Shown: in pieces, positions 1 through 64,000 of the stretch
How positions within the stretch are numbered: position 1 is the stretch's first letter
Layout of the letters: every line of letters starts with the position of its first letter
Assembly (NCBI RefSeq): GCF_000513895.2
Contig: NZ_CP165782.1
Coordinates: 1,364,001 to 1,428,000 of the forward strand
DNA from: Ensifer sp. WSM1721
GTDB lineage: Bacteria; Pseudomonadota; Alphaproteobacteria; Rhizobiales; Rhizobiaceae
Direction: 5' to 3'
DNA: 64,000 nt
Notes under the pieces: generated by a model
The model's input: the letters and a program-made list of their open reading frames with translations, nothing else
Told to the model about the DNA's origin: nothing
The model's database searches: none
Translations under genes and position numbers: made by a program

Positions 1-108
1 CGGCTATGGTTAGCATTTGGTCAAAAATGGTGTCGCCCTTAACCGGGCGGTAACTCTGATGCGCTTTAATCACTCTACAGCGAGTTGCGTTCGGAGTGGT
101 AAAGCGTC

Positions 109-1662
109 ATGCGTGAATTTGTATCTCCCCATGCAGGCAAGTCCGTGATCCGTCTCTGCGCGGCGGTCTTGCTAGCGGGTGTTGCGACCGGTTGCAGTTC
201 TGACGTCAGCCGCTTCGGCGGGCTCTTTTCGCGGTCGGACGATATCACGACCGGTTCCATCCCGAGAGATGTGAACCCTGTTCCGAAGGGCGATGTTGCG
301 AGTGGCGGTCTGCCGACGCCGTCGTATGGAAGCAACGCGGAGCTCGGGCAGGCTTATCCAGCCGGCGGTCAAGGTGGTGGCTACGACCCGATCAACACGG
401 CGACGGCGCCGGTATCGAGCGCTCGTGTCGCATCCACTCCGATGAGCGTTCAACGATCGAGCCTCTCCGATCCGTCTGCCGTGGCGGCCCGGCAGCCGCA
501 GATGTCGGCTTCCCGGCAGACGCAGACGGCTGCTCTCTCGAAGGCCGAGTCGTTGTCCGGGGGTGTCAAGGAGACGGCGAGCAAGGGCGGCTGGACCACT
601 TCGAACGCGCCGACCATCATGGTTCGCCAGGGCGATACGGTCGCGGTCCTCGCTAGACGGTTCGGCATACCCGAAAAAGAGATACTCAAAGCGAACGGCT
701 TGAAGTCTGCAGACCAGGTTGAGCCCGGGCAGCGTCTCGTCATTCCGACATTCGGTGCGGCAAGCAGCGCCGCGAAAGCGGCAGCATCGAACTCGATTGC
801 CGACCTCGATGGCGGCAAGAAGCGGCCGTCGCCGCTCCCGACCGATCAGCGCGAGGTGGCGATTCTTCCCGGACAGTCGCAATCACGCGAGAAGAGCGAA
901 GGCCGCAGCGACGTCACTGCGGGCAAACTCAATACGGCCGGCGAAGGCGGAAACGACAAGGGTCTCTATACGGTCAAGGCGGGCGATTCCTTGAACCGGA
1001 TCGCACGGGAGAACGGCGTCTCGGTCGCGGCGCTGAAGCAGGCCAACGGCCTTTCGACCGAGGCCATCCGCGTCGGACAAAAGCTCAAAATGCCGGGCGC
1101 CGCTGCGGCTGCTCCTGCCACCGATGCGGTTGTGACAGCGTCGGTTCCGGGCAAGAAGGCCGAGACCAAGGTGGCCTCCATCGAGCCGAGCAAGCCGGCG
1201 GAATACAAGCCTCCGGTCACCAAGGAGAGCGTTTCCGAGGTCGCGATCAAGTCCGATGTCGATGAGGAATCGCCGAAGTCGACCGGCATCAGCAAATATC
1301 GCTGGCCAGTGCGCGGCGCGGTCGTTGCTGGCTACGGCGCCAATGTCAACGGGAACCGCAACGACGGCATCAACATTTCCGCGCCGGAAGGAACGCCGAT
1401 CAAGGCGGCCGAAAACGGCGTTGTCATCTATTCCGGCAGCAGTCTGAAGGAACTGGGCAACGCCGTTCTGGTTCGCCATGATGACGGTACGGTCACGGTC
1501 TACGGCAACGCTTCGGAGCTCAAGGTACAGCGCGGCCAGAAGGTGCAGCGCGGCCAGACGCTCGCGTCCTCCGGGATGACAGGCAGGGCGAGCCAGCCGC
1601 AGGTTCATTTCGAGGTGCGCAAGAACGCAACGCCGGTGAACCCAGCTACTTACCTCGAATAA
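109..1662 (+). CDS. LysM/LytM (M23) lipoprotein, NlpD/DipM-like, degenerate active site
   Basis: Envelope lipoprotein of the NlpD/DipM type, expected to bind peptidoglycan and help control cell-wall amidases during division. The N-terminus carries a hydrophobic stretch ending in a lipobox (LAGVATGC, Cys about residue 29). A long Ser/Ala/Pro-rich linker follows, then two LysM domains (about residues 171-214 and 285-329) and a C-terminal M23/LytM fold (about 397-517). The zinc ligands are not kept: the usual HxxxD is replaced by an N-D-G-I-N stretch, and the HxH near the end reads QVHFE. The domain is therefore probably non-hydrolytic and regulatory, as in NlpD/EnvC. The ATG at 109 has a GGAG about 13 bases upstream. 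It converges with the DUF815 gene. Identification by domains is firm; the exact orthologue name is not. Confidence 0.9.
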   Translation: MREFVSPHAGKSVIRLCAAVLLAGVATGCSSDVSRFGGLFSRSDDITTGSIPRDVNPVPKGDVASGGLPTPSYGSNAELGQAYPAGGQGGGYDPINTATAPVSSARVASTPMSVQRSSLSDPSAVAARQPQMSASRQTQTAALSKAESLSGGVKETASKGGWTTSNAPTIMVRQGDTVAVLARRFGIPEKEILKANGLKSADQVEPGQRLVIPTFGAASSAAKAAASNSIADLDGGKKRPSPLPTDQREVAILPGQSQSREKSEGRSDVTAGKLNTAGEGGNDKGLYTVKAGDSLNRIARENGVSVAALKQANGLSTEAIRVGQKLKMPGAAAAAPATDAVVTASVPGKKAETKVASIEPSKPAEYKPPVTKESVSEVAIKSDVDEESPKSTGISKYRWPVRGAVVAGYGANVNGNRNDGINISAPEGTPIKAAENGVVIYSGSSLKELGNAVLVRHDDGTVTVYGNASELKVQRGQKVQRGQTLASSGMTGRASQPQVHFEVRKNATPVNPATYLE

Positions 1663-1716
1663 GCTCTGTAGCCGGCATCTTCGCGGCGGCGCCGGGATAA
1701 GCCGCGGGCCGCCTGA

Positions 1717-2586
1717 TTATGCGTCGAGTTGCCTGCGAAGGCGGCCGGCGAGATCCTGAATGAACTGCCAGGCGACGCGGCCGGATCTTGCTCCCCGCGT
1801 CGTTGCCCATTCCAGCGCTTCGGAATGAAGCGCTTCGGGCTCGACCGGTAAATTGTAGTAGCGCGCATATCCGTCGACCATGGCGAGATAGTCCTCCTGG
1901 CTGCACTTGTAAAAGCCGAGCCAGAGACCAAAGCGGTCAGACAGCGAAACCTTCTCCTCGACGGCCTCGGACGGATTGATGGCGGTCGATTGCTCGTTTT
2001 CCATCATGTTGCGCGGCAGCAGGTGCCGCCGGTTGGACGTCGCATAGAGCAGGACGTTCGCAGGACGCCCCTCGACGCCGCCGTCGAGGACGGCCTTCAG
2101 CGATTTGTAGGACGTATCGTCATGGTCGAAGGAGAGGTCGTCGCAAAAGACGATCACGGGCATCGGCGCCGCCTTCAGAATTTCCATGAGGACCGGCAGC
2201 GTTCCGATGTCTTCGCGGTGCACCTCGACAAGTTTCAGCGCGCTGCCGGTATCGCGTGCGACCTTCGCATGGACGGCTTTCACCAGCGACGACTTGCCCA
2301 TGCCGCGCGCACCCCAGAGCAGTACGTTGTTTGCCGGATAGCCTTGGGCGAAGCGCAGCGTGTTGTCGAAGAGGATATCACGAACGTGGTCGACACCGGT
2401 GATGAGCGCGAGTTCGATGCGGTTCGGTTTCGAAACGGGCTGCAGGTGGCGCGTCGCCGGCGCCCAGACGAAGCATTCCGCCTGATTCCAGTCGTTGACC
2501 GCGTCCGCGGGACCGGCGATCCGCTCGACCGCCGCCGAAAGCCTTTGCATTTCGTTGATGAGGATATCGACCTTGCTTTCGCGCAT
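1717..2586 (-). CDS. DUF815 family ATP-binding (AAA-type) protein
   Basis: P-loop ATPase of the DUF815 family, whose cellular role is unknown. A Walker A (GARGMGKSS, about residues 89-97) and a Walker B (VIVFCDDLSF) are clear, followed by a sensor-like ATSNRRHL segment typical of the family. The ATG at 2586 (MRESKVD) is chosen because a GGAG lies just upstream on the minus strand. The frame stays open for another 104 codons, but that part is Arg-rich and has no family similarity that I recognise. Length (289 aa) fits DUF815 proteins. It stands alone, divergent from yajC across a 333-base gap and convergent with the LysM lipoprotein. Confidence 0.88.
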   Translation of the reverse strand: MRESKVDILINEMQRLSAAVERIAGPADAVNDWNQAECFVWAPATRHLQPVSKPNRIELALITGVDHVRDILFDNTLRFAQGYPANNVLLWGARGMGKSSLVKAVHAKVARDTGSALKLVEVHREDIGTLPVLMEILKAAPMPVIVFCDDLSFDHDDTSYKSLKAVLDGGVEGRPANVLLYATSNRRHLLPRNMMENEQSTAINPSEAVEEKVSLSDRFGLWLGFYKCSQEDYLAMVDGYARYYNLPVEPEALHSEALEWATTRGARSGRVAWQFIQDLAGRLRRQLDA

Positions 2587-2919
2587 CTGCGTGTCTCCGG
2601 TGCTTTGTCTCTGCAGCCTGAAACGGCGCCCGCGACGGCGGACCGTCGGCTGCCGCAAATCCTTGAATTGCCGCGTCGTTCCTTTTCGGGCAAACCCCGG
2701 TTGAGGTGGTGCTGCGGCAGCTTTTTTCCGGTAGCACGGCGGTTTGCGCTGGAAAAGCCCGGGTGCAAGCGCACGGGGGGTTCTCCTGTTGCGGAATTTG
2801 TGCCAGAGGCAGGAGAAACGAAGAAGGCCCCGACGATTTGTGTTGCGGGACGGCTTCCCTATATTCCGGCACATTTGTCGCGGGAATCGACCGCGCAATT
2901 TGAACTCAAGGAGTGACCG
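2587..2919. other. Intergenic region between DUF815 gene and yajC
   Basis: Divergent spacer of 333 bases. It must carry the promoters of both neighbours, but no strong -35/-10 pair or operator could be picked out. The open frames across it are Arg-rich and look like non-coding shadow frames. Just before 2920 is a good ribosome binding site (AAGGAG) for yajC. Confidence 0.5.
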
Positions 2920-3252
2920 ATGTTCGTTACCGAAGCTTTCGCGCAGACGACAACCCCCGCTGCCGGCGGCGCCGATATTTTGATGTCTATCCTGCCGTTC
3001 CTTCTGATCTTCGTCGTCATGTATTTCCTGATCATCCGCCCGCAGCGCGCGCAGATGAAACGTCGCGAAGAACTATTGAAGAACATCCGCCGCGGCGATC
3101 AGGTGGTCACCGGCGGTGGTATCGTCGGCAAGGTGACCAAGGTTGTCGACGATGCGGAGCTTGAAGTCGAGATCGCCGACGGAATCAAGGTTCGCGTCGT
3201 CCGCAGCGGCATTTCCGAAGTCCGCGTGAAGGGCGAGCCGGTCAAGGAATAA
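2920..3252 (+). CDS. yajC: Preprotein translocase accessory subunit YajC
   Basis: Small inner-membrane protein that associates with SecDF and the SecYEG translocon. It has a short N-terminal segment, one membrane helix (about residues 21-40) ending in the family hallmark IIRPQRAQMKRR, then a small cytoplasmic beta-rich domain (RRGDQVVTGGGIVGKV). At 110 aa it has the normal YajC length. The ATG is preceded by AAGGAG. It lies 53 bases upstream of secDF, the standard yajC-secD-secF order, so cotranscription is likely. Confidence 0.97.
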   Translation: MFVTEAFAQTTTPAAGGADILMSILPFLLIFVVMYFLIIRPQRAQMKRREELLKNIRRGDQVVTGGGIVGKVTKVVDDAELEVEIADGIKVRVVRSGISEVRVKGEPVKE

Positions 3253-3305
3253 TCTCGAGCCACGAGCCGCGACCGGCCGAGCCGGCGAATGGAGCATTTC
3301 GACGC

Positions 3306-5882
3306 ATGCCCAAGTTCTCGCCGCTGAAAAACACTCTCATCTGGCTGGTCGTGCTGGCGGGGTTTGCCTTCGCCCTGCCGAACCTCGTTTCAAGGGAACA
3401 ACTTGCCGGCTGGCCGAGATGGCTGCCGCATCGGCAGGTGCCGCTCGGGCTTGATCTTGAGGGCGGTTCCCATATCGTGCTGAAGGTCAGCCGTGAGGAT
3501 ATCGTAGCCGAGCGCCTGCAATCGACGATCGATGCGATCGCCACTGCGTTGAGGCAAGCCGATATCGGCTATACGGGTCTGTCCGGCAGCGGTCAGGGCC
3601 TGCAATTCCGGCTTCGGGATGCGACGAAAGCGCCTGCTGCGCGTGAAACGCTGCGCGCGTTGGCTGCCCCGGTTCAACGGGACGGCCTTTTGGAGGATCC
3701 CATCCAGGAATTGGTCTACGAGGAAAGCGCGACCAGTGACGTCATTCGGCTGCGCCTGACCGATGAGGGCATCGCCCTCAGGGTTTCCGCTGCCGTCGCC
3801 CAGTCAATCGACGTCGTGCGGCGGCGCGTCGGCGAAGTCATTGCGGTCGAGCCTGTCATCGAGCGCCGCGGCAATGATCGCTTGAGCGTGCAGGTGCCTG
3901 GGCTTGAGGAGCCGCAGAGACTCAAGGATCTCCTCGGCCAGCGAGGTGATGTAGCCCTCAAGTGGCTGGATCCGTCGATATCGGCACAGCAGGCCGTCGA
4001 CACGAAGCCACCGGCGGGATCCGAGGTCCTCTATTCGCTCGATGATCCTCCGGTACCCTATTTGGTTGAGAGGCGTGCCTTTGCTTCGGCACGAGATTTT
4101 GTCGAGGCGCAGCCGAGCTTCGATCCCGCAACGAGCGAACCCATCGTCAACGTGAAGATGGCGGGCGACGCATCCGCTCGCCTCGCGCCGCTCTTGCAAA
4201 CGGACTCGAGAAGGCAGTTCGCCATCGTGCTCGACGGGCAGGTCGTCTCGACGCCAGCCCTCGCGGACGCCATCTCCGGCGATACCATCCGAATTTCCGG
4301 AAATCTGTCGGAGGAAGGGGCGAACGATCTTGCCGCTCTGGTGCGTGCCGGTCCGCTTCCTGTTTCCCTGACCGTCATCGAGGAGCGTACCGTCGGGCCC
4401 GAGGTCGGATCCGATGCTGTTGCGAGCGGCCTGACGGCGGGGCTGATCGCGGCTTTGGCGGTAGCCGCCTGCATGATTGCCTTCTACGGCTTCTTCGGCC
4501 TCGTCGCGGTAATTGCCGTGATCGTGAACGTGGTGCTCATCATTGCAGTCCTTTCCATTCTCGGACAGACGCTGACTCTGCCGGGAATAGCGGGCATCAT
4601 TCTCACGATCGGTGTCGCCGTCGATTCGAACGTTCTCATCTACGAACGCCTCAGGGAGGAAGCGCGCAGCAGCGACCTCCCGTTGCGGCGGGCACTCGAC
4701 AACGGCTTTTCGCGCGTCTTGAGAAGCATTATCGACGCAAACCTCACGATGTTGATCGCCGGAGTCATTCTCCTCTATATCGGCTCCGGCGCCATTCGCG
4801 GTTTTGCGGTGACGCTCGCCATCGGCAGTGTGACGACCATCCTCACCGCGCACAGCCTGACACGGCGGCTGATACGCGGATGGTACCGCCGACGGCGGCC
4901 GCGCCGGCTGCCGCGCGGAATTCGGACGGGCTTCTTCAGTCAGGCGGATTTCCGCTTCATGGCCATCCGCAATCCGGTCTTCATCCTGATGGCAGCACTG
5001 TCGCTTGCCGCGCTCGTCCTCTTGACCAGTCTAGGCCTCAACATGGGAGCCGATTTCCGGGGCGGTTCCATCATCGAGCTCCGGGCCAGGACCGGCGTCG
5101 CCGACAGCGCCGACATCCGAGCGCGTCTCGACGAATTGAATCTCGGCGACGTTCAGATCGAGGAACTCGGTTCAGGGCGGGACGTTCTTATACGCATCCC
5201 GTCGCAAGAGGCTGGAGACAATGCGGAGCAGACCGCCGTTGGCTTGGTTCGCGCCGAACTGGAGGATCGATACGTCTTCCGGCGCGTCGAGGTGGTCGGC
5301 CCCGGAGTGTCCGGGGAACTGATCCGCGCGGGAACGTTCGCGCTGGCTGCGGCAATGCTGGCTGTCCTGCTTTACGTATGGCTTCGTTTCGACTGGCGGC
5401 TTGCGGTCGGTTCCGTTGTCGCGACGCTGCATGATGTGCTGCTGACCCTCGGGTTTATCGTCGTCATCGGCACAGAGTTCAACCTCGCCAGCATCGCCGC
5501 GCTGCTGACGATCGTCTGCTATTCACTGAACGATACCATGGTGATCTACGATCGAATTCGAGAGAACCTGTCGCGCTATCCAAGGATGCCGCTTTCGGTC
5601 CTGATCGACACGTCGATCAACCAGACCCTTTCGCGTACGGTTCTGACGGCCTTGACCACGCTGCTTGCGCTTGTCGCGCTGTACTTCTTCGGCGGCAGCG
5701 TTCTCGTCCAGTCCTTCAGCGCGACGCTCATTTTCGGCGTGCTTGTCGGTACCGTGTCGTCGATCTATATCGCGGGGCCGGTGCTTATTCTCTTCAATCG
5801 CCGAAACGATCGTCTCGATGGCAAAGAGGATCCGGGCGGCCGGGAGGCCGCGCCGGACAGAGAAGCTAAGGGTGCCGTCTGA
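3306..5882 (+). CDS. secDF: Fused protein-export membrane protein SecDF
   Basis: Proton-driven RND-type membrane protein that pulls secreted proteins through the Sec channel and helps release them in the periplasm. SecD and SecF, separate genes in E. coli, are fused here into 858 aa. The SecD half (about residues 1-530) begins with one membrane helix and the GLDLEGGSHI motif near residue 49, then a large periplasmic domain and a five-helix bundle. The SecF half starts about residue 555 with a helix and the MGADFRGGS motif near residue 580. A charged C-terminal tail closes the protein. The next gene starts two bases after the stop, so the operon continues. Confidence 0.97.
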   Translation: MPKFSPLKNTLIWLVVLAGFAFALPNLVSREQLAGWPRWLPHRQVPLGLDLEGGSHIVLKVSREDIVAERLQSTIDAIATALRQADIGYTGLSGSGQGLQFRLRDATKAPAARETLRALAAPVQRDGLLEDPIQELVYEESATSDVIRLRLTDEGIALRVSAAVAQSIDVVRRRVGEVIAVEPVIERRGNDRLSVQVPGLEEPQRLKDLLGQRGDVALKWLDPSISAQQAVDTKPPAGSEVLYSLDDPPVPYLVERRAFASARDFVEAQPSFDPATSEPIVNVKMAGDASARLAPLLQTDSRRQFAIVLDGQVVSTPALADAISGDTIRISGNLSEEGANDLAALVRAGPLPVSLTVIEERTVGPEVGSDAVASGLTAGLIAALAVAACMIAFYGFFGLVAVIAVIVNVVLIIAVLSILGQTLTLPGIAGIILTIGVAVDSNVLIYERLREEARSSDLPLRRALDNGFSRVLRSIIDANLTMLIAGVILLYIGSGAIRGFAVTLAIGSVTTILTAHSLTRRLIRGWYRRRRPRRLPRGIRTGFFSQADFRFMAIRNPVFILMAALSLAALVLLTSLGLNMGADFRGGSIIELRARTGVADSADIRARLDELNLGDVQIEELGSGRDVLIRIPSQEAGDNAEQTAVGLVRAELEDRYVFRRVEVVGPGVSGELIRAGTFALAAAMLAVLLYVWLRFDWRLAVGSVVATLHDVLLTLGFIVVIGTEFNLASIAALLTIVCYSLNDTMVIYDRIRENLSRYPRMPLSVLIDTSINQTLSRTVLTALTTLLALVALYFFGGSVLVQSFSATLIFGVLVGTVSSIYIAGPVLILFNRRNDRLDGKEDPGGREAAPDREAKGAV

Positions 5883-5884
5883 TC

Positions 5885-6271
5885 ATGGCAAAGGGAATCG
5901 AAATGCGCGAGGCGCACTTTCCGGGACGCGCGCCGATCGACGCTTACGGGAATGGCGGCTTCCGCTTCGCGGACATGTCGCATCGCGGCTCGGTGCTGAT
6001 GCTGCCTTCCGGCGTCTATGCATGGGATGTTTCCGAAGGCGATCCGCTCGCGGTTGAAAAATTCCAGCGTGTTCTGGCCGAGGCGCGTGAAATCGAGGTG
6101 CTGCTCGTCGGCACCGGTCGCGAAATCCGGCCCTTGCCCAAGGAGTTGAAGGCAGCGCTACAGGCCGTCAGCATTTCTTCCGATCCGATGAACACCGGGG
6201 CTGCCGTGCGGACTTACAACGTCATGTTGGCGGAATCGCGCGCTGTCGCTGCCGCATTGGTCGCGGTGTGA
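5885..6271 (+). CDS. Mth938-domain protein, NDUFAF3-like
   Basis: Small soluble protein of the Mth938/DUF498 family. Its mitochondrial relative NDUFAF3 is an assembly factor for respiratory complex I. The 128 aa carry the family layout: an N-terminal Y-G-x-G-G-F-R-F segment, a strand with MLPSGVYAWDV, a central EVLLVGTGREI strand and a C-terminal N-T-G-A-A-V-R-T-Y-N motif. The ATG begins two bases after the secDF stop and the end overlaps the first possible start of the squalene-synthase-like gene, so translational coupling is likely. The assembly role in this organism is inferred from family and context. Confidence 0.88.
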   Translation: MAKGIEMREAHFPGRAPIDAYGNGGFRFADMSHRGSVLMLPSGVYAWDVSEGDPLAVEKFQRVLAEAREIEVLLVGTGREIRPLPKELKAALQAVSISSDPMNTGAAVRTYNVMLAESRAVAAALVAV

Positions 6272-6285
6272 CAGGGGAATTCACC

Positions 6286-7128
6286 GTGCAACAGCCTGAC
6301 CACCAGGTCCTCGCAACTCTGCGGGAGACCGATCGTGATCGCTACCTGGCGTGCCTGCTTTCACCGCCGGAAAAGCGGCATTCGCTCGCGGCACTTTACG
6401 CGTTCTATGCGGAAATTGCCCGTGTGCGTGACGTGATACACGAGCCGCTGCCAGGGGAAATCCGGCTGCAATGGTGGCGCGATATTCTTGCAAACGAGCA
6501 ATCGGACGGCGCGGGCCATCCGCTGGCAGAGGCTCTTCTGCGTTGCATTCGCGAACACCGCCTGCCTGTCGCCGTGCTGCAGAATATGATCGATGCGCGC
6601 ATTTTCGATCTCTACGAAGATCCGATGCAGGACCGCTCGGCTTTGGAGGGGTATGCCGGTGAAACAGCTTCGGCGCTGATCCAACTTTCCTCGCTGATCC
6701 TCGATCCGGAGAAGGCGCCGAACTCGGCAGAGGCAGCCGGGCATGCTGGCGTCGCTCAGACGATCGCCGGCCTTTTGCTGCTTCTGCCGATTCATTCGCG
6801 GCGCGGCCAGGTCTACCTCCCCGCGGAGCTTTTGAGTGCGACCGGCCTCGACAGGGAAACCTGGCTCGCCGGCAGCGATGCGGACGCGATCGGAAGAGCA
6901 ATTCGCGCGTTTTGCGGTCTCGGTCGCGACCATCTCGCCGAAGCGCGCAAGGGCGCGAAGTCGATCTCGGCGCGGAATTTCTCCGCTTTCATCCCGGTCG
7001 CGCTGGTCGAGCCGGTGTTCGATCGGGCGGAGGCCGCCGGAGCTCAAATCCTCCGCCATCCGATACAGCCGCCGCAATGGCAGCGGCAATGGCGGATGTG
7101 GCGGGCGAGCCGGCGTCGGCAATTTTAG
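6286..7128 (+). CDS. Squalene/phytoene synthase-fold protein, NDUFAF6-like
   Basis: Member of the squalene/phytoene synthase superfamily that resembles mitochondrial NDUFAF6, a complex I assembly factor, more than a true prenyl synthase. The region where active synthases have the first Asp-rich DxxxD motif reads YAEIARVRDVI, so the metal-binding aspartates are largely missing. The QWWRD segment and the GETASALIQL helix fit the family. A GTG at 6286 is chosen because AGGGGA sits 8-14 bases upstream; a GTG at 6268 overlaps the preceding stop but has no ribosome binding site. It is the last gene of the yajC-secDF-NDUFAF3-like unit. An enzymatic role cannot be excluded but looks unlikely. Confidence 0.8.
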   Translation: MQQPDHQVLATLRETDRDRYLACLLSPPEKRHSLAALYAFYAEIARVRDVIHEPLPGEIRLQWWRDILANEQSDGAGHPLAEALLRCIREHRLPVAVLQNMIDARIFDLYEDPMQDRSALEGYAGETASALIQLSSLILDPEKAPNSAEAAGHAGVAQTIAGLLLLLPIHSRRGQVYLPAELLSATGLDRETWLAGSDADAIGRAIRAFCGLGRDHLAEARKGAKSISARNFSAFIPVALVEPVFDRAEAAGAQILRHPIQPPQWQRQWRMWRASRRRQF

Positions 7129-7250
7129 CTCAAGAAAATATGAGACTCGGCTATCCGTGCTCGTAACCAACCGGTAGTCAACGCTGGCGCAAGTCTCGCT
7201 GGATATAGCTCTCTTCTACCGGATTCCTGTCGCTCTGAGGGACCCATGTG

Positions 7251-7718
7251 ATGCTTTGGTTGTTGCTCTTGGTCGTGATCGTCGCCGTCGGGGCGTTCTA
7301 CATGCGCATGAACGCGCGCGCCGAGCGCGACGCCGAGAATCCGGATGCCGGCTCGGCCATCGTCGAATTCGGCCGCGCCTTCCCGGACGAAGCGATCCGG
7401 GCTCTGCATTCGACTACCGACAGGAAAGCGATCTTTCTGCGCCTGCACGATGGCAAGGCCGGCTTCATCCAGTCGCACGGCACCCATTATGTCTGCCACG
7501 TCATTCACCCCGGCAAGGTCCGGGTCAATACATCCGAGAGCGGGCGAGGGCTGATCGTTCACTTCCCGGACTTCGCCTATCTGGACAACGCCTTCGAATT
7601 TCAGACTGCCGCCGAGGCAGCTGAAGTCTCCCTGTGGCTGCTCGGCAGCTTCGCTCCCAAGTCGGAGCTCGAGGACGCGCCGTCCGAGGCCGCGCAGACG
7701 GCGCAGACGATCGATTGA
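7251..7718 (+). CDS. Hypothetical single-pass membrane protein
   Basis: Not recognised beyond its layout. The 155 aa protein begins with one hydrophobic helix (MLWLLLLVVIVAVGAFYM), then a soluble domain with mixed alpha/beta character and an acidic, Ala/Thr-rich tail. The start is either the GTG at 7248 or the ATG at 7251, which directly follow each other. Codon use and GC match the neighbours, which supports real coding. It converges on trmFO with a gap of about 40 bases and is separated by about 120 bases from the NDUFAF6-like gene, so it may have its own promoter. Confidence 0.75.
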   Translation: MLWLLLLVVIVAVGAFYMRMNARAERDAENPDAGSAIVEFGRAFPDEAIRALHSTTDRKAIFLRLHDGKAGFIQSHGTHYVCHVIHPGKVRVNTSESGRGLIVHFPDFAYLDNAFEFQTAAEAAEVSLWLLGSFAPKSELEDAPSEAAQTAQTID

Positions 7719-7758
7719 TCAATTGCGGGGCCTTGCGGCGCGGCAATTCTCGTCCAAG

Positions 7759-9180
7759 TCAGGCCGGCTTCCCGAGCCAGCCTGCGCAGTCGCCGAGAGC
7801 GCGCGAGGCCATCGCCTGCTTCTTCGCAAGCGCCTTCTCCTTGCCGCGGAAGCGCTTGACGCCGTCCGGTTTCGTGAGCGCTCCGGGCTCCAGCGGCGGG
7901 AACAGGCCGAAGTTGATGTTCATCGGTTGGAACGATCGTTTGCCCGGTTCGTCTTCTGAAACGATATGCCCGCCGGTGATGTGATTGAGCAGCGCACCGA
8001 ATGCCGTCGTCACAGGTGGCAGGGAAGGGGCTTCACCCTTGCGTTCCGCTGCGGCGAAACGGCCGGCGAGCAGGCCCATGCTGGCACTCTCGACATAGCC
8101 TTCGCAGCCGGTGATCTGCCCGGCGAAGCGCAGGCCGGGTCTGGATTTGAGCGTGAGCGACTTGTCGAGCAGGGTCGGCGAATTGATGTAAGTATTGCGG
8201 TGCAGGCCGCCGAGTCTTGCAAACTCGGCGTTCTCGAGACCGGGGATCATCCGGAAGACTTCTCCTTGCGCGCCGTATTTCAGCTTCGTCTGGAAGCCGA
8301 CCATGTTGTAGAGCGTGCCAAGCGCGTTGTCCTGACGGAGCTGCACCACCGCATAGGGCTTGACTGAAGGATTATGCGCATTGGTGAGACCCATCGGCTT
8401 CATCGGTCCGTGACGCAGCGTCTCGCGACCGCGTTCTGCCATTACTTCGATCGGCAGGCAGCCATCGAAATAGGGCGTCCCTTCCCATTCCTTGAAGCCC
8501 GTCTTGTCGCCGGCTATCAGCGCGTTCACGAAGGCGTTGTACTGCTCTTCCGTCAGCGGGCAGTTGATGTAGTCCTTGCCAGTGCCGCCGGGACCGACCT
8601 TATCGTAGCGGGACTGATACCAGCAGACGTTCATATCGATGGTGTCGGCATAGACGATCGGTGCAATCGCGTCGAAGAAGGCGAGCGCGTCGGCAGCGGT
8701 CTCCTGGCGGATTGCCTCGGCAAGATCGGGTGCCGTGAGCGGGCCCGTCGCGATAATGGCGAGATCCCAATCCTTCGGCGGCAGGCCACGCAGTTCCTCG
8801 CGTACGACCGTGATAAGCGGGTGGTTTTCGATCGCGGCGCTGACGGCCTGCGAAAAGCCGTCGCGATCGACCGCAAGCGCGCCGCCGGCAGGTACCTGGT
8901 GGCGATCGGCTGATTGCATAATGAGCGAGCCTGCGAGGCGCATTTCCGCATGGAGCACGCCAACGGCATTGCTGGTCGCATCGTCCGAGCGGAAGGAGTT
9001 GGAGCAGACGAGCTCGGCCAGGTCATCGGTCTTGTGCGCATCCGTGCCGCGCACGCCGCGCATCTCATGCAGAATGACCGGTATGCCCGCCTCGGCGATC
9101 TGCCAGGCGGCTTCCGATCCCGCAAGGCCGCCGCCGATGACATGGATGGGCGAATAGGACGAAGATGTATTCATGTTCAT
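7759..9180 (-). CDS. trmFO: Methylenetetrahydrofolate-tRNA-(uracil-5-)-methyltransferase TrmFO
   Basis: FAD- and folate-dependent enzyme that makes ribothymidine at position 54 in the T-loop of tRNAs. The N-terminal dinucleotide-binding motif [13 protein letters not shown] is intact, followed by the family segment [19 protein letters not shown] with its conserved Cys. The C-terminal ITGGHI motif is also present. From the ATG at 9180 (MNMNTSS) the protein is 473 aa, the usual length; an ATG six bases further in is equally possible. The reading frame stays open upstream but that part is not TrmFO-like. Monocistronic by context. Confidence 0.95.
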
Positions 9181-9225
9181 GCGCGGCTTCCTATCACAGC
9201 CGCAACGCGCTTCCAAGAAACGAAA

Positions 9226-9248
9226 ACGGCGCCCGAAGGCGCCGTCTT
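9226..9248 (-). terminator. Rho-independent terminator of the first DUF1127 gene
   Basis: Perfect 8-bp stem (ACGGCGCC / GGCGCCGT, positions 9226-9233 and 9238-9245) with a four-base loop. Read on the minus strand it is followed by TTTTCGTTTC. It lies 25-50 bases downstream of the DUF1127 stop and just upstream of the trmFO start, so it isolates the two transcripts. Confidence 0.75.
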
Positions 9249-9272
9249 GGAGGTCCGTGTTGTTCGTTCCGA

Positions 9273-9416
9273 TTAGCGGAAGGAACGGGCCGCGATGTTG
9301 CGGATATCGTAGCGGGTGATGCCGATATCGTTGAGAGCGTGATTGGACAGGCTGCCGAGCTCGGCAACGGTACGGCGGTAATTGATCCAGCTTTTTGCGA
9401 TGCGAATCGGGTTCAT
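9273..9416 (-). CDS. DUF1127 small protein (47 aa)
   Basis: Tiny basic protein of the DUF1127 family, too short for most gene finders. The translation starts [17 protein letters not shown] and ends with the hallmark segment [13 protein letters not shown]. Such proteins are abundant in rhizobia. Some act as RNA-binding regulators; CcaF1 of Rhodobacter and DUF1127 proteins of Agrobacterium affect RNA turnover and phosphate or carbon metabolism. The minus-strand ATG at 9416 is preceded by a purine-rich GAGGAAAAGAGA site, and a strong terminator follows the stop. A paralogue lies about 440 bases upstream. Function here is inferred from family only. Confidence 0.88.
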
Positions 9417-9794
9417 GGTCTCTTTTCCTCAAGATCGGTTTGTCGCGACAGTGATTGTCCGCGTCGTTGAGGTTCTTATACGCTTGTCTAATTGGAAGAT
9501 GGAGTGCAAAGAAAATGCAGCTGCTATGCATTTGTGCACTGCATCGCCAATTTCGTGAGCATCAAGGCGCTGCCGCCCGAAAAAGCATCATGCTTTAAGA
9601 GTTGATCAAAATGCGAGGTTCGGCGCTTAACGCATTGCTCAATCACGTTTTCAGTGCGTCAGCGTAGAGCGGTTTAAAAGACGCCGTACGGGAATGTTGC
9701 AGCGCACTGAATCGCGTGCCGGGACGATACCTCATCCGCCTTTCGCTCATGCGAAAGGACGCGTCCTGATAGGGCCGAAACAGGGATAAAAAAG
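9417..9794. other. Spacer between the two DUF1127 genes
   Basis: About 380 bases without a supportable gene. It should contain the promoter of the downstream DUF1127 gene near 9440-9500; a TATAAG hexamer can be read on the minus strand there, without a convincing -35 partner. Otherwise I see nothing in it. Confidence 0.4.
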
Positions 9795-9829
9795 AAAAAC
9801 GCCCGCCGGCGGAACCGGAAGGCGTTTTT
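9795..9829 (-). terminator. Rho-independent terminator of the second DUF1127 gene
   Basis: Inverted repeat AAAAACGCC / GGCGTTTTT around a GC-rich interior that can pair further. On the minus strand it ends in a run of T residues interrupted by one C. It begins 26 bases after the DUF1127 stop. Confidence 0.75.
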
Positions 9830-9854
9830 GAACGAGCCTGCGAAGCTTTGATGC

Positions 9855-9998
9855 TTACTTGATCGCCTGACGGGCAACGTAGGGAATGTCGCCGCGGCCG
9901 ATGCCGAGATCGTTCAGCTCACGATCGGTCATGCGGCCGAGTTCGTCGCAGGTCTGACGATACTTGCGCCAGTTGTTGAAAGAACGTGCGAGGTTCAT
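9855..9998 (-). CDS. DUF1127 small protein (47 aa), paralogue
   Basis: Second 47-residue DUF1127 protein, starting MNLARSFNNWRKYRQT and carrying the C-terminal hallmark R-E-L-N-D-L-G-I-G-R-G-D-I. It is clearly related to the copy at 9273-9416 (same length, same Asn/Arg-rich start, same DIG core). The minus-strand ATG at 9998 has AAAAGGAATAGGA upstream and a terminator follows. Directly upstream on the same strand is the array of CCTCCTCCC-loop hairpins (10247-10355). In Rhodobacter sphaeroides such hairpins (CcsR RNAs) are cotranscribed with a DUF1127 gene. Here the hairpins lie 5' of the gene rather than 3'. Confidence 0.88.
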   Translation of the reverse strand: MNLARSFNNWRKYRQTCDELGRMTDRELNDLGIGRGDIPYVARQAIK

Positions 9999-10246
9999 GA
10001 TCCTATTCCTTTTCTAGGGTCGTTTGCCAGCGCTCTGTCTCTCTTGCTGGCCATCTTATGGTTTGAAATATAATCGATTTGAACCAGACAAACAGAGACA
10101 ATGCTGCATCGCACCCATGCATACGCTGCATCCCTTTTTCTGCTGTTAACTGGATTCTAACGCTTCTTCATTGTGCGAGCGCTTCGCTGAAGACGATGAG
10201 CTACCCGGAAGGTGGAAAGCGCAGCAGGGGCGGAGGGCACAAAACA
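9999..10246. other. Region between hairpin array and DUF1127 gene
   Basis: About 250 bases. No gene is supportable. On the minus strand it holds either the leader of the DUF1127 transcript or readthrough from the hairpin array. An AT-rich stretch near 10062-10080 (TTATATTTC on the minus strand) is a plausible -10 region for the DUF1127 gene. Confidence 0.4.
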
Positions 10247-10388
10247 CAACACCCGCCGGGGGAGGAGGGCCGGCGGGCGTTGCTTGTTCTGATTGGCAAC
10301 CGGGAGGAGGAATGTTGCCAATCCCGTATCGGGAGCGCTGGGAGGAGGAGTGCGCCGCCCCGATCGATGATTGGAAGATAATGTGTGC
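10247..10388 (-). ncRNA. Array of three cuckoo/CcsR-type small RNA hairpins
   Basis: Three consecutive hairpins lie on the minus strand, each displaying CCTCCTCCC in its loop. In order of transcription: (3) stem GCGC/GCGC at 10335-10338 and 10352-10355; (2) perfect 9-bp stem ATTGGCAAC/GTTGCCAAT at 10292-10300 and 10314-10322; (1) 12-bp stem with one mismatch at 10248-10259 and 10270-10281. The stems differ in sequence while the loop is constant, which means the loop is what is conserved. This is the signature of CcsR/cuckoo RNAs (conserved CCUCCUCCC-motif, stress-induced RNAs) known from Rhodobacter. The loop is an anti-Shine-Dalgarno-like sequence. The 3' end is uncertain; a weak T-rich stretch follows hairpin 1. 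The family assignment is by motif, not by search. Confidence 0.72.
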
Positions 10389-10394
10389 GACCGG

Positions 10395-10423
10395 ATTTAG
10401 GTAGAGTACAGGCGGAATGGCAA
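10395..10423 (-). promoter_or_regulatory. Candidate sigma-70-type promoter for the hairpin array
   Basis: On the minus strand, TTGCCA (10418-10423) and CTAAAT (10395-10400) are separated by 17 bases. This places a start point near 10388, immediately before the third hairpin. The hexamers are moderate matches, so a stress-sigma promoter is also possible. Confidence 0.4.
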
Positions 10424-10458
10424 TCATGCGCCAAGCGCATGGCTCCGCGACCCGATGG

Positions 10459-10490
10459 CCAAAAGTGCCACAATCCAAAAGTGCCACAAT
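10459..10490. repeat. Perfect 16-bp tandem duplication
   Basis: CCAAAAGTGCCACAAT occurs twice in immediate succession (10459-10474 and 10475-10490) with no mismatch, about 40 bases upstream of the candidate promoter of the hairpin array. It could be a regulatory site or a simple replication slippage; nothing else in the window matches it. The rest of 10491-10640 holds no gene that I can see. Confidence 0.7.
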
Positions 10491-10645
10491 ATTGTTCATC
10501 AGGATCGCGTCGCGTGTTGCGGTGCGGAAATTTGGACAAAGAGACGCCCGCCGCCCGCATCGGGCGCTAGATGGTTGTCCGAACCCAGCATCCAGGACCA
10601 AAGGAGTGGCGGCATTGTCGCGTGCGACGTCGTTGCATTTTCCCT

Positions 10646-10673
10646 TTGATCCCGTGGAAACGAGTGATATAGA
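10646..10673 (+). promoter_or_regulatory. Candidate promoter of tRNA-Leu
   Basis: TTGATC (10646-10651) and TATAGA (10668-10673) with a 16-base spacer, about 100 bases upstream of the tRNA. Plausible but not strong. Confidence 0.35.
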
Positions 10674-10779
10674 GACGCCGCGCTCGGGAAGCCCTGTGCC
10701 TTCGCACGTCCAGAACATCCGCGGCATTCCGCTGATTTGGTCTTGCAGGAATGCGATCGGGCAGTGCGATCGTCTGAAC

Positions 10780-10864
<85 letters not shown>

Positions 10865-11040
10865 GGACGATATCGCGGCCACGCGTCGATATTCGACGTT
10901 GAGGAGGGCAGGCGAGGTGCCATTTTGCTTGCAAAGCGGTTGGAATTGCGTAAAGCCACTCCCGGCAAATGGATCGGCTCACGTGCTCGCCAAGCCTTTT
11001 CGAGGGAAGAGCACAGTCAACGTGAAATGAAGGTTTGAAC

Positions 11041-12516
11041 ATGCAGGTTATCGAAACGCTCGCTCAAGGGCTGAAGCGCGAACTCAAGGTCGTCATTCCG
11101 GCCGATGAAATGGAAGCTCGGATGAATGAGCGTCTGGCCGAGGTGAAGGATCGCGTTCGCATCAATGGCTTCCGTCCGGGCAAGGTCCCGGTTGCGCACC
11201 TGAAAAAGGTTTATGGCAAGTCGATCATGGCCGATCTCGTAAACGAGATCGTTCGTGAAAAGCCGACGGAAATCCTGACGAGCCGCGGCGAGAAGTCGGC
11301 TACCCAGCCGGAAGTCGCGATGACCGAGGACGAGGCCGAAGCCAACAAGATCCTGGCCGCCGAAGCCGATTTCGAGTTCACGGTTGCTTACGAGATCATT
11401 CCGGCTATCGAACTCAAAGATGTGAGCGACATCAAGGTCACGCGCGAAGTCGTCGACATCAGCGATGATGAGGTCAACGAACAGATCCTGCGCATCGCCG
11501 AAAGCGCCCGCACCTATGAATCGAAGAAGGGCAAGGCCGAAAATGGCGACCGCGTCACGATCGACTATCTCGGCAAGGTCGACGGTGTCGCCTTCGACGG
11601 CGGCAAGGACGAAGATGCGGAGCTGGTGCTTGGCTCCAATCGCTTCATCCCGGGCTTCGAGGAGCAACTCGTCGGCGCCAAGGCTGGCGACGAAAAGACC
11701 ATCACGGTCACGTTCCCCGCAGACTATCCGGCAGCCAACCTCGCCGGCAAGGAAGCGACCTTCGACATCACTGTGAAGGATGTCGCTGCCGCCGCTCCGC
11801 TCGAGATCAATGACGAACTGGCAACGAAGCTCGGCCTCGAATCCGTCGACAAGCTGAAGGAAATCGTCCGCGGCCAGATCGAAAGCCAGTATGGCTCGGT
11901 TACCCGTCAGAAGGTCAAGCGTCAGCTCCTCGACCAGCTCGACGAACTCTACCAGTTCGAGACGCCCGAGCGTCTGGTCAATGCCGAGTTCGAGAATATC
12001 TGGCGTCAGGTCAACACCGACCTCGATCAGGCTGGCAAGACCTTCGCTGATGAAGACACGACTGAAGAGGACGCGCGCGCCGAATATCGCAAGCTTGCAG
12101 AGCGCCGGGTCCGCCTCGGTCTCGTTCTCTCCGAAATCGGCGAGAAGGCCGGCGTCCAGGTGAGCGATGACGAGATGCAGCGTTCGCTGTTCGAACAGCT
12201 CCGCCAGTTCCCGGGCCAGGAGAAGCAGATCCTCGACTATTTCCGGAACACCCCCGGCGCCGCTGCCTCGCTGCGCGCACCGCTCTTCGAAGAAAAGGTC
12301 GTCGACCACCTGCTAACCGAAGTCTCCGTGACCGACAAGAAGGTCTCGAAGGACGCGCTGATGGCCGAGGACGAAGCCGACGACAAGCCGGCCAAGAAGG
12401 CACCGGCGAAGAAGAAGGCTGCAGCCAAGGCGGAAGCCGCCGAAGGCGAAGAAGCCGCTCCGACGAAGAAGAAGGCTCCGGCCAAGAAGAAGGCATCGGA
12501 CGAGAGCGCCGAGTAG
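11041..12516 (+). CDS. tig: Trigger factor (ribosome-associated chaperone and prolyl isomerase)
   Basis: Binds the ribosome exit tunnel and chaperones nascent chains. The three domains are visible: N-terminal ribosome-binding domain (about 1-150) with the family segment [11 protein letters not shown], an FKBP-type isomerase domain (about 160-245, [14 protein letters not shown]...FDGG), and a long helical C-terminal chaperone domain. The last 45 residues are a Lys/Ala/Glu-rich tail with repeated APAKKK units, common in alphaproteobacterial trigger factors. From the ATG at 11041 it is 491 aa; a TTG six bases upstream is in frame but AAGG spacing favours the ATG. A textbook terminator follows. 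Confidence 0.97.
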
Positions 12517-12542
12517 TCGGATTTGCTGTTTGGAACTTGTGA

Positions 12543-12570
12543 GGCCCTGCCGCGCGGCAGGGCCTTTTTT
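12543..12570 (+). terminator. Rho-independent terminator of tig
   Basis: Perfect 10-bp stem GGCCCTGCCG/CGGCAGGGCC around a two-base loop, followed by six T, 27 bases after the tig stop. Confidence 0.93.
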
Positions 12571-12590
12571 GTTTCCGGCGCCGGCGCTTG

Positions 12591-13397
12591 TTACCGAAGG
12601 TCGAGCAACAGGGGGCGATGGTCCGAAATCTCGGGCTGCTTCACGACATCGAAGCGAATCACGTCGACATCTTCGGTCACCAGCATGTAGTCGGCGAAGC
12701 GACCATCTTTGGAATAGTGCGAGGTGCGCGTGTCAGAATGTCCGTGCGAAACGACGAGATCGGACAGGCCAAGCCGACCAAGCGATCGAAAGGTGGCGCT
12801 GTCGGGTAGGACATTGAAGTCGCCGCAAACGATCAAGCGCTCGTTGCCCGGCCAGACCTCTTCGATCAGGCTGACCAGCGCTTCCGCCTGGGCGTGGCGC
12901 GCCGGGCTGTCTGCCTTGCCATTCAGCTCCCGGAGACCATGCATGTGGGCGATGGTAACTGCTGTTCCGGCTTTCTGATCGAAGAGCCGGATGCAGTGGG
13001 CGTTGCGAGCGCGCGGATGGGCACCCCAGCCGCGATGCGAAAATGCGCCGTGCACGAAGCCTAGCGCTTGACCGATGACGGGAAACGAACGGCGTATGAA
13101 TGTCGCCAACCCGAACTGGGAAAGGACCACACGTTCGCCGTCGAAGAGCTCACCGCATGCGGTCGGGCAGAAAAAGCCGTCATAGTCCGGAAGCAAAGTG
13201 CAGGTTTCGTCGAAGAGATGGGCGCGCTGCGGCAGTTCGACGTCGCCGTCGCGGTAGAGCAGCCAATCTGCCGAGCTCCCGGAAGAGCGCACGACTTCCT
13301 GCAGGCACAGCACATCCGCGTCGACACGTACGAGATATTCCATGAGCGGCGCATGGAGCCTGCCGCCCCAGGTATTGAGAGAAACGATCCGCATCAT
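12591..13397 (-). CDS. Endonuclease/exonuclease/phosphatase family protein
   Basis: Metal-dependent hydrolase of the EEP superfamily (DNase I/exonuclease III/phosphodiesterase fold). Diagnostic motifs are in order: N-terminal SLNTWGG, LQEV with the metal-binding Glu (about residue 34), HMHG, CGDFNVLPDS and C-terminal ISDHRPLL with the catalytic Asp-His pair. The substrate cannot be told from sequence. 268 aa without signal peptide suggests a cytoplasmic enzyme. It starts with two consecutive ATG codons (13397 or 13394). It converges with tig, and a RIME1-like element begins 14 bases upstream of the start. Confidence 0.88.
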   Translation of the reverse strand: MMRIVSLNTWGGRLHAPLMEYLVRVDADVLCLQEVVRSSGSSADWLLYRDGDVELPQRAHLFDETCTLLPDYDGFFCPTACGELFDGERVVLSQFGLATFIRRSFPVIGQALGFVHGAFSHRGWGAHPRARNAHCIRLFDQKAGTAVTIAHMHGLRELNGKADSPARHAQAEALVSLIEEVWPGNERLIVCGDFNVLPDSATFRSLGRLGLSDLVVSHGHSDTRTSHYSKDGRFADYMLVTEDVDVIRFDVVKQPEISDHRPLLLDLR

Positions 13398-13410
13398 CTC
13401 ACCCGTTCAG

Positions 13411-13516
13411 CTACAGCGCCGCGCGTCTTATCAGACGGCAAAGGTCGCTGTAGCACTTTGGATTGCTGCATGCTTTTATCCTTAAGTCGGCTACGATTTA
13501 AGGAAACATGCAGTAG
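13411..13516 (+). repeat. RIME1-like rhizobial intergenic palindromic element (copy 1)
   Basis: About 106 bases of two nested palindromes. The first pairs CTACAGCG with CGCTGTAG (13411-13453) and has an inner CGTCTTATCAGACG. The second pairs CTGCATG with CATGCAG and has TCCTTAA...TTTAAGGA inside. A second copy in inverted orientation lies at 31009-31115. The architecture and size fit the Rhizobium-specific intergenic mosaic element RIME1; naming is from memory of that family. Confidence 0.85.
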
Positions 13517-13566
13517 TCGTTGCGCGGCTGAGGCGATCTCTTTGACCATGTTGCTGTTCGCAAGCG

Positions 13567-14973
13567 TCAGCCCGTCGCCTTGATCTCTCCCATGCGGTTC
13601 CAGGCGTCGAGGCCGGCAATCTTGTAGGCTTCGGCGAGCGTCGGATAGTTGAAGGTGTTCTCGACGAAATATTCAACCGTGCCTTTGAGGTTGAGCACCG
13701 CCTGGCCGATATGGACGAGCTCGGTCGCGCCTTCGCCGATGATATGCACGCCGAGCAAGCGCCGCGTCTTCAGCGAAAAGATCATTTTCAAAAGACCCGC
13801 GTCCAGTCCCATGATGTGCCCGCGCGAGGTCTCGCGGAACCGGGCAATGCCGCATTCGTAAGGGATCCCGCGCTCCTTGACCTCCTCTTCGGAGAGCCCA
13901 CAGGTTGAGATTTCCGGTACGGCATAGATTCCGTAGGGGAAATACTTCTGCGGCTCCTTGGCGATCGCGCCGACCGCCACGCGTGCTGCGACACGCCCCT
14001 GTTCCATGGAGGTTGAGGCGAGGCTAGGGAAGCCGACGACGTCGCCGGCAGCGTAGATGTTCGGGACCGTGGTCTGGAATGTCTCGGGGTTGACCTTGAG
14101 CCGCCCGCGGTTGTCGGCCTCGAGGCCGGCCGCGGGGAGATTGAGCGCATCCGTCGCGCCCATGCGGCCGGCGGCGAACAGCACCATTTCCGTTGTGATC
14201 CTCCGACCATTGTCGAGCGTAAGCAGAACCTTACCGTCATCGAGCCGCTCCACCTTCTCCGCCTTCTGGCCGAGGTTGAGCTTCATGTTGCGGTCGCGCA
14301 ACTGATAGGTGAAATCCTCGACGATCTCCTTGTCGATGAAATCCAGCATGGTCGACTTCGGGTCGATGACCGTGACCTGGGTGTCGAGCGCGCTGAAGAT
14401 CGTGGCGTATTCGATTCCGACGACCCCGGCGCCGATCACCACCAGCGAGCGCGGCAGCTCTTTGATCTCGAGTAATTCGTCGCTGTCGACGACCGTCTTG
14501 CCGTCGAAGGGGATGTAATCGGGGCGAAAGGGCTTCGTTCCGACGGCAAGCAGGATGCTGGCGCCGGAGACGAGCATGCTCTCGTCGTCGTCCTTGGTGA
14601 TCTCGAGCGTGGTTGGGCCGACGAAGCTTGCCCGGCCGCGGATATGTTGCACGCGGTTTCGGGCAAACTGGTGCTCCAGTACCTCGACCTCGTGGTTGAG
14701 GGTGATGATGAGACGCTGGCGCAGATCATCGGCGCTGATCTCCTGCTTCACCCGGTAGGAGCGACCGTAGAAGCCGCGCTCGCGCCAGCCGGAAAGATTG
14801 AGCGCCGTCTCACGCAGCGTCTTGGAGGGGATGGTCCCGGTGTGCACCGAGACGCCGCCGACGCGCTTTCCCTGCTCAATCACGAGCACCTTCTTGCCGA
14901 GTTTCGCGGCCTGGATGGCGCCCCGGCGCCCGGCGGGACCGCTGCCGACGACGATCAGATCGTACTGGTTCAT
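13567..14973 (-). CDS. sthA: Soluble NAD(P)+ transhydrogenase
   Basis: Flavoprotein that equilibrates NADPH with NADH in the cytoplasm. It has the pyridine nucleotide-disulfide oxidoreductase fold: N-terminal FAD motif VGSGPAGRRGAIQAA, a second Rossmann motif VIGAGVVGIEYATIF for the nicotinamide nucleotide, and a C-terminal dimerization domain (IIGEGATELVHIGQ). The redox-active CxxxxC of lipoamide dehydrogenases is absent: the matching segment reads GGVSVHTGTIPSK with no cysteine. This identifies SthA rather than Lpd or glutathione reductase. Start is the ATG at 14973 (MNQYDLI), giving 468 aa; the in-frame stretch upstream is not family-like. Divergent from corA. Confidence 0.94.
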   Translation of the reverse strand: MNQYDLIVVGSGPAGRRGAIQAAKLGKKVLVIEQGKRVGGVSVHTGTIPSKTLRETALNLSGWRERGFYGRSYRVKQEISADDLRQRLIITLNHEVEVLEHQFARNRVQHIRGRASFVGPTTLEITKDDDESMLVSGASILLAVGTKPFRPDYIPFDGKTVVDSDELLEIKELPRSLVVIGAGVVGIEYATIFSALDTQVTVIDPKSTMLDFIDKEIVEDFTYQLRDRNMKLNLGQKAEKVERLDDGKVLLTLDNGRRITTEMVLFAAGRMGATDALNLPAAGLEADNRGRLKVNPETFQTTVPNIYAAGDVVGFPSLASTSMEQGRVAARVAVGAIAKEPQKYFPYGIYAVPEISTCGLSEEEVKERGIPYECGIARFRETSRGHIMGLDAGLLKMIFSLKTRRLLGVHIIGEGATELVHIGQAVLNLKGTVEYFVENTFNYPTLAEAYKIAGLDAWNRMGEIKATG

Positions 14974-15178
14974 GAACGCTTCCCCTGAGACCTCGCGAGA
15001 ATCGTTGTGCAATGCGGCAAATGTCGCGCAGCCGTATCTATACCGTCAACCGCACCGTTTGATGAAGTGCAATGCCGCAATGATCTGTCCTGGATGCGTC
15101 CGAAGGGAAATGCGGCTATGCTGATCACCGGAGGAACCGCTGTTTGCTCGGCGGCGAAAGGTTGAGGATAACGACGGA

Positions 15179-16231
15179 ATGGCGCTGGAGCGGACGGACG
15201 GCGACACATCAGGTGCGCAGCGCCTGCCAGAGGCCGAAAGCAAAGCGGTGCCAGGCGGCCGCCCCGGCGTCGTGGCGGCGGCCGTCTATCAGGATGGGCG
15301 CCGCCTGCGCGACATCGAGGTCGAAGAGGCGGGAGAGTGGCGCAACCGTGAAAACGTCGTCATCTGGATCGGCCTGCATGAGCCCGATCCAGCGCTTTTG
15401 CGGGAAGTGCAAAGGGAATTCGACCTGCATGATCTGGCGATCGAGGACGCCGGCAAGGCGCACCAGCGTCCGAAGCTCGAAATCTACGGCGACGCGATCT
15501 TCGTCGTAGCCCGCACGGCCCATATGGTCGGGGACGAGATCGCCTTCGGTGAGACCCACCTCTTCGTCGGTCGTGGCTACATCATCTCCGTGCGCCACGG
15601 TGCGTCCACCTCTTATATGGCGGTGAGACAGCGATGCGAGTCGTCGCCTGCCGCGCTTGCACATGGCGAGAACTACATCCTCTATTCCATCCTCGACTTC
15701 ATCGTCGACAATTACATGCCGGTGGTTGAGGCGATCCACGGAGAGGTCGAGGAATTGGAAGACCGACTGTTGCGCTCGCGATTGGACAAGACGGACATCG
15801 AGCGGCTCTACAAGCTACGTCGCAATCTGCTGCGCCTACGCACTGCAGTCGTGCCGCTGGTCGATGTTTGCCGGCGGCATGAGCATCTCGAATTGCCGGG
15901 CATGGACGCCGCGATGCAGCCGCTGTTCCGCGACGTCACCGATCACGTCCGCCGGGTTCAGGAGGATATCGACGCGCTTCGCGAAGTGCTTGCCTTCACC
16001 TTCGAAGCGAGCTTGATGATCGGTCAGTCGGAGCAGACGGAAATCTCGCGCAAGCTCGCGTCCTGGGCGGCGATTCTCGCCGTTCCGACTGCGATCGCCG
16101 GCATTTACGGCATGAATTTCAACGAGATGCCCGAGCTCAGATTTCGCTACGGGTACTTCGTCGTTTTGGCCGTGATCTTCGTAGTGTGCGCCACGCTCTA
16201 CCGTTTCTTCCGACGCGCGAGGTGGCTGTGA
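15179..16231 (+). CDS. CorA-family divalent cation transporter
   Basis: Pentameric channel-type transporter for Mg2+ and related ions. The soluble N-terminal domain (about 1-260) is followed by two C-terminal membrane helices. The GMN signature (YGMNFNEMPEL, about residue 311) lies right after the first helix, and the short basic tail FFRRARWL follows the second. 350 aa is typical. Ion selectivity (Mg2+, Co2+ or Zn2+ efflux) cannot be assigned from sequence. The ATG at 15179 has a GAGGA about 12 bases upstream. Divergent from sthA and convergent with radC, 22 bases apart at their 3' ends. Confidence 0.92.
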   Translation: MALERTDGDTSGAQRLPEAESKAVPGGRPGVVAAAVYQDGRRLRDIEVEEAGEWRNRENVVIWIGLHEPDPALLREVQREFDLHDLAIEDAGKAHQRPKLEIYGDAIFVVARTAHMVGDEIAFGETHLFVGRGYIISVRHGASTSYMAVRQRCESSPAALAHGENYILYSILDFIVDNYMPVVEAIHGEVEELEDRLLRSRLDKTDIERLYKLRRNLLRLRTAVVPLVDVCRRHEHLELPGMDAAMQPLFRDVTDHVRRVQEDIDALREVLAFTFEASLMIGQSEQTEISRKLASWAAILAVPTAIAGIYGMNFNEMPELRFRYGYFVVLAVIFVVCATLYRFFRRARWL

Positions 16232-16253
16232 TCTGCATGAACGCGAGCGCCCT

Positions 16254-17045
16254 TTAGAACAGCCGCAACCCCTTCATGCTGACATGTCCATCCTTGCCGA
16301 TGATGACATGGTCGTGGACCGTGATGCCGAGCGGTTTCGCGGCCTCGGCGATCAGCTTGGTCATCTCGATATCGGCGCGTGAGGGGGTCGGATCGCCGGA
16401 GGGATGGTTGTGGACCAAGATCAAGGCCGTGGCGGATAGTTCCAGCGCCCGCTTGACGACCTCGCGCGGGTAAACGGGGGTGTGGTCGATCGTGCCCTGC
16501 TGCTGCACTTCGTCGGCAATCAGCGCATTGCGCTTGTCGAGGAACAGGATACGGAATTGCTCCTTCGTCTCGTGTGCCATCGCGGCGTGGCAATAGTCGA
16601 TGACGGCGCTCCAGGACGACAGCACCTGCTTGTTGCGCAATTCGCTCTTCAGCATCCGTTGCGTCGCGGTTGCGATCAGCTTGAGATCGAGCGCGACGGA
16701 TTCCCCGACACCCTTTACTTCCTGCAGCAGGTTGAGTGGCGCTCCGAAGACGCCGGCAAGCGTCCCGAAACGGCTAAGCAGGGCCTTGGCGATGGGCTTG
16801 GTGTCGCGCCGGGGGATCAGGCGGAAGAGGATGAGTTCGAGGACCTCGTAATCCGCCAACCCCTGATCGCCCTGTTCGCGATAACGCGCCCTCAGCCGGT
16901 CGCGGTGGCCGTGGTAATGCGCCTCGACCAAACCGTCGGTTGATGCTACCCGCTTGGCGTTCCGCGTCTTCTGCTGGACAAAGAACTTCCGCTCGTCGGC
17001 GGATTGCTCGGGATCGGCTTCGATGGGGATCGGGGTCTTCGTCAC
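16254..17045 (-). CDS. radC: RadC/YeeS-family JAB-domain protein
   Basis: Member of the RadC family. Once thought to be a DNA repair protein, it is now a family of unclear function with an MPN/JAB metalloprotease-like domain. A helix-hairpin-helix-like segment ([16 protein letters not shown]) precedes the JAMM motif [14 protein letters not shown] near the C-terminus. A GTG start at 17045 is chosen: it overlaps the stop of map in the form GTGA, which suggests translational coupling. The frame is open far upstream only because it shadows map. Last gene of the phaC-sfsA-map-radC run. Confidence 0.9.
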
Positions 17046-17881
17046 GCGTTGCCCAGGGCGCGAATGCCGGGCTTGAACAGACCGGCCGGTGAAAGCGTGA
17101 AGATTTCGCAGCCGTCCGCGGTCACGCCGACGGTGTGCTCGTACTGCGCCGACAGCGAGCGGTCCCTCGTCACGGCCGTCCATCCGTCGGAAAGAACCTT
17201 CACATGCGGCCGGCCGAGATTGATCATCGGCTCGATCGTGAAGATCATGCCTTCTTTGAGTTCCGGCCCTTCGTTGCCGTTGCCGTAGTGCAGGATGTTG
17301 GGCGCATCGTGGAAAAGCCGCCCGACGCCGTGACCGCAGAAATCGCGCACGACCGAGCAGCGCTCCGATTCCGCATAGGCCTGGATCGCCTCGCCGATCG
17401 CGCCGGTGCGGACACCCGGGCGGACGGCAGCAATGCCGCGCATCAGACATTCATGCGTTACCTCGAGCAGGCGCTCGGCAGCACGCTTGATCTCTCCGAC
17501 CGGATACATGCGGCTCGAATCGCCGTGCCAGCCGTCGACCACATAGGTTACGTCGATGTTGACGATGTCGCCTTCGCGCAAGGGCTTGTCATTGGGGATG
17601 CCGTGGCAGACGACGTGATTGATCGACGTGCAGGAGGACTTGGTATAGCCGCGATAGTTTAAGGTCGCCGGCAGCGCGTCATGATCCATGCCGAACTCGA
17701 AGACGAAGCGGTCGATCTCTTCGGTCGTGACGCCCGGGCGTACACGCGTCACCAGCTCGTCCAGGCAACGTGCCGTCACCTGGCAGGCCCTGCGCATGCC
17801 TTCAAATCCATCCGGGCCGTAGAGACGGATGACGCCGGTGTTCTTGTAAGGGGCAGCGCCGGCCTCGATGTAGGTTACCAT
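17042..17881 (-). CDS. map: Methionine aminopeptidase, type I
   Basis: Removes the initiator methionine from nascent proteins. The pita-bread fold and its metal ligands are visible: HGIPND (substrate His), [16 protein letters not shown] with the two ligand aspartates, [13 protein letters not shown] with a ligand His, FTIEPMIN with Glu, and the final QYEHTVGVT with Glu. The ATG at 17881 is preceded by GAAAGAG; an in-frame ATG at 17914 has no ribosome binding site and overlaps the sfsA stop. It sits 29 bases after sfsA and overlaps radC by 4 bases. Confidence 0.95.
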
Positions 17882-17910
17882 TGCAACTCTTTCGTCGTTT
17901 CCGGCAGTTT

Positions 17911-18630
17911 TCATAGAACAGCGGGGACGGGTTCGTCCACTATCATCGGCCCCGCTGGCACGATTTGGGCGGGCGACACGGCGCATCTGACGGCATAGGC
18001 CTCCACCCCGCGGGCAATCGCCCGTTCGAACGCACGAGCATAAACCGGATCGAGTTCGCGGCATATGCGGAACAAAGCGCAATCATTCCTTTGAACGAGA
18101 TAGAGCATGATCGCCCGGTGGCCCGCCTCCACCATGTCCCCCAGTTCTTCGAGGTGTTTCGCCCCGCGCTCGGTCGGGCTGTCCGGGAACTCCGCAAGTC
18201 CTCCAACGCGACTGAAGTGGACGTTCTTGACCTCGACATAGGCGAGGCCCTTCACCGGATCGGCAAGGAGGATATCGACCCTGGAGTTTCGCCCGTATCT
18301 CTGCTCGCGCATAAGTGTTGAATAGCTGTCGAGATCGCTGACCTGTCCGGCGGCGATCGCTTCTTCGGCGATCCGGTTCGGCAGCCCGGTATTGATGCCC
18401 ACAAGCGTGCTGTCCGCTTCGACGATCTCCAGCATGTGACGATATTTGCGCGTCGGACTGTCATGCTCCGAGAGCCAGATCGGCGATCCCGGCGCAGTCA
18501 GCCCGCGCATCGAGCCGGTATTCGGGCACGAGCCGGTAATCGGCGTGCCGTCGGCAAGAACGGCGTCGAAGAGGAAGCGCTTGTAGCGCTGCACGAGCGT
18601 CGCAGGGACGAGCGGACGGGAGAAATTCAC
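17911..18630 (-). CDS. sfsA: SfsA family protein (sugar fermentation stimulation; nuclease-like fold)
   Basis: Family first found in E. coli as a stimulator of maltose use, with an OB-fold plus a PD-(D/E)xK nuclease-like core; the exact role is not settled. The nuclease core is visible as [10 protein letters not shown]...[13 protein letters not shown], giving the D...ExK arrangement, and the family segments [10 protein letters not shown] and [16 protein letters not shown] are intact. 239 aa is normal. It starts 15 bases after the phaC stop on the same strand and is followed closely by map, a common alphaproteobacterial arrangement for sfsA-map. Confidence 0.93.
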
Positions 18631-18645
18631 TTCGCTTCCGTTGGT

Positions 18646-20490
18646 TCAGGCGCGCACGCGAACGAAAGAGCCGGGGGCATCCTCGAGCGAGTTGAGGGGA
18701 CCGCCGGCTTTACGGGCCGGCACGCGGCGCTTGTCGAGCCGTTCGACCCAGCTATGCCAATGGGGCCACCACGATCCCGGCGTTTCCTTGGCCTTTTCAA
18801 CCCAGGCGTCCAGGTCGCCTTTGGCCGGCCCTCCCGTCCAAAACTGATATTTGCTCTTGGCCGGTGGATTGACGACGCCGGCTATGTGGCCGGAACCGGA
18901 GAGCACGAAGGTAACCTTGCCGCCGAAGCCGCTGCTGCCGAGGAAGACCGACTTCGCCGGTGCGATGTGATCCTCCTTCGTCGCCAGATTGTAGATCGGG
19001 ATTTTCACGTCCTTGAGCGAGATCTTTTTGCCGGCCAGCACCATTTCACCCTTCGACAGCTTGTTCTCGAGATAGCAGTTGCGAAGGTAGAAGGAATGGT
19101 TGGCCGCCGGCATCCGGGTCGAGTCGGAGTTCCAGTACAAAAGATCGAAGGGCAGGGGATCCTGACCCTTGAGATAGTTGTTGACGAAATAGGGCCAGAT
19201 CAGTTCGGAAGCCCTCAGCATGTTGAAGGCGGTCGCCATCTTCGAGCCTTCGAGATAGCCCGTGGAGCTCATATTCGCCTCGACGTGGCGGATCTGATCT
19301 TCATCGACGAAGACCTTGAGGTCGCCGGCATAAGTAAAGTCCACCTGCGTCGTAAAGAGCGTCGCGGAGCGGATGCGGTCGTCGCCTTCGGCGGCGTGAA
19401 GCGCGAGCGTTGCCGCAAGCAGTGTACCGCCGACGCAGTAGCCGATGGCGTTCACTTCACGTTCGCCGGTTGCCCGCTCGACGGTGTCGAGCGCGAAGCC
19501 GACGCCTTCGCGCGCATAGGCTTCCCAGTCCTTGGTGGCGTGCCGCTCGTCCGGGTTTACCCACGAGATGACGAACACGGTATGGCCCTGGTCGACCGCC
19601 CACTTGATGAAGGACTTCTCCGGGTTGAGGTCGAGGACGTAGAACTTGTTGATCCACGGCGGGCAGATGAGCAGCGGCCGCTTCAGCACGGTCTCGGTGC
19701 TCGCTTCGTATTGAATGACCTGGCAGACGTCGCTTTGCGCTATCACCTTGCCCGGGGTAATCGCAATGTTCTCGCCGATCGCGAATTTGCTCGTATCGGT
19801 CTGCCTCAGCCGGAGTTCGCCGCGGCCGGCTGCAATGTCTTCGGCCAGCATCTGCATGCCCTTGACGAGATTGGCGCCGTTTGATGCTACCGTTTCCCTA
19901 TAGAGCTGCGGGTTGGTGGTGATGAAATTGGTCGGCGAGAGCGCGCTCGCTATCTGGCGCACATAGAATACCGCCTTGTGGCGGGTGTGCTCGTCAAGCC
20001 CTTCGGCGCCCGCGACCATGCGCTCCGCCCAATCGGACGTCACGAAGTAGGCCTGGCGGATGAAATCGAAGAAAGGATTCTTCACCCAGTCTTCGTCCGC
20101 GAAGCGCTTGTCGTTACGCTTGAGAATCTCCGGTTCCTCGACAATGTCGCCGGCCATACGGTGGACCGTTCGCGACCAGATGTCGAAGAAGCTGCCCATG
20201 AGGTTGGTCTGCGCCTCGAGCGTCCGCCTCGGATCGGACAGCCAGTATTCGGAGACCTTTGAAAGCGTCTTCACCATGTCGGAGACGGGCTGGGCGAACG
20301 TGTGGGCTTTCTCGCCCGTCTCGCGCGGCGCTAGCCATGCGGACGCCGCCTTTCCCATTTGTTCGACCGCGCGAGCCATGTTGATGGCCAGGCTTTCGGG
20401 ATCCTTGACGATGTAAGGCTCGACCGATTTCGGGTCGAAGCCGGCAAAACCGCCTTTGCCGGTGGTGTCCTCGGCCTTTTCCGCTGTCAC
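18646..20490 (-). CDS. phaC: Class I poly-3-hydroxyalkanoate synthase
   Basis: Polymerizes (R)-3-hydroxybutyryl-CoA into PHB granules. The modified lipase box is present as GYCVGG with the catalytic nucleophile about Cys352. The C-terminal HIAGVVNPP supplies the catalytic His and the KEDHIAP segment fits the catalytic Asp region. The GTG at 20490 (VTAEKAED) is chosen: a perfect GGAGG lies 8 bases upstream, and the upstream open frame is Cys/Arg-rich and not PhaC-like. 614 aa matches class I synthases of rhizobia. No phaR or phasin gene is adjacent. First gene of the phaC-sfsA-map-radC run; divergent from a small lipoprotein. Confidence 0.95.
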   Translation of the reverse strand: MTAEKAEDTTGKGGFAGFDPKSVEPYIVKDPESLAINMARAVEQMGKAASAWLAPRETGEKAHTFAQPVSDMVKTLSKVSEYWLSDPRRTLEAQTNLMGSFFDIWSRTVHRMAGDIVEEPEILKRNDKRFADEDWVKNPFFDFIRQAYFVTSDWAERMVAGAEGLDEHTRHKAVFYVRQIASALSPTNFITTNPQLYRETVASNGANLVKGMQMLAEDIAAGRGELRLRQTDTSKFAIGENIAITPGKVIAQSDVCQVIQYEASTETVLKRPLLICPPWINKFYVLDLNPEKSFIKWAVDQGHTVFVISWVNPDERHATKDWEAYAREGVGFALDTVERATGEREVNAIGYCVGGTLLAATLALHAAEGDDRIRSATLFTTQVDFTYAGDLKVFVDEDQIRHVEANMSSTGYLEGSKMATAFNMLRASELIWPYFVNNYLKGQDPLPFDLLYWNSDSTRMPAANHSFYLRNCYLENKLSKGEMVLAGKKISLKDVKIPIYNLATKEDHIAPAKSVFLGSSGFGGKVTFVLSGSGHIAGVVNPPAKSKYQFWTGGPAKGDLDAWVEKAKETPGSWWPHWHSWVERLDKRRVPARKAGGPLNSLEDAPGSFVRVRA

Positions 20491-20599
20491 CCGGTGTCCT
20501 CCACAGCATCTTGTTTGTTTTGCGTTTTTACATTCTGCCCGAAAATGATTACAAGGGCTAGCGCATCGTCGCGCCGCAGAGACAGGGGTCATCGCCAGC

Positions 20600-20905
20600 A
20601 TGCTTGCCGTTGGAAAACAGCGTTCGCTTACCCGTATTTCCGGATTGATTCTCGCGATCGCGCTTGCCGGATGCAACTCGACGGCCGAGCTCGCCACCTA
20701 TCCTTCCGTATATGGGCAGAGGCCTGCTGCCATGCAGCAGATGACCGACGAGGAGGCGGTAAACATGCAGGAGCGGCTGACGGCGCTTGCCGGCCAACGC
20801 CGTTCCGGCGCCATCTCCGAAGCGGAATATCAGCGGCGACTGAAGGAACTGCAGTTGCTGGCCGAGCGGCACGGGCCCGATGCGCTGAAAGAGATCGAGA
20901 ATTAG
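20600..20905 (+). CDS. Small lipoprotein (hypothetical)
   Basis: Unrecognised 101 aa lipoprotein. A basic N-terminus, a hydrophobic stretch and a clear lipobox (ALAGC, Cys about 24) are followed by a mostly helical, charged domain ending in Q-R-R-L-K-E-L-Q-L-L-A-E-R. This ending resembles the short C-terminal helical-domain pattern (SHOCT-like E-A-E-Y-Q-R-R-L-K-E-L). Divergent from phaC with a 109-base gap; the aminotransferase gene follows after about 125 bases. Confidence 0.72.
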   Translation: MLAVGKQRSLTRISGLILAIALAGCNSTAELATYPSVYGQRPAAMQQMTDEEAVNMQERLTALAGQRRSGAISEAEYQRRLKELQLLAERHGPDALKEIEN

Positions 20906-21030
20906 CGCTTGCCTTTCGCGTGATTTGGCCGCAAAGCGTTCAATGGCCGCTATGACGGCCGTTCACCCCAGCGCATGCTCCGCGAATGCCGAACTGGCCC
21001 GCAAATGCGTGCGCCAAACGAGGTCTGGAG

Positions 21031-22248
21031 ATGGAAGAGTTTCATAAAGTTCGGCGTTTGCCGCCCTATGTTTTCGAACAGGTCAACCGTTTGAAAGCAA
21101 GCGCGCGAGCCGCCGGCGCCGACATCATCGACCTCGGCATGGGCAATCCGGATCTTCCCACTCCGCAGTCGATCGTCGACAAGCTCTGCGAGGTCGTACA
21201 GGACCCGCGCACGCATCGCTATTCCTCGTCGAAGGGCATTCCGGGGCTGCGCCGCGCCCAGGCGGCCTATTACGCCCGCCGCTTCGGCGTCAAGCTCAAT
21301 TCGGAAACACAGGTCGTCGCCACGCTCGGTTCGAAGGAAGGCTTCGCCAACATGGCGCAGGCGATCACCGCGCCGGGCGATGTCGTCCTCTGCCCGAACC
21401 CCACCTATCCGATCCACGCCTTCGGCTTCCTGATGGCCGGCGGCGTCATACGCTCCATCTCGGTCGAGCCGGACGAGAGCTTCTTTCCGCCGCTTGAGCG
21501 GGCGGTTCGGCATTCGATCCCGAAGCCGCTGGCGCTGATCCTCAACTATCCGTCCAATCCGACAGCGCAGGTCGCGACGCTCGATTTCTACAAGGACGTC
21601 GTCGCCTTCGCGAAGAAGCACGATATCATCGTGCTGTCGGATCTCGCTTATTCGGAGATCTATTTCAACGACGTCCCGCCGCCCTCCGTTCTGGAGGTGC
21701 CGGGCGCGATCGACGTGACCGTCGAGTTCACGTCGATGTCGAAGACCTTCTCGATGCCTGGCTGGCGCATGGGCTTTGCCGTCGGCAACGAACGGCTGAT
21801 CGCGGCCTTGACGCGTGTGAAATCCTATCTCGATTACGGCGCCTTCACGCCGATCCAGGTTGCCGCGACCCAGGCGCTCAACGGAGACGGCAGCGACATC
21901 GCCGAAGTGCGAAACATCTACAGACGCCGCCGCGACGTAATGGTCGAGAGCTTCGGCAAGGCCGGCTTCGAGGTGCCTCCGCCCCCGGCGACGATGTTCG
22001 CCTGGGCGAAGATCCCCGAGAAGTTCCGTCATTTGGGTTCGCTCGAATTCTCGAAGCTGCTCGTCGAAAAGGCGGATGTCGCGGTGGCGCCCGGTATCGG
22101 CTTCGGCGAGCAGGGCGACGACTATGTGCGTCTGGCCCTCGTCGAGAACGAACACCGGATCCGTCAGGCGGCGCGCAACATCAAGCGCTTTCTCTCCACG
22201 GCGGAGGAGACGATGCACAACGTTGTCTCGCTCAACGCACACCGGTAG
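21031..22248 (+). CDS. Class I/II PLP aminotransferase (AlaC/LL-DAP aminotransferase-like)
   Basis: PLP-dependent aminotransferase of fold type I, closest in motif pattern to the AlaC (YfdZ)/LL-diaminopimelate aminotransferase group. Visible are the substrate segment GMGNPDLPTP, the NYPSNPTAQV motif with the PLP-contacting Asn, DLAYSEIYF, and the Schiff-base lysine in SMSKTFSMPGWRMGF (about Lys238). The ATG at 21031 (MEEFHKVRR) is used; frame continues upstream 15 codons without family similarity. It precedes hom by 71 bases, so a joint role in aspartate-family or alanine metabolism is likely. The amino-donor specificity cannot be read from sequence. Confidence 0.9.
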   Translation: MEEFHKVRRLPPYVFEQVNRLKASARAAGADIIDLGMGNPDLPTPQSIVDKLCEVVQDPRTHRYSSSKGIPGLRRAQAAYYARRFGVKLNSETQVVATLGSKEGFANMAQAITAPGDVVLCPNPTYPIHAFGFLMAGGVIRSISVEPDESFFPPLERAVRHSIPKPLALILNYPSNPTAQVATLDFYKDVVAFAKKHDIIVLSDLAYSEIYFNDVPPPSVLEVPGAIDVTVEFTSMSKTFSMPGWRMGFAVGNERLIAALTRVKSYLDYGAFTPIQVAATQALNGDGSDIAEVRNIYRRRRDVMVESFGKAGFEVPPPPATMFAWAKIPEKFRHLGSLEFSKLLVEKADVAVAPGIGFGEQGDDYVRLALVENEHRIRQAARNIKRFLSTAEETMHNVVSLNAHR

Positions 22249-22319
22249 GGAACAGGTATTTCCGCACCAATAGCCCGGCCGCTCGAGGCGGGGCGCCTTC
22301 TACATGTTAGGAACTTGCT

Positions 22320-23642
22320 ATGGCAGATGCCCTCAAAATCGGCATTGCGGGCTTGGGGACGGTCGGTGCCTCGCTCGTGCGGATTCTCCAGGATCGTCAT
22401 GAGATGCTGGCAACCACATGCGGAAGGGCGATCGAGATCACGGCCGTGAACGCGCGGGACCGGTCGAAGGACCGCGGCGTGGACCTTGCGAAGATCGCCT
22501 GGTTCGACGATGCGGTCTCGCTGGCATCGGAAGCTGACATCGATGTCTTCATCGAGCTGATGGGCGGTGCCGGGGATCCGGCCTATTCGTCGGTGAAGGC
22601 CGCGCTGCAGCGGGGCGTCCATGTGGTGACGGCGAACAAGGCGCTGCTGGCGGCGCACGGTGTCGAGCTTGCGGGAATTGCCGAGGAGCACGGCGCGCTG
22701 CTGAATTACGAAGCCGCGGTCGCCGGCGGCATTCCGGTCATCAAGGCGCTTCGCGAGTCGATGACCGGCAATACCATCTCGCGCGTCTACGGGATCATGA
22801 ACGGCACCTGCAACTACATCCTGACAAAGATGGAGAAGGAGGGGCTCTCCTTCGAGGCCTGTCTCAAGGAAGCACAGCGTCTCGGCTATGCCGAGGCCGA
22901 CCCGACCTTCGATATCGAAGGCAACGACACCGCGCACAAGCTCTCGATATTGACGAGCCTTGCCTTCGGTACCGCGATTGCTGCCGATGACATCTATCTC
23001 GAAGGCATCACCAACATCTCGATCGAGGACATCCAGGCGGCCGCCGACCTCGGTTATCGCATTAAGCTACTCGGCGTTGCCCAGCGTACCGAAAGCGGTA
23101 TCGAGCAGCGTGTGCATCCAACCATGGTGCCCTACGACACCGTCATCGCCCAGGTGGACGGTGTGACGAATGCGGTCGCGATCGAATCCGATATTCTCGG
23201 AGAGCTCCTGATGGTCGGTCCGGGCGCCGGCGGCGATGCTACTGCATCGGCGGTGCTCGGTGATATCGCCGACATCGCGAAGAGCCGTCCGGGCGCCCAG
23301 CACGTGCCGGCATTTGGACGCCCCGCAAAGGCGCTGCTACCCTACAAGCGCGCCCGGATGCAGAGCCACGAGGGCGGATATTTCATCCGGCTGAAAGTCG
23401 TCGATAGGACCGGTGTATTCGCAAATGTCGCGAAGCACATGGCGGAGAACGACATCTCGCTCGAATCGATCATGCAGCATTCCAAGCATTACGCCGATCC
23501 TGCAGAACCGAAGACGATCATCCTAGTCACGCATGCGACGTTCGAGGCTTCCGTGCGCAAGGCGATCGTCGCGATCAAGGGCGAGGGCTATCTCGTCGGC
23601 GAGCCGCAGGTGATTCGCATCGAGCGGCCGAAGGACTGGTAA
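22320..23642 (+). CDS. hom: Homoserine dehydrogenase
   Basis: Reduces aspartate semialdehyde to homoserine, the branch point to threonine and methionine. The N-terminal Rossmann motif GIAGLGTVGASL and the family core NGTCNYILTKM...YAEADPTFDIEGNDTAHKL with the catalytic Lys/Asp residues are clear. A C-terminal ACT domain (FIRLKVVDRTGVFANVAKHMAENDISLESIMQ) suggests feedback control by threonine. 440 aa is standard. It follows the aminotransferase gene on the same strand; recJ begins 131 bases later. Confidence 0.96.
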   Translation: MADALKIGIAGLGTVGASLVRILQDRHEMLATTCGRAIEITAVNARDRSKDRGVDLAKIAWFDDAVSLASEADIDVFIELMGGAGDPAYSSVKAALQRGVHVVTANKALLAAHGVELAGIAEEHGALLNYEAAVAGGIPVIKALRESMTGNTISRVYGIMNGTCNYILTKMEKEGLSFEACLKEAQRLGYAEADPTFDIEGNDTAHKLSILTSLAFGTAIAADDIYLEGITNISIEDIQAAADLGYRIKLLGVAQRTESGIEQRVHPTMVPYDTVIAQVDGVTNAVAIESDILGELLMVGPGAGGDATASAVLGDIADIAKSRPGAQHVPAFGRPAKALLPYKRARMQSHEGGYFIRLKVVDRTGVFANVAKHMAENDISLESIMQHSKHYADPAEPKTIILVTHATFEASVRKAIVAIKGEGYLVGEPQVIRIERPKDW

Positions 23643-23773
23643 GCGGCTCTTTTGCATTAAAACTGTTGAGAAACCTTCCCGGTGCGCATCTTGTGAGCCG
23701 GAGCGTTCGGCCTGCCGGTTTTGCCGAACCGAAATCTTCGTTAAGAACGGGGGAATTTCGGCGGGCAGGCAGC

Positions 23774-25576
23774 ATGGACCAATTGGCGGATCCGATCCAG
23801 CGGGCATTTCTAGGCGTCGAACGCTCGGTCGGCGGCCAGCGCTGGGTCTCGCGGCTGGATCAGGCAGGCCAGAACCGCGCGCTCGCGATCAGTCAGGTCC
23901 ATGGTTATTCGGAACTCGTCGCCCGCGTGCTCGCCGGCCGTGGCGTGGGGCTGGACGACGCGGCCTCTTTTCTCGACCCGACACTTCGCTCGCTCATGCC
24001 CGATCCCGACACGCTGACGGATTGCCGAAAGGCGGCGGAGCGGCTGGGCGATGCGATCCGTCGCGGTGAAAAAGTCGTGATATTCGGAGATTACGACGTC
24101 GATGGCGCGGCTTCCTCAGCGCTGATGGCGCGTTTCCTGCGCCATTTTGGCCTCGAGGCCGAGATTTACATTCCCGACCGTATTTTCGAGGGCTATGGTC
24201 CGAATCCGCAGGCGATAGAACAACTGATCGACAACGGCGCCGATCTGATCGTCACCGTCGACTGCGGCTCGACCAGCCATGAATCGCTCGCGGTTGCGGC
24301 AGAGCGTGGAGCCGATGTCGTCGTCATCGATCACCACCAGGTCGGCTCGACCCTGCCGCCGTGCCGCGCGCTGGTCAATCCCAATCGCGAGGACGATCTG
24401 TCGGGGCAGGGACACCTCTGCGCGGCCGGGGTCGTCTATCTGGTACTGGTCAACACATTGCGGGTGCTGCGCCAGCAGGGAGACATGCGGGCCACGTCCT
24501 TCGATCTGCTCGCGCAGCTCGACCTCGTTGCACTTGCAACCGTCTGCGATGTGGTGCCGCTTAAGGGCTTGAATCGTGCCTATGTCGTCAAGGGGCTGAT
24601 CGCGGCGCGACACATGGGTAATCCGGGTCTCGCCGCTCTCTTGCGCAAGGCCGCCATCGGCGGGCCGGTGACGCCTTATCATTTTGGATTCCTGATCGGC
24701 CCGCGCATCAATGCTGGCGGGCGCATCGGCGACGCTGCGCTCGGCAGCAGGCTGTTGACGCTCGACGATCCTGCCGCCGCGGAATTCATCGCCAGCCAGC
24801 TCGACGAGCTCAACCGCGAACGCCAGGCGATGGAGGCGGCGATGCTTGCCGAGGCGGAAGCGGAAGTGCTGGCGGAATACGGCACGGGCGAGAACGCATC
24901 GGTGATCGTGACCGCGCGCGAGAATTGGCACCCCGGCATCGTCGGCCTCATTGCGGCCCGTATCAAGGAGAAATTCCGCCGGCCGGCTTTCGCGATCGCC
25001 TTCGACCCGAACGGCCGCGGCACGGGATCCGGTCGGTCGATCAACGGCTTCGACATGGGCCGGCTCGTTCGCGCAGCCGTCGAGAACGGTCTTCTCATAA
25101 AGGGCGGCGGACACGCAATGGCCGCCGGACTGACGGTCGAGCGCGCCAAGCTCGGCAGGCTCCGGCAATTCTTCGAAGAGCGCGCGGAAGGCGCTGTGCG
25201 CGATCTCGTTGCTGTTCAAAGCCTCAAGATGGATGGCGCGCTCTCCGCCGCCGGCGCGACGCTCGAGCTTGTCGATCTGCTCGAACAGGCGGGACCCTAT
25301 GGCTCGGGCCATCCGCAGCCGGTCTTCGCCTTTCCGCAACACCGGCTGCGGGACAGCCGGCTCGTTGGCGCCAATCATGTGAAGGTGACACTCGAGGGTC
25401 AGGACGGCAGCCGCATCGACGGCATCGCCTTCCGAGCGATCGAAACGCCGCTCGGCGATTTCCTGCTCGGCAGCCGCGGCGCGACGGTCCACATTGCGGG
25501 TTGCCTGTCGCCGGACCTATGGCAGGGAACGCGCCGCGTCCAATTGCGCGTTACGGACGCAGCGAGAGTGAACTGA
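23774..25576 (+). CDS. recJ: Single-stranded-DNA-specific exonuclease RecJ
   Basis: 5'-3' exonuclease acting in recombination and mismatch repair. DHH-superfamily motifs are intact: GDYDVDGAASSAL, TVDCGSTSHE, VVVIDHHQVG (the DHH motif), and in the DHHA1 part GPRINAGGRI and GGGHAMAAGLT. The ATG at 23774 (MDQLADP) gives 600 aa; an in-frame upstream extension of 36 codons is not RecJ-like. The region TVDCGSTSHES has Ser/Thr where many RecJ have GI. Ends shortly before the tRNA-Glu cluster, which is on the opposite strand. Confidence 0.95.
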   Translation: MDQLADPIQRAFLGVERSVGGQRWVSRLDQAGQNRALAISQVHGYSELVARVLAGRGVGLDDAASFLDPTLRSLMPDPDTLTDCRKAAERLGDAIRRGEKVVIFGDYDVDGAASSALMARFLRHFGLEAEIYIPDRIFEGYGPNPQAIEQLIDNGADLIVTVDCGSTSHESLAVAAERGADVVVIDHHQVGSTLPPCRALVNPNREDDLSGQGHLCAAGVVYLVLVNTLRVLRQQGDMRATSFDLLAQLDLVALATVCDVVPLKGLNRAYVVKGLIAARHMGNPGLAALLRKAAIGGPVTPYHFGFLIGPRINAGGRIGDAALGSRLLTLDDPAAAEFIASQLDELNRERQAMEAAMLAEAEAEVLAEYGTGENASVIVTARENWHPGIVGLIAARIKEKFRRPAFAIAFDPNGRGTGSGRSINGFDMGRLVRAAVENGLLIKGGGHAMAAGLTVERAKLGRLRQFFEERAEGAVRDLVAVQSLKMDGALSAAGATLELVDLLEQAGPYGSGHPQPVFAFPQHRLRDSRLVGANHVKVTLEGQDGSRIDGIAFRAIETPLGDFLLGSRGATVHIAGCLSPDLWQGTRRVQLRVTDAARVN

Positions 25577-25653
25577 GTCGGGCGCGAGCAAAGTTGCGAC
25601 GCGTAATCAGCAGCTTGCTAAGCGTATTTGAACAATTTGATGAAGCAGGAAGA

Positions 25654-25730
25654 TGGCACGCCCAACGGGACTCGAACCCGTGTTTCCGCCGTGAAAGGGC
25701 GGCGTCCTAGACCGCTAGACGATGGGCGCC
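25654..25730 (-). tRNA. tRNA-Glu (UUC), copy 1
   Basis: 77 bases with encoded CCA. Acceptor GGCGCCC pairs with GGGCGT(G), anticodon loop CTTTCAC gives TTC, T-loop GTTCGAGTC. It is identical over its length to the copies at 26003 and 26253. Its upstream promoter block (TTATAG, 16 bases, CCGCAA read on the plus strand; 25745-25772) is also shared with them. Confidence 0.96.
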
Positions 25731-25744
25731 CAAGACGAGGTGGC

Positions 25745-25772
25745 TTATAGAGAGCGCTTTGGATTCCCGCAA
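25745..25772 (-). promoter_or_regulatory. Promoter of tRNA-Glu copy 1
   Basis: On the minus strand TTGCGG (25767-25772) and CTATAA (25745-25750) with a 16-base spacer, ending 14 bases before the tRNA. The same block precedes the other two UUC copies, which supports it as a true promoter. Confidence 0.65.
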
Positions 25773-25871
25773 GTGAGCAACAGCCGCAAAGTCGATTTTT
25801 TCTTCGGAAAACGTCTGAAACGAAGCCACGTGCCCTGCGGCACAGTTTTAGCTCATGCGTTGCGAAGAGGA

Positions 25872-25947
25872 TGGTACGCCCAACGGGACTCGAACCCGTG
25901 TTACCGCCGTGAGAGGGCGGCGTCCTGACCGCTAGACGATGGGCGCC
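25872..25947 (-). tRNA. tRNA-Glu (CUC)
   Basis: 76 bases with encoded CCA. Anticodon loop CTCTCAC gives CTC. It differs from the UUC copies at the anticodon, at the base pair next to the T-arm, at the discriminator-adjacent base, and by one base less in the D-loop. No promoter block like that of the other copies precedes it; it lies 55 bases downstream of copy 3 and is probably cotranscribed with it. Confidence 0.95.
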
Positions 25948-26002
25948 TACTGACGAATGACCAGCACCATACTATGAAAAAGAATGGATGCGAAAGAGGG
26001 AA

Positions 26003-26079
26003 TGGCACGCCCAACGGGACTCGAACCCGTGTTTCCGCCGTGAAAGGGCGGCGTCCTAGACCGCTAGACGATGGGCGCC
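26003..26079 (-). tRNA. tRNA-Glu (UUC), copy 2
   Basis: Same sequence as the copy at 25654-25730, with encoded CCA. Probably the first gene of a two-tRNA transcript with the CUC gene. Confidence 0.96.
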
Positions 26080-26093
26080 CAAGACAAGGCGGC

Positions 26094-26121
26094 TTATAGA
26101 GAGAGCTTGGGGTCCACGCAA
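26094..26121 (-). promoter_or_regulatory. Promoter of tRNA-Glu copy 2
   Basis: TTGCGT (26116-26121) and CTATAA (26094-26099) on the minus strand with a 16-base spacer; same position relative to the tRNA as in the other UUC copies. Confidence 0.62.
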
Positions 26122-26252
26122 GTGACCGGAAGCAATTATTCTGATTTTTCTACGGATCTAAGAAGACTGCCTCTGGTGCGCCCGCCCCAAGCAAGCATAG
26201 CGGCCACAGCACCAGGCGCAGCAAAGTATCCATAAGTATAGGAGAGGAAAAA

Positions 26253-26329
26253 TGGCACGCCCAACGGGACTCGAACCCGTGTTTCCGCCGTGAAAGGGCG
26301 GCGTCCTAGACCGCTAGACGATGGGCGCC
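26253..26329 (-). tRNA. tRNA-Glu (UUC), copy 3
   Basis: Same sequence as the copies at 25654 and 26003, with encoded CCA. Confidence 0.96.
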
Positions 26330-26343
26330 CAAGACAGGGCGGC

Positions 26344-26371
26344 TTATAGATAGGGCTTTGGGTTCCCGCAA
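26344..26371 (-). promoter_or_regulatory. Promoter of tRNA-Glu copy 3
   Basis: TTGCGG (26366-26371) and CTATAA (26344-26349) on the minus strand with a 16-base spacer. Confidence 0.65.
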
Positions 26372-26473
26372 GGGGCAAATTGATTTTTTCTCAGAAAAAC
26401 AACAACAGCTCGACCATGTCGTGCGCCGTTGGCCGACGCTGCCTAGCTGCCGCGCCGTAAACGACCGCCGCGA

Positions 26474-27877
26474 TCAGCCCTTGCGGCGGCGGCAGCGCCA
26501 GTTCCAGTCCCGTTGCGGGCCGATGTCGATATGCACCGATTCGGTGTGGCAATAGGTGCCGACGCCGCCGCGGCCCGGAATGCTGCGCAGGAAATCGGCG
26601 AGCTCCCATTTGCTTACGCCCTGCACCTGGATATCGGCCGCTTCGCAGCGCGTATGGAGAGACTGGCGCTTGCGGCTGACCTTGATGGCGCGCAGCCCCG
26701 ACGTGACCATGACCTTGCGGCCGTAGTGACTTTCCACCGTCTTCAACAAGTCGAGCAGCGCCGGCTTGAAGCAGCCCGTCTCCACCTTCTCCGTCTGCAG
26801 GATCAGGCCGTTCGGAGCAAGGCGGGCGAGCCCGGAGAGATTCGCCACCTCGACCGGTGCATCATCCTCGTCGGCCGCGTGATCCTCGTGCTCCATGTTG
26901 AAGAGTGGGTTCATCTTGACCCCGGGCAGTGACGTGTAGGCGAGGGAGGCGACCTGCGGCTCGCGCGCATTGCTGATGGTGATCGTCTTCTTGTCGGCTA
27001 CCTGCACCTCGCGTTCCGTGCCGCCGCGCGGCTTTTCGTTGCGCTTGGCGGCGAAGAGGCTTGCAAGCGTCCAGCCCTTCTTGATCTCCGGCGCTTGCTT
27101 CTCCGGCTCGCCCGATTCGGCCGCTTGCGCAGTGCCCGCCGGGGGCGGTGCCACTTGCGCGACGGAGGCGACCTCCACGGTCTGCAAGGGTGATGAGGCG
27201 GCGCCGGACAACGCCGCCTGAGCGCTTAGAGGTAGCGGAACCGCTGAGGGGACCTCGCTATAGGCCGTGGTCTCCGGGACGGTTGAGGTGGGCTCAGCGG
27301 TCTGCACCGCGGCTGGAGCTTCGTTGGCGGCACCTTGCTGCGGCTGAAGGACCGGCTGCTCGTCTGCGGCCTGTCCGCCGTTGAAAAGGCTGTTGCTTGT
27401 GGCATTCACCGTCGGCTGGGCATTTCCGCCCGGCGTCGCCCCTGAAGTCTGGCTCGGATCGGCAGCGTTTGCCGCGGCGCGCGCGGGCGGCGATTGGCCG
27501 TAGATGCTTGAAGACGTGGCGTTGAGGGCGGTGCTCTGCATCGTCAGCCCCTGCTGCAGGGCTGTGGCGTCCTGCCCGGATCCCGCCGTTGGCCCCGCTG
27601 TCTGTTCGCTCGCCGAATCGGTCGCCGCGACTTGCTCGCCCGGCGCCTCACCTTCGGTTTCAGACGCCGCCGTTTGCGCTTCTGCGGTTGTCTGCTGCGA
27701 TTGGGAAGAATTCAGAGCTTCGCCGTCGGCGACGGCCGACACGCAACCGGCCAATGCCAAGAGTGATACAGACAATGCTGCCGCACGTCCGACGGACAGG
27801 AACCCGTAGCCCGATTCCAGAAGTTGCAACGCCTTATCCCCGCTCTCCGTGCATGCCCCAGAGCTCTGCCAGGGCAT
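26474..27877 (-). CDS. Lipoprotein with M15-type peptidase domain (YcbK/DUF882-like)
   Basis: Envelope protein with a C-terminal domain of the M15 D-Ala-D-Ala carboxypeptidase type. The N-terminus has a hydrophobic stretch ending in a lipobox-like ALAGC (about residue 44), then about 280 residues of low complexity (Ala, Gln, Thr, Ser, Pro) that probably span the periplasm. The peptidase-like domain occupies the last 120 residues: VTSGLRA, then HTRCEAAD (zinc His and Asp) and SVHIDIG (zinc His). 467 aa is long because of the linker. An internal start at VGRAAALSV would shorten the cytoplasmic lead and fit a signal peptide better. Upstream is a spacer of over 300 bases; downstream is the tRNA-Glu cluster. 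Confidence 0.82.
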   Translation of the reverse strand: MPWQSSGACTESGDKALQLLESGYGFLSVGRAAALSVSLLALAGCVSAVADGEALNSSQSQQTTAEAQTAASETEGEAPGEQVAATDSASEQTAGPTAGSGQDATALQQGLTMQSTALNATSSSIYGQSPPARAAANAADPSQTSGATPGGNAQPTVNATSNSLFNGGQAADEQPVLQPQQGAANEAPAAVQTAEPTSTVPETTAYSEVPSAVPLPLSAQAALSGAASSPLQTVEVASVAQVAPPPAGTAQAAESGEPEKQAPEIKKGWTLASLFAAKRNEKPRGGTEREVQVADKKTITISNAREPQVASLAYTSLPGVKMNPLFNMEHEDHAADEDDAPVEVANLSGLARLAPNGLILQTEKVETGCFKPALLDLLKTVESHYGRKVMVTSGLRAIKVSRKRQSLHTRCEAADIQVQGVSKWELADFLRSIPGRGGVGTYCHTESVHIDIGPQRDWNWRCRRRKG

Positions 27878-28233
27878 GCCTTAAGTCCTCAGTCCCGAGA
27901 CATGTTCACGGAACAGCAATAACTTTTTCTCGCGGTGAGCAAATGGCTCGCCACGGGAAGGTCAGGCAAAGTAAAGGGCTTCTCCCCGCAAGTGACGACG
28001 AAGCAGAGCCCCGTTTGAACGTCTGGCGCGGCAAGGTAACGAACACCACGTGATTTGTAAACCTGCACTAACCTATTTCAGCTTCGCAAAATAAATGCAA
28101 AGGCCCGGCACTTGGCCGGGCCTTAAGATCATTTACTGTGATTCTGATCCTGCCGCGCCGGCTTTTGGTGCCTGCGCCGCACGGCAAGGCCGACGGCACT
28201 GTTTGACCGTAGGCGTCCGTAATTGCGCGAAGC
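27878..28233. other. Spacer between M15-like lipoprotein and gloA
   Basis: About 356 bases. It must carry the promoter of the lipoprotein gene (minus strand). A hairpin GGTGAGC/GCTCGCC is near 27934-27952 and the gloA-side terminator is at 28100-28124. A 36-codon ATG frame near 27943 on the plus strand shows no ribosome binding site. I see no supportable gene. Confidence 0.45.
28100..28124 (-). terminator. Rho-independent terminator, probably of gloA
   Basis: Perfect 10-bp stem AAGGCCCGGC/GCCGGGCCTT with a five-base loop. On the minus strand it is followed by the T-rich TTGCATTTATTTTG. It lies about 110 bases after the gloA stop. Confidence 0.7.
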
Positions 28234-28674
28234 TTACCAGGTGCCGGCGTTGGCCATTGAGGCCCAGGGCTCGCGGGCAGGCAGATGCTCGCCTTTCTGC
28301 AGGATCTCGATGGAGATGCCGTCGGGCGAGCGAACGAAGGCCATATGGCCGTCGCGCGGCGGACGATTGATGGTGACGCCGTTGTCCATCAGGTGCTGGC
28401 AAAAGGCGTAGATATCATCGACCTCATAGGCGAGGTGGCCAAAATTGCGGCCGCCGGTATATTCTTCCGGGTCCCAATTATGGGTGAGTTCGAGGCAGGG
28501 AGATGATTCGCCCTTCGCGCGGGCGAGATCGCCCGGGGCGGCGAGAAACACGAGCGTGAAGCGGCCCTTTTCGTTTTCGTATCGACGGATCTCCTCGAGA
28601 CCGAAAAGCTTGCAATAGAAGTGAAGAGCCTGGTCCAGGTCTTTGACGCGAACCATCGTATGCAGATAGCGCAT
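28234..28674 (-). CDS. gloA: Lactoylglutathione lyase (glyoxalase I)
   Basis: Converts the methylglyoxal-glutathione hemithioacetal to S-lactoylglutathione. Two VOC modules are present, and the four metal ligands of GloA align at His5, Glu62, His80 and Glu123. Family segments MVRVKDLDQALHFY, GLEEIRR and AFVRSPDGISIEILQ are typical. 146 aa is slightly longer than E. coli GloA at the C-terminus. It is transcribed alone, divergent from the cold-shock gene. Confidence 0.94.
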   Translation of the reverse strand: MRYLHTMVRVKDLDQALHFYCKLFGLEEIRRYENEKGRFTLVFLAAPGDLARAKGESSPCLELTHNWDPEEYTGGRNFGHLAYEVDDIYAFCQHLMDNGVTINRPPRDGHMAFVRSPDGISIEILQKGEHLPAREPWASMANAGTW

Positions 28675-28868
28675 TTGGATTGTCCCTGTTTTGCAGAAGA
28701 TGGCGTATACTTAAGCCACAGCAAGCTAGAGGCAAGGCTGCGTCCCCATAAACGACCCCGGCCAAAATATGTCGAGGGACTTGCGCATGCGCGGCGGGAC
28801 GATGTTATTCTGGTCCATAAGAATCAGTTAACCGTATCGAGAGTTGCGCGTAACGAGGGGCTGGGAGA

Positions 28869-29447
28869 ATGGCGGACAGAACATCTTCGAAAGACGTCAT
28901 CCAAAATGGCGACTTTGGCAACGACGCCCTTGATCTCATCGAAATTACCGGCGTCATCAAGTGGTTCGACGTAGCCAAGGGCTTCGGCTTCATCGTTCCG
29001 GACAACGGTATGCAGGACGTGCTCCTGCATGTGACCTGCCTCAGGCGCGATGGCTATCAGACGGTGTTGGAAGGTGCGCGCGTCGTCGCGCTTGTGCAAA
29101 AGCGGGACCGTGGCTACCAGGCTTTCCGCATCCTCTCGATGGACCAGTCGACCGCTGTCCATCCATCTCAGCTTCCGCCGGTGAGGACGCATGTCCAGGT
29201 CACGCCGACGAGCGGATTGGAAAGGGTGCTGGTGAAGTGGTTCAACCGCACCAAGGGGTTTGGCTTCCTGACGCGGGGTGAGGGCACCGAGGACATTTTC
29301 GTCCATATGGAAACCCTACGTCGCTTTGGCTTGACGGAGCTACGCCCCGGGCAAGTGGTGCTCTGCCGATTCGGCGACGGAGAGAAGGGATTGATGGCTG
29401 CGGAAATACATCCGGACGGCCCGACGCCCACCACTCGGTCGCACTGA
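28869..29447 (+). CDS. Double cold-shock-domain protein
   Basis: Nucleic-acid-binding protein with two CspA-type cold-shock domains in tandem, a type common in rhizobia. Domain 1 (about residues 26-95) has ITGVIKWFDVAKGFGFIVPD, and domain 2 (about 118-185) has VLVKWFNRTKGFGFLTRGEGTEDIFVH. The RNP1 KGFGF motifs are intact in both. A linker rich in Pro/Ser/Thr separates them. The ATG at 28869 has GGGCTGGGAGA upstream. The stop overlaps the next start (TGATG), so the DUF192 gene is translationally coupled. Likely an RNA chaperone; regulation by cold is not shown by sequence. Confidence 0.93.
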   Translation: MADRTSSKDVIQNGDFGNDALDLIEITGVIKWFDVAKGFGFIVPDNGMQDVLLHVTCLRRDGYQTVLEGARVVALVQKRDRGYQAFRILSMDQSTAVHPSQLPPVRTHVQVTPTSGLERVLVKWFNRTKGFGFLTRGEGTEDIFVHMETLRRFGLTELRPGQVVLCRFGDGEKGLMAAEIHPDGPTPTTRSH

Positions 29448-29938
29448 TGTCCGGGATCTTCGGAACTGTTGCAAGAAGCGCCGTGGCGGCGCTTTTTTTG
29501 TTCTTCGTCCTCGCAACTTCGGTCGCGGCTGAGGTTTCCTTTGCGAAAGACAAGCTCAGGCTGATCACCGCGGATGGGCGGGCACATGATCTCACCGTCG
29601 AGCTCGCGATCGACCCGGATCAGCGCGAGCAGGGCCTGATGTATCGCCGCCAGATGGCGGCCGAACACGGCATGCTGTTCGATTTCGGCGAGACCCGACG
29701 GGTGATAATGTGGATGAAGAACACCTATCTGCCGCTGGACATGCTCTTCATCGCGGAAGACGGCACGGTTCGAACCATCCACGAGAACGCCGTCCCCCTC
29801 TCAGAGGCGATCATCGATTCGAGGGAGCCGGTGGCTTTCGTGCTGGAGCTCAATGCCGGCACGGTGAAACGGCTCGGCATAAGACCCGGCGACCGGGTGA
29901 GGGGCAGCGGCATACCGGCTGCCGATGGGGCGCAATGA
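29447..29938 (+). CDS. DUF192 family exported protein
   Basis: Exported protein of the DUF192 family, function unknown. A signal peptide is visible (SAVAALFLFFVLATSVAAE, cleavage about residue 28). The conserved family core follows: REQGLMYRR, MLFDFGETRRVIMWMKNTYLPLDMLFI, and the late VLELNAGTVKRLGIRPGDRV. 163 aa is typical. Start overlaps the stop of the double cold-shock gene by one base, so both are in one operon; this pairing recurs in alphaproteobacteria, to my knowledge, but its meaning is unknown. Confidence 0.9.
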   Translation: MSGIFGTVARSAVAALFLFFVLATSVAAEVSFAKDKLRLITADGRAHDLTVELAIDPDQREQGLMYRRQMAAEHGMLFDFGETRRVIMWMKNTYLPLDMLFIAEDGTVRTIHENAVPLSEAIIDSREPVAFVLELNAGTVKRLGIRPGDRVRGSGIPAADGAQ

Positions 29939-30017
29939 GCGCCCGCGTCGGCTGATACTTGCCGAAATTTGATGTTGCAGGTGAGGGACGAAGCGTGTAT
30001 TTCCGCCCTCGTTGGTA

Positions 30018-30094
<77 letters not shown>

Positions 30095-30418
30095 CTTAAC
30101 CCCTCGAAAATCATTCACATTTTTTACGTTGCCCGCTGACGCGCCGTCGTGTCTTGTGGGAGCACTGAGAGTGCATTGTGGCTGCAGCAAGCCGCGAGCG
30201 GATGCGTCGCCTGGTCCACGAAGGCAGGGGCTTGAAAAAGCGGTATTTTCCTGTCGGAAGTCATTCCGTTTTAATTCATTCTGCGCTAAGGGAAGACGGA
30301 TGACGGGGCGGGAAACTGCGCCCGCGACCGCATGATTCCCTAGGTCTGCATTGACCGGGGGGAGATTTGCGCACGAATTCAAGGCGCTGAGGTGGATAAA
30401 CGGGAGCCGTTCGAAACA
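30095..30418. other. Spacer between tRNA-Pro and the NDUFS4-like gene
   Basis: About 324 bases with no supportable gene. It presumably carries the promoter of the NDUFS4-like gene. A small GGGCG...CGCCC hairpin is near 30306-30325. Nothing else is evident. Confidence 0.4.
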
Positions 30419-30724
30419 ATGTCCGCGAAGATCTATCGTCCCGCAAAGACAGCCATGCAGTCCGGCAAGGCCAAGACGCATCTGTGGGTGCTGGAGTTCG
30501 ATCCGGAAAAGCCGCGCACGATTGACCCGCTCATGGGATACACGAGCTCCGGCGACACGCGGCAGCAGTTGCGGCTGACCTTCGAAAGCGCAGAGCAGGC
30601 GATCGCCTATGCCGAGCGCAACGGAATCGAATACCGCGTGATCGCGCCGAAGGACCCGACGCGCAAGAATGTGTCCTATTCGGACAATTTCCGTTTCAAC
30701 CGGATGCAGCCCTGGACCCATTGA
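30419..30724 (+). CDS. NDUFS4-like complex I accessory subunit (ETC complex I conserved region)
   Basis: Small soluble protein of the NDUFS4/NUYM family, an accessory subunit of respiratory complex I found in mitochondria and alphaproteobacteria. The family pattern is clear: an N-terminal AKIYRPAKTAMQSGKAKTH, then LWVLEFDPEK, a DPLMGYTSSGDTRQQLRL segment, the helix FESAEQAIAYAERNGIEYRV, and the end SDNFRFNRMQPWTH. The ATG at 30419 (MSAKIYRP) gives 101 aa; an in-frame GTG nine codons upstream is less likely. No other nuo gene is nearby, so it acts in trans with a nuo operon elsewhere. It is followed by tRNA-Arg. Confidence 0.92.
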   Translation: MSAKIYRPAKTAMQSGKAKTHLWVLEFDPEKPRTIDPLMGYTSSGDTRQQLRLTFESAEQAIAYAERNGIEYRVIAPKDPTRKNVSYSDNFRFNRMQPWTH

Positions 30725-30760
30725 GGTTCATGGCCGCCCGGTCAAGGGCAACTGCCCGAC

Positions 30761-30837
<77 letters not shown>

Positions 30838-31421
30838 ACCGCTTTCTAAATGGTTGATCTTGAACGTTAATTTCGTCCAAATGCTCATCAAGTGCGGAGT
30901 GAGGGGTTAGGATGTTCACGAAGGCGTCACCATCACTAGCATCCCTGACAGAGAAGAAGGTAAATCCAGACGGGTGCATACGATCTAATCGGGGGCTCGT
31001 CTGGGGGGCTACTGCATGTTTCCTTAAATCGTACCCGATTTAAGGACAAAAACATGCAGCAATTCAAAGTGCTACAGCGTCCTTTGTGCGTCTGAAAAGA
31101 CGCACGGCGCTGTAGTGCTGGTCTTTTGTCAGGAGCATCCGCCCCTCGATCGATCGCCAGGATGCTCATCACGATAGCGACGAGGACGAGAATAAGCGCC
31201 AGAAAAGCGATGCCTGCTTTATCCATCCCTCATCTTGGTGAGGCGAATGTGAGCAAATCGAGGCATCGGCGCCTCATAAAAAGGGGGGAACGCTTGTTCC
31301 TCATCCAATTGGGTTAGCCGGAGCTGGTTGGGCACGTTTCATCCTCAGAACGTTCCGCACCCGTTCGAAGATACTTCAAATTTCCTGAATATAGCCTAGC
31401 CCAATCTGGGTATGTCCGGGA
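30838..31421. other. Gene-poor stretch after tRNA-Arg
   Basis: About 580 bases without a confident gene, containing a RIME1-like element (31009-31115). A minus-strand frame from 31226 begins like a small membrane protein (MDKAGIAFLALILVLVAIVMSI) but then runs into the RIME element, so it is either a truncated gene or a chance frame. A frame from 30979 toward the tRNA reads antisense through tRNA-Arg and is not believable. No copy of the tRNA 3' end was found downstream, so there is no sign of an integrated element. Confidence 0.4.
31009..31115 (-). repeat. RIME1-like rhizobial intergenic palindromic element (copy 2)
   Basis: About 107 bases, reverse complement of the element at 13411-13516 with scattered differences. 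Both palindromes are kept, including CTGCATG/CATGCAG with TTAAATCG/CGATTTAA inside, and CTACAGCG/CGCTGTAG with CGTCT/AGACG inside. Confidence 0.85.
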
Positions 31422-31676
31422 TCACCCGCCACAGTAACGCTTCTTGGACAGATTGCTCTTACCGACGCGAATAGTTCTCGCCACAACAGCGGGGTTCTGT
31501 TTCGGAAGCCTGCCCCCGCTCAGGCGCTCCAGGTCCGCCACGGCCTTCTGCCAGTGCGCGCCAAAAGCAGCCGTCCGATCAGGTCGCAGCCATCGGTAGG
31601 GAAAGAGTAGACAAGCACGCCAATTCCGAAGCTCTTTTCTTGCCAACGCAGTTCGAAACCAAGACGCAGGCGCCAT
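31422..31676 (-). CDS. Small hypothetical protein (84 aa), second gene of a pair
   Basis: Not recognised. Basic 84 aa protein rich in Arg and Trp at the N-terminal half, without membrane segment or known motif. Its ATG comes three bases after the stop of the upstream small membrane protein gene, and the overlapping AGGAGTAAGGA forms a good ribosome binding site, which is the main reason to believe it. The frame ends with K-K-R-Y-C-G-G. GC is similar to the neighbours. It could still be a chance frame. Confidence 0.45.
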   Translation of the reverse strand: MAPASWFRTALARKELRNWRACLLFPYRWLRPDRTAAFGAHWQKAVADLERLSGGRLPKQNPAVVARTIRVGKSNLSKKRYCGG

Positions 31677-31679
31677 TCC

Positions 31680-31943
31680 TTACTCCTTCTTCGCCGGGTT
31701 TCGCCGCTCGATTAGCTGCTGAAAAATGTCGGCCTGCCTCTCGGCCGCTGAGCGAATGGCCGCGAGGTGATCGAGCATCGAGCCGAAAGCGACGAGGATG
31801 AGGCCTCCGGCGATTGCGGGGAAGGCCCATGGGAGGATTGCAACAAGGGTGTTCATGTCGAGCGAAGGGATCAGTGTCATTGCCAGCAGAACGAGTGTGC
31901 CGATAACGATGACGCCGCCTAGAAACTCCAAAAATTTGCCCAT
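31680..31943 (-). CDS. Small hypothetical membrane protein (87 aa)
   Basis: Not recognised. Two hydrophobic helices (GGVIVIGTLVLLAMTLI and AILPWAFPAIAGGLILVAF) are followed by an amphipathic, charged helix ending R-R-N-P-A-K-K-E, probably cytoplasmic. The minus-strand ATG at 31943 is preceded by a very strong GGGAGGAAGG site, which decides the start over an in-frame ATG eight codons upstream. It is first in a two-gene unit with the 84 aa frame. No mobile-element gene is adjacent. Confidence 0.68.
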   Translation of the reverse strand: MGKFLEFLGGVIVIGTLVLLAMTLIPSLDMNTLVAILPWAFPAIAGGLILVAFGSMLDHLAAIRSAAERQADIFQQLIERRNPAKKE

Positions 31944-32047
31944 CCTTCCTCCCAGATATACCGTCACAGCGTTTTGAATGCGGGTCTCTCTTTGTGCCTG
32001 CGCCTGTCCTTTCAGGGTGTTTGGGCGCGGAGGCTGTGTCTACCTCC

Positions 32048-32072
32048 AAAAAAACCCCGGGCGCTGCCGGGG
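32048..32072 (-). terminator. Rho-independent terminator of the OMP gene
   Basis: Stem CCCCGG/CCGGGG with a six-base loop. On the minus strand it is followed by seven T, 25 bases after the OMP stop. Confidence 0.88.
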
Positions 32073-32096
32073 CTGTGATCGCGACGACGGTGGCAA

Positions 32097-32741
32097 TCAG
32101 AACTTCACGCCGACCCCGACGGTGAACTGGTGCTGGTCGAGATCGACATTGACGCCGCCGACATCCTTGTCGCTGAAATCATTGTAGCGGTATTCGGCGC
32201 GGCCGAAGACATTGTCGGAGAAGCCGTAATCGACGCCGCCACCGATGGTCCAGCCGTTGAAGGTCTCCTTTTCCTTCGGCGCGCCGGCGACGTCGACGAA
32301 ACCGCGCGTCACGGCCCAGCCGCCGGTCCCGTAGAGCAGCGCTCTGTCGGTCAGCGTATAGCCGACGCGTCCGCGGACCGATCCGGAGACGTCCGTACCG
32401 ACTTCGGTATTCGCGCCGAACACCGTGAAGCTGTTGTCGTTCCAGTTGTAGCTGACATCGCCCTCGATGCCGACGACCCAATCGCCCATCTGGTAATTGT
32501 AGCCGGCGAAGGCACCGAGTAGGCCTCCATTGAAGTCCTCGGAGGCGCTGTCGCCAGGAACGCTGAGGTCACTGTTCAGCCAGGCGCCGCCGCCCTGAAG
32601 GCCGACGTAGCCACCCGTCCAGACGAAGCCCGGCATCGTCTCAACAACGGGCGCGGGCTTCGGTGCTTGCGTCAAGTCCGCCGCATGGGCGGCCGCCCCG
32701 ACCATCACGCCGAAGATTGCAACAAGCACGTTTCTGATCAT
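32097..32741 (-). CDS. Outer-membrane beta-barrel protein (Omp25/31, RopB-like)
   Basis: Small outer-membrane barrel of the OmpA-like/Omp31 type widespread in Rhizobiales. A signal peptide is visible (VLVAIFGVMVGAAAHA, cleavage before ADL), then alternating strands with the family pattern WTGGYVGLQGGGAW, GLLGAFAGYNYQMGDWVVGIEGD, a YGFSDNVFGRAEYRYNDF strand and a C-terminal QFTVGVGVKF ending in Phe. The ATG at 32741 is preceded by AGGAGG. 214 aa is typical. A promoter (TTGTTT, 17, GATATG; 32806 to 32778) lies upstream, and further upstream on the same strand is a strong terminator that does not belong to this gene. Its own terminator follows at 32048-32072. Confidence 0.92.
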   Translation of the reverse strand: MIRNVLVAIFGVMVGAAAHAADLTQAPKPAPVVETMPGFVWTGGYVGLQGGGAWLNSDLSVPGDSASEDFNGGLLGAFAGYNYQMGDWVVGIEGDVSYNWNDNSFTVFGANTEVGTDVSGSVRGRVGYTLTDRALLYGTGGWAVTRGFVDVAGAPKEKETFNGWTIGGGVDYGFSDNVFGRAEYRYNDFSDKDVGGVNVDLDQHQFTVGVGVKF

Positions 32742-32777
32742 CACAGATGCCTCCTGTTGTGCCTCGGAGAGTAGCAA

Positions 32778-32806
32778 CATATCGGTGGCGAGTCTGCGAA
32801 AAACAA
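32778..32806 (-). promoter_or_regulatory. Candidate promoter of the OMP gene
   Basis: TTGTTT (32801-32806) and GATATG (32778-32783) on the minus strand with a 17-base spacer, about 40 bases before the start codon and downstream of the orphan terminator. Confidence 0.5.
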
Positions 32807-32831
32807 CGCCCGCCGAATCACCCACTTTTTA

Positions 32832-32873
32832 CAAAAACGAAAAAAGGGCCAGCGGTTTGGCTCCCGCCGGCCC
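32832..32873 (-). terminator. Orphan Rho-independent terminator upstream of the OMP gene
   Basis: Long GC-rich hairpin (GGGCC..GGCCC arms at 32846-32850 and 32869-32873, extended by inner GCGG/CCGC). On the minus strand it is followed by TTTTTTCGTTTTT. There is no annotated gene for it to terminate: upstream on that strand is only the 5' side of the divergent GlxA-type gene. It implies a short minus-strand transcript from about 32880-33000, or an attenuator in the OMP leader. Confidence 0.8.
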
Positions 32874-32903
32874 ATTCCGAATAAGCGGAAAGGGGAACAT
32901 CTC

Positions 32904-32948
32904 CTAAGCGGGGCCGTAGACGCCGCGCCGCGGAGATCGATTGCCCAT
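32904..32948 (-). CDS. Possible 14-codon leader or sRNA-encoded peptide
   Basis: A minus-strand ATG frame (M-G-N-R-S-P-R-R-G-V-Y-G-P-A, stop TAG) lies between the start region of the GlxA-type gene and the orphan terminator 31 bases downstream. No good ribosome binding site precedes it. It may be a leader peptide of an attenuator, a peptide on a small RNA, or chance. Confidence 0.2.
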   Translation of the reverse strand: MGNRSPRRGVYGPA

Positions 32949-33011
32949 CGATAATGCCTGAACGGTTGCCGGCGAATTGACAAGTTGCGCAGAAAATTTG
33001 ACGTTGTGCGC

Positions 33012-34016
33012 ATGAAGACACCTGTGAAAGGACGATCTTCGATTGAGGTGGTGGTGGTCGTTCTGCCGGAATCGTCGATCATGTCGCTCGCCTCTGTCCT
33101 TGATCCGATGCGTGCCACAAATCGGGTGGCGGGCCGCGAGGTCTTCCGCTGGCGGCTGCTGTCGGGCGATGGCCAGGCCGTCATGCTGACCTGTGGCGTT
33201 CCGATCGCTGTTAACGGCCGCTTTTCTTTGCCGCTCGGCGGCGACCTCCTTCTCGTCATCGGCGGCTTCAACCTGCAGAGGCATGCGGGCAAACGTTTTC
33301 TTGCCACACTGCAGGAATGCGCCCGGCACTTCGACGTCGTCGCGGGCATCGAATCGGGTTGCTGGTTGCTCGGGCGCTCCGGCCTGCTCAATGGCCGGAA
33401 GGCCACCGCCCATTGGGAAGAACTCGAGGATTTCGCCCGAGCCTTTCCGGAGCTGGAGGTCATTGGCGACCGCTTCGTAACCGACGGCAAATATTGGACC
33501 TCCGGCGGCGCGTCGCCCACCTTCGACATGATGCTGCATCTGATCACCGAGAGCCTAGGCCCGGCACTCGCCCTCGATGTCGCCAGCATCTTCGTCTACG
33601 ACCAGATGCACAGCCCCACGGATATCCAGCCATTCGTTTCGCTTGGGCGCATAGAGGCGCGCGACCCGGAGCTTGCCGCAGCCATAAGGCTCATGGAACG
33701 CACGCTGGAGCGGCCGATGACGGTCACGGCGGTGGCGCGCCGGCTGTCGATCTCGCAGCGGAAACTCGAGACGCTCTTTGCAAAGGGGCTTTCTACCAGT
33801 CCCGGTGCCTATTATTTGCGACTGAGATTGCAGGTCGCCCATCGACTCGTTCGCGATTCCGGTATTCCCATACGCGATATTGCATTGCGCTGCGGCTTCG
33901 ACAGCCTTTCTGCATTCTCGCGAGCCTATCGGCGCGAATATCAAGCAAGCCCGTTGAAGATGCGAAGCGCCAACCGTGCAGGCGTCGCGACGGAGGGCGG
34001 CGAACGGTTATCGTGA
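33012..34016 (+). CDS. GlxA-family transcriptional regulator (DJ-1/PfpI-like domain plus AraC HTH)
   Basis: Regulator of the GlxA/CdhR type. An N-terminal class I glutamine amidotransferase-like (DJ-1/PfpI) domain spans about residues 15-190, with VVAGIESGCWLLGRSGLLNGRKATAHWE around the nucleophile-elbow Cys. An AraC-type DNA-binding domain covers about 220-320 (MTVTAVARRLSISQRKLETLF and DIALRCGFDSLSAFSRAYRREYQASP). Members often control choline, carnitine or glycine-betaine genes, but no such target is adjacent here. The ATG at 33012 is preferred over a TTG at 32985. Divergent from the OMP gene. Confidence 0.9.
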   Translation: MKTPVKGRSSIEVVVVVLPESSIMSLASVLDPMRATNRVAGREVFRWRLLSGDGQAVMLTCGVPIAVNGRFSLPLGGDLLLVIGGFNLQRHAGKRFLATLQECARHFDVVAGIESGCWLLGRSGLLNGRKATAHWEELEDFARAFPELEVIGDRFVTDGKYWTSGGASPTFDMMLHLITESLGPALALDVASIFVYDQMHSPTDIQPFVSLGRIEARDPELAAAIRLMERTLERPMTVTAVARRLSISQRKLETLFAKGLSTSPGAYYLRLRLQVAHRLVRDSGIPIRDIALRCGFDSLSAFSRAYRREYQASPLKMRSANRAGVATEGGERLS

Positions 34017-34032
34017 GGCGCCTTTTAATCGC

Positions 34033-34347
34033 TCACTTTTGCGCATGCGGTCCGCCGGAACCGGCCATGGCGCAGGCCTCTTCGAATTCCCTGACGGTTT
34101 CGGCGCTATTGTCTTCCGGGAGAACCGCATCGGCCACTTCGGCCACGTCGGCAGAAGCTGCGGCGTCGCCCTCGTAGACATAGGACTGGATGTAATAGGC
34201 CAGCTCCCCCTTCCAGACGTTCCGTCCGTCGATCTGGCGGCAGGCGACAGCCGTCTCGAAATCGGTCTGCAGATCTTCGACGGACGCGGAAGTGGACACG
34301 GTGTTCGAAGGTGCCACGAGCGAGGCGATCAACAAAGCGGCGAACAT
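34033..34347 (-). CDS. Small secreted hypothetical protein (104 aa)
   Basis: Not recognised with confidence. The N-terminus is signal-peptide-like (MFAALLIASLVAPSNTVSTSA), then a soluble, acidic domain with two Cys (in AVACRQI and EEACAMAG) that could form a disulphide in the periplasm. The spacing and the C-x-x-x-D pattern recall Rap1a/Tai-type small periplasmic proteins, but this is only suggestive. The ATG at 34347 is preceded by GGAGGA. It converges with the GlxA-type regulator, 16 bases apart. Confidence 0.65.
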   Translation of the reverse strand: MFAALLIASLVAPSNTVSTSASVEDLQTDFETAVACRQIDGRNVWKGELAYYIQSYVYEGDAAASADVAEVADAVLPEDNSAETVREFEEACAMAGSGGPHAQK

Positions 34348-34541
34348 GGCGGTGATCCTCCGGAATCGAACCGAAAAGGAAACGGCCGGGAAGTTTCCTG
34401 GTTCCCGTTCGATAGAGAACGAATCTGATTCGGACGGAAGAGGGATTCGCGGCGTACCGAGTTTTTACCGCCGGCCGATGTGTATGCGCCACACCCCTTA
34501 GCCTTGCTGCGGCGGACCTCCGTTTCCGGAGCGAGAGAATA

Positions 34542-34565
34542 GGGGCTCCCTCCAAAGGGGAGCCC
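34542..34565 (-). terminator. Probable terminator of the DUF1236-type gene
   Basis: Perfect 8-bp GGGCTCCC/GGGAGCCC stem (one more pair at the ends) 9 bases after the stop; the following minus-strand sequence TATTCTCTC is only weakly T-rich. Confidence 0.5.
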
Positions 34566-34574
34566 GCGAGGACC

Positions 34575-34982
34575 CTACTGCACGACCTGTACGACCGTGT
34601 AGGTCTTCGGATCGACGATCACGCGCTGGTGATTAACCACGGCATATGCATAGGCCGGATTCTCCGGGATCGGCGTCAAGACGATCTCGCGCGGCAACGG
34701 TCGACCGACTGCGATTGGCTGCTGGATGGTCACGGTGTCCGTCGGAACCGGCTGCTGCCGCACATATGTAACCACCTGCTGCGGCGGGGGCGCGATAACG
34801 GCACCGGCCACCAGACCAACAGCGCCACCTACGGCAGCTCCAACGGGCCCACCGATAATTGCGCCAGTAACAGCTCCGCCTGCGGCGCCAGTGACCGCAG
34901 CTCTGTTGGTGTCGTTCGCAATAGCGGGCGCGGCAAACATGCCTGTCGCGATCGCGGAAACAAGAAGAATCTTGGAATTCAT
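34575..34982 (-). CDS. Secreted glycine-zipper/DUF1236-type protein
   Basis: Exported protein of 135 aa. The signal peptide is clear (ILLVSAIATGMFAAPAIA). A glycine-zipper region follows (GAAGGAVTGAIIGGPVGAAVGGAVGLVAGAVIAPP), which may insert in or span a membrane. The C-terminal part (VGRPLPREIVLTPIPENPAYAYAVVNHQRVIVDPKTYTVVQVV) matches the DUF1236 pattern of rhizobial secreted proteins. The ATG at 34982 has GGGAGTAGGA upstream. Function unknown; transcribed alone. Confidence 0.82.
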   Translation of the reverse strand: MNSKILLVSAIATGMFAAPAIANDTNRAAVTGAAGGAVTGAIIGGPVGAAVGGAVGLVAGAVIAPPPQQVVTYVRQQPVPTDTVTIQQPIAVGRPLPREIVLTPIPENPAYAYAVVNHQRVIVDPKTYTVVQVVQ

Positions 34983-35152
34983 TTGTCCTACTCCCTTTCT
35001 GTACAGGGAAACAACGACGCCTTGCCTCTATTTGTTCCTTGGAGTTACTGTTCTATGCGAGTGAATGTTTGGTAATAAAGATATACGACCTGAAATAATC
35101 TGTGAACCGGTTCGGTGGCCGCCATGTCGTCATTGCTGCGCCGTCAGCGCCC

Positions 35153-35299
35153 TTAGGGCACCTGGTGAACTTCCGCAGCCGTCTCGATATGTTCAACGCC
35201 TGGCTCGATCCCTTCGATTATCTTCCGAGTCTCCCGCAATTGCGGCGGGCTGTCATAACCTCTCTCTGGATTAGGCTCAGGACCGGCAGCGATCAGCAA
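35153..35299 (-). CDS. Possible small protein or gene remnant (48 aa, TTG start)
   Basis: A minus-strand frame with coding-like composition (segments PEPNPERGYDSPPQLRETRK and IIEGIEPGVEHIETAAEVHQ) but no ATG; the only start is a TTG next to the 5' end of the phosphoesterase gene. The composition (many Glu, Ile, Pro) differs from the Arg-rich shadow frames around it. It may be a decayed gene end. Low confidence. Confidence 0.25.
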   Translation of the reverse strand: MLIAAGPEPNPERGYDSPPQLRETRKIIEGIEPGVEHIETAAEVHQVP

Positions 35300-35300
35300 G

Positions 35301-35801
35301 ATGATTTATTTTACAAGCGACACGCATTTTGGCGACCCGCGGGTGCTTCGCATCGATCGCCGGCCTTTCTCCAATATGGCCGAACACGATGCCGCCCTGA
35401 TCTCCAACTGGAACGAAACGGTGTCGCCGGAAGACGATGTTTGGCATCTGGGCGATTTCGCCTCGAAGAGAATAGGTTCCGCGGAGGATCTGCTCTCGCG
35501 GCTAAACGGCAGGAAGCATCTGATCGTGGGCAACAACGACCCGGTCGATACGGTCAACGCGAGCGGCTGGCAAAGCACCCAGCACTACGCGGAACTGACA
35601 GTCGACGGGCAATTGCTCATCCTCTGTCATTATCCGTTCCGCACCTGGAACCAGATGGGCAAGAAGTCGATCAATCTGCACGGCCACTCCCATGGCAGAT
35701 TGAAGCCGCTGCCGCGGCAGTTCGACGTCGGCGTCGATGCCAGAGACCTTCGGCCGGTCACATTGGCTGATCTTCTTCCGAAGATGCGTTTGAGGTCATA
35801 G
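35301..35801 (+). CDS. Calcineurin-like metallophosphoesterase
   Basis: Dinuclear-metal phosphoesterase. Motifs in order: SDTHFG (metal Asp, His) at the N-terminus, WHLGDF (bridging Asp), GNND (Asn), CHYPF (His) and HGHSHG (His pair) near residue 135. 166 aa is at the short end and typical of a stand-alone cytoplasmic enzyme; the substrate cannot be assigned. The ATG at 35301 lacks a good ribosome binding site. Transcribed alone. Confidence 0.9.
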   Translation: MIYFTSDTHFGDPRVLRIDRRPFSNMAEHDAALISNWNETVSPEDDVWHLGDFASKRIGSAEDLLSRLNGRKHLIVGNNDPVDTVNASGWQSTQHYAELTVDGQLLILCHYPFRTWNQMGKKSINLHGHSHGRLKPLPRQFDVGVDARDLRPVTLADLLPKMRLRS

Positions 35802-35925
35802 CTTCTGCTATGCCGATCAAGGCACGCAGGATGATAGAGAACGCGGCCCGCGATGGGGCGCGCAGCTGTTCATCGGCAGTTCAGATTCAATGGCTTAGTC
35901 TGATAGGAGTGAGGAGGATTCCACA

Positions 35926-36225
35926 ATGAATAAGCTCTTCTTCGCCCTTCCAGCCGTAGTGTTGGCTGCGTCTTTCGCCTTACCGCTAAACGCGGCGCCG
36001 ATCTTTGTGCCTAAGCCGGAGCATGCGCAGGCTGGCGCTGTCGAAGAGGTCAGGCACTGGCGCCATCGCCATTGGCGCGCGGATCGTCACTGGAACAGAC
36101 GGTACGCACGGCGTTCCTGCCATTATTACGGTCGCTGCTATCCTCGCCATTACGGGTACTACGGCTACCGTGACTATTACCGCTATCATCGGCGGCCAGG
36201 GGTCACCATCTATTTTAACTTCTGA
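35926..36225 (+). CDS. Small secreted Arg/Tyr/His-rich protein
   Basis: Not recognised. Signal peptide (FFALPAVVLAASFALPLNAA) and then a very basic, aromatic segment rich in His, Trp, Arg and Tyr (repeats of R-H-W-R and Y-Y-G-Y) with two Cys, ending VTIYFNF. Such short exported proteins, similar in style to BA14K-type proteins, are common in Rhizobiales; the composition could bind metals, nucleic acid or polysaccharide. The ATG at 35926 has GTGAGGAGG upstream. Single gene between the phosphoesterase and the glutaminase-like gene. Confidence 0.75.
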   Translation: MNKLFFALPAVVLAASFALPLNAAPIFVPKPEHAQAGAVEEVRHWRHRHWRADRHWNRRYARRSCHYYGRCYPRHYGYYGYRDYYRYHRRPGVTIYFNF

Positions 36226-36355
36226 GCCGGTTGGCGTGAACTTCACCGGGTGGCGCCGCCTAGTCCGCCGCTGGCGGTGAAATCCTTGCGTGTGTTGACG
36301 CAAGGACAGGCGCGCATCGCTCTGATATTCTGGCGCATCTATCGGGAGGTGCGCC

Positions 36356-37468
36356 ATGCCAAATCCCAATGCGATAGTTTCCACCCGCATTGATTTCGAT
36401 CCGCCGCTCGACCGGCCCGCTGAAGAGCTGCTGCGCGCGGGGCTTTGGGTCGAACTCGAAGGCGGGCGCCGCGCCCGGCTTGACCCGAGCGATCCCCGAT
36501 CGAGCGGCTTTGTGCAGGTGCTTGACGGGCTCTCCAGGCTCAAGGCGCCGGTCTATCTGGAGATTGATCCTAACACCGCGGCGATCACACGGCTGCTGAT
36601 CCCGCACGTGACGCGCCCGATGAGCATGCGTCCGAGCGACCAGGGCTATGAGACCATGCTCGAGAGGTCGCACGCACGCCATGTCCTGAGGCGCGACAAT
36701 CCCGATTTCGCGACGCTCGAGCCGTTGCTGCGAACCGCGCTCGACACGGGGCAGTTGCTCATCATCACTGAGGATGATGCGCACAACATCATCGACGTTC
36801 GTGGTTACACGCCCGGCCCCGATGAGGCGCCGCTGCCGCCGTGGCCCAAACCCGATCTGCAGCCTTTCGAATGGCCGTGGTGGAAGCGTCTGCTCGACTG
36901 GATCTGGCGCTGGCCGATCTGGCCCTGGTGGTGGTTTCGCTGCGTTTCGAAAGCGACTGCCCGGCAGATTTTCGATGCGATGAGCGCGACAACTTGCCCG
37001 CCGCTCACCGTTCCAGTCCCCTGCATCCCTTTTCTCTATCCTGATGACGGCTGCTGGGCCCGCGCGCACGAAATGTGCCGGCTGATGATCAACATGGGCC
37101 GCAAGCCGCGCAAGGTGTGGATACAGGGTAGCTTGCACGTCGCCACCAAGAACCATCCCAACTGCTTCGTGAACTGGGGCTGGCATGTCGCGCCGACACT
37201 GTGCGTGCGCCGGGGCTGGTTCTGGACGCAGCAGATGGTGATCGATCCCTCGCTCTTTTCCACGCCCGTGCCGCAGGCGACGTGGAAGGGTGTTCAGGGC
37301 GACCCCAATGCCACGCTGACCCCGAGCGACGCCTCGATCTTCCATCTCTGGAGCAACGAGACCGACCCCACCTATGTCAAAACCAACCAGGTGCTCGCTT
37401 TCTACCGTCTCCAGCTCCAGAGTCGCGCGATCCAGCACGGCCCGCCGCCCTATGCGCATTGCCCGTAG
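36356..37468 (+). CDS. Probable protein-glutamine glutaminase (protein deamidase)
   Basis: Likely deamidates glutamine side chains in proteins. The C-terminal domain carries a Cys-His-Asp triad in the family pattern: DGCWARAHEMC (Cys233), NWGWHVAPTL (His277) and MVIDPSLF (Asp297). The KVWI strand between and the WKG segment after are also as expected for Chryseobacterium-type protein glutaminases. About 225 residues precede it: a beta-rich N-terminal half without known domain, then a striking Trp-rich stretch (about 172-196, 11 Trp) that may bind membrane or carbohydrate. No signal peptide is visible. The ATG is preceded by GGGAGG. The gene stands alone; no immunity or secretion gene is adjacent. 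Triad by motif reading, not by search. Confidence 0.72.
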   Translation: MPNPNAIVSTRIDFDPPLDRPAEELLRAGLWVELEGGRRARLDPSDPRSSGFVQVLDGLSRLKAPVYLEIDPNTAAITRLLIPHVTRPMSMRPSDQGYETMLERSHARHVLRRDNPDFATLEPLLRTALDTGQLLIITEDDAHNIIDVRGYTPGPDEAPLPPWPKPDLQPFEWPWWKRLLDWIWRWPIWPWWWFRCVSKATARQIFDAMSATTCPPLTVPVPCIPFLYPDDGCWARAHEMCRLMINMGRKPRKVWIQGSLHVATKNHPNCFVNWGWHVAPTLCVRRGWFWTQQMVIDPSLFSTPVPQATWKGVQGDPNATLTPSDASIFHLWSNETDPTYVKTNQVLAFYRLQLQSRAIQHGPPPYAHCP

Positions 37469-37513
37469 CGGAGCCATGACTCAGAAGGTGTGGATATCGT
37501 CTTGTCGATGCCG

Positions 37514-38452
37514 CTAAGAGTTGCAGCGGTCAACGGCTTGCCGCTGACTGTCTCCGCCATTTTTCTCACGCTGAGACGTGTTGAGGACCTTGTTGCGAAC
37601 AAGAACGTCGGGTTGAGGTATGGTTGGTCGCTCTTCGGAGGCGCAACCTTCTTTCTCCGGGCGATGGTCGGCGCCCTGACGCAGATCGCCGTCAATGGTC
37701 TGACTGAATTTGAGCGGCGGTCCCTCCTCTTCGAACTTCTTCACGCGCTGGTCGTAGTTTGGCGAAATCGTGCCCAGCACGCGATCCCAGAACGAGAAGT
37801 AGTTGCCGTAGTTGTATCGAAATCCCGAATGATGCTGATCGTGGAAAGTCGTGCACAGCAAGGGGGACGGATAACGCGCCGTCGATGAGGCGAAATACTC
37901 AAACCCACAATGTCCGAACATGCCGTTGAAATGTTCGAACAACCTTTGTCCAATGAGAATCGCCGGCGGAAACGGCACAACAAAAACGATTGCGGCTGAG
38001 AAACCCTGCAGTAGAAAATTGTCGAGAACATCCTCCGAATAGGTGCTCCAGATCGTTGGTGCGACACTCTTATGATGAAGTGCGTGCAGCGGGTAGAGCC
38101 ACTGCGTGTGCAGCAGCCGGTGCATGAAATAGAACCAGGTATCATAGAGAAACATGCAGAGGACAAAGAGCGGTACCGCCGCCCACCAATTGAAGGCCCA
38201 GGGCGCCAGCGCCCAACCTTTTTGCTGGGCGTAGAGGCCGATCGTCAGAGGCAGGCAAGCGCTGAACATCGAAGCCAGGCTCTGGCGGATTTCCGCATTC
38301 CGACGCTTGTCGGAACCGCGCCCCTTCTGAATCTTTCGCTCAGGATTGCGGTCGTTGACCCAGGTGAGACCATAACCAAGGGCGAAATAGGTAACGACTG
38401 TCGTTGCGTAGAATCCGAACAGAAACAGAAGATAGAACAGTTCGTCCGACAT
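37514..38452 (-). CDS. Sterol desaturase/fatty acid hydroxylase family protein
   Basis: Membrane-bound di-iron oxygenase of the fatty acid hydroxylase superfamily. Several membrane helices are present (FYLLFLFGFYATTVVTYFAL; WWAAVPLFVLCMFLYD). The histidine motifs are complete: FMHRLLH, LHALHHK, and later FHDQHH, with HFNGMFGHCGFE between. The substrate (a sterol, fatty acid or ornithine-lipid type chain) is not determined. The ATG at 38452 (MSDELFYLL) is chosen; a longer frame begins 22 codons upstream. The last 70 residues are hydrophilic and extend beyond the usual family end, possibly because the original stop was lost. Divergent from the VOC pseudogene. Confidence 0.85.
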   Translation of the reverse strand: MSDELFYLLFLFGFYATTVVTYFALGYGLTWVNDRNPERKIQKGRGSDKRRNAEIRQSLASMFSACLPLTIGLYAQQKGWALAPWAFNWWAAVPLFVLCMFLYDTWFYFMHRLLHTQWLYPLHALHHKSVAPTIWSTYSEDVLDNFLLQGFSAAIVFVVPFPPAILIGQRLFEHFNGMFGHCGFEYFASSTARYPSPLLCTTFHDQHHSGFRYNYGNYFSFWDRVLGTISPNYDQRVKKFEEEGPPLKFSQTIDGDLRQGADHRPEKEGCASEERPTIPQPDVLVRNKVLNTSQREKNGGDSQRQAVDRCNS

Positions 38453-38654
38453 CGGCACCTGCAACCCCTGAGCTAAAAACGCGCGGCCGAAACATGCCAT
38501 GCCGTTTTCGCAATTCAAAGTGGAAATGCGCGCATCGGCGAGGCAGCTTGGGAGCCCCGGCGGTCAGGCGTGGCTTGCGGGCGAGCATACGCCCAAGCCT
38601 TCGCGCCTGATCGACCGCCCTTTTGTGATTCTGTTCAACTTCGTTGAGGTAAAA

Positions 38655-39047
38655 ATGCTGCATCATGTGGAAATCTATGTTTCAAACCTCGATGCTTCGC
38701 ATGCGTTCTGGGCAAACATCCTCGCCAAGATCGGTTACGAAGAAACAGGCCGTTGGGACGACGGATTTACGCTCAGCGACGGTGTGGATGCGTACCTAAC
38801 CTTTGTGCAGGTTGCCGAGAAGTATAAATCACACCCATATCATCGATGCGGCGTCGGTCTTAACCATCTCGCCTTCAAAGTCAAAAGCAGGGATGCCGTC
38901 GATACATTAAGGCAATATTGCATTGAGAATAATGTTCGCAATCTATACGACGAGAGATATCCTTTTGCGACGGAGGAAAGGATTGTTACGCTTTATTCGT
39001 TGAAGATCCGGATCGAATAAAGGTTGAATTCGTCGTAGCCGATTGAA
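38655..39047 (+). pseudogene. VOC/glyoxalase-family gene broken by a frameshift
   Basis: The ATG at 38655 (MLHHVEIYVSNLD, with GAGGT 8 bases upstream) opens a normal VOC-family frame: HAFWANILAKIGYEE, TLSDGVDAYLTF, GVGLNHLAFKVKSRDAVD. In frame it ends at 39020 after LYSLKIRIE. But from about 38975 another frame continues the family pattern exactly, reading GGKDCYALFVEDPDRIKVEF and ending VVAD at 39047. A single-base loss near 38965-38975 therefore separates the conserved C-terminus. Either a real frameshift mutation or a sequencing error; the intact product would be about 130 aa. Base composition is more AT-rich than its neighbours. Confidence 0.75.
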
Positions 39048-39193
39048 GATAATAGTTCGAAACTCCGTTATGCGAGGCTGATCACAGGGATTCTATGTTT
39101 CCTCGTTGTTTTTGCCCTCTCTGCTCCGATTTGTACGCCGGGAAAGACCGGCGCACCGCGAAGAAAATCGGTGGGACACTGACCGTATATTCA

Positions 39194-39610
39194 TCAGCGG
39201 AAACTAGAGCCGTCCCAACGTAAGAGATGCTCCGCGCCGCCGTGGCCGTGCCAGCGGATGGAAGGTATTTTGGAACCGTCCACGCTTACCATCGTGCCGA
39301 GCATTTCCTTTGCGAGTTCGAGCAGCGCCCCCCGCCGGACATAGACATTGAAGGCACAGACCTGCGCGCCGCAAAAGCTGCTTCGCCCGCCGCCCGCGCA
39401 GCTTATGCCTTCGTGGCTGATGATCAGATCGTCCTTCCCATCGCCTGTGAGGTCCTGCTCGATAACCGCGGCGGGATCGATCTGTCCGCCCGCCCCGCCG
39501 CAAGCTTCGGCAATCTGCTCGGCAACGAGGTATTCCGTAGCTTTGGACCGCGCAACGGCAGGGGCGCAGAGTGAGGCGAAGATAACAGCCAGAATTGCGG
39601 CGCGTTGCAT
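39194..39610 (-). CDS. Secreted hypothetical protein (138 aa)
   Basis: Not recognised. Signal peptide (AAILAVIFASLCAPAVA), then a periplasmic or extracellular domain with four or more Cys (EACGG, ISCAGG, SSFCGAQVCAF) likely in disulphides. A D-L-T-G-D-G-K-D-D-L segment reads like a calcium-binding FG-GAP/EF-hand loop. The C-terminus ends LLRWDGSSFR. The ATG at 39610 (MQRAAIL) is preferred over one ten codons upstream, because it puts the signal peptide at the N-terminus. Single gene. Confidence 0.7.
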   Translation of the reverse strand: MQRAAILAVIFASLCAPAVARSKATEYLVAEQIAEACGGAGGQIDPAAVIEQDLTGDGKDDLIISHEGISCAGGGRSSFCGAQVCAFNVYVRRGALLELAKEMLGTMVSVDGSKIPSIRWHGHGGAEHLLRWDGSSFR

Positions 39611-39758
39611 GGTGATCCCCCTCGGTCGCGACGATGACAATTAACCTTGGGGCAATTCCGCGGAGGCGGCAAGAAATCACGCGCCCCGCCGAAGGGGGTG
39701 AAACTTGCCAAGCCAGGAAGCCTGGGGCCGGTGCCGGCCTTACGCGGATACTTCAAAT

Positions 39759-40106
39759 CTAAAAGCCGGCGGTCTCGCGCACCTCGATTGCCCCCATCCG
39801 AGCGAGCGAGTCCCGCTCCGCGATCTCCATTGCCTCCGCAAGATTCCTGGCTTCGATGAGCAGGAAGCCACCCAGATGCTCCTTGGTCTCCGCGAAGGGA
39901 CCATCGGTCCAACTCGCCTTGCCGGCGCGAACGCGCAATGTCTTTGCGGTCTTTGGATCGGCAAGAGCGTTGGAGGCGAGATAGTGGCCTGATCGTTTGA
40001 GTTCTTCATTGGAAGCCAGGGACTCCCGGTCGATCTCGGCCCATTCCTCCTTGCTGGCGGCATCAGCAAGGATTTGATCGATGTAGAAGAGACAAAGGTA
40101 GCGCAT
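39759..40106 (-). CDS. YCII-related (DGPF-domain) protein
   Basis: Small ferredoxin-like-fold protein of the YCII/DGPF family, often fused to or next to ECF sigma factors, but alone here. The N-terminal MRYLCLFYID and the core TDGPFAETKEHLGGFLLIEARNLAEAMEIA are diagnostic. The ATG at 40106 has GGAGAA 9 bases upstream; an ATG four codons earlier is the alternative. 115 aa is normal. Enzymatic role unknown. Confidence 0.88.
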   Translation of the reverse strand: MRYLCLFYIDQILADAASKEEWAEIDRESLASNEELKRSGHYLASNALADPKTAKTLRVRAGKASWTDGPFAETKEHLGGFLLIEARNLAEAMEIAERDSLARMGAIEVRETAGF

Positions 40107-40181
40107 CAGGTTCTCCATGGTGCTGTCGATGTTAGTCGCAGTTGGAGACCGCGATTCGACAAAAAATCCTGGCCGTTCTGC

Positions 40182-40394
40182 TTATAGTGCCTCTTGTTCG
40201 CTTCGCTTTGCTTGCTCGCCATTCTCCAAGCCGATGTCACGGAGCAGGCGAGAGTCAAACCGCGAGAGTTCGCTCAAGCTTCGGCGGTACCTTCTCTGAT
40301 GCTTCAGCAGCATCCACACGGCTTGCAAGGTGCGCACGACAATGAGGTGCGGCGACTGTAGTTCGACTTGTTTGGAATGCTCAATGGCAGCCAT
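40182..40394 (-). CDS. DUF1127 protein (70 aa)
   Basis: Third DUF1127 protein of the window, longer than the two 47-residue ones. An N-terminal 30 residues precede the domain core L-S-E-L-S-R-F-D-S-R-L-L-R-D-I-G-L. The minus-strand ATG at 40394 has AAGGAGAGAC upstream. No cuckoo-type hairpins are near this copy. Divergence in length suggests a different role from the short pair at 9.3-10 kb. Confidence 0.85.
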   Translation of the reverse strand: MAAIEHSKQVELQSPHLIVVRTLQAVWMLLKHQRRYRRSLSELSRFDSRLLRDIGLENGEQAKRSEQEAL

Positions 40395-40761
40395 ACTTGT
40401 CTCTCCTTTGACCGGCTCACGGCGCTCCGTCTTAATCGAACGGGATCGGCCGAAATCGACACGCCGGTTTCAGGAGCTTGAAGATACTTTCCCACAACAG
40501 CATTGCGTCCCCAACGCAGTGGTGCCCTCCACGGCCGGGATCGTGCGCGAATTGGTGTGGCCGGGCGGATGAGAGCGGCTGAAGTACGGGTTGGGGACCT
40601 CGGTGGCGCGGAGCTTGATTTTCGACGGCGCGGATATGGGGAAAGATGCCGTGACCTGGGCAGAGCGAATACCCAGTATGCGCAAAGAAACACGCAAAAA
40701 TTTCGATGCACCAACGAAACCGTTTCGATTACGTTTCCGTACTACACTGAATTGATATTTT
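40395..40761. other. Spacer between DUF1127 gene and tRNA-Lys
   Basis: About 367 bases without a supportable gene. It should carry the promoter of the DUF1127 gene on the minus strand. No repeat or hairpin of note was seen. Confidence 0.4.
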
Positions 40762-40837
40762 TGGTGAGCGCGCAGGGATTCGAACCCTGGACCTACTGAT
40801 TAAAAGTCAGTTGCTCTACCGACTGAGCTACGCGCTC
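40762..40837 (-). tRNA. tRNA-Lys (UUU)
   Basis: 76 bases with encoded CCA. Acceptor GAGCGCG pairs with CGCGCTC, anticodon loop CTTTTAA gives TTT, T-loop GTTCGAATC. Confidence 0.96.
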
Positions 40838-41096
40838 CCATGCCGTGGCTTGCGAGCCCGGCGGAAGTGGCCGGACATATGCACGCGCGCTTCGCCTCGG
40901 TCAACCCAAAAATTACGACTAAACCCATCATTATAGGTTCGGTCGAGGCGCGGCGCTCCATTCTCTTCGGCGGGCGTTGCCAAGGTCGATTTTGCTGCCC
41001 GTGCGATGCGGCAAAATGCTCGCCAAAAGGTGATTGGTTTCAATGTATACATGTGGGTAAAGAAGGCGGCAAGCCGAGCGCCGGAGTTCTAAGACC

Positions 41097-41840
41097 TTGT
41101 CGATCGCCGATATTTCCATCTGGACCGCCATTGTCGCGGGCGCTCTGTCATTCCTGTCGCCCTGCGTCTTGCCTCTCGTTCCACCTTATCTCTGCTATAT
41201 GGCCGGCGTTTCCGTCGATCAGTTTCGTGGTGGGGATGCAGCGGCAGTCGCCAGCACGCGCAGGGCCGTCCTGCCGTCGGCGCTGTTCTTCACGCTCGGC
41301 TTTGCGACCGTGTTCGTTGCTCTAGGGGCGGGGGCTTCGTCGATCGGCCTCTTGATGAGGCAGCACATCGATCTCTTGTCGCGGATCGGCGGCATCATCA
41401 TCATCGTCATGGGGCTGCATTTCCTCGGCGTCTTCCGCATCGGCCTGCTCGCCCGCGAGGCGCGCTTTCACGGCGGCAAGCCGGCGACGCTATCGGGCGC
41501 CTATATAATGGGGCTTGCCTTCGCCTTCGGCTGGACGCCCTGCATCGGCCCCGTGCTCGGCACCATCCTCGGTGTCGCCGCCGCCCGCGATACGGTCGCC
41601 GACGGCGCCCTGCTGCTTGCGATCTATTCGCTCGGTCTCGCCGTTCCGTTCTGGATCGCGGCCGGCTTTTCCGGCGCTTTCATGCGCTTCCTTTCGCGCT
41701 TCCGCCACCATCTCGGTCTCGTCGAGAAGCTGATGGGCGGCTTGCTCGTCGCGGCAGGCCTTGCCTTCCTCTTCGGCTTCATCAGCTCGGTCGCGATCTG
41801 GTTCCAGCAGACCTTCCCTGTCCTGTCGCAAATCGGCTAA
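41097..41840 (+). CDS. ccdA: Cytochrome c biogenesis protein CcdA
   Basis: Membrane protein that passes reducing equivalents across the inner membrane to periplasmic thiol-disulphide proteins. Six hydrophobic segments are visible. Each half has one redox Cys in a Pro-containing motif: FLSPCVLPLVPPYL (first helix) and GWTPCIGPVLG (fourth). 247 aa is typical. No ATG is near the N-terminus; translation appears to start at TTG (41097), with a GGAG about 14 bases upstream. The family N-terminus (ISIWTAIVAGALSFLSPC) fits this start. Followed by the AEC transporter after 42 bases, on the same strand. Confidence 0.92.
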   Translation: MSIADISIWTAIVAGALSFLSPCVLPLVPPYLCYMAGVSVDQFRGGDAAAVASTRRAVLPSALFFTLGFATVFVALGAGASSIGLLMRQHIDLLSRIGGIIIIVMGLHFLGVFRIGLLAREARFHGGKPATLSGAYIMGLAFAFGWTPCIGPVLGTILGVAAARDTVADGALLLAIYSLGLAVPFWIAAGFSGAFMRFLSRFRHHLGLVEKLMGGLLVAAGLAFLFGFISSVAIWFQQTFPVLSQIG

Positions 41841-41882
41841 GCACGCTTCCTGCATGTATGTCGCCGGGCCAGGGGGAACGTG

Positions 41883-42845
41883 ATGGCGGAAATCGCAGGG
41901 TTGGTGCTGCCGTTCTTCGGTCTGATCTTTCTCGGCTACATGACCGCGCGTATCGTAGACCATCCCGGCGAAGCAATGGGGTGGATGAACACCTTCATCG
42001 TCTATCTCGCGCTGCCGGCACTCTTCTTCAAGCTGGTCTCGCGCACGCCGATCGACGAGCTCACACGCGCGGATTTCATTCTCACCAGCGTCGGCACCAC
42101 CTATGTCGTCTTTGCGCTGATCTTCGCGGTCGGCCTCTTCCTGCGCCGCAGCACGATTGCCGAGGCGACGATCCAGGGCTTCGCCGGCGCCTACGGCAAT
42201 ATCGGCTATATGGGACCGGGTCTCGCGCTGCTTGCATTCGGAGAGAAAGCCGCTGTTCCCGTGGCGCTGATCTTCTGCTTCGAGAATGCGGCGCATTTCA
42301 CGGTTGCGCCCGCTATGATGGCGATCGGCGGTGGCGGCAAGCGGAAGCTTGCGGCCCTTTTGCTCGGCATTGCCCGCCGTATCGCGCTTCACCCCTTCAT
42401 CCTGTCGACATTTGCGGGTGTCGCCGCGGCCTTCCTGGCGTTTGAGCCACCGGCGCCGGTGCAGCGCCTGATCGATTACCTGGCGCAGGCGGCCGCTCCC
42501 TGCGCGCTGTTTGCCATGGGCGTCACACTCGCGCTGAGGCCGCTCAAGCGGATACCAGCCGAGATCGGCTATACCGTTCCGGCGAAGCTCATCCTGCATC
42601 CGGTGCTGATGTATCTGGCGCTGAGCCTCGGCGGCACTTACGATCCGATCTGGATGCAGACGGCCGTGCTGCTTGCCGCGCTGCCGACGGCGACGAATGT
42701 TTTCGTCATCGGCCACCAATACGGGGTCTGGCAGGAACGCGCATCCGCAACGATCCTGATCACGACGCTGCTTTCCGTGGCAACGGTCACGGGTCTTCTC
42801 TACCTCGTGCGGTCAGGCGCGCTTCCGGCTGATCTGTTCCCGTAG
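41883..42845 (+). CDS. AEC-family (auxin efflux carrier/malonate-type) transporter
   Basis: Inner-membrane carrier of the bile/arsenite/riboflavin-type AEC family, usually moving small organic acids. About ten hydrophobic segments in two halves; family segments GYMTARIV, NTFIVYLALPALFFKLV, GAYGNIGYMGPGLAL with Asn-Gly motif, and LPTATNVFVIGHQYGVW near the end. 320 aa is normal. Start is the ATG at 41883 or the GTG right before it. The 3' end overlaps the 3' end of the UbiH-family gene on the other strand by 33 bases. Substrate unknown. Confidence 0.9.
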   Translation: MAEIAGLVLPFFGLIFLGYMTARIVDHPGEAMGWMNTFIVYLALPALFFKLVSRTPIDELTRADFILTSVGTTYVVFALIFAVGLFLRRSTIAEATIQGFAGAYGNIGYMGPGLALLAFGEKAAVPVALIFCFENAAHFTVAPAMMAIGGGGKRKLAALLLGIARRIALHPFILSTFAGVAAAFLAFEPPAPVQRLIDYLAQAAAPCALFAMGVTLALRPLKRIPAEIGYTVPAKLILHPVLMYLALSLGGTYDPIWMQTAVLLAALPTATNVFVIGHQYGVWQERASATILITTLLSVATVTGLLYLVRSGALPADLFP

Positions 42846-44024
42846 GCTCTCCTTGATGGACTGCAGAGCACTGCCCGGATGGATGCCTTCGCGCATCAGC
42901 AGGCCGCGCAGGGGACCCGCGGAAGAAAGAAGTTGCAGTCCGACGGCCCGCAAGGCCTGAACCGGCAGGAAACTGGAGAGCAGCGACCGATTGAGCAGAT
43001 CCACGCTCGCTGTCCGGCTGACGATATCGATGCGCCGCCGGCCGTCGAATCGGTCGCCTGTGTCCGCCGGCAGGCGGCCGCCGGTGGTCGGACCGACGAG
43101 TTCGACGACGGTCATGACGTCGCGAAGACTGAGGTTGAGCCCCTGGGCACCGATCGGCGGGAAGGCGTGGGCGGCCTCGCCGACCAGCATCACGCGGCCC
43201 TTGCCGAAGCGGCGGGCCGTATGGCCCGAGAGCGGAAAGGATTGCGGGATGCCTTCGGCGACTACCTTGCCGAGAATCGATTGCATTCGGTCCTCGATGG
43301 TGCGCGACAATACCTCGGGCGCGAGCCTGAGCGTCTCTTCCGCATCGCGCGGCTTCTGCACCCAGACGAGGCTCGAGCGGTTGCCGGGAAGGGGAACCTG
43401 CGTGAACGGTCCGCTTTCCGTATGAAATTCCGTCGACACCTCCTGGTGCGGCAGCTCATGGGCGAAGTTCAATACGACCGCCGTCTGCGGATAGGACCAG
43501 GTGAAGGTGTCTATCTCCGCCGCTTCCCTGACGGCCGAGCGCCGACCGTCGGCGCCGATGACCAGATCTGCGCTGATTACTCGCCCATCACCAAGGCCGA
43601 CACGCGCTTCGAGCTCGCCGAAATCGAAGGTCGTCGCTGCCACCGGAATGCGGTCGAGCGTCGGCAGGCTCGCCTCGTGTTTTTCCAGAATTTCAAGGAA
43701 GGGCGCGTTCGGAATGTTATAGCCGAAGGCTTCGAGACCGACTTCCGGGGCGCGGAAGTTGACGGGCGGTGCCCGCAAGAGGCGCTTGGTTCCGTCGATG
43801 ATGTGAATGGCGACGAGCGGCGCTGTCAGTGGCGCGACCTCGTCCCAAAGGCCGAGTTTCTTGAGGTACTCGATCGACTGGTCCATGAGCGCGGTGGTGC
43901 GGCCGTCGGCGATGGCCGGTCTAGGCCCCACGAGAGCGACGCGGTGGCCCTCCCGGGCCAATGCGATCGCGGCCAGCGAGCCCGCAAGTCCCGCACCGAT
44001 TATGACGATGTCGTAATGATCCAT
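42813..44024 (-). CDS. UbiH/UbiF/Coq6-family FAD monooxygenase
   Basis: Flavoprotein hydroxylase, probably of ubiquinone biosynthesis (the alphaproteobacterial UbiL type is a candidate). The N-terminal FAD motif IIGAGLAGSLAAIALA, the ADLVIGADGRRSAVR segment and the second FAD motif VMLVGEAAHAFPPIGAQGLNLSLRDV are all intact. 403 aa is typical. Which ring position it hydroxylates cannot be told from sequence alone. Overlaps the AEC gene at the 3' ends; divergent from pcs. Confidence 0.88.
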   Translation of the reverse strand: MDHYDIVIIGAGLAGSLAAIALAREGHRVALVGPRPAIADGRTTALMDQSIEYLKKLGLWDEVAPLTAPLVAIHIIDGTKRLLRAPPVNFRAPEVGLEAFGYNIPNAPFLEILEKHEASLPTLDRIPVAATTFDFGELEARVGLGDGRVISADLVIGADGRRSAVREAAEIDTFTWSYPQTAVVLNFAHELPHQEVSTEFHTESGPFTQVPLPGNRSSLVWVQKPRDAEETLRLAPEVLSRTIEDRMQSILGKVVAEGIPQSFPLSGHTARRFGKGRVMLVGEAAHAFPPIGAQGLNLSLRDVMTVVELVGPTTGGRLPADTGDRFDGRRRIDIVSRTASVDLLNRSLLSSFLPVQALRAVGLQLLSSAGPLRGLLMREGIHPGSALQSIKESLREQISRKRA

Positions 44025-44299
44025 GGCCGACAGGACCTCCCGGCGGTGGCCCGCCTTTTCTCTTGATCTCTTGTTGTTGTTCTACCCGCTTAGCCTATTG
44101 AAATAAATGGGCTCAAATCAGCGCGGAGGCGGTCGCCCCATGTCCACAGAACAATACCGCCCAATGGGCCAAATGGTCGGATTTTGCTGGCGATGCTCCG
44201 CAAACGGTGCATATTACCGCCAAAGTGGCGCCGATTGCCGACAGCAGCGGTGACCGGTGGCACAAGGGACCGGACAAAGGGGACGGGCGGCGCTCGCAC

Positions 44300-45025
44300 A
44301 TGAAGTTCTTCAACTATAGACGCGTTCCTTACGCCGAAATCCGCGCCTTTTCCGTGCATATCCTCACTGCATCCGGCTCGTTCCTGGCGTTCCTCGGAGT
44401 CGTCGCGGCGGCCGAGCACCGTTTCATCGATATGTTCTGGTGGCTCGGGTTGGCGCTGCTGGTCGACGGCATCGATGGTCCGATTGCGCGCAAGGTGCAG
44501 GTCAAGGAAGTCTTGCCGAACTGGTCGGGCGACACGCTCGACAACGTCATCGACTACGTCACCTATGTGCTCCTGCCGGCCTTCGCGCTCTACCAAAGCG
44601 GCATGATCGGCGAGCCCTGGTCATTCGTCGCAGCCGGAGCGATCGTCGTATCGAGCGCTATCTACTATGCCGATATGGGCATGAAAACGGACGAGTATTT
44701 CTTCTCCGGATTTCCGGTCGTCTGGAACATGATCGTCTTCACCCTTTTTGTCATCCAGGCGAGCGAAGTGACTGCATCGGTTGTGGTTTTCCTGTCTGTG
44801 ATGCTCACGTTCCTGCCGATCAATTTCCTGCATCCGGTGCGCGTTAAAAGGCTGAGGCCGCTCAATCTCGGCGTCTTCCTCGCCTGGTCCGTTCTCGGCA
44901 TGTACGCCTTGCTCCTGCATTTCGAGACGCCGCCATGGGTGGTCATTGGCGTGGTTGCGACCGGGCTCTATCTCTACGTCATCGGTTTCGTCCTGCAGCT
45001 TTTTCCCAATCTTGGGCGTGTTTAG
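44300..45025 (+). CDS. pcs: Phosphatidylcholine synthase
   Basis: Condenses CDP-diacylglycerol with free choline to make phosphatidylcholine in one step, the route typical of rhizobia and other bacteria living with eukaryotes. The CDP-alcohol phosphotransferase signature is present in the variant form of this family: DGIDGPIARKVQVKE...SGDTLDNVIDYVTY. Several membrane helices follow. From the ATG at 44300 (MKFFNYRRV) the protein is 241 aa, the length of S. meliloti Pcs as I remember it. An upstream in-frame ATG would add 31 residues without family similarity. It depends on choline uptake from the environment; no choline transporter is adjacent. Confidence 0.95.
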   Translation: MKFFNYRRVPYAEIRAFSVHILTASGSFLAFLGVVAAAEHRFIDMFWWLGLALLVDGIDGPIARKVQVKEVLPNWSGDTLDNVIDYVTYVLLPAFALYQSGMIGEPWSFVAAGAIVVSSAIYYADMGMKTDEYFFSGFPVVWNMIVFTLFVIQASEVTASVVVFLSVMLTFLPINFLHPVRVKRLRPLNLGVFLAWSVLGMYALLLHFETPPWVVIGVVATGLYLYVIGFVLQLFPNLGRV

Positions 45026-45092
45026 AGCGGGACGAAGAAGGGTCCGCGGTTTTCCGCCCGCATTCCATCCAATTGCTTAGAGGAGTTTGGTC

Positions 45093-46070
45093 ATGGCACA
45101 GGCGATCGTCGTTCGCGAACTCGGCGGCCCGGAAGTTCTGAAGATGGAAGGCGTGACGTTGGCGCCGCCCGGACCGGGCGAGGTGCAGATCCGGCAGGTG
45201 GCGATCGGCCTCAATTTCATCGACGTCTATTTCCGCACCGGCCTCTACAAATCGGCAACCGGCCTGCCGTTCGTTCCGGGCAAGGAAGGGGCGGGCGTCG
45301 TGACCGCGGTCGGCGACGGCGTCAACCAGTTTTCGGTCGGCGACCGGGTTGCCTATGCCTCCGCCGACGGCGCCTATGCGAGCGAACGCAACGTCGATGC
45401 CGCGCAGCTCGTGAAAGTGCCGGATGGGATCAGTCTGGAGACGGCCGCCGCGATGATGCTGAAGGGCATGACCGCACAATATCTCTTGAACCAGACGTTC
45501 AAAGTCGGTCCGGAGACGACGTTGCTCTTCCACGCGGCCGCCGGCGGCGTCGGGCTTATCGCCGGGCAATGGGCAAAGGCGCTTGGCGCCACGGTGATCG
45601 GGACGGCGGGATCGCAGGAGAAGATCGATCTGGCGCTCGCCCATGGCTACGACCACGTCATAAACTATCGCAGCGAGAACTTCGTCGCGCGCGTCAAGGA
45701 ACTGACGGGAGGGCGCGGCGTAGACGTTGTTTACGACTCGGTCGGCCGCGACACCTATCCGGGCTCGCTCGACTGCCTCAAACCACGCGGTCTCTGGGTC
45801 AGTTTCGGCAATTCGTCGGGAGCGGTCGAGGCATTCAATATCGGCATCCTGGCCCAGAAGGGGGCGCTTTATGCGACCCGCCCGACGCTGTTCACCTATA
45901 TCGCGACCCGACCGGCACTGGAGGCGTGCGCAAATTCCCTGTTTGATGTTGTGCAAAGCAACAAAGTGCGTATCAATATCAATCAGACTTATCCGCTCGC
46001 CGAAGCCGGCCGGGCGCATACAGATCTCGAAACAAGAAAAACGAGTGGAACGACATTGCTGATTCCCTGA
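45093..46070 (+). CDS. NADPH:quinone oxidoreductase, zeta-crystallin-like
   Basis: Zinc-free MDR-family reductase that passes electrons from NADPH to quinones. Family segments: VVRELGGPEVLKME, GLNFIDVYFRTG, LPFVPGKEGAGVV, then the Rossmann motif AAAGGVGLIAGQWAKALGATVIGTAGSQEK, and GVDVVYDSVG. 325 aa is standard. The ATG at 45093 has AGAGGAG upstream. The ABC transporter ATPase begins within 50 bases of its stop, but a shared role is not evident. Confidence 0.92.
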   Translation: MAQAIVVRELGGPEVLKMEGVTLAPPGPGEVQIRQVAIGLNFIDVYFRTGLYKSATGLPFVPGKEGAGVVTAVGDGVNQFSVGDRVAYASADGAYASERNVDAAQLVKVPDGISLETAAAMMLKGMTAQYLLNQTFKVGPETTLLFHAAAGGVGLIAGQWAKALGATVIGTAGSQEKIDLALAHGYDHVINYRSENFVARVKELTGGRGVDVVYDSVGRDTYPGSLDCLKPRGLWVSFGNSSGAVEAFNIGILAQKGALYATRPTLFTYIATRPALEACANSLFDVVQSNKVRININQTYPLAEAGRAHTDLETRKTSGTTLLIP

Positions 46071-46117
46071 CTGAAGCATTGAAGGCCGGCGGAATCAAAG
46101 AGGGGAAAGAGGGCAGC

Positions 46118-47692
46118 GTGCCTGTTAAGGGACAAACTGCGAGCGGTCCGCTGCTGGCCGTGAGCAACCTGACGAAATTGTTCGGCTCGTTCGCAGCCTG
46201 CAATGCGATCAATCTGCAGATAGAGCCCGGAGAGATCCACGCGCTGCTTGGCGAAAACGGAGCTGGAAAGTCCACTCTGGTGAAGATGCTGTTCGGCGTG
46301 CTTGCGCCGACGGCCGGCGAGATCGCCTGGAACGGCGAGATCGTCCGCATCGCCAGTCCGAGTGACGCGCGCAAGCTCGGCATCGGCATGGTTTTCCAGC
46401 ATTTCTCCCTGTTCGAGGCGCTGACCGTCGCCGAGAATATCGCGCTTTCCATGGACCGTAACGTCTCGCTCGCCCGCGTCGCCGAGGAGGCTTCGCATCT
46501 GTCGCGCGTCTATGGCTTGCCACTGGATCCGAAAGCGCATGTCGCAGATCTTTCGGTCGGCGAACGGCAGCGGATCGAGATCGTGCGAGCGCTTCTGCAG
46601 AACCCACAGCTCATCATCCTCGATGAGCCCACTTCGGTGCTGACGCCGCAGGAGGCGGATCGTCTGTTCGAAACGCTGTTCAAGTTGAAGTCGGAAGGGA
46701 GATCCGTCCTTTACATCAGCCATCGCCTGGAGGAGGTACAGCGCCTTTGCGACCGGGCAACGGTGCTCAGGCACGGCAGGGTCACGGGGGCCTGCGATCC
46801 GCGCGCGGAAACGCCCGCCTCGCTTGCGCGCATGATGGTCGGCAGCGACGTGGCCATCGTCACACCGGAAGGAACAAACACCAGGGGCGACGTGCAGTTG
46901 GAGGCGCGCCACCTTTCCGTGTCGGCGCGAACGCCCTTCGCGGTCTCCCTGAAGAACATCTGCCTCAAGGTCAGGGCGGGCGAGGTCCTGGCGATCGCCG
47001 GTGTCGCCGGCAACGGTCAGAGCGAGCTTTTCGACGCCCTTTCCGGCGAGTATCCGGTGGCCGACGACAACGCCATCCAGATCCGTCAGAAGCCGGTCGG
47101 GACCCGCAACATCAACGCTCGCCGGCTGATGGGAGCGGGCTTCGTGCCGGAAGAGCGGCATGGTCATGCCGCCGTCTCGACGCTCTCGCTGTCCGATAAT
47201 CTCGTGCTCGCCCGCAATCAGTCGGACCGGCGCGCCTTTCTCGGTGGCGGTTTTCTCAAAATCATCCGGCAAGGTGCGGTCAAGGCCGCAACGAAGCGGA
47301 TTGCCGAAGCGATGGACGTCCGCAAGAGCGGTGAGGATCCGCCGGCCGGTTCGCTTTCCGGCGGCAACCTGCAGAAGTTCATTGTCGGCCGAGAACTCGA
47401 CCGCCAGCCGGCCGTGCTTGTCGTCAACCAGCCGACCTGGGGCGTCGATGCTGGGGCGGCGAGCCGCATCCGCCAGGCGTTGGTCGATCTTGCCAAGGCG
47501 GGCTCGGCGGTGCTGGTGATCAGCCAGGACCTCGATGAGATCTTCGAAGTGGCGACCGAGATCGCGGTGATCAGCGAGGGGCGTCTTTCCGACCCCTGTC
47601 CGGCGCGCGAACTCTCACGTGAGAAGATCGGCCTCTTGATGGGCGGGATGTACGGCAAGACCGAAGGCGCGGGAGCTCCCCATGCGCATTGA
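46118..47692 (+). CDS. BMP-type nucleoside ABC transporter, double ATPase subunit
   Basis: ATP-binding subunit with two nucleotide-binding domains, of the type that drives simple-sugar/nucleoside importers with a BMP-family binding protein. Domain 1 (about residues 15-250) has Walker A GENGAGKST, signature LSVGERQRIE and Walker B LIILDEPTS. Domain 2 has a degenerate Walker A (GVAGNGQSE), signature LSGGNLQKFIVGRE and VLVVNQPTWGVD, as is normal for this class. The GTG at 46118 is chosen with GAGGGGAAAGAGGG upstream; an in-frame TTG at 46079 is the alternative. Its end overlaps the permease start by 11 bases, so the operon is coupled. Confidence 0.92.
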   Translation: MPVKGQTASGPLLAVSNLTKLFGSFAACNAINLQIEPGEIHALLGENGAGKSTLVKMLFGVLAPTAGEIAWNGEIVRIASPSDARKLGIGMVFQHFSLFEALTVAENIALSMDRNVSLARVAEEASHLSRVYGLPLDPKAHVADLSVGERQRIEIVRALLQNPQLIILDEPTSVLTPQEADRLFETLFKLKSEGRSVLYISHRLEEVQRLCDRATVLRHGRVTGACDPRAETPASLARMMVGSDVAIVTPEGTNTRGDVQLEARHLSVSARTPFAVSLKNICLKVRAGEVLAIAGVAGNGQSELFDALSGEYPVADDNAIQIRQKPVGTRNINARRLMGAGFVPEERHGHAAVSTLSLSDNLVLARNQSDRRAFLGGGFLKIIRQGAVKAATKRIAEAMDVRKSGEDPPAGSLSGGNLQKFIVGRELDRQPAVLVVNQPTWGVDAGAASRIRQALVDLAKAGSAVLVISQDLDEIFEVATEIAVISEGRLSDPCPARELSREKIGLLMGGMYGKTEGAGAPHAH

Positions 47693-48776
47693 ACTCGAAA
47701 AGCGCCCCAAAATCTCGACGCTGTTCTCCGTGCTTTCGCCGTTCATCGCCTTTGCACTGACCATCGTCTTCGGTGGCATCATGTTCGCGTTGCTCGGCAA
47801 GAACCCCGTCACGGCGCTCTACAGCTTCTTCGTCGAACCCTTGAGCGAAGTGTGGTCGCTCCATGAATTGGCGATCAAGGCCGCGCCGCTGATTTTGATC
47901 GGCGTCGGTTTATCCGTTTGCTTCCGGTCCAATAACTGGAACATCGGTGCGGAAGGGCAATTCATCATGGGAGCGATCGCCGGCTCGATCCTGCCGGTCG
48001 TCTTCTATGACTGGCAGTCGCCGGTGGTGCTGCCGCTGATGATGCTTTTCGGCATGATCGGCGGCGCGCTCTTCGCCGCGGCGCCGGCCTTCCTGAAAGC
48101 ACATATGAACACCAACGAGATTCTGACGAGCCTGATGCTGGTCTATGTGGCCCAGCTCTTTCTCGACTGGCTCGTGCGCGGCCCATGGCGCAATCCGCAG
48201 GGCATGAACTTTCCGGAAACCCGCACCTTCGGCGCCGACGCAATACTCCCGGAGATGATCGCCTCCGGACGCACCCATTGGGGCTTCGCCTTCGCGGTCG
48301 TCGCGGCGATCCTCGTCTGGTTCATGATGCGCTACACCTTGAGGGGCTTTGAGATCACCGTGCTTGGCCAATCCGCACGGGCAGGGCGCTTTGCCGGCTT
48401 TTCGTCACGCAAGATGATCTGGTTCTCGATGCTGTTCTCGGGCGCGCTCGCCGGGCTTGCCGGTATCGCGGAAGTGAGCGGCGCCATCCAGCAATTGCGG
48501 CCGGTGATATCGCCCGGCTACGGCTTCACCGCGATCATCGTCGCTTTCCTTGGCCGCCTCAATCCGCTTGGCATCGTCGCTGCCGGCCTCGTCCTGGCGC
48601 TCACCTATCTTGGCGGCGAGGCCGCACAGCTTTCGATCGGCGTGTCGGAGAAGGTCACGCGCGTTTTCCAGGGGCTGCTGCTCTTCTTCGTGCTGTCGTG
48701 CGATACGCTCATTCATTACCGTATCCGGCTTTTGTGGGAGCGGTTCGCGGCGATCAAGACGGATGAGGCGCACTGA
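47682..48776 (+). CDS. BMP-type nucleoside ABC transporter permease 1
   Basis: First inner-membrane permease of the importer, 364 aa with about eight to ten helices. The BPD_transp_2 family pattern is visible: GLSVCFRSNNWNIGAEGQFIMGAIAG and later GFTAIIVAFLGRLNPLGIV. It overlaps the ATPase gene by 11 bases and shares one base with the next permease start. Confidence 0.93.
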   Translation: MRIELEKRPKISTLFSVLSPFIAFALTIVFGGIMFALLGKNPVTALYSFFVEPLSEVWSLHELAIKAAPLILIGVGLSVCFRSNNWNIGAEGQFIMGAIAGSILPVVFYDWQSPVVLPLMMLFGMIGGALFAAAPAFLKAHMNTNEILTSLMLVYVAQLFLDWLVRGPWRNPQGMNFPETRTFGADAILPEMIASGRTHWGFAFAVVAAILVWFMMRYTLRGFEITVLGQSARAGRFAGFSSRKMIWFSMLFSGALAGLAGIAEVSGAIQQLRPVISPGYGFTAIIVAFLGRLNPLGIVAAGLVLALTYLGGEAAQLSIGVSEKVTRVFQGLLLFFVLSCDTLIHYRIRLLWERFAAIKTDEAH

Positions 48777-49696
48777 TGGGCATCGTCGAAGCAATTCTCC
48801 TGAGCGTCATCACGGCGGCAACGCCGCTCGTCCTCGCGGCCGCCGGCGAGCTCGTCGCCGAGCGGTCGGGCGTGCTCAACCTCGGCGTCGAAGGCATGAT
48901 GATCATGGGCGCGGTCTCAGCCTTCGCAGCCACGCAAATCACCGGTTCGCCCTATGTCGGCGTGCTCGCCGGCATTGCCGCAGGGGTGCTGTTCGCGCTG
49001 CTCTTCGGTTTCCTGACGCTCACGCTGGTCGCCAATCAGGTGGCGACCGGACTGGCGCTGACGCTGCTCGGCCTCGGCGTGTCGGGGATGCTTGGCGAGG
49101 GCTTTCTCGGCATGCAGGGCATCAAGCTGCAGCCGATTACGATCCCGCTCCTGTCGCGAATCCCGTTCCTCGGGCCGCTCCTGTTCCGGCAGGACGCGAT
49201 CTTCTATCTGTCGATCGCGGTCGTCGCGGGCATCCACTTGTTCCTGTTCAGGAGCCGTGCGGGGTTGAAGCTGCGCGCCGTCGGCGACAGTCACGCTTCG
49301 GCGCACGCGCTCGGCGTCGACGTCATTCGCACCCGCTACCTTGCCGTTCTGTTCGGTGGTGCCTGTGCCGGCCTCGCGGGAGCGCAGCTCTCGCTGGTCT
49401 ATACGCCGCAGTGGGTCGAGAACATGTCGGCCGGACGCGGCTGGATCGCGCTAGCACTCGTGGTTTTCGCCTCCTGGCGCCCCTGGCGCGTGGTCGCCGG
49501 CGGATACCTCTTCGGTGCGGTCTCGATCAGCCAGCTTCACGCACAGGCCTTCGGGATCGGCATTCCCTCGCAGTTCCTTTCTTCGCTTCCCTATCTCGCG
49601 ACAATTATCGTACTCATTCTCATATCGCATAACCGGCGCATGACCTTGATCAATACGCCGGCATCGCTCGGCAAGCCGTTTGTGCCGGATCGGTGA
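48776..49696 (+). CDS. BMP-type nucleoside ABC transporter permease 2
   Basis: Second permease, 306 aa, from the same family; the segment ERSGVLNLGVEGMMIMGAVSAF is diagnostic for the shorter partner, and the C-terminal part GYLFGAVSISQLHAQA also fits. It forms a heterodimeric channel with permease 1. Start overlaps the previous stop (TGATG-type). Confidence 0.93.
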   Translation: MGIVEAILLSVITAATPLVLAAAGELVAERSGVLNLGVEGMMIMGAVSAFAATQITGSPYVGVLAGIAAGVLFALLFGFLTLTLVANQVATGLALTLLGLGVSGMLGEGFLGMQGIKLQPITIPLLSRIPFLGPLLFRQDAIFYLSIAVVAGIHLFLFRSRAGLKLRAVGDSHASAHALGVDVIRTRYLAVLFGGACAGLAGAQLSLVYTPQWVENMSAGRGWIALALVVFASWRPWRVVAGGYLFGAVSISQLHAQAFGIGIPSQFLSSLPYLATIIVLILISHNRRMTLINTPASLGKPFVPDR

Positions 49697-49742
49697 AAAA
49701 CAACAACCAGACGGACATTTCTCAAACCGACAGAGGTCAAAA

Positions 49743-50813
49743 ATGAAAAAACTACTCGTCGCCCTCGCAACCACAGCGGCCGTGCTCGGCGTCGTGTCGG
49801 CCGCAGACGCTCAGGAAAAAGCCAAGGTCTGCTTCGTCTATGTCGGCTCGAAGACCGACGGCGGCTGGACCCAAGCCCACGACATCGGCCGCCAGCAAGT
49901 CGAAAAGGAACTCGGAGACAAGGTCGAGACGCAGTTTCTCGAAAACGTGCCGGAAGGCCCGGACGCGGAACGTGCGATCGAACGCCTGGCCCGTTCCGGC
50001 TGCGGCCTGATTTTCACGACGTCCTTCGGCTTCATGGACGCGACGATCAAGATCGCGCAGAAATTCCCTGACGTAAAATTCGAGCACGCGACCGGCTACA
50101 AGACGGCTCCGAACGTCGCGACCTATAACAGCCGCTTCTACGAAGGCCGCTACATCCAGGGGCAGATCGCGGCCAAAATGTCTCAGAAGGGCCTGGCCGG
50201 CTACATCGCGTCCTTCCCGATTCCGGAAGTCGTCATGGGCATCAACTCCTTCGTGATCGGCGCCCGATCGGTCAACCCGGATTTCAAGATCAAGGTCGTG
50301 TGGGCCAACACCTGGTTCGATCCCGGCAAGGAAGCCGATGCCGCCAAGGCGCTGATCGATCAGGGCGCCGACATCCTGACCCAGCACACCGATACGACCG
50401 CGCCGATGCAGGTTGCTGCCGAACGCGGCATCAAGGCCTTCGGCCAGGCCTCCGACATGATCGCCGCTGGCCCGCAGACGCAGCTGACCGCGATTGTCGA
50501 CACCTGGGGCGCCTATTACGTAAAGCGCACGCAGGCTTTCCTCGACGGGAAATGGGAGTCGACGTCTAGCTGGGATGGCCTGAAGGACGGCATTCTGACC
50601 ATGGCTCCCTACACCAACATGCCGGACGACGTGAAAGCGATGGCCGAGGCAACCGAGGCCAAAATCAAGTCCGGCGAACTGAAGCCGTTCACCGGACCGC
50701 TAAACAAGCAGGACGGCAGCCCGTGGCTGAAGGAAGGCGAGACGGTCGATGACGGCACGCTGCTCGGCATGAACTTCTACGTTGAGGGTGTCGACGACAA
50801 GCTGCCGCAATAA
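49743..50813 (+). CDS. BMP-family substrate-binding protein of the nucleoside ABC transporter
   Basis: Periplasmic binding protein of the BMP/PnrA family that delivers purine nucleosides or similar compounds to the two permeases. Signal peptide: KKLLVALATTAAVLGVVSAADA, cleavage after about residue 22. The mature part begins VCFVYVGSKTDGGWTQAHDIG, the family hallmark; later HATGYK and GAYYVKRTQAFLDGKWES also match. 356 aa, no lipobox, so probably soluble. ATG at 49743, preceded by GACAGAGG. Last gene of the four-gene unit, followed by a terminator. Confidence 0.94.
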   Translation: MKKLLVALATTAAVLGVVSAADAQEKAKVCFVYVGSKTDGGWTQAHDIGRQQVEKELGDKVETQFLENVPEGPDAERAIERLARSGCGLIFTTSFGFMDATIKIAQKFPDVKFEHATGYKTAPNVATYNSRFYEGRYIQGQIAAKMSQKGLAGYIASFPIPEVVMGINSFVIGARSVNPDFKIKVVWANTWFDPGKEADAAKALIDQGADILTQHTDTTAPMQVAAERGIKAFGQASDMIAAGPQTQLTAIVDTWGAYYVKRTQAFLDGKWESTSSWDGLKDGILTMAPYTNMPDDVKAMAEATEAKIKSGELKPFTGPLNKQDGSPWLKEGETVDDGTLLGMNFYVEGVDDKLPQ

Positions 50814-51181
50814 TCGGTGCGCGTGTGATAACGGCCGCGTCGAAGAGACGCGCGATAGCAGACCCCGTGCCTTGGCGCGGGGTTTTTGCTTCTTTGCGAA
50901 GCATCTGCTCGGACGTGCAGATGTCGCCATACGCTCCGGCGCTCTCCTTGCATCGTTTCTGAGTCGACGCCGCTTTGACGCGAATGCTCGCTCAACGAGT
51001 GATTGAACGCGTCCTTGCCGTCGCTGATCGCTGCGACACTTCGTGAGACTTTCAGGAATCGCTTATTCGATCTAGTGTTGATTGACTCTGACGCGGGTGC
51101 AATGAGTGGACCATGTTTGGCGTTGCAGCCACTGCGCCACATCCGCCGCGAGCGACGGGGCACATTCTTGGGGGAGACGGG
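50814..51181. other. Spacer between ABC operon and FadR-type regulator
   Basis: About 368 bases: the terminator at 50862-50887, then the promoter region of the regulator gene. No clear operator palindrome of the FadR kind (TNGTNNNACNA) was found. No gene seen. Confidence 0.4.
50862..50887 (+). terminator. Rho-independent terminator of the ABC transporter operon
   Basis: Stem ACCCCGTGC/GCGCGGGGT with one mismatch and a four-base loop, followed by five T. Confidence 0.85.
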
Positions 51182-51934
51182 GTGAAAAGCCTGTTTGAGA
51201 CGGTGATATCCGGCACGCCGAAGCGGACAAGCCATGCGCAGGTGGTGGATCAACTCGGAAAGGCGATTGTCTCGGGAGAGTTCCCGGTCGGCAGCATCCT
51301 GCCCGGCGACCCTGAACTGGCGCTGCGTTTTCGCGTATCGCGAACCGTCCTGCGCGAAGCGATGAAAACGCTTGCCGCCAAAGGCATGATCGTGCCGCGC
51401 GCGCGCATCGGTACCCGCGTCACCCCCAGGAAGGAATGGAACCTCTTCGATAGCGACATTCTGACCTGGCACTTCGCCTGCGGGGTCGATGAGGATTTCC
51501 TCCATCATCTGAGCGAAGTGCGGCTTGCTTTCGAGACGCACGCGGCGGCGCTGGCGGCGAGGAATGCGTCAGAGGCGGAAATAGCGACCATGATGCGGCT
51601 CGCGGTCGCCATGGGCGATGCGAAGCACACGGCCGAGAGCCTTGCTGTGGCCGACCTGAAATTCCATCTCGCCGTTCTCGATGCATCCGGAAATCCCTTC
51701 TTGCGTACGGTCGGGAGCCTGATCGAGGCAGCCCTCGTCGGTGTTTTCAGATTGAGCTCGCCGACGGACGACAAGGGCGGCATAGACGAGGTGGCTCGAA
51801 ACCATATTCGCATCGTCGAGGAAATCGGCAGGAGGAGCGAGACCGGCGCGCGGCAGGCGATGGAACACGTAATCAAATACGGGCGCGAACGCATCCACCG
51901 GGCCTTGTCTGGCAACGAGGGTGGAAAGATGTGA
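51182..51934 (+). CDS. FadR/GntR-family transcriptional regulator
   Basis: Ligand-responsive repressor type: N-terminal winged helix (about residues 17-85, VVDQLGKAIVSGEFPVGSILPGDPELALRFRVSRTVLREAMKTLAAKGMI) and an all-helical FCD effector domain with metal-binding His/Asp pattern (RLAFETHAA, DLKFHLAVLDASGNPFL, RNHIRIVEEI). Subfamily members often control sugar-acid or amino-acid use. The GTG at 51182 has GGGGGAGA upstream; an in-frame ATG at 51113 lacks one. 250 aa. The neighbouring ABC transporter is a possible target, but this is only context. Confidence 0.9.
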   Translation: MKSLFETVISGTPKRTSHAQVVDQLGKAIVSGEFPVGSILPGDPELALRFRVSRTVLREAMKTLAAKGMIVPRARIGTRVTPRKEWNLFDSDILTWHFACGVDEDFLHHLSEVRLAFETHAAALAARNASEAEIATMMRLAVAMGDAKHTAESLAVADLKFHLAVLDASGNPFLRTVGSLIEAALVGVFRLSSPTDDKGGIDEVARNHIRIVEEIGRRSETGARQAMEHVIKYGRERIHRALSGNEGGKM

Positions 51935-52075
51935 CCTTTGGCGCCCCTCCAGCCGCCGATCCGGGAGGACGTGAATTGCAGGGGGGTGATCTTGCCCGGC
52001 CTTTCTGCGTAGCCTATCTGGGGAAAGGTCTCTCCTGAAAAGGGGTGACTTCCCGCCAACGGTGAACCGGAGATC

Positions 52076-53368
52076 ATGTCCGAGCTTCTAGTTATATTTC
52101 TTCTGCTTCTGATCAACGCTTTCTTCGCGCTATCGGAAATGGCAATTGTCGCGGCAAGCAAGCCGTTGCTGCGGCAGATGGTGAAGCAGGGAAACCGGCG
52201 CGCCGATGTCGCGCTGAAGCTCGCTGAGGATCCCGGCAAGTTCCTCTCGACGGTCCAGGTCGGCATTACCCTCGTCGGTATTCTGGCGGGCGCCTATGGT
52301 GGCGCAACGATCGCCGCGAAGATAGCGCCAATGCTGAACGAGGTGGCCTGGATCAACCCCTACGGCAACACGGTTGCAGTGGCGCTCGTCGTTACCCTCA
52401 TCACCTTCCTGTCAGTCGTCGTCGGCGAACTCATCCCAAAACAGCTCGCGCTTCGGAATTCGGAGGCGCTGGCGATGTTCGTCGCTGGCCCGATGACGTT
52501 GCTTTCGCGTATCGCGGCGCCGGTCGTCTATCTTTTCGAGACGGCTGCCGCCGTTGCTATGCGGCTCTTCGGCATGAGGCCCGATGACGCCGATCACGTG
52601 ACGGAGGAAGAAGTCAAGGCAATCATGGCTGAGGGGGTCGAGAGCGGTGCGATCGAAAAAAGCGAACATGAAATGCTGCGTCGCATCATTCGCCTCGGCG
52701 ACCGCAACGTCAAATCGATCATGACCCATCGAACCGAGGTGAGCTTCATCGACGTCAACGACGGCCAGGACGCGATCGGACGCAAGATTCGGCAGTTCGG
52801 CCATTCCCGTTACCCTGTCATCGACGGTCCGACCGGCGAAGTGCTGGGTGCCGTTCTGGTAAAGGAGATACTGAACGCGCCTGCGGGCGGATCCTTCAAC
52901 CTGCGCAACTATGTCCGGGAAATCCTGACCCTGCCGGAGACGGCTTCATGCCTCAAGGCGCTCGAGGCCTTCAAGTCTTCCAGCATCGACATGGCGATGA
53001 TCGTCGACGAATACGGGAGCACGGAAGGAATCGTCACCACGGCTGATATCCTCGAGGCGATCGTCGGCGTCATTCCTTCGAACTATGACGATGTCGAGCA
53101 CGCTCTCATTCGTGCGCGCGACGACGGCAGCTATCTGGTCGACGGACGAACGCCGATCGATGAGATCCACCTCCAGATCGGCATCGAAGGCATCGATTCT
53201 GATGGCGATTTCGAAACGATAGCTGGCTTTCTCGTACAGCAGTTGCGCAAGACTCCGGAGGAGGGCGATGCCGCCGAGGCTCACGGCTACCGCTTCGAGG
53301 TGATCGATATGGACGGGCGGCGGATCGACAAGATCCTTGTCAGCCGAAGTAGCGAGAACATGTCCTGA
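52076..53368 (+). CDS. CNNM/CorC (HlyC-type) transporter-like protein with CBS domains
   Basis: Membrane protein of the DUF21-CBS-CorC_HlyC architecture, once called hemolysin C-like, now linked to Mg2+ and other cation export. The DUF21 membrane part (about 1-190) has three to four helices with the FFALSEMAIVAASKPLLRQM motif. Two CBS modules (about 210-330) include the NVKSIMTHRTEVSFIDV segment, and the C-terminal CorC_HlyC domain (about 345-425) has the FETIAGFLVQQL motif. 430 aa is typical. Single gene; converges with moeA. Confidence 0.92.
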   Translation: MSELLVIFLLLLINAFFALSEMAIVAASKPLLRQMVKQGNRRADVALKLAEDPGKFLSTVQVGITLVGILAGAYGGATIAAKIAPMLNEVAWINPYGNTVAVALVVTLITFLSVVVGELIPKQLALRNSEALAMFVAGPMTLLSRIAAPVVYLFETAAAVAMRLFGMRPDDADHVTEEEVKAIMAEGVESGAIEKSEHEMLRRIIRLGDRNVKSIMTHRTEVSFIDVNDGQDAIGRKIRQFGHSRYPVIDGPTGEVLGAVLVKEILNAPAGGSFNLRNYVREILTLPETASCLKALEAFKSSSIDMAMIVDEYGSTEGIVTTADILEAIVGVIPSNYDDVEHALIRARDDGSYLVDGRTPIDEIHLQIGIEGIDSDGDFETIAGFLVQQLRKTPEEGDAAEAHGYRFEVIDMDGRRIDKILVSRSSENMS

Positions 53369-53555
53369 AGCAGGCGCGAGCTCACCAAAAAGCAAAAGGC
53401 CGGGCGCTACCCGACCTTTCCTCCTCAAACCGCATAGAGCCTGCTAGTCCATCCGTAGTCAGGCGCCGCAGTCGAGTTATTTTCCTTGTTATATGGCGCG
53501 CATGACCGCGGTATGACAGACGGGTCGCGACGGAAAACTGCCGTGCGTCGCGCCG

Positions 53556-54776
53556 TTAAGCGGGATCTCTGAGTTTGAGGACAGTGCAGGTCTCGCCGCT
53601 CAAAGCCTCAGGTGCATGCGGCGGTCGCACGATCAGCCCCTCCGATTGCGCGAAGATGCTGACCATCGACGAATCCTGACGCGAGAATGGATGAGCCAGC
53701 AGCGATCCGTCCGGCTCGGCGGTAAGGCGGGCGCGTACATAGTCCTGGCGGCGGTCGTTGGCGGGCAAGGGCGCGGCGAGCCGCGCCGTCGTCAGCCGCG
53801 AGCGTGGCGGCAGGTGGGCGAGCTTGCGGGTCAACGGCTCGAGGAAAAGCAGGGCGCAGACGAGGCTCGAAACGGGATTGCCGGGCAGGCCGAGCACCGA
53901 CATGCCTGTAAGCTCTCCCACCATCAGCGGCTTTCCCGGCCGCATCGCGATACGCCAGAAGTCGAGCGTCATGCCGCAGCTAATGAGCGTCGACTGGACG
54001 AGATCATGGTCGCCGACTGAGGCGCCGCCGAGGGTGACGAGCACATCGGCCTTGGCCGACTGGGCTTCGGCAACGGCGGCGGCGATGGCGGCACGGTCAT
54101 CGGGCACGATGCCGAGATCCAGGACTTCGGCGCCATTCTCGCGCGCGATCGCAGCCACACCGAAGCTGTTCGATGCGATGATCTGGTCGGGCCCGGGGGG
54201 ACTTCCCGGCGGCAGCAATTCGTCACCGGTGGCGATGATCGCTATCTTCGGTCGTGCAAAGACCGGCAGGCTTTCGTGATTCATGCTCGCTGCGAGCGTC
54301 AAGCGGCCGGCATCGAGCACGGAACCGGCGGTGAGTGCGATGTCGCCTTCGGCGAAATCCTGCCCCTTCAAGCGGATGTGACGGCCTTTCGCCGGCGCAA
54401 ACAGCGTACGGATGCGGTCTTCCGGCAACTTTTCGGTGTCTTCCTGGATGATGACCGTGTCTGCGCCGACCGGTAGCGGCGCCCCGGTAAAGATGCGCAC
54501 GGCCTCACCGCGCTTGACTTCACCCCGAAACCCGCGTCCTGCGGCAGATTGTCCGACGACCGTCAGTTCGGCGCCGATCTCGGCGATATCCTCGTAGCGA
54601 ACGGCATAGCCATCCATGGCGGAGTTGTCGAAGGCCGGATGCGTGACCCGCGCCGCTACATCCTCCGCAAGCTCGCGGCCGAGGCAGTCATGCAAGGGAA
54701 GGCGTTCCGTGCGCTGCGGGGGGCGGGCTTTGGTGATGACCCGGAGGAGGGCCTCTTCGACCGAGAGCAACGACAT
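53556..54776 (-). CDS. moeA: Molybdopterin molybdenumtransferase MoeA
   Basis: Inserts molybdate into adenylated molybdopterin, last step of molybdenum cofactor synthesis. MoeA motifs are complete: PAFDNSAMDGYAV at the N-terminus, RIFTGAPLPVGADTVIIQED, IIATGDELLPPG, TLGGASVGDHD and the catalytic-domain RPGKPLMVG...LPGNPVSS. 406 aa is typical. Its start overlaps the last base of the moaC stop, so both are translated together; last gene of the ppiD-trpD-trpC-moaC-moeA unit. In many other rhizobia lexA follows moeA; here the next gene is unrelated and on the other strand. Confidence 0.95.
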   Translation of the reverse strand: MSLLSVEEALLRVITKARPPQRTERLPLHDCLGRELAEDVAARVTHPAFDNSAMDGYAVRYEDIAEIGAELTVVGQSAAGRGFRGEVKRGEAVRIFTGAPLPVGADTVIIQEDTEKLPEDRIRTLFAPAKGRHIRLKGQDFAEGDIALTAGSVLDAGRLTLAASMNHESLPVFARPKIAIIATGDELLPPGSPPGPDQIIASNSFGVAAIARENGAEVLDLGIVPDDRAAIAAAVAEAQSAKADVLVTLGGASVGDHDLVQSTLISCGMTLDFWRIAMRPGKPLMVGELTGMSVLGLPGNPVSSLVCALLFLEPLTRKLAHLPPRSRLTTARLAAPLPANDRRQDYVRARLTAEPDGSLLAHPFSRQDSSMVSIFAQSEGLIVRPPHAPEALSGETCTVLKLRDPA

Positions 54777-55270
54777 CAGGGCTTATCTTCCTGGCGCCGA
54801 TAGTCACCCGAGCGCCCGCCTGATTTGCTGACCAGCCGAATGCCGCCGATCTCCATCTCGCGGTCGGCCGCCTTGGCCATGTCGTAGATCGTCAGGCAGG
54901 CAACGCTGACGGCGGTCAGCGCCTCCATCTCGACGCCCGTCCGACCGGTCAGCTTCGCCATGGCCTCGACTCGCAGGCCGGGAAGTGCCTCGTCCGGCAC
55001 GATCTCCACCGACACCTTGGTCAGCATCAACGGATGGCAGAGCGGAATGAGATTCGACGTCTGCTTCGCGGCCATGATGCCTGCCAGCCGTGCCGTGCCG
55101 ATGACGTCGCCCTTTTTGGCATTGCCCTCGAGAATGAGCGCCAGCGTTTCAGACTTCATGCGGACGAAGCCCTCCGCGGCGGCGATCCGCACCGTCTCCG
55201 CCTTGTCGCCGACATCGACCATGCTGGCTTCGCCGCCACTGTCGAGATGGGTGAGGGTGGAGGCGCTCAT
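54776..55270 (-). CDS. moaC: Cyclic pyranopterin monophosphate synthase MoaC
   Basis: Acts with MoaA to convert GTP to cPMP, first step of molybdenum cofactor synthesis. Family motifs: [12 protein letters not shown], a central [18 protein letters not shown], and the C-terminal [23 protein letters not shown] and ISKSGG-like [12 protein letters not shown]. Start ATG at 55270 overlaps the trpC stop (ATGA form); GTG one codon earlier is also in frame. 164 aa. Confidence 0.96.
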
Positions 55271-56085
55271 CACTCTGCCGCCAGGACGTTTCCCGCGCCG
55301 GTCAACAGTGCGCGCGTCGCTGCCTCCACATCGTCCTTCCTCATCAGGCTTTCGCCTACCAAGAACGTGGTGATGCCGCTCTTTTCAAGCCGCCGGCAGT
55401 CCTCGTGCGTGAAGATGCCGCTTTCACCGACGAGCAGCCGGTCGGGCGGAACCATCGCCGCGAGCTGTTCGGAGACCGCAAGATCGACCTCGAATGTTCT
55501 GAGATTGCGATTGTTGATCCCGATGAGCGGAGATGCCAGCCGCAGCGCGCGCTCCATTTCGCCCGCATCATGCACTTCGATCAGGACGTCCATGCCGAGC
55601 GAGAAGGCAGTGTCTTCCAGCCGGCGCGCCTCGTCGTCGCTAAGCGACGCCATGATCAGCAGGATGCAGTCGGCGCCCCACGCGCGTGCCTCGAACACCT
55701 GATAAGTGTCGAACATGAAATCCTTGCGCAGCGCCGGCAGCGGGCAGGCGGCGCGGGCCGCCGTCAGGAATTCCGGCGCCCCTTGGAAGCTCGGCGTGTC
55801 GGTGAGCACGGAAAGGCAGGCAGCACCGCCTGCAGCATAGGCTCTCGCGAGCGCCGGCGGATCGAAGTCCGGCCGGATCAATCCCTTAGACGGGCTTGCC
55901 TTCTTGATCTCGGCGATAAGCCCGAAATCGCCTTTTTCGCGCCGCGCGGCAAGTGCTGCATGGAAGCCGCGCGGCGGCGCCTGATCGGCGATCCGCGCCT
56001 TCAGCTCGTCGAGCGGCGCGCGCGATTTCGCGGCGGCGATCTCGTCGCGCTTATAGGCTTCGATCCTGCTCAGGATATCCGTCAT
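55270..56085 (-). CDS. trpC: Indole-3-glycerol phosphate synthase
   Basis: Fourth step of tryptophan biosynthesis. TIM-barrel motifs: [21 protein letters not shown] with the catalytic Lys residues, [43 protein letters not shown], and [14 protein letters not shown], and finally GESGI. 271 aa. Separated by 9 bases from trpD and overlapping moaC, in the trpDC-moaC-moeA order conserved in rhizobia. Confidence 0.97.
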
Positions 56086-56094
56086 ATCCTCTCC

Positions 56095-57108
56095 TCAAGC
56101 CGCGTTGGAGACGGTGATCAGCCGCTGCAAGGCGGTCTTGGCAGCGCCGCTTGAAAGCGATTGCCGGGCGAGCGCCATGCCTTCGGCGAGATCCTTGGCG
56201 CGCCCCGCTATCATCAACGAAGCGGCAGCATTCGCAAGGGAAATGTCCCGATAGGCATTCTCGGCCCCATCGAGCACCGCCTGCAATGCGGCGGCGTTAT
56301 GTGCCCCGTCACCGCCCTTCAGCGCATCGAGCGTGACCCGCTCGAGACCGAAGTCGGCCGGCGTCAGTTCGAAACTTGTGATCTCTCCATCCTTGAGCGC
56401 TGCAACCTTGGTCACGCCGGTGGTCGTGATTTCATCGAGCCCTTCGCCGTGGACGACCCAGACGGTTTCGGAGCCGAGATCGCGCAGCACCTCCGCAAGC
56501 GGGTCGACCCATTGCGGCGCAAATACGCCGACGAGCTGCCGCTTCACTCCGGCTGGATTGGCGAGAGGTCCGAGCAGATTGAAGATCGTCCGCGTTCCGA
56601 GCTCGACGCGCGTCGGGCCGACATGGCGCATGGCCGCGTGATGCTGCTGGGCAAACATGAACCCCACGCCGGCCTCGCGAATGCAGCGCGAGATCGCCTC
56701 CGGTCCAATCTCGAGATTGACGCCGAGGCAGGACAGTGCGTCGGCCGTTCCGGATTTCGAGCTCAGCGCCCGATTGCCATGTTTCGCCACTGGAACCCCA
56801 GCGCCCGCCACGATCAGCGAGGCCAGCGTCGAGATATTGTAGGTGCCGGCGCCATCACCACCGGTTCCGACGATGTCGATCGCATCCTCGGGGGCCTCGA
56901 CCGGAAGCATTCGCGCGCGCATCGCGCCGACCGCTCCAACGATTTCGTCTACCGTCTCGCCGCGCACCCGAAGCGCCATGAGGAAGCCGCCGATCTGCGA
57001 TGGTGTCGCTGCCCCCGACATGATGATCTCGAAGGCGGCTCGCGCGTCTTCCCGGCTCAGTGCCTCACGCGTGGCGACTTTAGCGACGAACGGCTTCAAA
57101 TCACTCAT
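56095..57108 (-). CDS. trpD: Anthranilate phosphoribosyltransferase
   Basis: Second step of tryptophan biosynthesis. The PRPP-binding glycine-rich motif [17 protein letters not shown] and the [24 protein letters not shown] and [10 protein letters not shown] motifs are intact. 337 aa is typical. trpE(G) is not in the window. It begins 18 bases after ppiD. Confidence 0.97.
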
Positions 57109-57126
57109 GGTTTGCTTCCTTGCACG

Positions 57127-59019
57127 TCATCGCGTTGCCAATGCCTGCTCTGCAAGCGTCTGGTTGACCGATACACCGTAGGCCGCCTGCAGCGTGGAGA
57201 CCATCTGATCGAGAATGTCGTCGCCGCTCGCTCGCGCAACGGCTTCGATCTGCCGGCTGTCGTCGTCGAGGGCATTTGCCGGTGCGCTGTCGTCGACGGC
57301 CGTCACCTGCATGAGGATCTGGCCTTCGCCGCCGATGCCAGGCGCATTGGCGACGTGGCCATTCGGGCCGCCAAAGGCAGCCGCAACAGCGGCTGGGCTG
57401 AGAGCGGCGTCTTCCGTCGAGCGGGTCAAACCGGCCTTCGTCTCGACCGCAAGCCCGAGTTCGGTGGCAATATCGGCGAGCTTGGCACCCTTCTCGATAC
57501 GCTCCTTGAGCTCCTTTGCCTTCGCGGCCAGCGCCGCACGCTGCTGCTCGGCGGTCCAATCGGCCGCCACTTCGTCGCGAACCTCGTCAAGCGTGCGGTC
57601 GCGGGCGGGGATCACTTCGTCGAGATCGAACCAGGCGGAACCGTCGCGCCCGATATTGACGGAGAGCGTATCGACGCCGACCTCGGCCTTGAAAACCTCC
57701 TGCAACAGGGTGCGAGGCTCCGGAAGCCCCTTCACCTCGTCGCCGTTTTGATCCTTGCCGGTGGCATCGATCGCATCGACGGTCACAAGCTTCAGCTTCA
57801 ATTGGTCGGCGATCTGCCTCACGGTCGTGCCGGCGGCGCGTTCGTCCTCGATCTTGTCATGAAGGCCGACAAGCTGATCGCGCGCGACAGAAAGGGCGAT
57901 CTCCTTGCGCAGCTCTTCCTTGACCTCGTCAAAGCTGCGGATGCTCTCCGGCCGAATATTGGTTATGCGCAGGATTACCGGCCCGAATGCGCCCTCGACG
58001 ACGGGAGTCGTACCGCCATCCGCCGCTACAGCGAAGGCCGCCTCGGCGATCTTGGCGTCCGGCATTTGTTCCTTGGTGAAATCGCCAAGCAGGACGTCGG
58101 CAGGGGTTTTGCCCTCAGCCTTGACAAGATCGTCGAACGTGGTGCCGGCGGAAAGTTTGCCCACTGCGACATCGGCCGCCTCGCGCGAGGGGAAAGCGAG
58201 TTGCTCGACTGTGCGCGATGCGGGCTTGCGGTAGCTTTCCTTGCGCTTCTCATAGTCTGCCCGAAGCTCTTCCTCGGTCACGGTCTCGGTCGCGGCCAGA
58301 TCTTCCGGCTCGAGCTTGATGTAGCTGAACTTCCGATATTCCGGCGCGCGATAGTTCGCCTTGCGGCTTTCGAACCACGGAGCGAGTACATCATCCGCGG
58401 GCGCCTTGACGGCGTCGATATTCGCGTTCGAGAGCAGCAAATAGTCGATCGTGCGCGTCTCGTGGCGATATTTCCCGACCGCATCGAGTAGAACCTTGGG
58501 AGGCGTATAGCCGTCCGCGAGCGCGTCGACGATCTGCGAACGCACAGCCACCTGGCTGCGATTGTTGATGTAGTCCTGTTCGGTCAATCCGGCATTGCGC
58601 AGCACGCTCGAGAACGTCAGCCGGTCGAACTGGCCGTTGGCGCCGTGGAAGGCAGGGTCCTCGCCGATAAGCCGCGCGAGCCTGTCTTCGGAGAGGCCGA
58701 GGTTCATATCTTCGGCGAGCTGATCCAATGCTGCGCCCGCTACGAGCTGAGCGAAAACCTGGCTCTCCACGCCGAAGGCACGGGCCTGCTGCCTCGTGAG
58801 CGGCATTCCGAGCTGTCTCGAGAGCAGGCTCACCTGACGCTCGTAGGCCAGGCGGAAGTCGGTCGGCGACACCTTGACGTCGCCGACGGTCACCACGGCA
58901 TTGGGCGTGTTCGTTACCATCAATGTCTGACCGCCCCACACCATGAATGAGATGATGAGAATGGCCATCAGGCCTTTGACGACCCGTGTGCGGGCGGCGT
59001 TTCTCAGGGATTCGAGCAT
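57127..59019 (-). CDS. ppiD: Membrane-anchored peptidyl-prolyl isomerase PpiD (SurA_N/parvulin)
   Basis: Periplasmic folding factor anchored in the inner membrane. One N-terminal membrane helix (GLMAILIISFMVWGG, residues 16-31) is followed by a SurA_N-type chaperone region and a parvulin PPIase domain near residues 250-370 (AFPSREAADVAVGKLSAGTTFDDLV), then a C-terminal chaperone half. 630 aa is typical for rhizobial PpiD. First gene of the run into trpD. The region upstream (59020-59397) separates it from the Na/Pi transporter gene. Confidence 0.92.
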   Translation of the reverse strand: MLESLRNAARTRVVKGLMAILIISFMVWGGQTLMVTNTPNAVVTVGDVKVSPTDFRLAYERQVSLLSRQLGMPLTRQQARAFGVESQVFAQLVAGAALDQLAEDMNLGLSEDRLARLIGEDPAFHGANGQFDRLTFSSVLRNAGLTEQDYINNRSQVAVRSQIVDALADGYTPPKVLLDAVGKYRHETRTIDYLLLSNANIDAVKAPADDVLAPWFESRKANYRAPEYRKFSYIKLEPEDLAATETVTEEELRADYEKRKESYRKPASRTVEQLAFPSREAADVAVGKLSAGTTFDDLVKAEGKTPADVLLGDFTKEQMPDAKIAEAAFAVAADGGTTPVVEGAFGPVILRITNIRPESIRSFDEVKEELRKEIALSVARDQLVGLHDKIEDERAAGTTVRQIADQLKLKLVTVDAIDATGKDQNGDEVKGLPEPRTLLQEVFKAEVGVDTLSVNIGRDGSAWFDLDEVIPARDRTLDEVRDEVAADWTAEQQRAALAAKAKELKERIEKGAKLADIATELGLAVETKAGLTRSTEDAALSPAAVAAAFGGPNGHVANAPGIGGEGQILMQVTAVDDSAPANALDDDSRQIEAVARASGDDILDQMVSTLQAAYGVSVNQTLAEQALATR

Positions 59020-59397
59020 AGGGGCAGAAACCTCGTTGCGATGCAGTGGCGTGACGCCAAATGAATTCGTTCCTTAGAACAAACCACACAGGAAATGAAG
59101 GCCGCTTTGTTGCAAATTGCGCCGCTGCCGACCTACGGCTCAGAAGCCGGACTGTTCGGCGGAATTCGTCTCGCAGACGGGCCTGCTAACTGCCGATCAA
59201 TATTACGCTAACGGGCATATAAGCGGAGGGGCGCGAACAGGAAAATGGATGTCGGAGTTTGTTAGCCGGCAAACCGAAAATCTCTGCAACATTCTCGCCT
59301 TCCGGCGCGTTTCCGTGCTGCAAACCACCGGAAATCGTGACTTCGAGAGTCGTCCTGGAAGCATGAGAAGCGGGTGGTCGTTGCGGAATTCGACGCT
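59020..59397. other. Spacer between ppiD and the Na/Pi transporter gene
   Basis: About 378 bases of divergent spacer. It must carry the ppiD-trp-moa promoter on the minus strand and the transporter promoter on the plus strand. No gene, repeat or terminator stands out. Confidence 0.4.
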
Positions 59398-61044
59398 ATG
59401 CAATCTACCATCGTAATGGTCAATCTCTTCGGCGCCGTCGCGCTGCTCCTGTTCGGGCTTTCGCTCGTCAAGGATGGTGTGACGCGCGCATTCGGATCCC
59501 GGCTTCGAGCCGGCCTGGCACGGGGGACGAGCGGTTCGTTGCGCGCGTTCGCAACCGGCCTCATCGCGACACTCGCCCTGCAGAGTTCGACGGCCACGGC
59601 TCTTATGACGGCATCCTTTGCAGAGAAGGGCCTCATACGTTCGCGGATGGCGCAGATCGCGCTGCTCGGCGCCAATATCGGTACGGCAGTGACAGCCTGG
59701 ATCGTTGCCTTGGGCATCGGGTGGATGGCGCCTCTGCTGATTTTTGCCGGCGTGGTCATGCAGAGGATGAGCCGGTCGAGTGCGCGCGAGGGAGGCGGTA
59801 TCGCTCTTGTAGGGATCGGCATGATGCTTCTGTCGCTTGAGCTGCTCGGCACGGCTACGGCGCCTATGCGCGAATCCGAAGCATTGGCAGCCTTCCTCGG
59901 AATGCTGGACGACGCTTGGCCCGTCGCCATGATCATTTCCGCGGGGCTGGCATTCGCGTCGTCCTCCAGTCTTGCCGTCGTCATGTTGGTGCTGTCGCTG
60001 TCATCCGCCGGCGTGCTTTCCCCGGGGCTGATCGTTGCACTGGTGCTCGGCGCCAATCTCGGGCACGCGTTTCCACCGGTCGTCGCGACGCTCGCTTCGT
60101 CGCCCGCCGCCCGTCGCGTGACGCTTGGCAACCTCGCCGTGCGAGCTGCCGGCTGCCTCGTTGCGCTTCCGCTTGCCGGCGTCAATGCCGATCTGCTGCA
60201 AAACCTGCCTTTGCCGCGGCAGAACCTTCCGGTTGATGTCCACCTGCTCTTCAATCTTGTCGTTGCACTCATCGCCTGGCCTTTTGCGGGGGTTCTCGCG
60301 CGCACGCTCAGCCGTTTTGTGCCGGATGACGAGGCAGATGAGACGGGGCCGCGCTACCTCGACGAGGCGGTGCTCGACACGCCGGTGATGGCGCTTTCCG
60401 GTGCCACGCGCGAAGTGCTGAGGGTCGGGGACCTGATCGAGGCAATGCTCATTCGCGCGTCGAGCGCGTTCGACACCAACGACGTCAACGAACTGCACGA
60501 GATCGCGCGGCTGGAGAAACGGGTCGATCTTCTGCAGCAGGAGGTGAAGATTTTTCTCTCGCGGCTGGGGCGCGAACGACTGAAAAAAGAGGATGAGCGC
60601 CGTTCGGTCGTCATCATCGACTATGCGATCAATCTCGAGCATATGGGCGACATCATCGAGAAGGGCCTCTGCGAGCAGATCCGCAAGAAGGTGAGCAATG
60701 GCCTGCACTTTTCCGATGAGGGCTACCGGGAGCTGAAGAGCCTGTTCGACCTCACCATCGACAACCTGCGCATCGCTCAGACGATCTTCGTCTCGCGCAA
60801 TGCCGATCTGGCGCGTCACCTGATCGAGGTGAAAGTCGATGTGCGCCACATGGAAAAGCGCTCGGCGGAACGACACCTGGAGCGCCTGCGCGACGGTTTG
60901 CCCGAAAGCCTGCAGACGAGTTCGCTGCACCTGGACATGCTGCGCGACCTGAAGCGCATCAATGCCCACATTGCATCCGTTGCCTATCCCATTGTCGAAG
61001 AGAGCGGCCTTCTCACGGAAAGCCGACTGCGGCCGCCGGGCTGA
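59398..61044 (+). CDS. Na/Pi cotransporter family protein (YjbB/NptA-like, with PhoU-like domain)
   Basis: Membrane phosphate transporter of the Na+/Pi cotransporter II type, thought to export or import phosphate. Two inverted membrane repeats carry the QSSTA-type motifs (LALQSSTATALMT and ASSSSLAVVMLVL). A long helical C-terminal region (about 330-530) is PhoU-like. The start is taken as ATG 59398 (MQSTIVM); a GTG at 59374 is in frame and slightly better placed relative to GAGAAG. 548 aa. Single gene. Confidence 0.9.
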   Translation: MQSTIVMVNLFGAVALLLFGLSLVKDGVTRAFGSRLRAGLARGTSGSLRAFATGLIATLALQSSTATALMTASFAEKGLIRSRMAQIALLGANIGTAVTAWIVALGIGWMAPLLIFAGVVMQRMSRSSAREGGGIALVGIGMMLLSLELLGTATAPMRESEALAAFLGMLDDAWPVAMIISAGLAFASSSSLAVVMLVLSLSSAGVLSPGLIVALVLGANLGHAFPPVVATLASSPAARRVTLGNLAVRAAGCLVALPLAGVNADLLQNLPLPRQNLPVDVHLLFNLVVALIAWPFAGVLARTLSRFVPDDEADETGPRYLDEAVLDTPVMALSGATREVLRVGDLIEAMLIRASSAFDTNDVNELHEIARLEKRVDLLQQEVKIFLSRLGRERLKKEDERRSVVIIDYAINLEHMGDIIEKGLCEQIRKKVSNGLHFSDEGYRELKSLFDLTIDNLRIAQTIFVSRNADLARHLIEVKVDVRHMEKRSAERHLERLRDGLPESLQTSSLHLDMLRDLKRINAHIASVAYPIVEESGLLTESRLRPPG

Positions 61045-61190
61045 CCTTGACGTCGCGTCATCATGGCGCTTGAAGCCGGTTAACGCGACGTGATTGTGCG
61101 AATTATGCTTCTCGCAATATGTTGCTGCTAGGAACGCGCCGAATCCGGCGGGGCATTGCCGCCCCGGAGAGAATACCAAGGAGATCAAAT

Positions 61191-62561
61191 ATGGAACGCA
61201 ACTGCCTGGCGATCATCCTCGCGGCTGGCGAAAGCACACGGATGAAATCGGCCATGACGAAGGTGCTGCATCCCGTGGCGGGAAGGCCGATGGTCGCGCA
61301 TGTCGTCGACGCCTTGGCGGGTGCATCGATCCTGAACGTGGCGCTGGTCGTCGGTCGCGATGCCGAAGCTGTCTCTGCGGCTGCGAGCACCGGCGAGGCT
61401 ACGGTCACTTCTTTCCTTCAGAAGGAACGTCTGGGAACGGCCCATGCCGTGCTCGCGGCACGCGAGGCGATCGCAAAGGGCTATGACGATGTCCTGGTTG
61501 TTTTCGGAGACACGCCGCTGATCACGGCCGCGCCTCTCAAAGCGGCGCGCGATGGCTTGGCCGCAGGAAACGACGTCGTCGTCATCGGCTTCCAAGCTGC
61601 AGATCCGACCGGCTACGGGCGTCTGATCGTCGAGGACGGGACGCTTGTCGCGATCCGCGAGCACAAAGATGCGACCGAAGAAGAGCGCCGCATCACCTAT
61701 TGCAATGGCGGACTGATGGCGATCGATGGCCGCCGGGCGCTCGATCTCCTCGACCGCATCGGCAATGCCAATGCCAAGGGCGAGTATTACCTCACCGACC
61801 TCGTCGAAATCGTTCGCTCCCTCGGCGGCCGCGCAATCGCCGTCGAGGCTCCGGAGGAGGAACTGACCGGCTGCAACACGCGTGCGGAGCTCGCCTATAT
61901 CGAGCGTCTCTGGCAGCAGCGCCGCCGCCACGAAATGATGCTGGCCGGCGTCTCGATGATCGCGCCCGAGACAGTCTTTCTCTCGTGGGACACCGAACTT
62001 GCGCAGGACGTGCTCGTGGAGCCGAACGTCGTCTTCGGCCCCGGAGTCCGCGTCGAAAGCGGCGCGATCATTCACGCTTTCTCGTATGTCGAAGGCGCAC
62101 ATGTGGGTGCGGGTGCGACCGTAGGCCCTTTCGCACGCCTTCGGCCGGGCGCCGATCTCGGCCCGAAATCGAAGATCGGCAATTTCTGCGAGGTCAAGAA
62201 GGCGGAGATCGGCGCCGGTGCCAAGGTCAATCACCTGACCTATATCGGCGATGCCTTCGTCGGTGCCGGATCGAACATCGGCGCCGGAACCATCACTTGC
62301 AACTATGACGGTGTGAACAAGCATCTGACGCGCATCGGTGCGAACGCCTTTGTCGGTTCTAATTCGTCGCTGGTTGCGCCGGTCACGATCGGTGACGGCG
62401 CGCTCGTCGCGTCGGGGAGCGTGATCACGGACGACGTGCCGGCGGACGCGGTCGCTTTCGGCCGCGCACGTCAGGAAATCAAGCCGGGCCGGGCGCCTGT
62501 GTTGCGCGAGCGCTACGAGGCGGAAAAGGCGGCCAAGAAGAAGGTCAAGGCCGCTGATTAG
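61191..62561 (+). CDS. glmU: Bifunctional UDP-N-acetylglucosamine pyrophosphorylase / GlcN-1-P acetyltransferase
   Basis: Makes UDP-GlcNAc from glucosamine-1-phosphate in two steps. N-terminal nucleotidyltransferase (about 1-230) has [11 protein letters not shown]...[12 protein letters not shown]-terminal left-handed beta helix (about 250-456) has hexapeptide repeats and the acetyltransferase core [28 protein letters not shown]. From ATG 61191 with AGGAGA upstream it is 456 aa. It precedes glmS on the same strand, as in many rhizobia. Confidence 0.97.
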
Positions 62562-62703
62562 TCGCGTTAAACATTGAAACTGAAAGTGAAATCGAGACGG
62601 ATTGCTTCGCGCGGCAATTTCGCTACCAAGGCTTGAGAAGGCGATCGGGTCGTCGCATCAGGGCTGATGCGGCGCCACCGGCGCGAAGAACGCGGAGAGG
62701 GTT

Positions 62704-64000
62704 ATGTGCGGAATTGTGGGCATCGTGGGGACAGAGCCGGTGTCGGAGCGGCTGGTCGATGCGTTGAAGCGTCTGGAATACCGGGGCTATGATTCGGCCG
62801 GCGTTGCGACGATCACCGAAGGCGCCTTGCATCGCAGGCGCGCCGAAGGCAAGCTCGTCAATCTCGAAGCGAGGCTGAAGGAAGAGCCGCTGAGCGGCAC
62901 CATCGGCATCGCCCACACGCGGTGGGCAACCCACGGTGCTCCGACGGAACGCAATGCCCACCCGCATTTCACCGACGGTGTCGCGGTCGTCCACAACGGC
63001 ATCATCGAGAATTTCGCGGAAATCAAGGACGAGTTGACGGCGGTCGGCGCCGAGTTTCTGACGGACACGGATACGGAGGTCGTCGCGCATCTCCTGGCAA
63101 GATACCGCCGCGAGGGCATGGGGCGACGCGAAGCCATGCATGCGATGCTGAAGCGGGTCAGGGGAGCCTACGCGCTTGCGGTTCTCTTCGAGGATGACCC
63201 GTCGACCATCATGGCGGCGCGCAACGGACCGCCTCTGGCGATCGGCCACGGTAACGGCGAGATGTTCCTGGGCTCCGACGCGATCGCGCTCGCACCCTTC
63301 ACCAACGAAATCACCTATCTGGTCGATGGCGACTGGGCCGTCATCGGCAAGACCGGCGTGCACATCTTCGACAGCGAGGGCAACGTCGTCACGCGCCCGC
63401 GGCAGGTCTCGATGGCTGCCGCCTATCTGGTCGACAAGGGCAATCATCGTCACTTCATGGAGAAGGAGATCTACGAGCAGCCGGAGGTGATCTCCCACGC
63501 ACTCGGCCATTATATCAACTTCATCGACAACCGGGTCGTGCCCGTTTCCGACGGCATCGATTTTGCCAAGGTTCCGAGCCTCGCCATCTCCGCCTGCGGT
63601 ACGGCCTACCTGGCCGGTCTGATCGGCAAATACTGGTTCGAGCGTTATGCGCGCCTGCCGGTCGAAATCGACGTCGCCTCAGAGTTCCGCTATCGGGAAA
63701 TCCCGCTCTCACCGCAGTCGGCCGCCCTTTTCATCTCGCAATCGGGCGAGACGGCCGATACGCTCGCATCGCTCCGGTATTGCAAGGAGCACGGCCTGAA
63801 GATCGGCGCCGTCGTCAACGTCCGCGAATCGACCATTGCCAGGGAGTCCGACGCCGTCTTTCCGATCCTTGCCGGCCCCGAGATCGGCGTCGCCTCGACC
63901 AAGGCATTCACTTGCCAGCTTGCCGTCCTTGCTGCACTCGCCATCGGCGCAGGCAAGGCGCGGGGCACGGTCAGCGACGAGGAGGAGCAGGCACTCGTCA
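62704..64000 (+). CDS. glmS: Glutamine-fructose-6-phosphate aminotransferase (isomerizing), partial
   Basis: Makes glucosamine-6-phosphate, the first committed amino-sugar step. The N-terminal class II glutaminase begins with the nucleophile Cys directly after the initiator (MCGIVGIVG) and has HTRWATHG, NGIIEN and SDTDTE-like motifs. The first SIS domain is present (ISACGTAYLAGLIGKYWFE, SQSGETADTLASL). The window ends in the second half, so about 430 codons of roughly 608 are here. It follows glmU by 142 bases; the start has a GGAGAGGG site. Whether a glmS riboswitch exists upstream was not evident. Confidence 0.96.
   Translation, partial: MCGIVGIVGTEPVSERLVDALKRLEYRGYDSAGVATITEGALHRRRAEGKLVNLEARLKEEPLSGTIGIAHTRWATHGAPTERNAHPHFTDGVAVVHNGIIENFAEIKDELTAVGAEFLTDTDTEVVAHLLARYRREGMGRREAMHAMLKRVRGAYALAVLFEDDPSTIMAARNGPPLAIGHGNGEMFLGSDAIALAPFTNEITYLVDGDWAVIGKTGVHIFDSEGNVVTRPRQVSMAAAYLVDKGNHRHFMEKEIYEQPEVISHALGHYINFIDNRVVPVSDGIDFAKVPSLAISACGTAYLAGLIGKYWFERYARLPVEIDVASEFRYREIPLSPQSAALFISQSGETADTLASLRYCKEHGLKIGAVVNVRESTIARESDAVFPILAGPEIGVASTKAFTCQLAVLAALAIGAGKARGTVSDEEEQALV

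Follow-up and report, generated by a model that had tools for sequence, protein, structure and literature searches.

An NfeR1-type sRNA gene beside two DUF1127 genes in Ensifer sp. WSM1721 and the order of sRNA and DUF1127 genes at related trmFO loci

Organization of the Locus

We analyzed a stretch of 64,000 nt from the genome of Ensifer sp. WSM1721 (contig NZ_CP165782.1, positions 1,364,001–1,428,000; hereafter, the window, to whose first letter all coordinates refer). On the minus strand, an NfeR1-type sRNA gene (ar14, 10242–10368), delimited with Rfam, our own covariance model (R1), and an alignment with the S. meliloti unit c2, was followed by two DUF1127 genes of 47 aa each (gene 1, 9855–9998, PF06568, 59.5 bits; gene 2, 9273–9416, PF06568, 57.2 bits) and by trmFO (7759–9180, PF01134, 332 bits), which is also annotated in the S. 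meliloti locus and serves as the downstream syntenic anchor. The upstream anchor—tig, encoding trigger factor with domains Trigger_N, Trigger_C, and FKBP_C (11035–12516)—lies on the plus strand, and a tRNA gene identified with Rfam sits between tig and the sRNA. DUF1127 gene 1 is the counterpart of SMc02051 of S. meliloti, which it matches in position and upstream sequence; a terminator was recognized behind it from sequence and fold (9788–9829, minus strand). The first-pass annotation had placed the hairpins next to a DUF1127 gene, an association which is in print as the ‘CIN1 locus’ (PMC10253847). A further DUF1127 match in the window (40221–40307, minus strand, 33.3 bits) is distant from any ar14 copy. 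Four tRNA genes, three of them with an identical Rfam score, are clustered within 0.7 kb (25657–26328, minus strand).

SmrC14 of S. meliloti is flanked by SMc02051 and tig and yields a 123-nt transcript (PMC2780559); the sRNA of the window also has tig on one side and an SMc02051-type DUF1127 gene on the other. In S. meliloti CP090106, the same interval contains two three-loop units (c1 upstream and c2 downstream), two DUF1127 genes, and then trmFO, so the order tig-sRNA-DUF1127-DUF1127-trmFO is shared. Among the 14 units compared, c2 gave the best alignment with the window unit (89% over 154 nt). Read by eye, it has TGCA-N6-GCAT and TGC-N11-GCA, the motifs reported for the LsrB and NtrC sites, respectively, of the S. 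meliloti nfeR1 promoter, PnfeR1 (PMC10746234). Since the tig/DUF1127 interval is shared and the best match carries the PnfeR1 motifs, the sRNA of the window is an orthologue of nfeR1. The nearest TrmFO sequences among the matches listed, those of S. meliloti and S. glycinis, had 91% identity with that of the window.

The spacing differs from that in S. meliloti, the sRNA being 243 nt away from the DUF1127 gene in the window and 607 nt in CP090106, and the tandem upstream copy c1 is absent from the window. In S. meliloti this copy is sm7', a prediction that escaped detection in PMC2573895. For a former c1 copy in the window, the sole hint is an 11-nt GC-rich stretch. The record CP090106.1 (L125; 3.7 Mb), titled plasmid pSymB, holds tig, trmFO, and secDF and is probably a mislabelled chromosome; a group II intron maturase gene adjoins its tig.

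Structure, Identity, and Conservation of the sRNA

The three minus-strand hairpins with one common loop that had been noticed in the sequence were borne out by pattern search, folding, and the Rfam ar14 match. The motif CCTCCTCCC was found three times in the 64-kb window, always on the minus strand (10340–10348, 10302–10310, and 10260–10268); its mean number in shuffled sequences was 0.61, and three occurrences anywhere in the window were reached by 2 of 100 shuffles. In the MFE fold, each motif is located inside a hairpin loop, and the 136-nt stretch has a folding energy of −61.4 kcal/mol compared with a shuffle mean of −42.3 (z −5.4; none of 200 shuffles as low). In the order of the three motifs, CCUCCUCCC loops are borne by hairpin 1 (10324–10367; MFE fold and pattern), hairpin 2 (10291–10323; MFE fold and covarying stem), and hairpin 3 (10239–10283, with a stem at 10246–10283 and a U-rich tail; fold and covarying stem), all on the minus strand. 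In the tail, 6 of the best 8 nt are T, and, judged by sequence, hairpin 3 with its tail is a putative intrinsic-terminator-like end of the sRNA, the 5' end of which is predicted near 10368 (minus strand).

Rfam family ar14 (RF02344) matched at 10244–10368 with 98.1 bits (cut-off 58.8, E 8.3e-17); model R1, of whose 41 rows the window unit is itself one, matched at 10242–10368 with 120.6 bits. The match to CcsR1 (RF02791; 10285–10366) had 31.7 bits and was below its cut-off of 65.3, and membership in that family was rejected. The proposed assignment to the cuckoo/CcsR type thus stands for the general character of a cuckoo/CcsR-like anti-Shine–Dalgarno array and fails for the family, the array belonging to the ar14/NfeR1 branch. 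The three hairpins together form one ar14-family sRNA, orthologous and syntenic to S. meliloti NfeR1/SmrC14. Although a 298-aa minus-strand ORF spans the same stretch, a coding reading was set aside in view of the RNA-type covariation of the stems and the nearly fixed loops.

Loops no more conserved than stems had been named as evidence against the hairpin reading; in 95 covariance-model matches, the loops (27 columns) had 97.1% mean identity against 66.3% in the 99 other consensus columns, with the loop figure leaning upward because the units of model R1 (41 of 81 three-loop units) had been chosen by their loops. These matches come from 61 of 83 sources (the window and 82 loci, namely the best 80 of 592 plus 2); the 22 sources left out are those with no strong match, L087 and L107, whose matches are cut by a contig end, and the arrays L108 and L115. 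Exact loops numbered three in 66 units, two in 23, and one in 6 (n = 95). Hairpins 2 and 3 covary: in the same 95 matches, aligned by fitting to model R1, 22 of 23 pairs changed on both sides and 97.8% of cells were paired, a value as high being reached by none of 500 shuffles. The structure of model R1 (RNAalifold) is without hairpin 1, the MAFFT alignment of which was poor.

The genome contained five ar14 matches, four of them over the cut-off, and ten DUF1127 matches; by position in the whole genome, only the ar14 copy of the window has a DUF1127 gene no more than 1 kb away. In S. meliloti, six copies are reported, only one of them reliably visible on Northern blots (PMC7143759). A search of 121 genomes of the family, that of the window included, gave an ar14 match in 116 and a match over the cut-off in 108.

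Promoter and Proposed Function of the sRNA

The −10 and −35 elements of the sRNA are weak by sequence; the −10-like hexamer TTATCT (10376–10381, minus strand), aligned by eye, is in register with CTATAT of S. meliloti. A putative LsrB-type operator (10417–10439, minus strand) was found by consensus match: TGCG-N6-GCAT (10439–10426) overlaps GCAT-N3-TG-N3-T (10429–10417), the latter being exactly the consensus given for LsrB (PMC8844928). It lies at about −71 to −49, close to where the LsrB site is reported in PnfeR1. None of the genome's four other ar14 matches has this box in exact form within the 230 nt preceding its first loop. Farther upstream, a putative NtrC-like site, TGA-N11-GCA (10482–10498, minus strand; aligned by eye), has one mismatch and is shifted upstream relative to S. 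meliloti, with a 16-bp tandem duplication (ATTGTGGCACTTTTGG twice; 10459–10490, minus strand; seen in sequence and alignment) between it and the LsrB-type site. The duplication is absent from the 14 other aligned rows. Because the NtrC-like site is mismatched and displaced by the duplication, nitrogen control may differ here from that in S. meliloti.

We consider it highly probable (about 0.9) that the window carries the Sinorhizobium NfeR1 (ar14) gene, encoding a trans-acting sRNA with its own LsrB-activated promoter and with loops that silence Shine–Dalgarno sites. Transcription would start at a sigma-70-type promoter belonging to the sRNA itself, with LsrB, a LysR-type regulator, as activator, and the transcript would end at the third hairpin after about 123–127 nt. 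The three equivalent CCUCCUCCC loops would pair with GGGAGGAG and similar Shine–Dalgarno sequences, that of ntrB among them, blocking translation, and the downstream DUF1127 gene would be a separate unit with its own promoter. Our analysis provided the identity, synteny, structure, operator-like sequences, and ntrB complementarity; promoter control, transcript size, and target silencing were shown by others in S. meliloti and, by analogy, would hold in the genome of the window too.

The sRNA family and its mechanism, anti-Shine–Dalgarno loops silencing mRNAs such as ntrB, are already published. NfeR1 is described as Hfq-independent, LsrB-activated, and NtrC-repressed, with three redundant loops that silence mRNAs, among them that of ntrB, by a pairing of 8 nt (PMC10746234). 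In the genome of the window, the ntrB start region contains GGGAGGAG with a spacing of 8 nt to the ATG, and the pairing length is 8 nt, equal to the reported one. The expectation of an sRNA acting on GGAGG sites is in line with silencing through Shine–Dalgarno pairing in the NfeR1 branch. The pattern GGGAGGAG-N4-10-ATG was listed 65 times in the genome (about 62 distinct sites, two sites being listed with more than one ATG) versus 16 times for the pattern read backwards. Inspected by eye, the Shine–Dalgarno sites of both DUF1127 genes of the window lack GGGAGGAG. An Hfq pull-down would probably be negative since NfeR1 is described as Hfq-independent (PMC10746234). By analogy with NfeR1, nitrogen starvation or salt should be better expression conditions than heat for an sRNA of this type.

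Order of sRNA and DUF1127 Genes among Relatives

The trmFO loci compared were the best 80 of 592, together with two plasmid-collection records; model R1 was run on these 82 loci, on the window, and on four other loci of its genome. Arrangements of sRNA (S) and DUF1127 (D) were read from the R1 and DUF1127 hits in the window and 82 loci, and the TrmFO tree had 82 rows (the window and 81 loci, L126 being left out; best 80 of 592). Of these rows, 29 had S before D (S>D), 27 had D before S (D>S), 4 had both, and 22 had none, the last class including four loci with an sRNA and no scored pair (L087, L107, L118, and L121; the DUF1127 gene of L118, 28 nt before the sRNA, was dropped by the length filter). 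S>D and D>S are separated by a single change among the 56 rows, or by three changes if ‘both’ is taken as a state.

Within this set (best 80 of 592), Rhizobiaceae (38 rows) had a standalone sRNA before DUF1127 in 25, both orders in 2, and none in 11, and the other named families (35 rows) had D>S in 25, both in 2, and none in 8. Those D>S rows, among the matches listed, belonged to Phyllobacteriaceae (19), Aurantimonadaceae (3), Brucellaceae (2), and Ahrensiaceae (1), and the nine rows without a named family comprised four S>D, two D>S, and three none. Where an sRNA (at least 50 bits) followed a DUF1127 gene, the gap from stop codon to sRNA was −1 to 12 nt in 31 of 33 places (best 80 of 592); the two exceptions, with gaps of 43 and 66 nt, were found in Brucella rhizosphaerae and Ochrobactrum, where a fourth loop precedes the modelled unit. 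Where the sRNA stands directly before DUF1127, the gap was 50 to 607 nt (37 places among the matches listed). In Aurantimonas, the sRNA is expanded directly after DUF1127 to four tandem units (L115:2192–2689, with 12 loop motifs) or six (L108:4083–4892). Five loci of the Agrobacterium clade (L068, L076, L077, L080, and L081) had no R1 match at the trmFO locus; both DUF1127 genes are retained in four of these loci, and none was found in L080.

The sRNA itself is known, and the comparison of gene order is the part worth following. The dependence of the order on clade is probably new: no description of it was found in the passages searched, though the 2015 cuckoo-family paper may contain one.

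Origin of the Standalone sRNA

An explanation compatible with the NfeR1 reading, and one that we favor with some reserve, is that the standalone NfeR1 goes back to an sRNA derived from the 3' UTR of a DUF1127 mRNA, through the steps D-S, D-S-D-S, S-D-S-D (first D lost), and S-D-D (second S decaying to a terminator). The short distances to the stop codon in 31 of 33 places, among the matches listed, speak for it, as does the single change between the two orders on the tree. Three loci that are basal on the S>D side have mixed arrangements: D-S-D-S-D in Nitratireductor (L095), S-D-S-D-D in Rhizobium albus (L083), and S-D-S-D in Pararhizobium haloflavum (L091). The locus of Oricola (L111), classed as ‘both’ for D-S-D-S rather than for a standalone sRNA, branches far from these three.

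Decayed hairpins in the DUF1127 3' UTR of some Rhizobium point the same way. In five Rhizobium-type loci (L050, L052, L060, L053, and L056), a GC-rich terminator resembling hairpin 3 follows the first DUF1127 gene; in L050, L052, and L060, arms of CTGC and GCAG enclose CCTCCC in a hairpin with an intact stem, and L053 and L056 have CCTCCC with a decayed stem. The R1 E-values of the five were 1.2e-7, 2.3e-7, 1.5e-5, 6.5e-5, and 2.9e-4. However, the antisense strand of the units matches R1 at E-values down to 4.6e-5; therefore, L053, L056, and L060, as well as L045 (3.8e-5), may be mere GC-rich terminator hairpins, leaving L050 and L052 as the only remnants clearly better than this level. The terminator of DUF1127 gene 1 in the window matched R1 more weakly still (9792–9906, 15.7 bits, E 0.005); its stem resembles ar14 hairpin 3 and is possibly, on weak grounds, a remnant of a lost 3'-UTR copy. 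The tree also counts against certainty, being a quick one of a single protein with supports of 89 and 93 on the key branches, with L095 and L112 on long branches and with 22 of 82 rows without either order (best 80 of 592). The direction of the change is read from the outer rows and from the order published for Rhodobacter (PMC10253847).

Whether the trmFO-linked locus records the whole conversion of a 3'-UTR sRNA into an autonomous, LsrB-activated NfeR1, with DUF1127 possibly still acting in trans, we regard as close to a coin toss. In the ancestral state, the sRNA was presumably released from the DUF1127 mRNA. By analogy with CcaF1 and the CcsRs, NfeR1 may still be acted on in trans by the DUF1127 protein as its partner; against such a role, PMC12501420 reports that short DUF1127 proteins of Agrobacterium work by binding the kinase PhoR and that Salmonella YjiS has no detected RNA binding. 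If the conversion holds, the comparison offers a phylogeny-placed example, with surviving intermediates, of an sRNA that left an mRNA 3' end and acquired a promoter of its own while remaining next to its probable partner protein. For Mesorhizobium and relatives, the comparison predicts production of the NfeR1-type RNA of the trmFO locus from the DUF1127 mRNA; silencing would therefore follow DUF1127 transcription, and DUF1127 knockouts removing the 3' UTR may show sRNA effects.

Operator-Like Boxes and Transcription Units

In the window, the sRNA and DUF1127 gene 1 have separate operator-like boxes. The one before gene 1, GCATGGGTGCGAT (10108–10120, minus strand), is an exact match to the LsrB/VtlR consensus; VtlR is the Brucella counterpart of LsrB and activates three DUF1127 genes (PMC12595884). 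For the first DUF1127 gene, 56 of 74 loci (best 80 of 592) have an exact LsrB-type box at −150 to −85, compared with a random mean of 0.69; among the matches listed, 4 of 58 later DUF1127 genes have one. With sRNA positions taken from three-loop clusters, so that model-only units are not included, the box was present at −85 to −70 in 12 of 45 standalone sRNA units among the matches listed (random mean 0.10) and in none of the 28 3'-UTR-type units among the matches listed; at least four of the 45 (L087, L090, L108, and L118) may not be standalone. Eleven of the 12 hits come from Sinorhizobium, Ensifer, Shinella, Mycoplana, or the window and the twelfth from Pseudovibrio; the exact box at the sRNA promoter is thus characteristic of one portion of the family. 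Most standalone units, including the upstream copies c1 and the Rhizobium units, are without it. A looser dyad, TGC-N7-[AG]CAT, occurred in 14 of 44 standalone units and 0 of 28 3'-UTR units among the matches listed (random means 0.6 and 0.3). Counts of the box, of the dyad, and of the PhaR core given below are not independent, since the random-position controls ignore kinship between loci.

The box before DUF1127 gene 1 might instead, or additionally, be a site of PhaR (AniA), in which case the sRNA and DUF1127 would not form one LsrB module; we give this alternative appreciable weight but somewhat less than even odds. The GCATGGGTGCGAT box overlaps a sequence listed as PhaR-site-like for SMc02051; the two such sequences of SMc02051 lie 122 and 76 from the ATG and 85 and 39 from the TSS, and it is the first that overlaps the LsrB-type box (PMC12542648). 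The same source marks PhaR binding at SMc02051 as not evaluated. Among the matches listed, the PhaR core was found in first-DUF1127 promoters of 26 of 34 S>D loci, 25 of 26 D>S loci, and 5 of 13 others (random means 2.5, 1.7, and 0.7), but the LsrB/VtlR consensus was about equally frequent there (27 of 34, 22 of 26, and 7 of 13) and is rarer by chance (0.37, 0.27, and 0.09). The activation of three DUF1127 genes by VtlR also favors LsrB (PMC12595884).

The first-pass proposal that the hairpins are excised from a leader of the DUF1127 mRNA to which they belong, in the way the CcsRs are from the ccaF1 transcript, is very improbable: the sRNA and DUF1127 do lie on one strand 243 nt apart, DUF1127–sRNA cotranscription is known in Rhodobacter (PMC10253847), and the order in most non-Rhizobiaceae loci among the matches listed is compatible with it, but hairpin 3 has a U-rich tail and is terminator-like, 56 of 74 loci among the matches listed have a separate operator-like box for the first DUF1127 gene, and SMc02051 is listed as ‘Mc’ (monocistronic) with its own TSS (Table 3 in PMC12542648). 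A different DUF1127 gene of S. meliloti, whose leader contains a uORF, was set aside as a model, its mapped TSS being 279 nt from the ATG, unlike that of SMc02051 (PMC12218461).

Relation to Known sRNAs

The closest known system is NfeR1/SmrC14/SmelC397 of S. meliloti (RF02344), with which the sRNA of the window shares the three CCUCCUCCC hairpins, the LsrB-type site, and the ntrB complementarity. CcsR1-4/CcaF1 of Rhodobacter sphaeroides (RF02791) has the loop motif and a same-strand DUF1127 neighbor in common with it; however, CcsR1-4 lie behind ccaF1 on a joint transcript that starts at an RpoHI/RpoHII promoter (PMC10253847), whereas the sRNA of the window precedes DUF1127, so the reversed order noted at first reading is correct. 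The cuckoo family with its CIN1 locus (Reinkensmeier and Giegerich 2015) likewise has CCUCCUCCC hairpins near short DUF1127 genes (PMC10253847). SmelA075 and SmelA099 have CCUCCUCCC loops and were grouped with the Rhodobacter RNA (PMC3927594).

AbcR1/2 (ar15, RF02345) share anti-Shine–Dalgarno action with the sRNA of the window, and AbcR1 is under LsrB control (PMC8844928); they differ in being Hfq-bound (PMC8844928), in their separate loci, and in belonging to another Rfam family. Two tandem ar15 (AbcR-type) sRNAs were found in the genome of the window (G000:C1:1513242–1513559; L131 and L133) shortly after an lsrB-like LysR-type ORF, the arrangement known from S. meliloti (PMC8844928).
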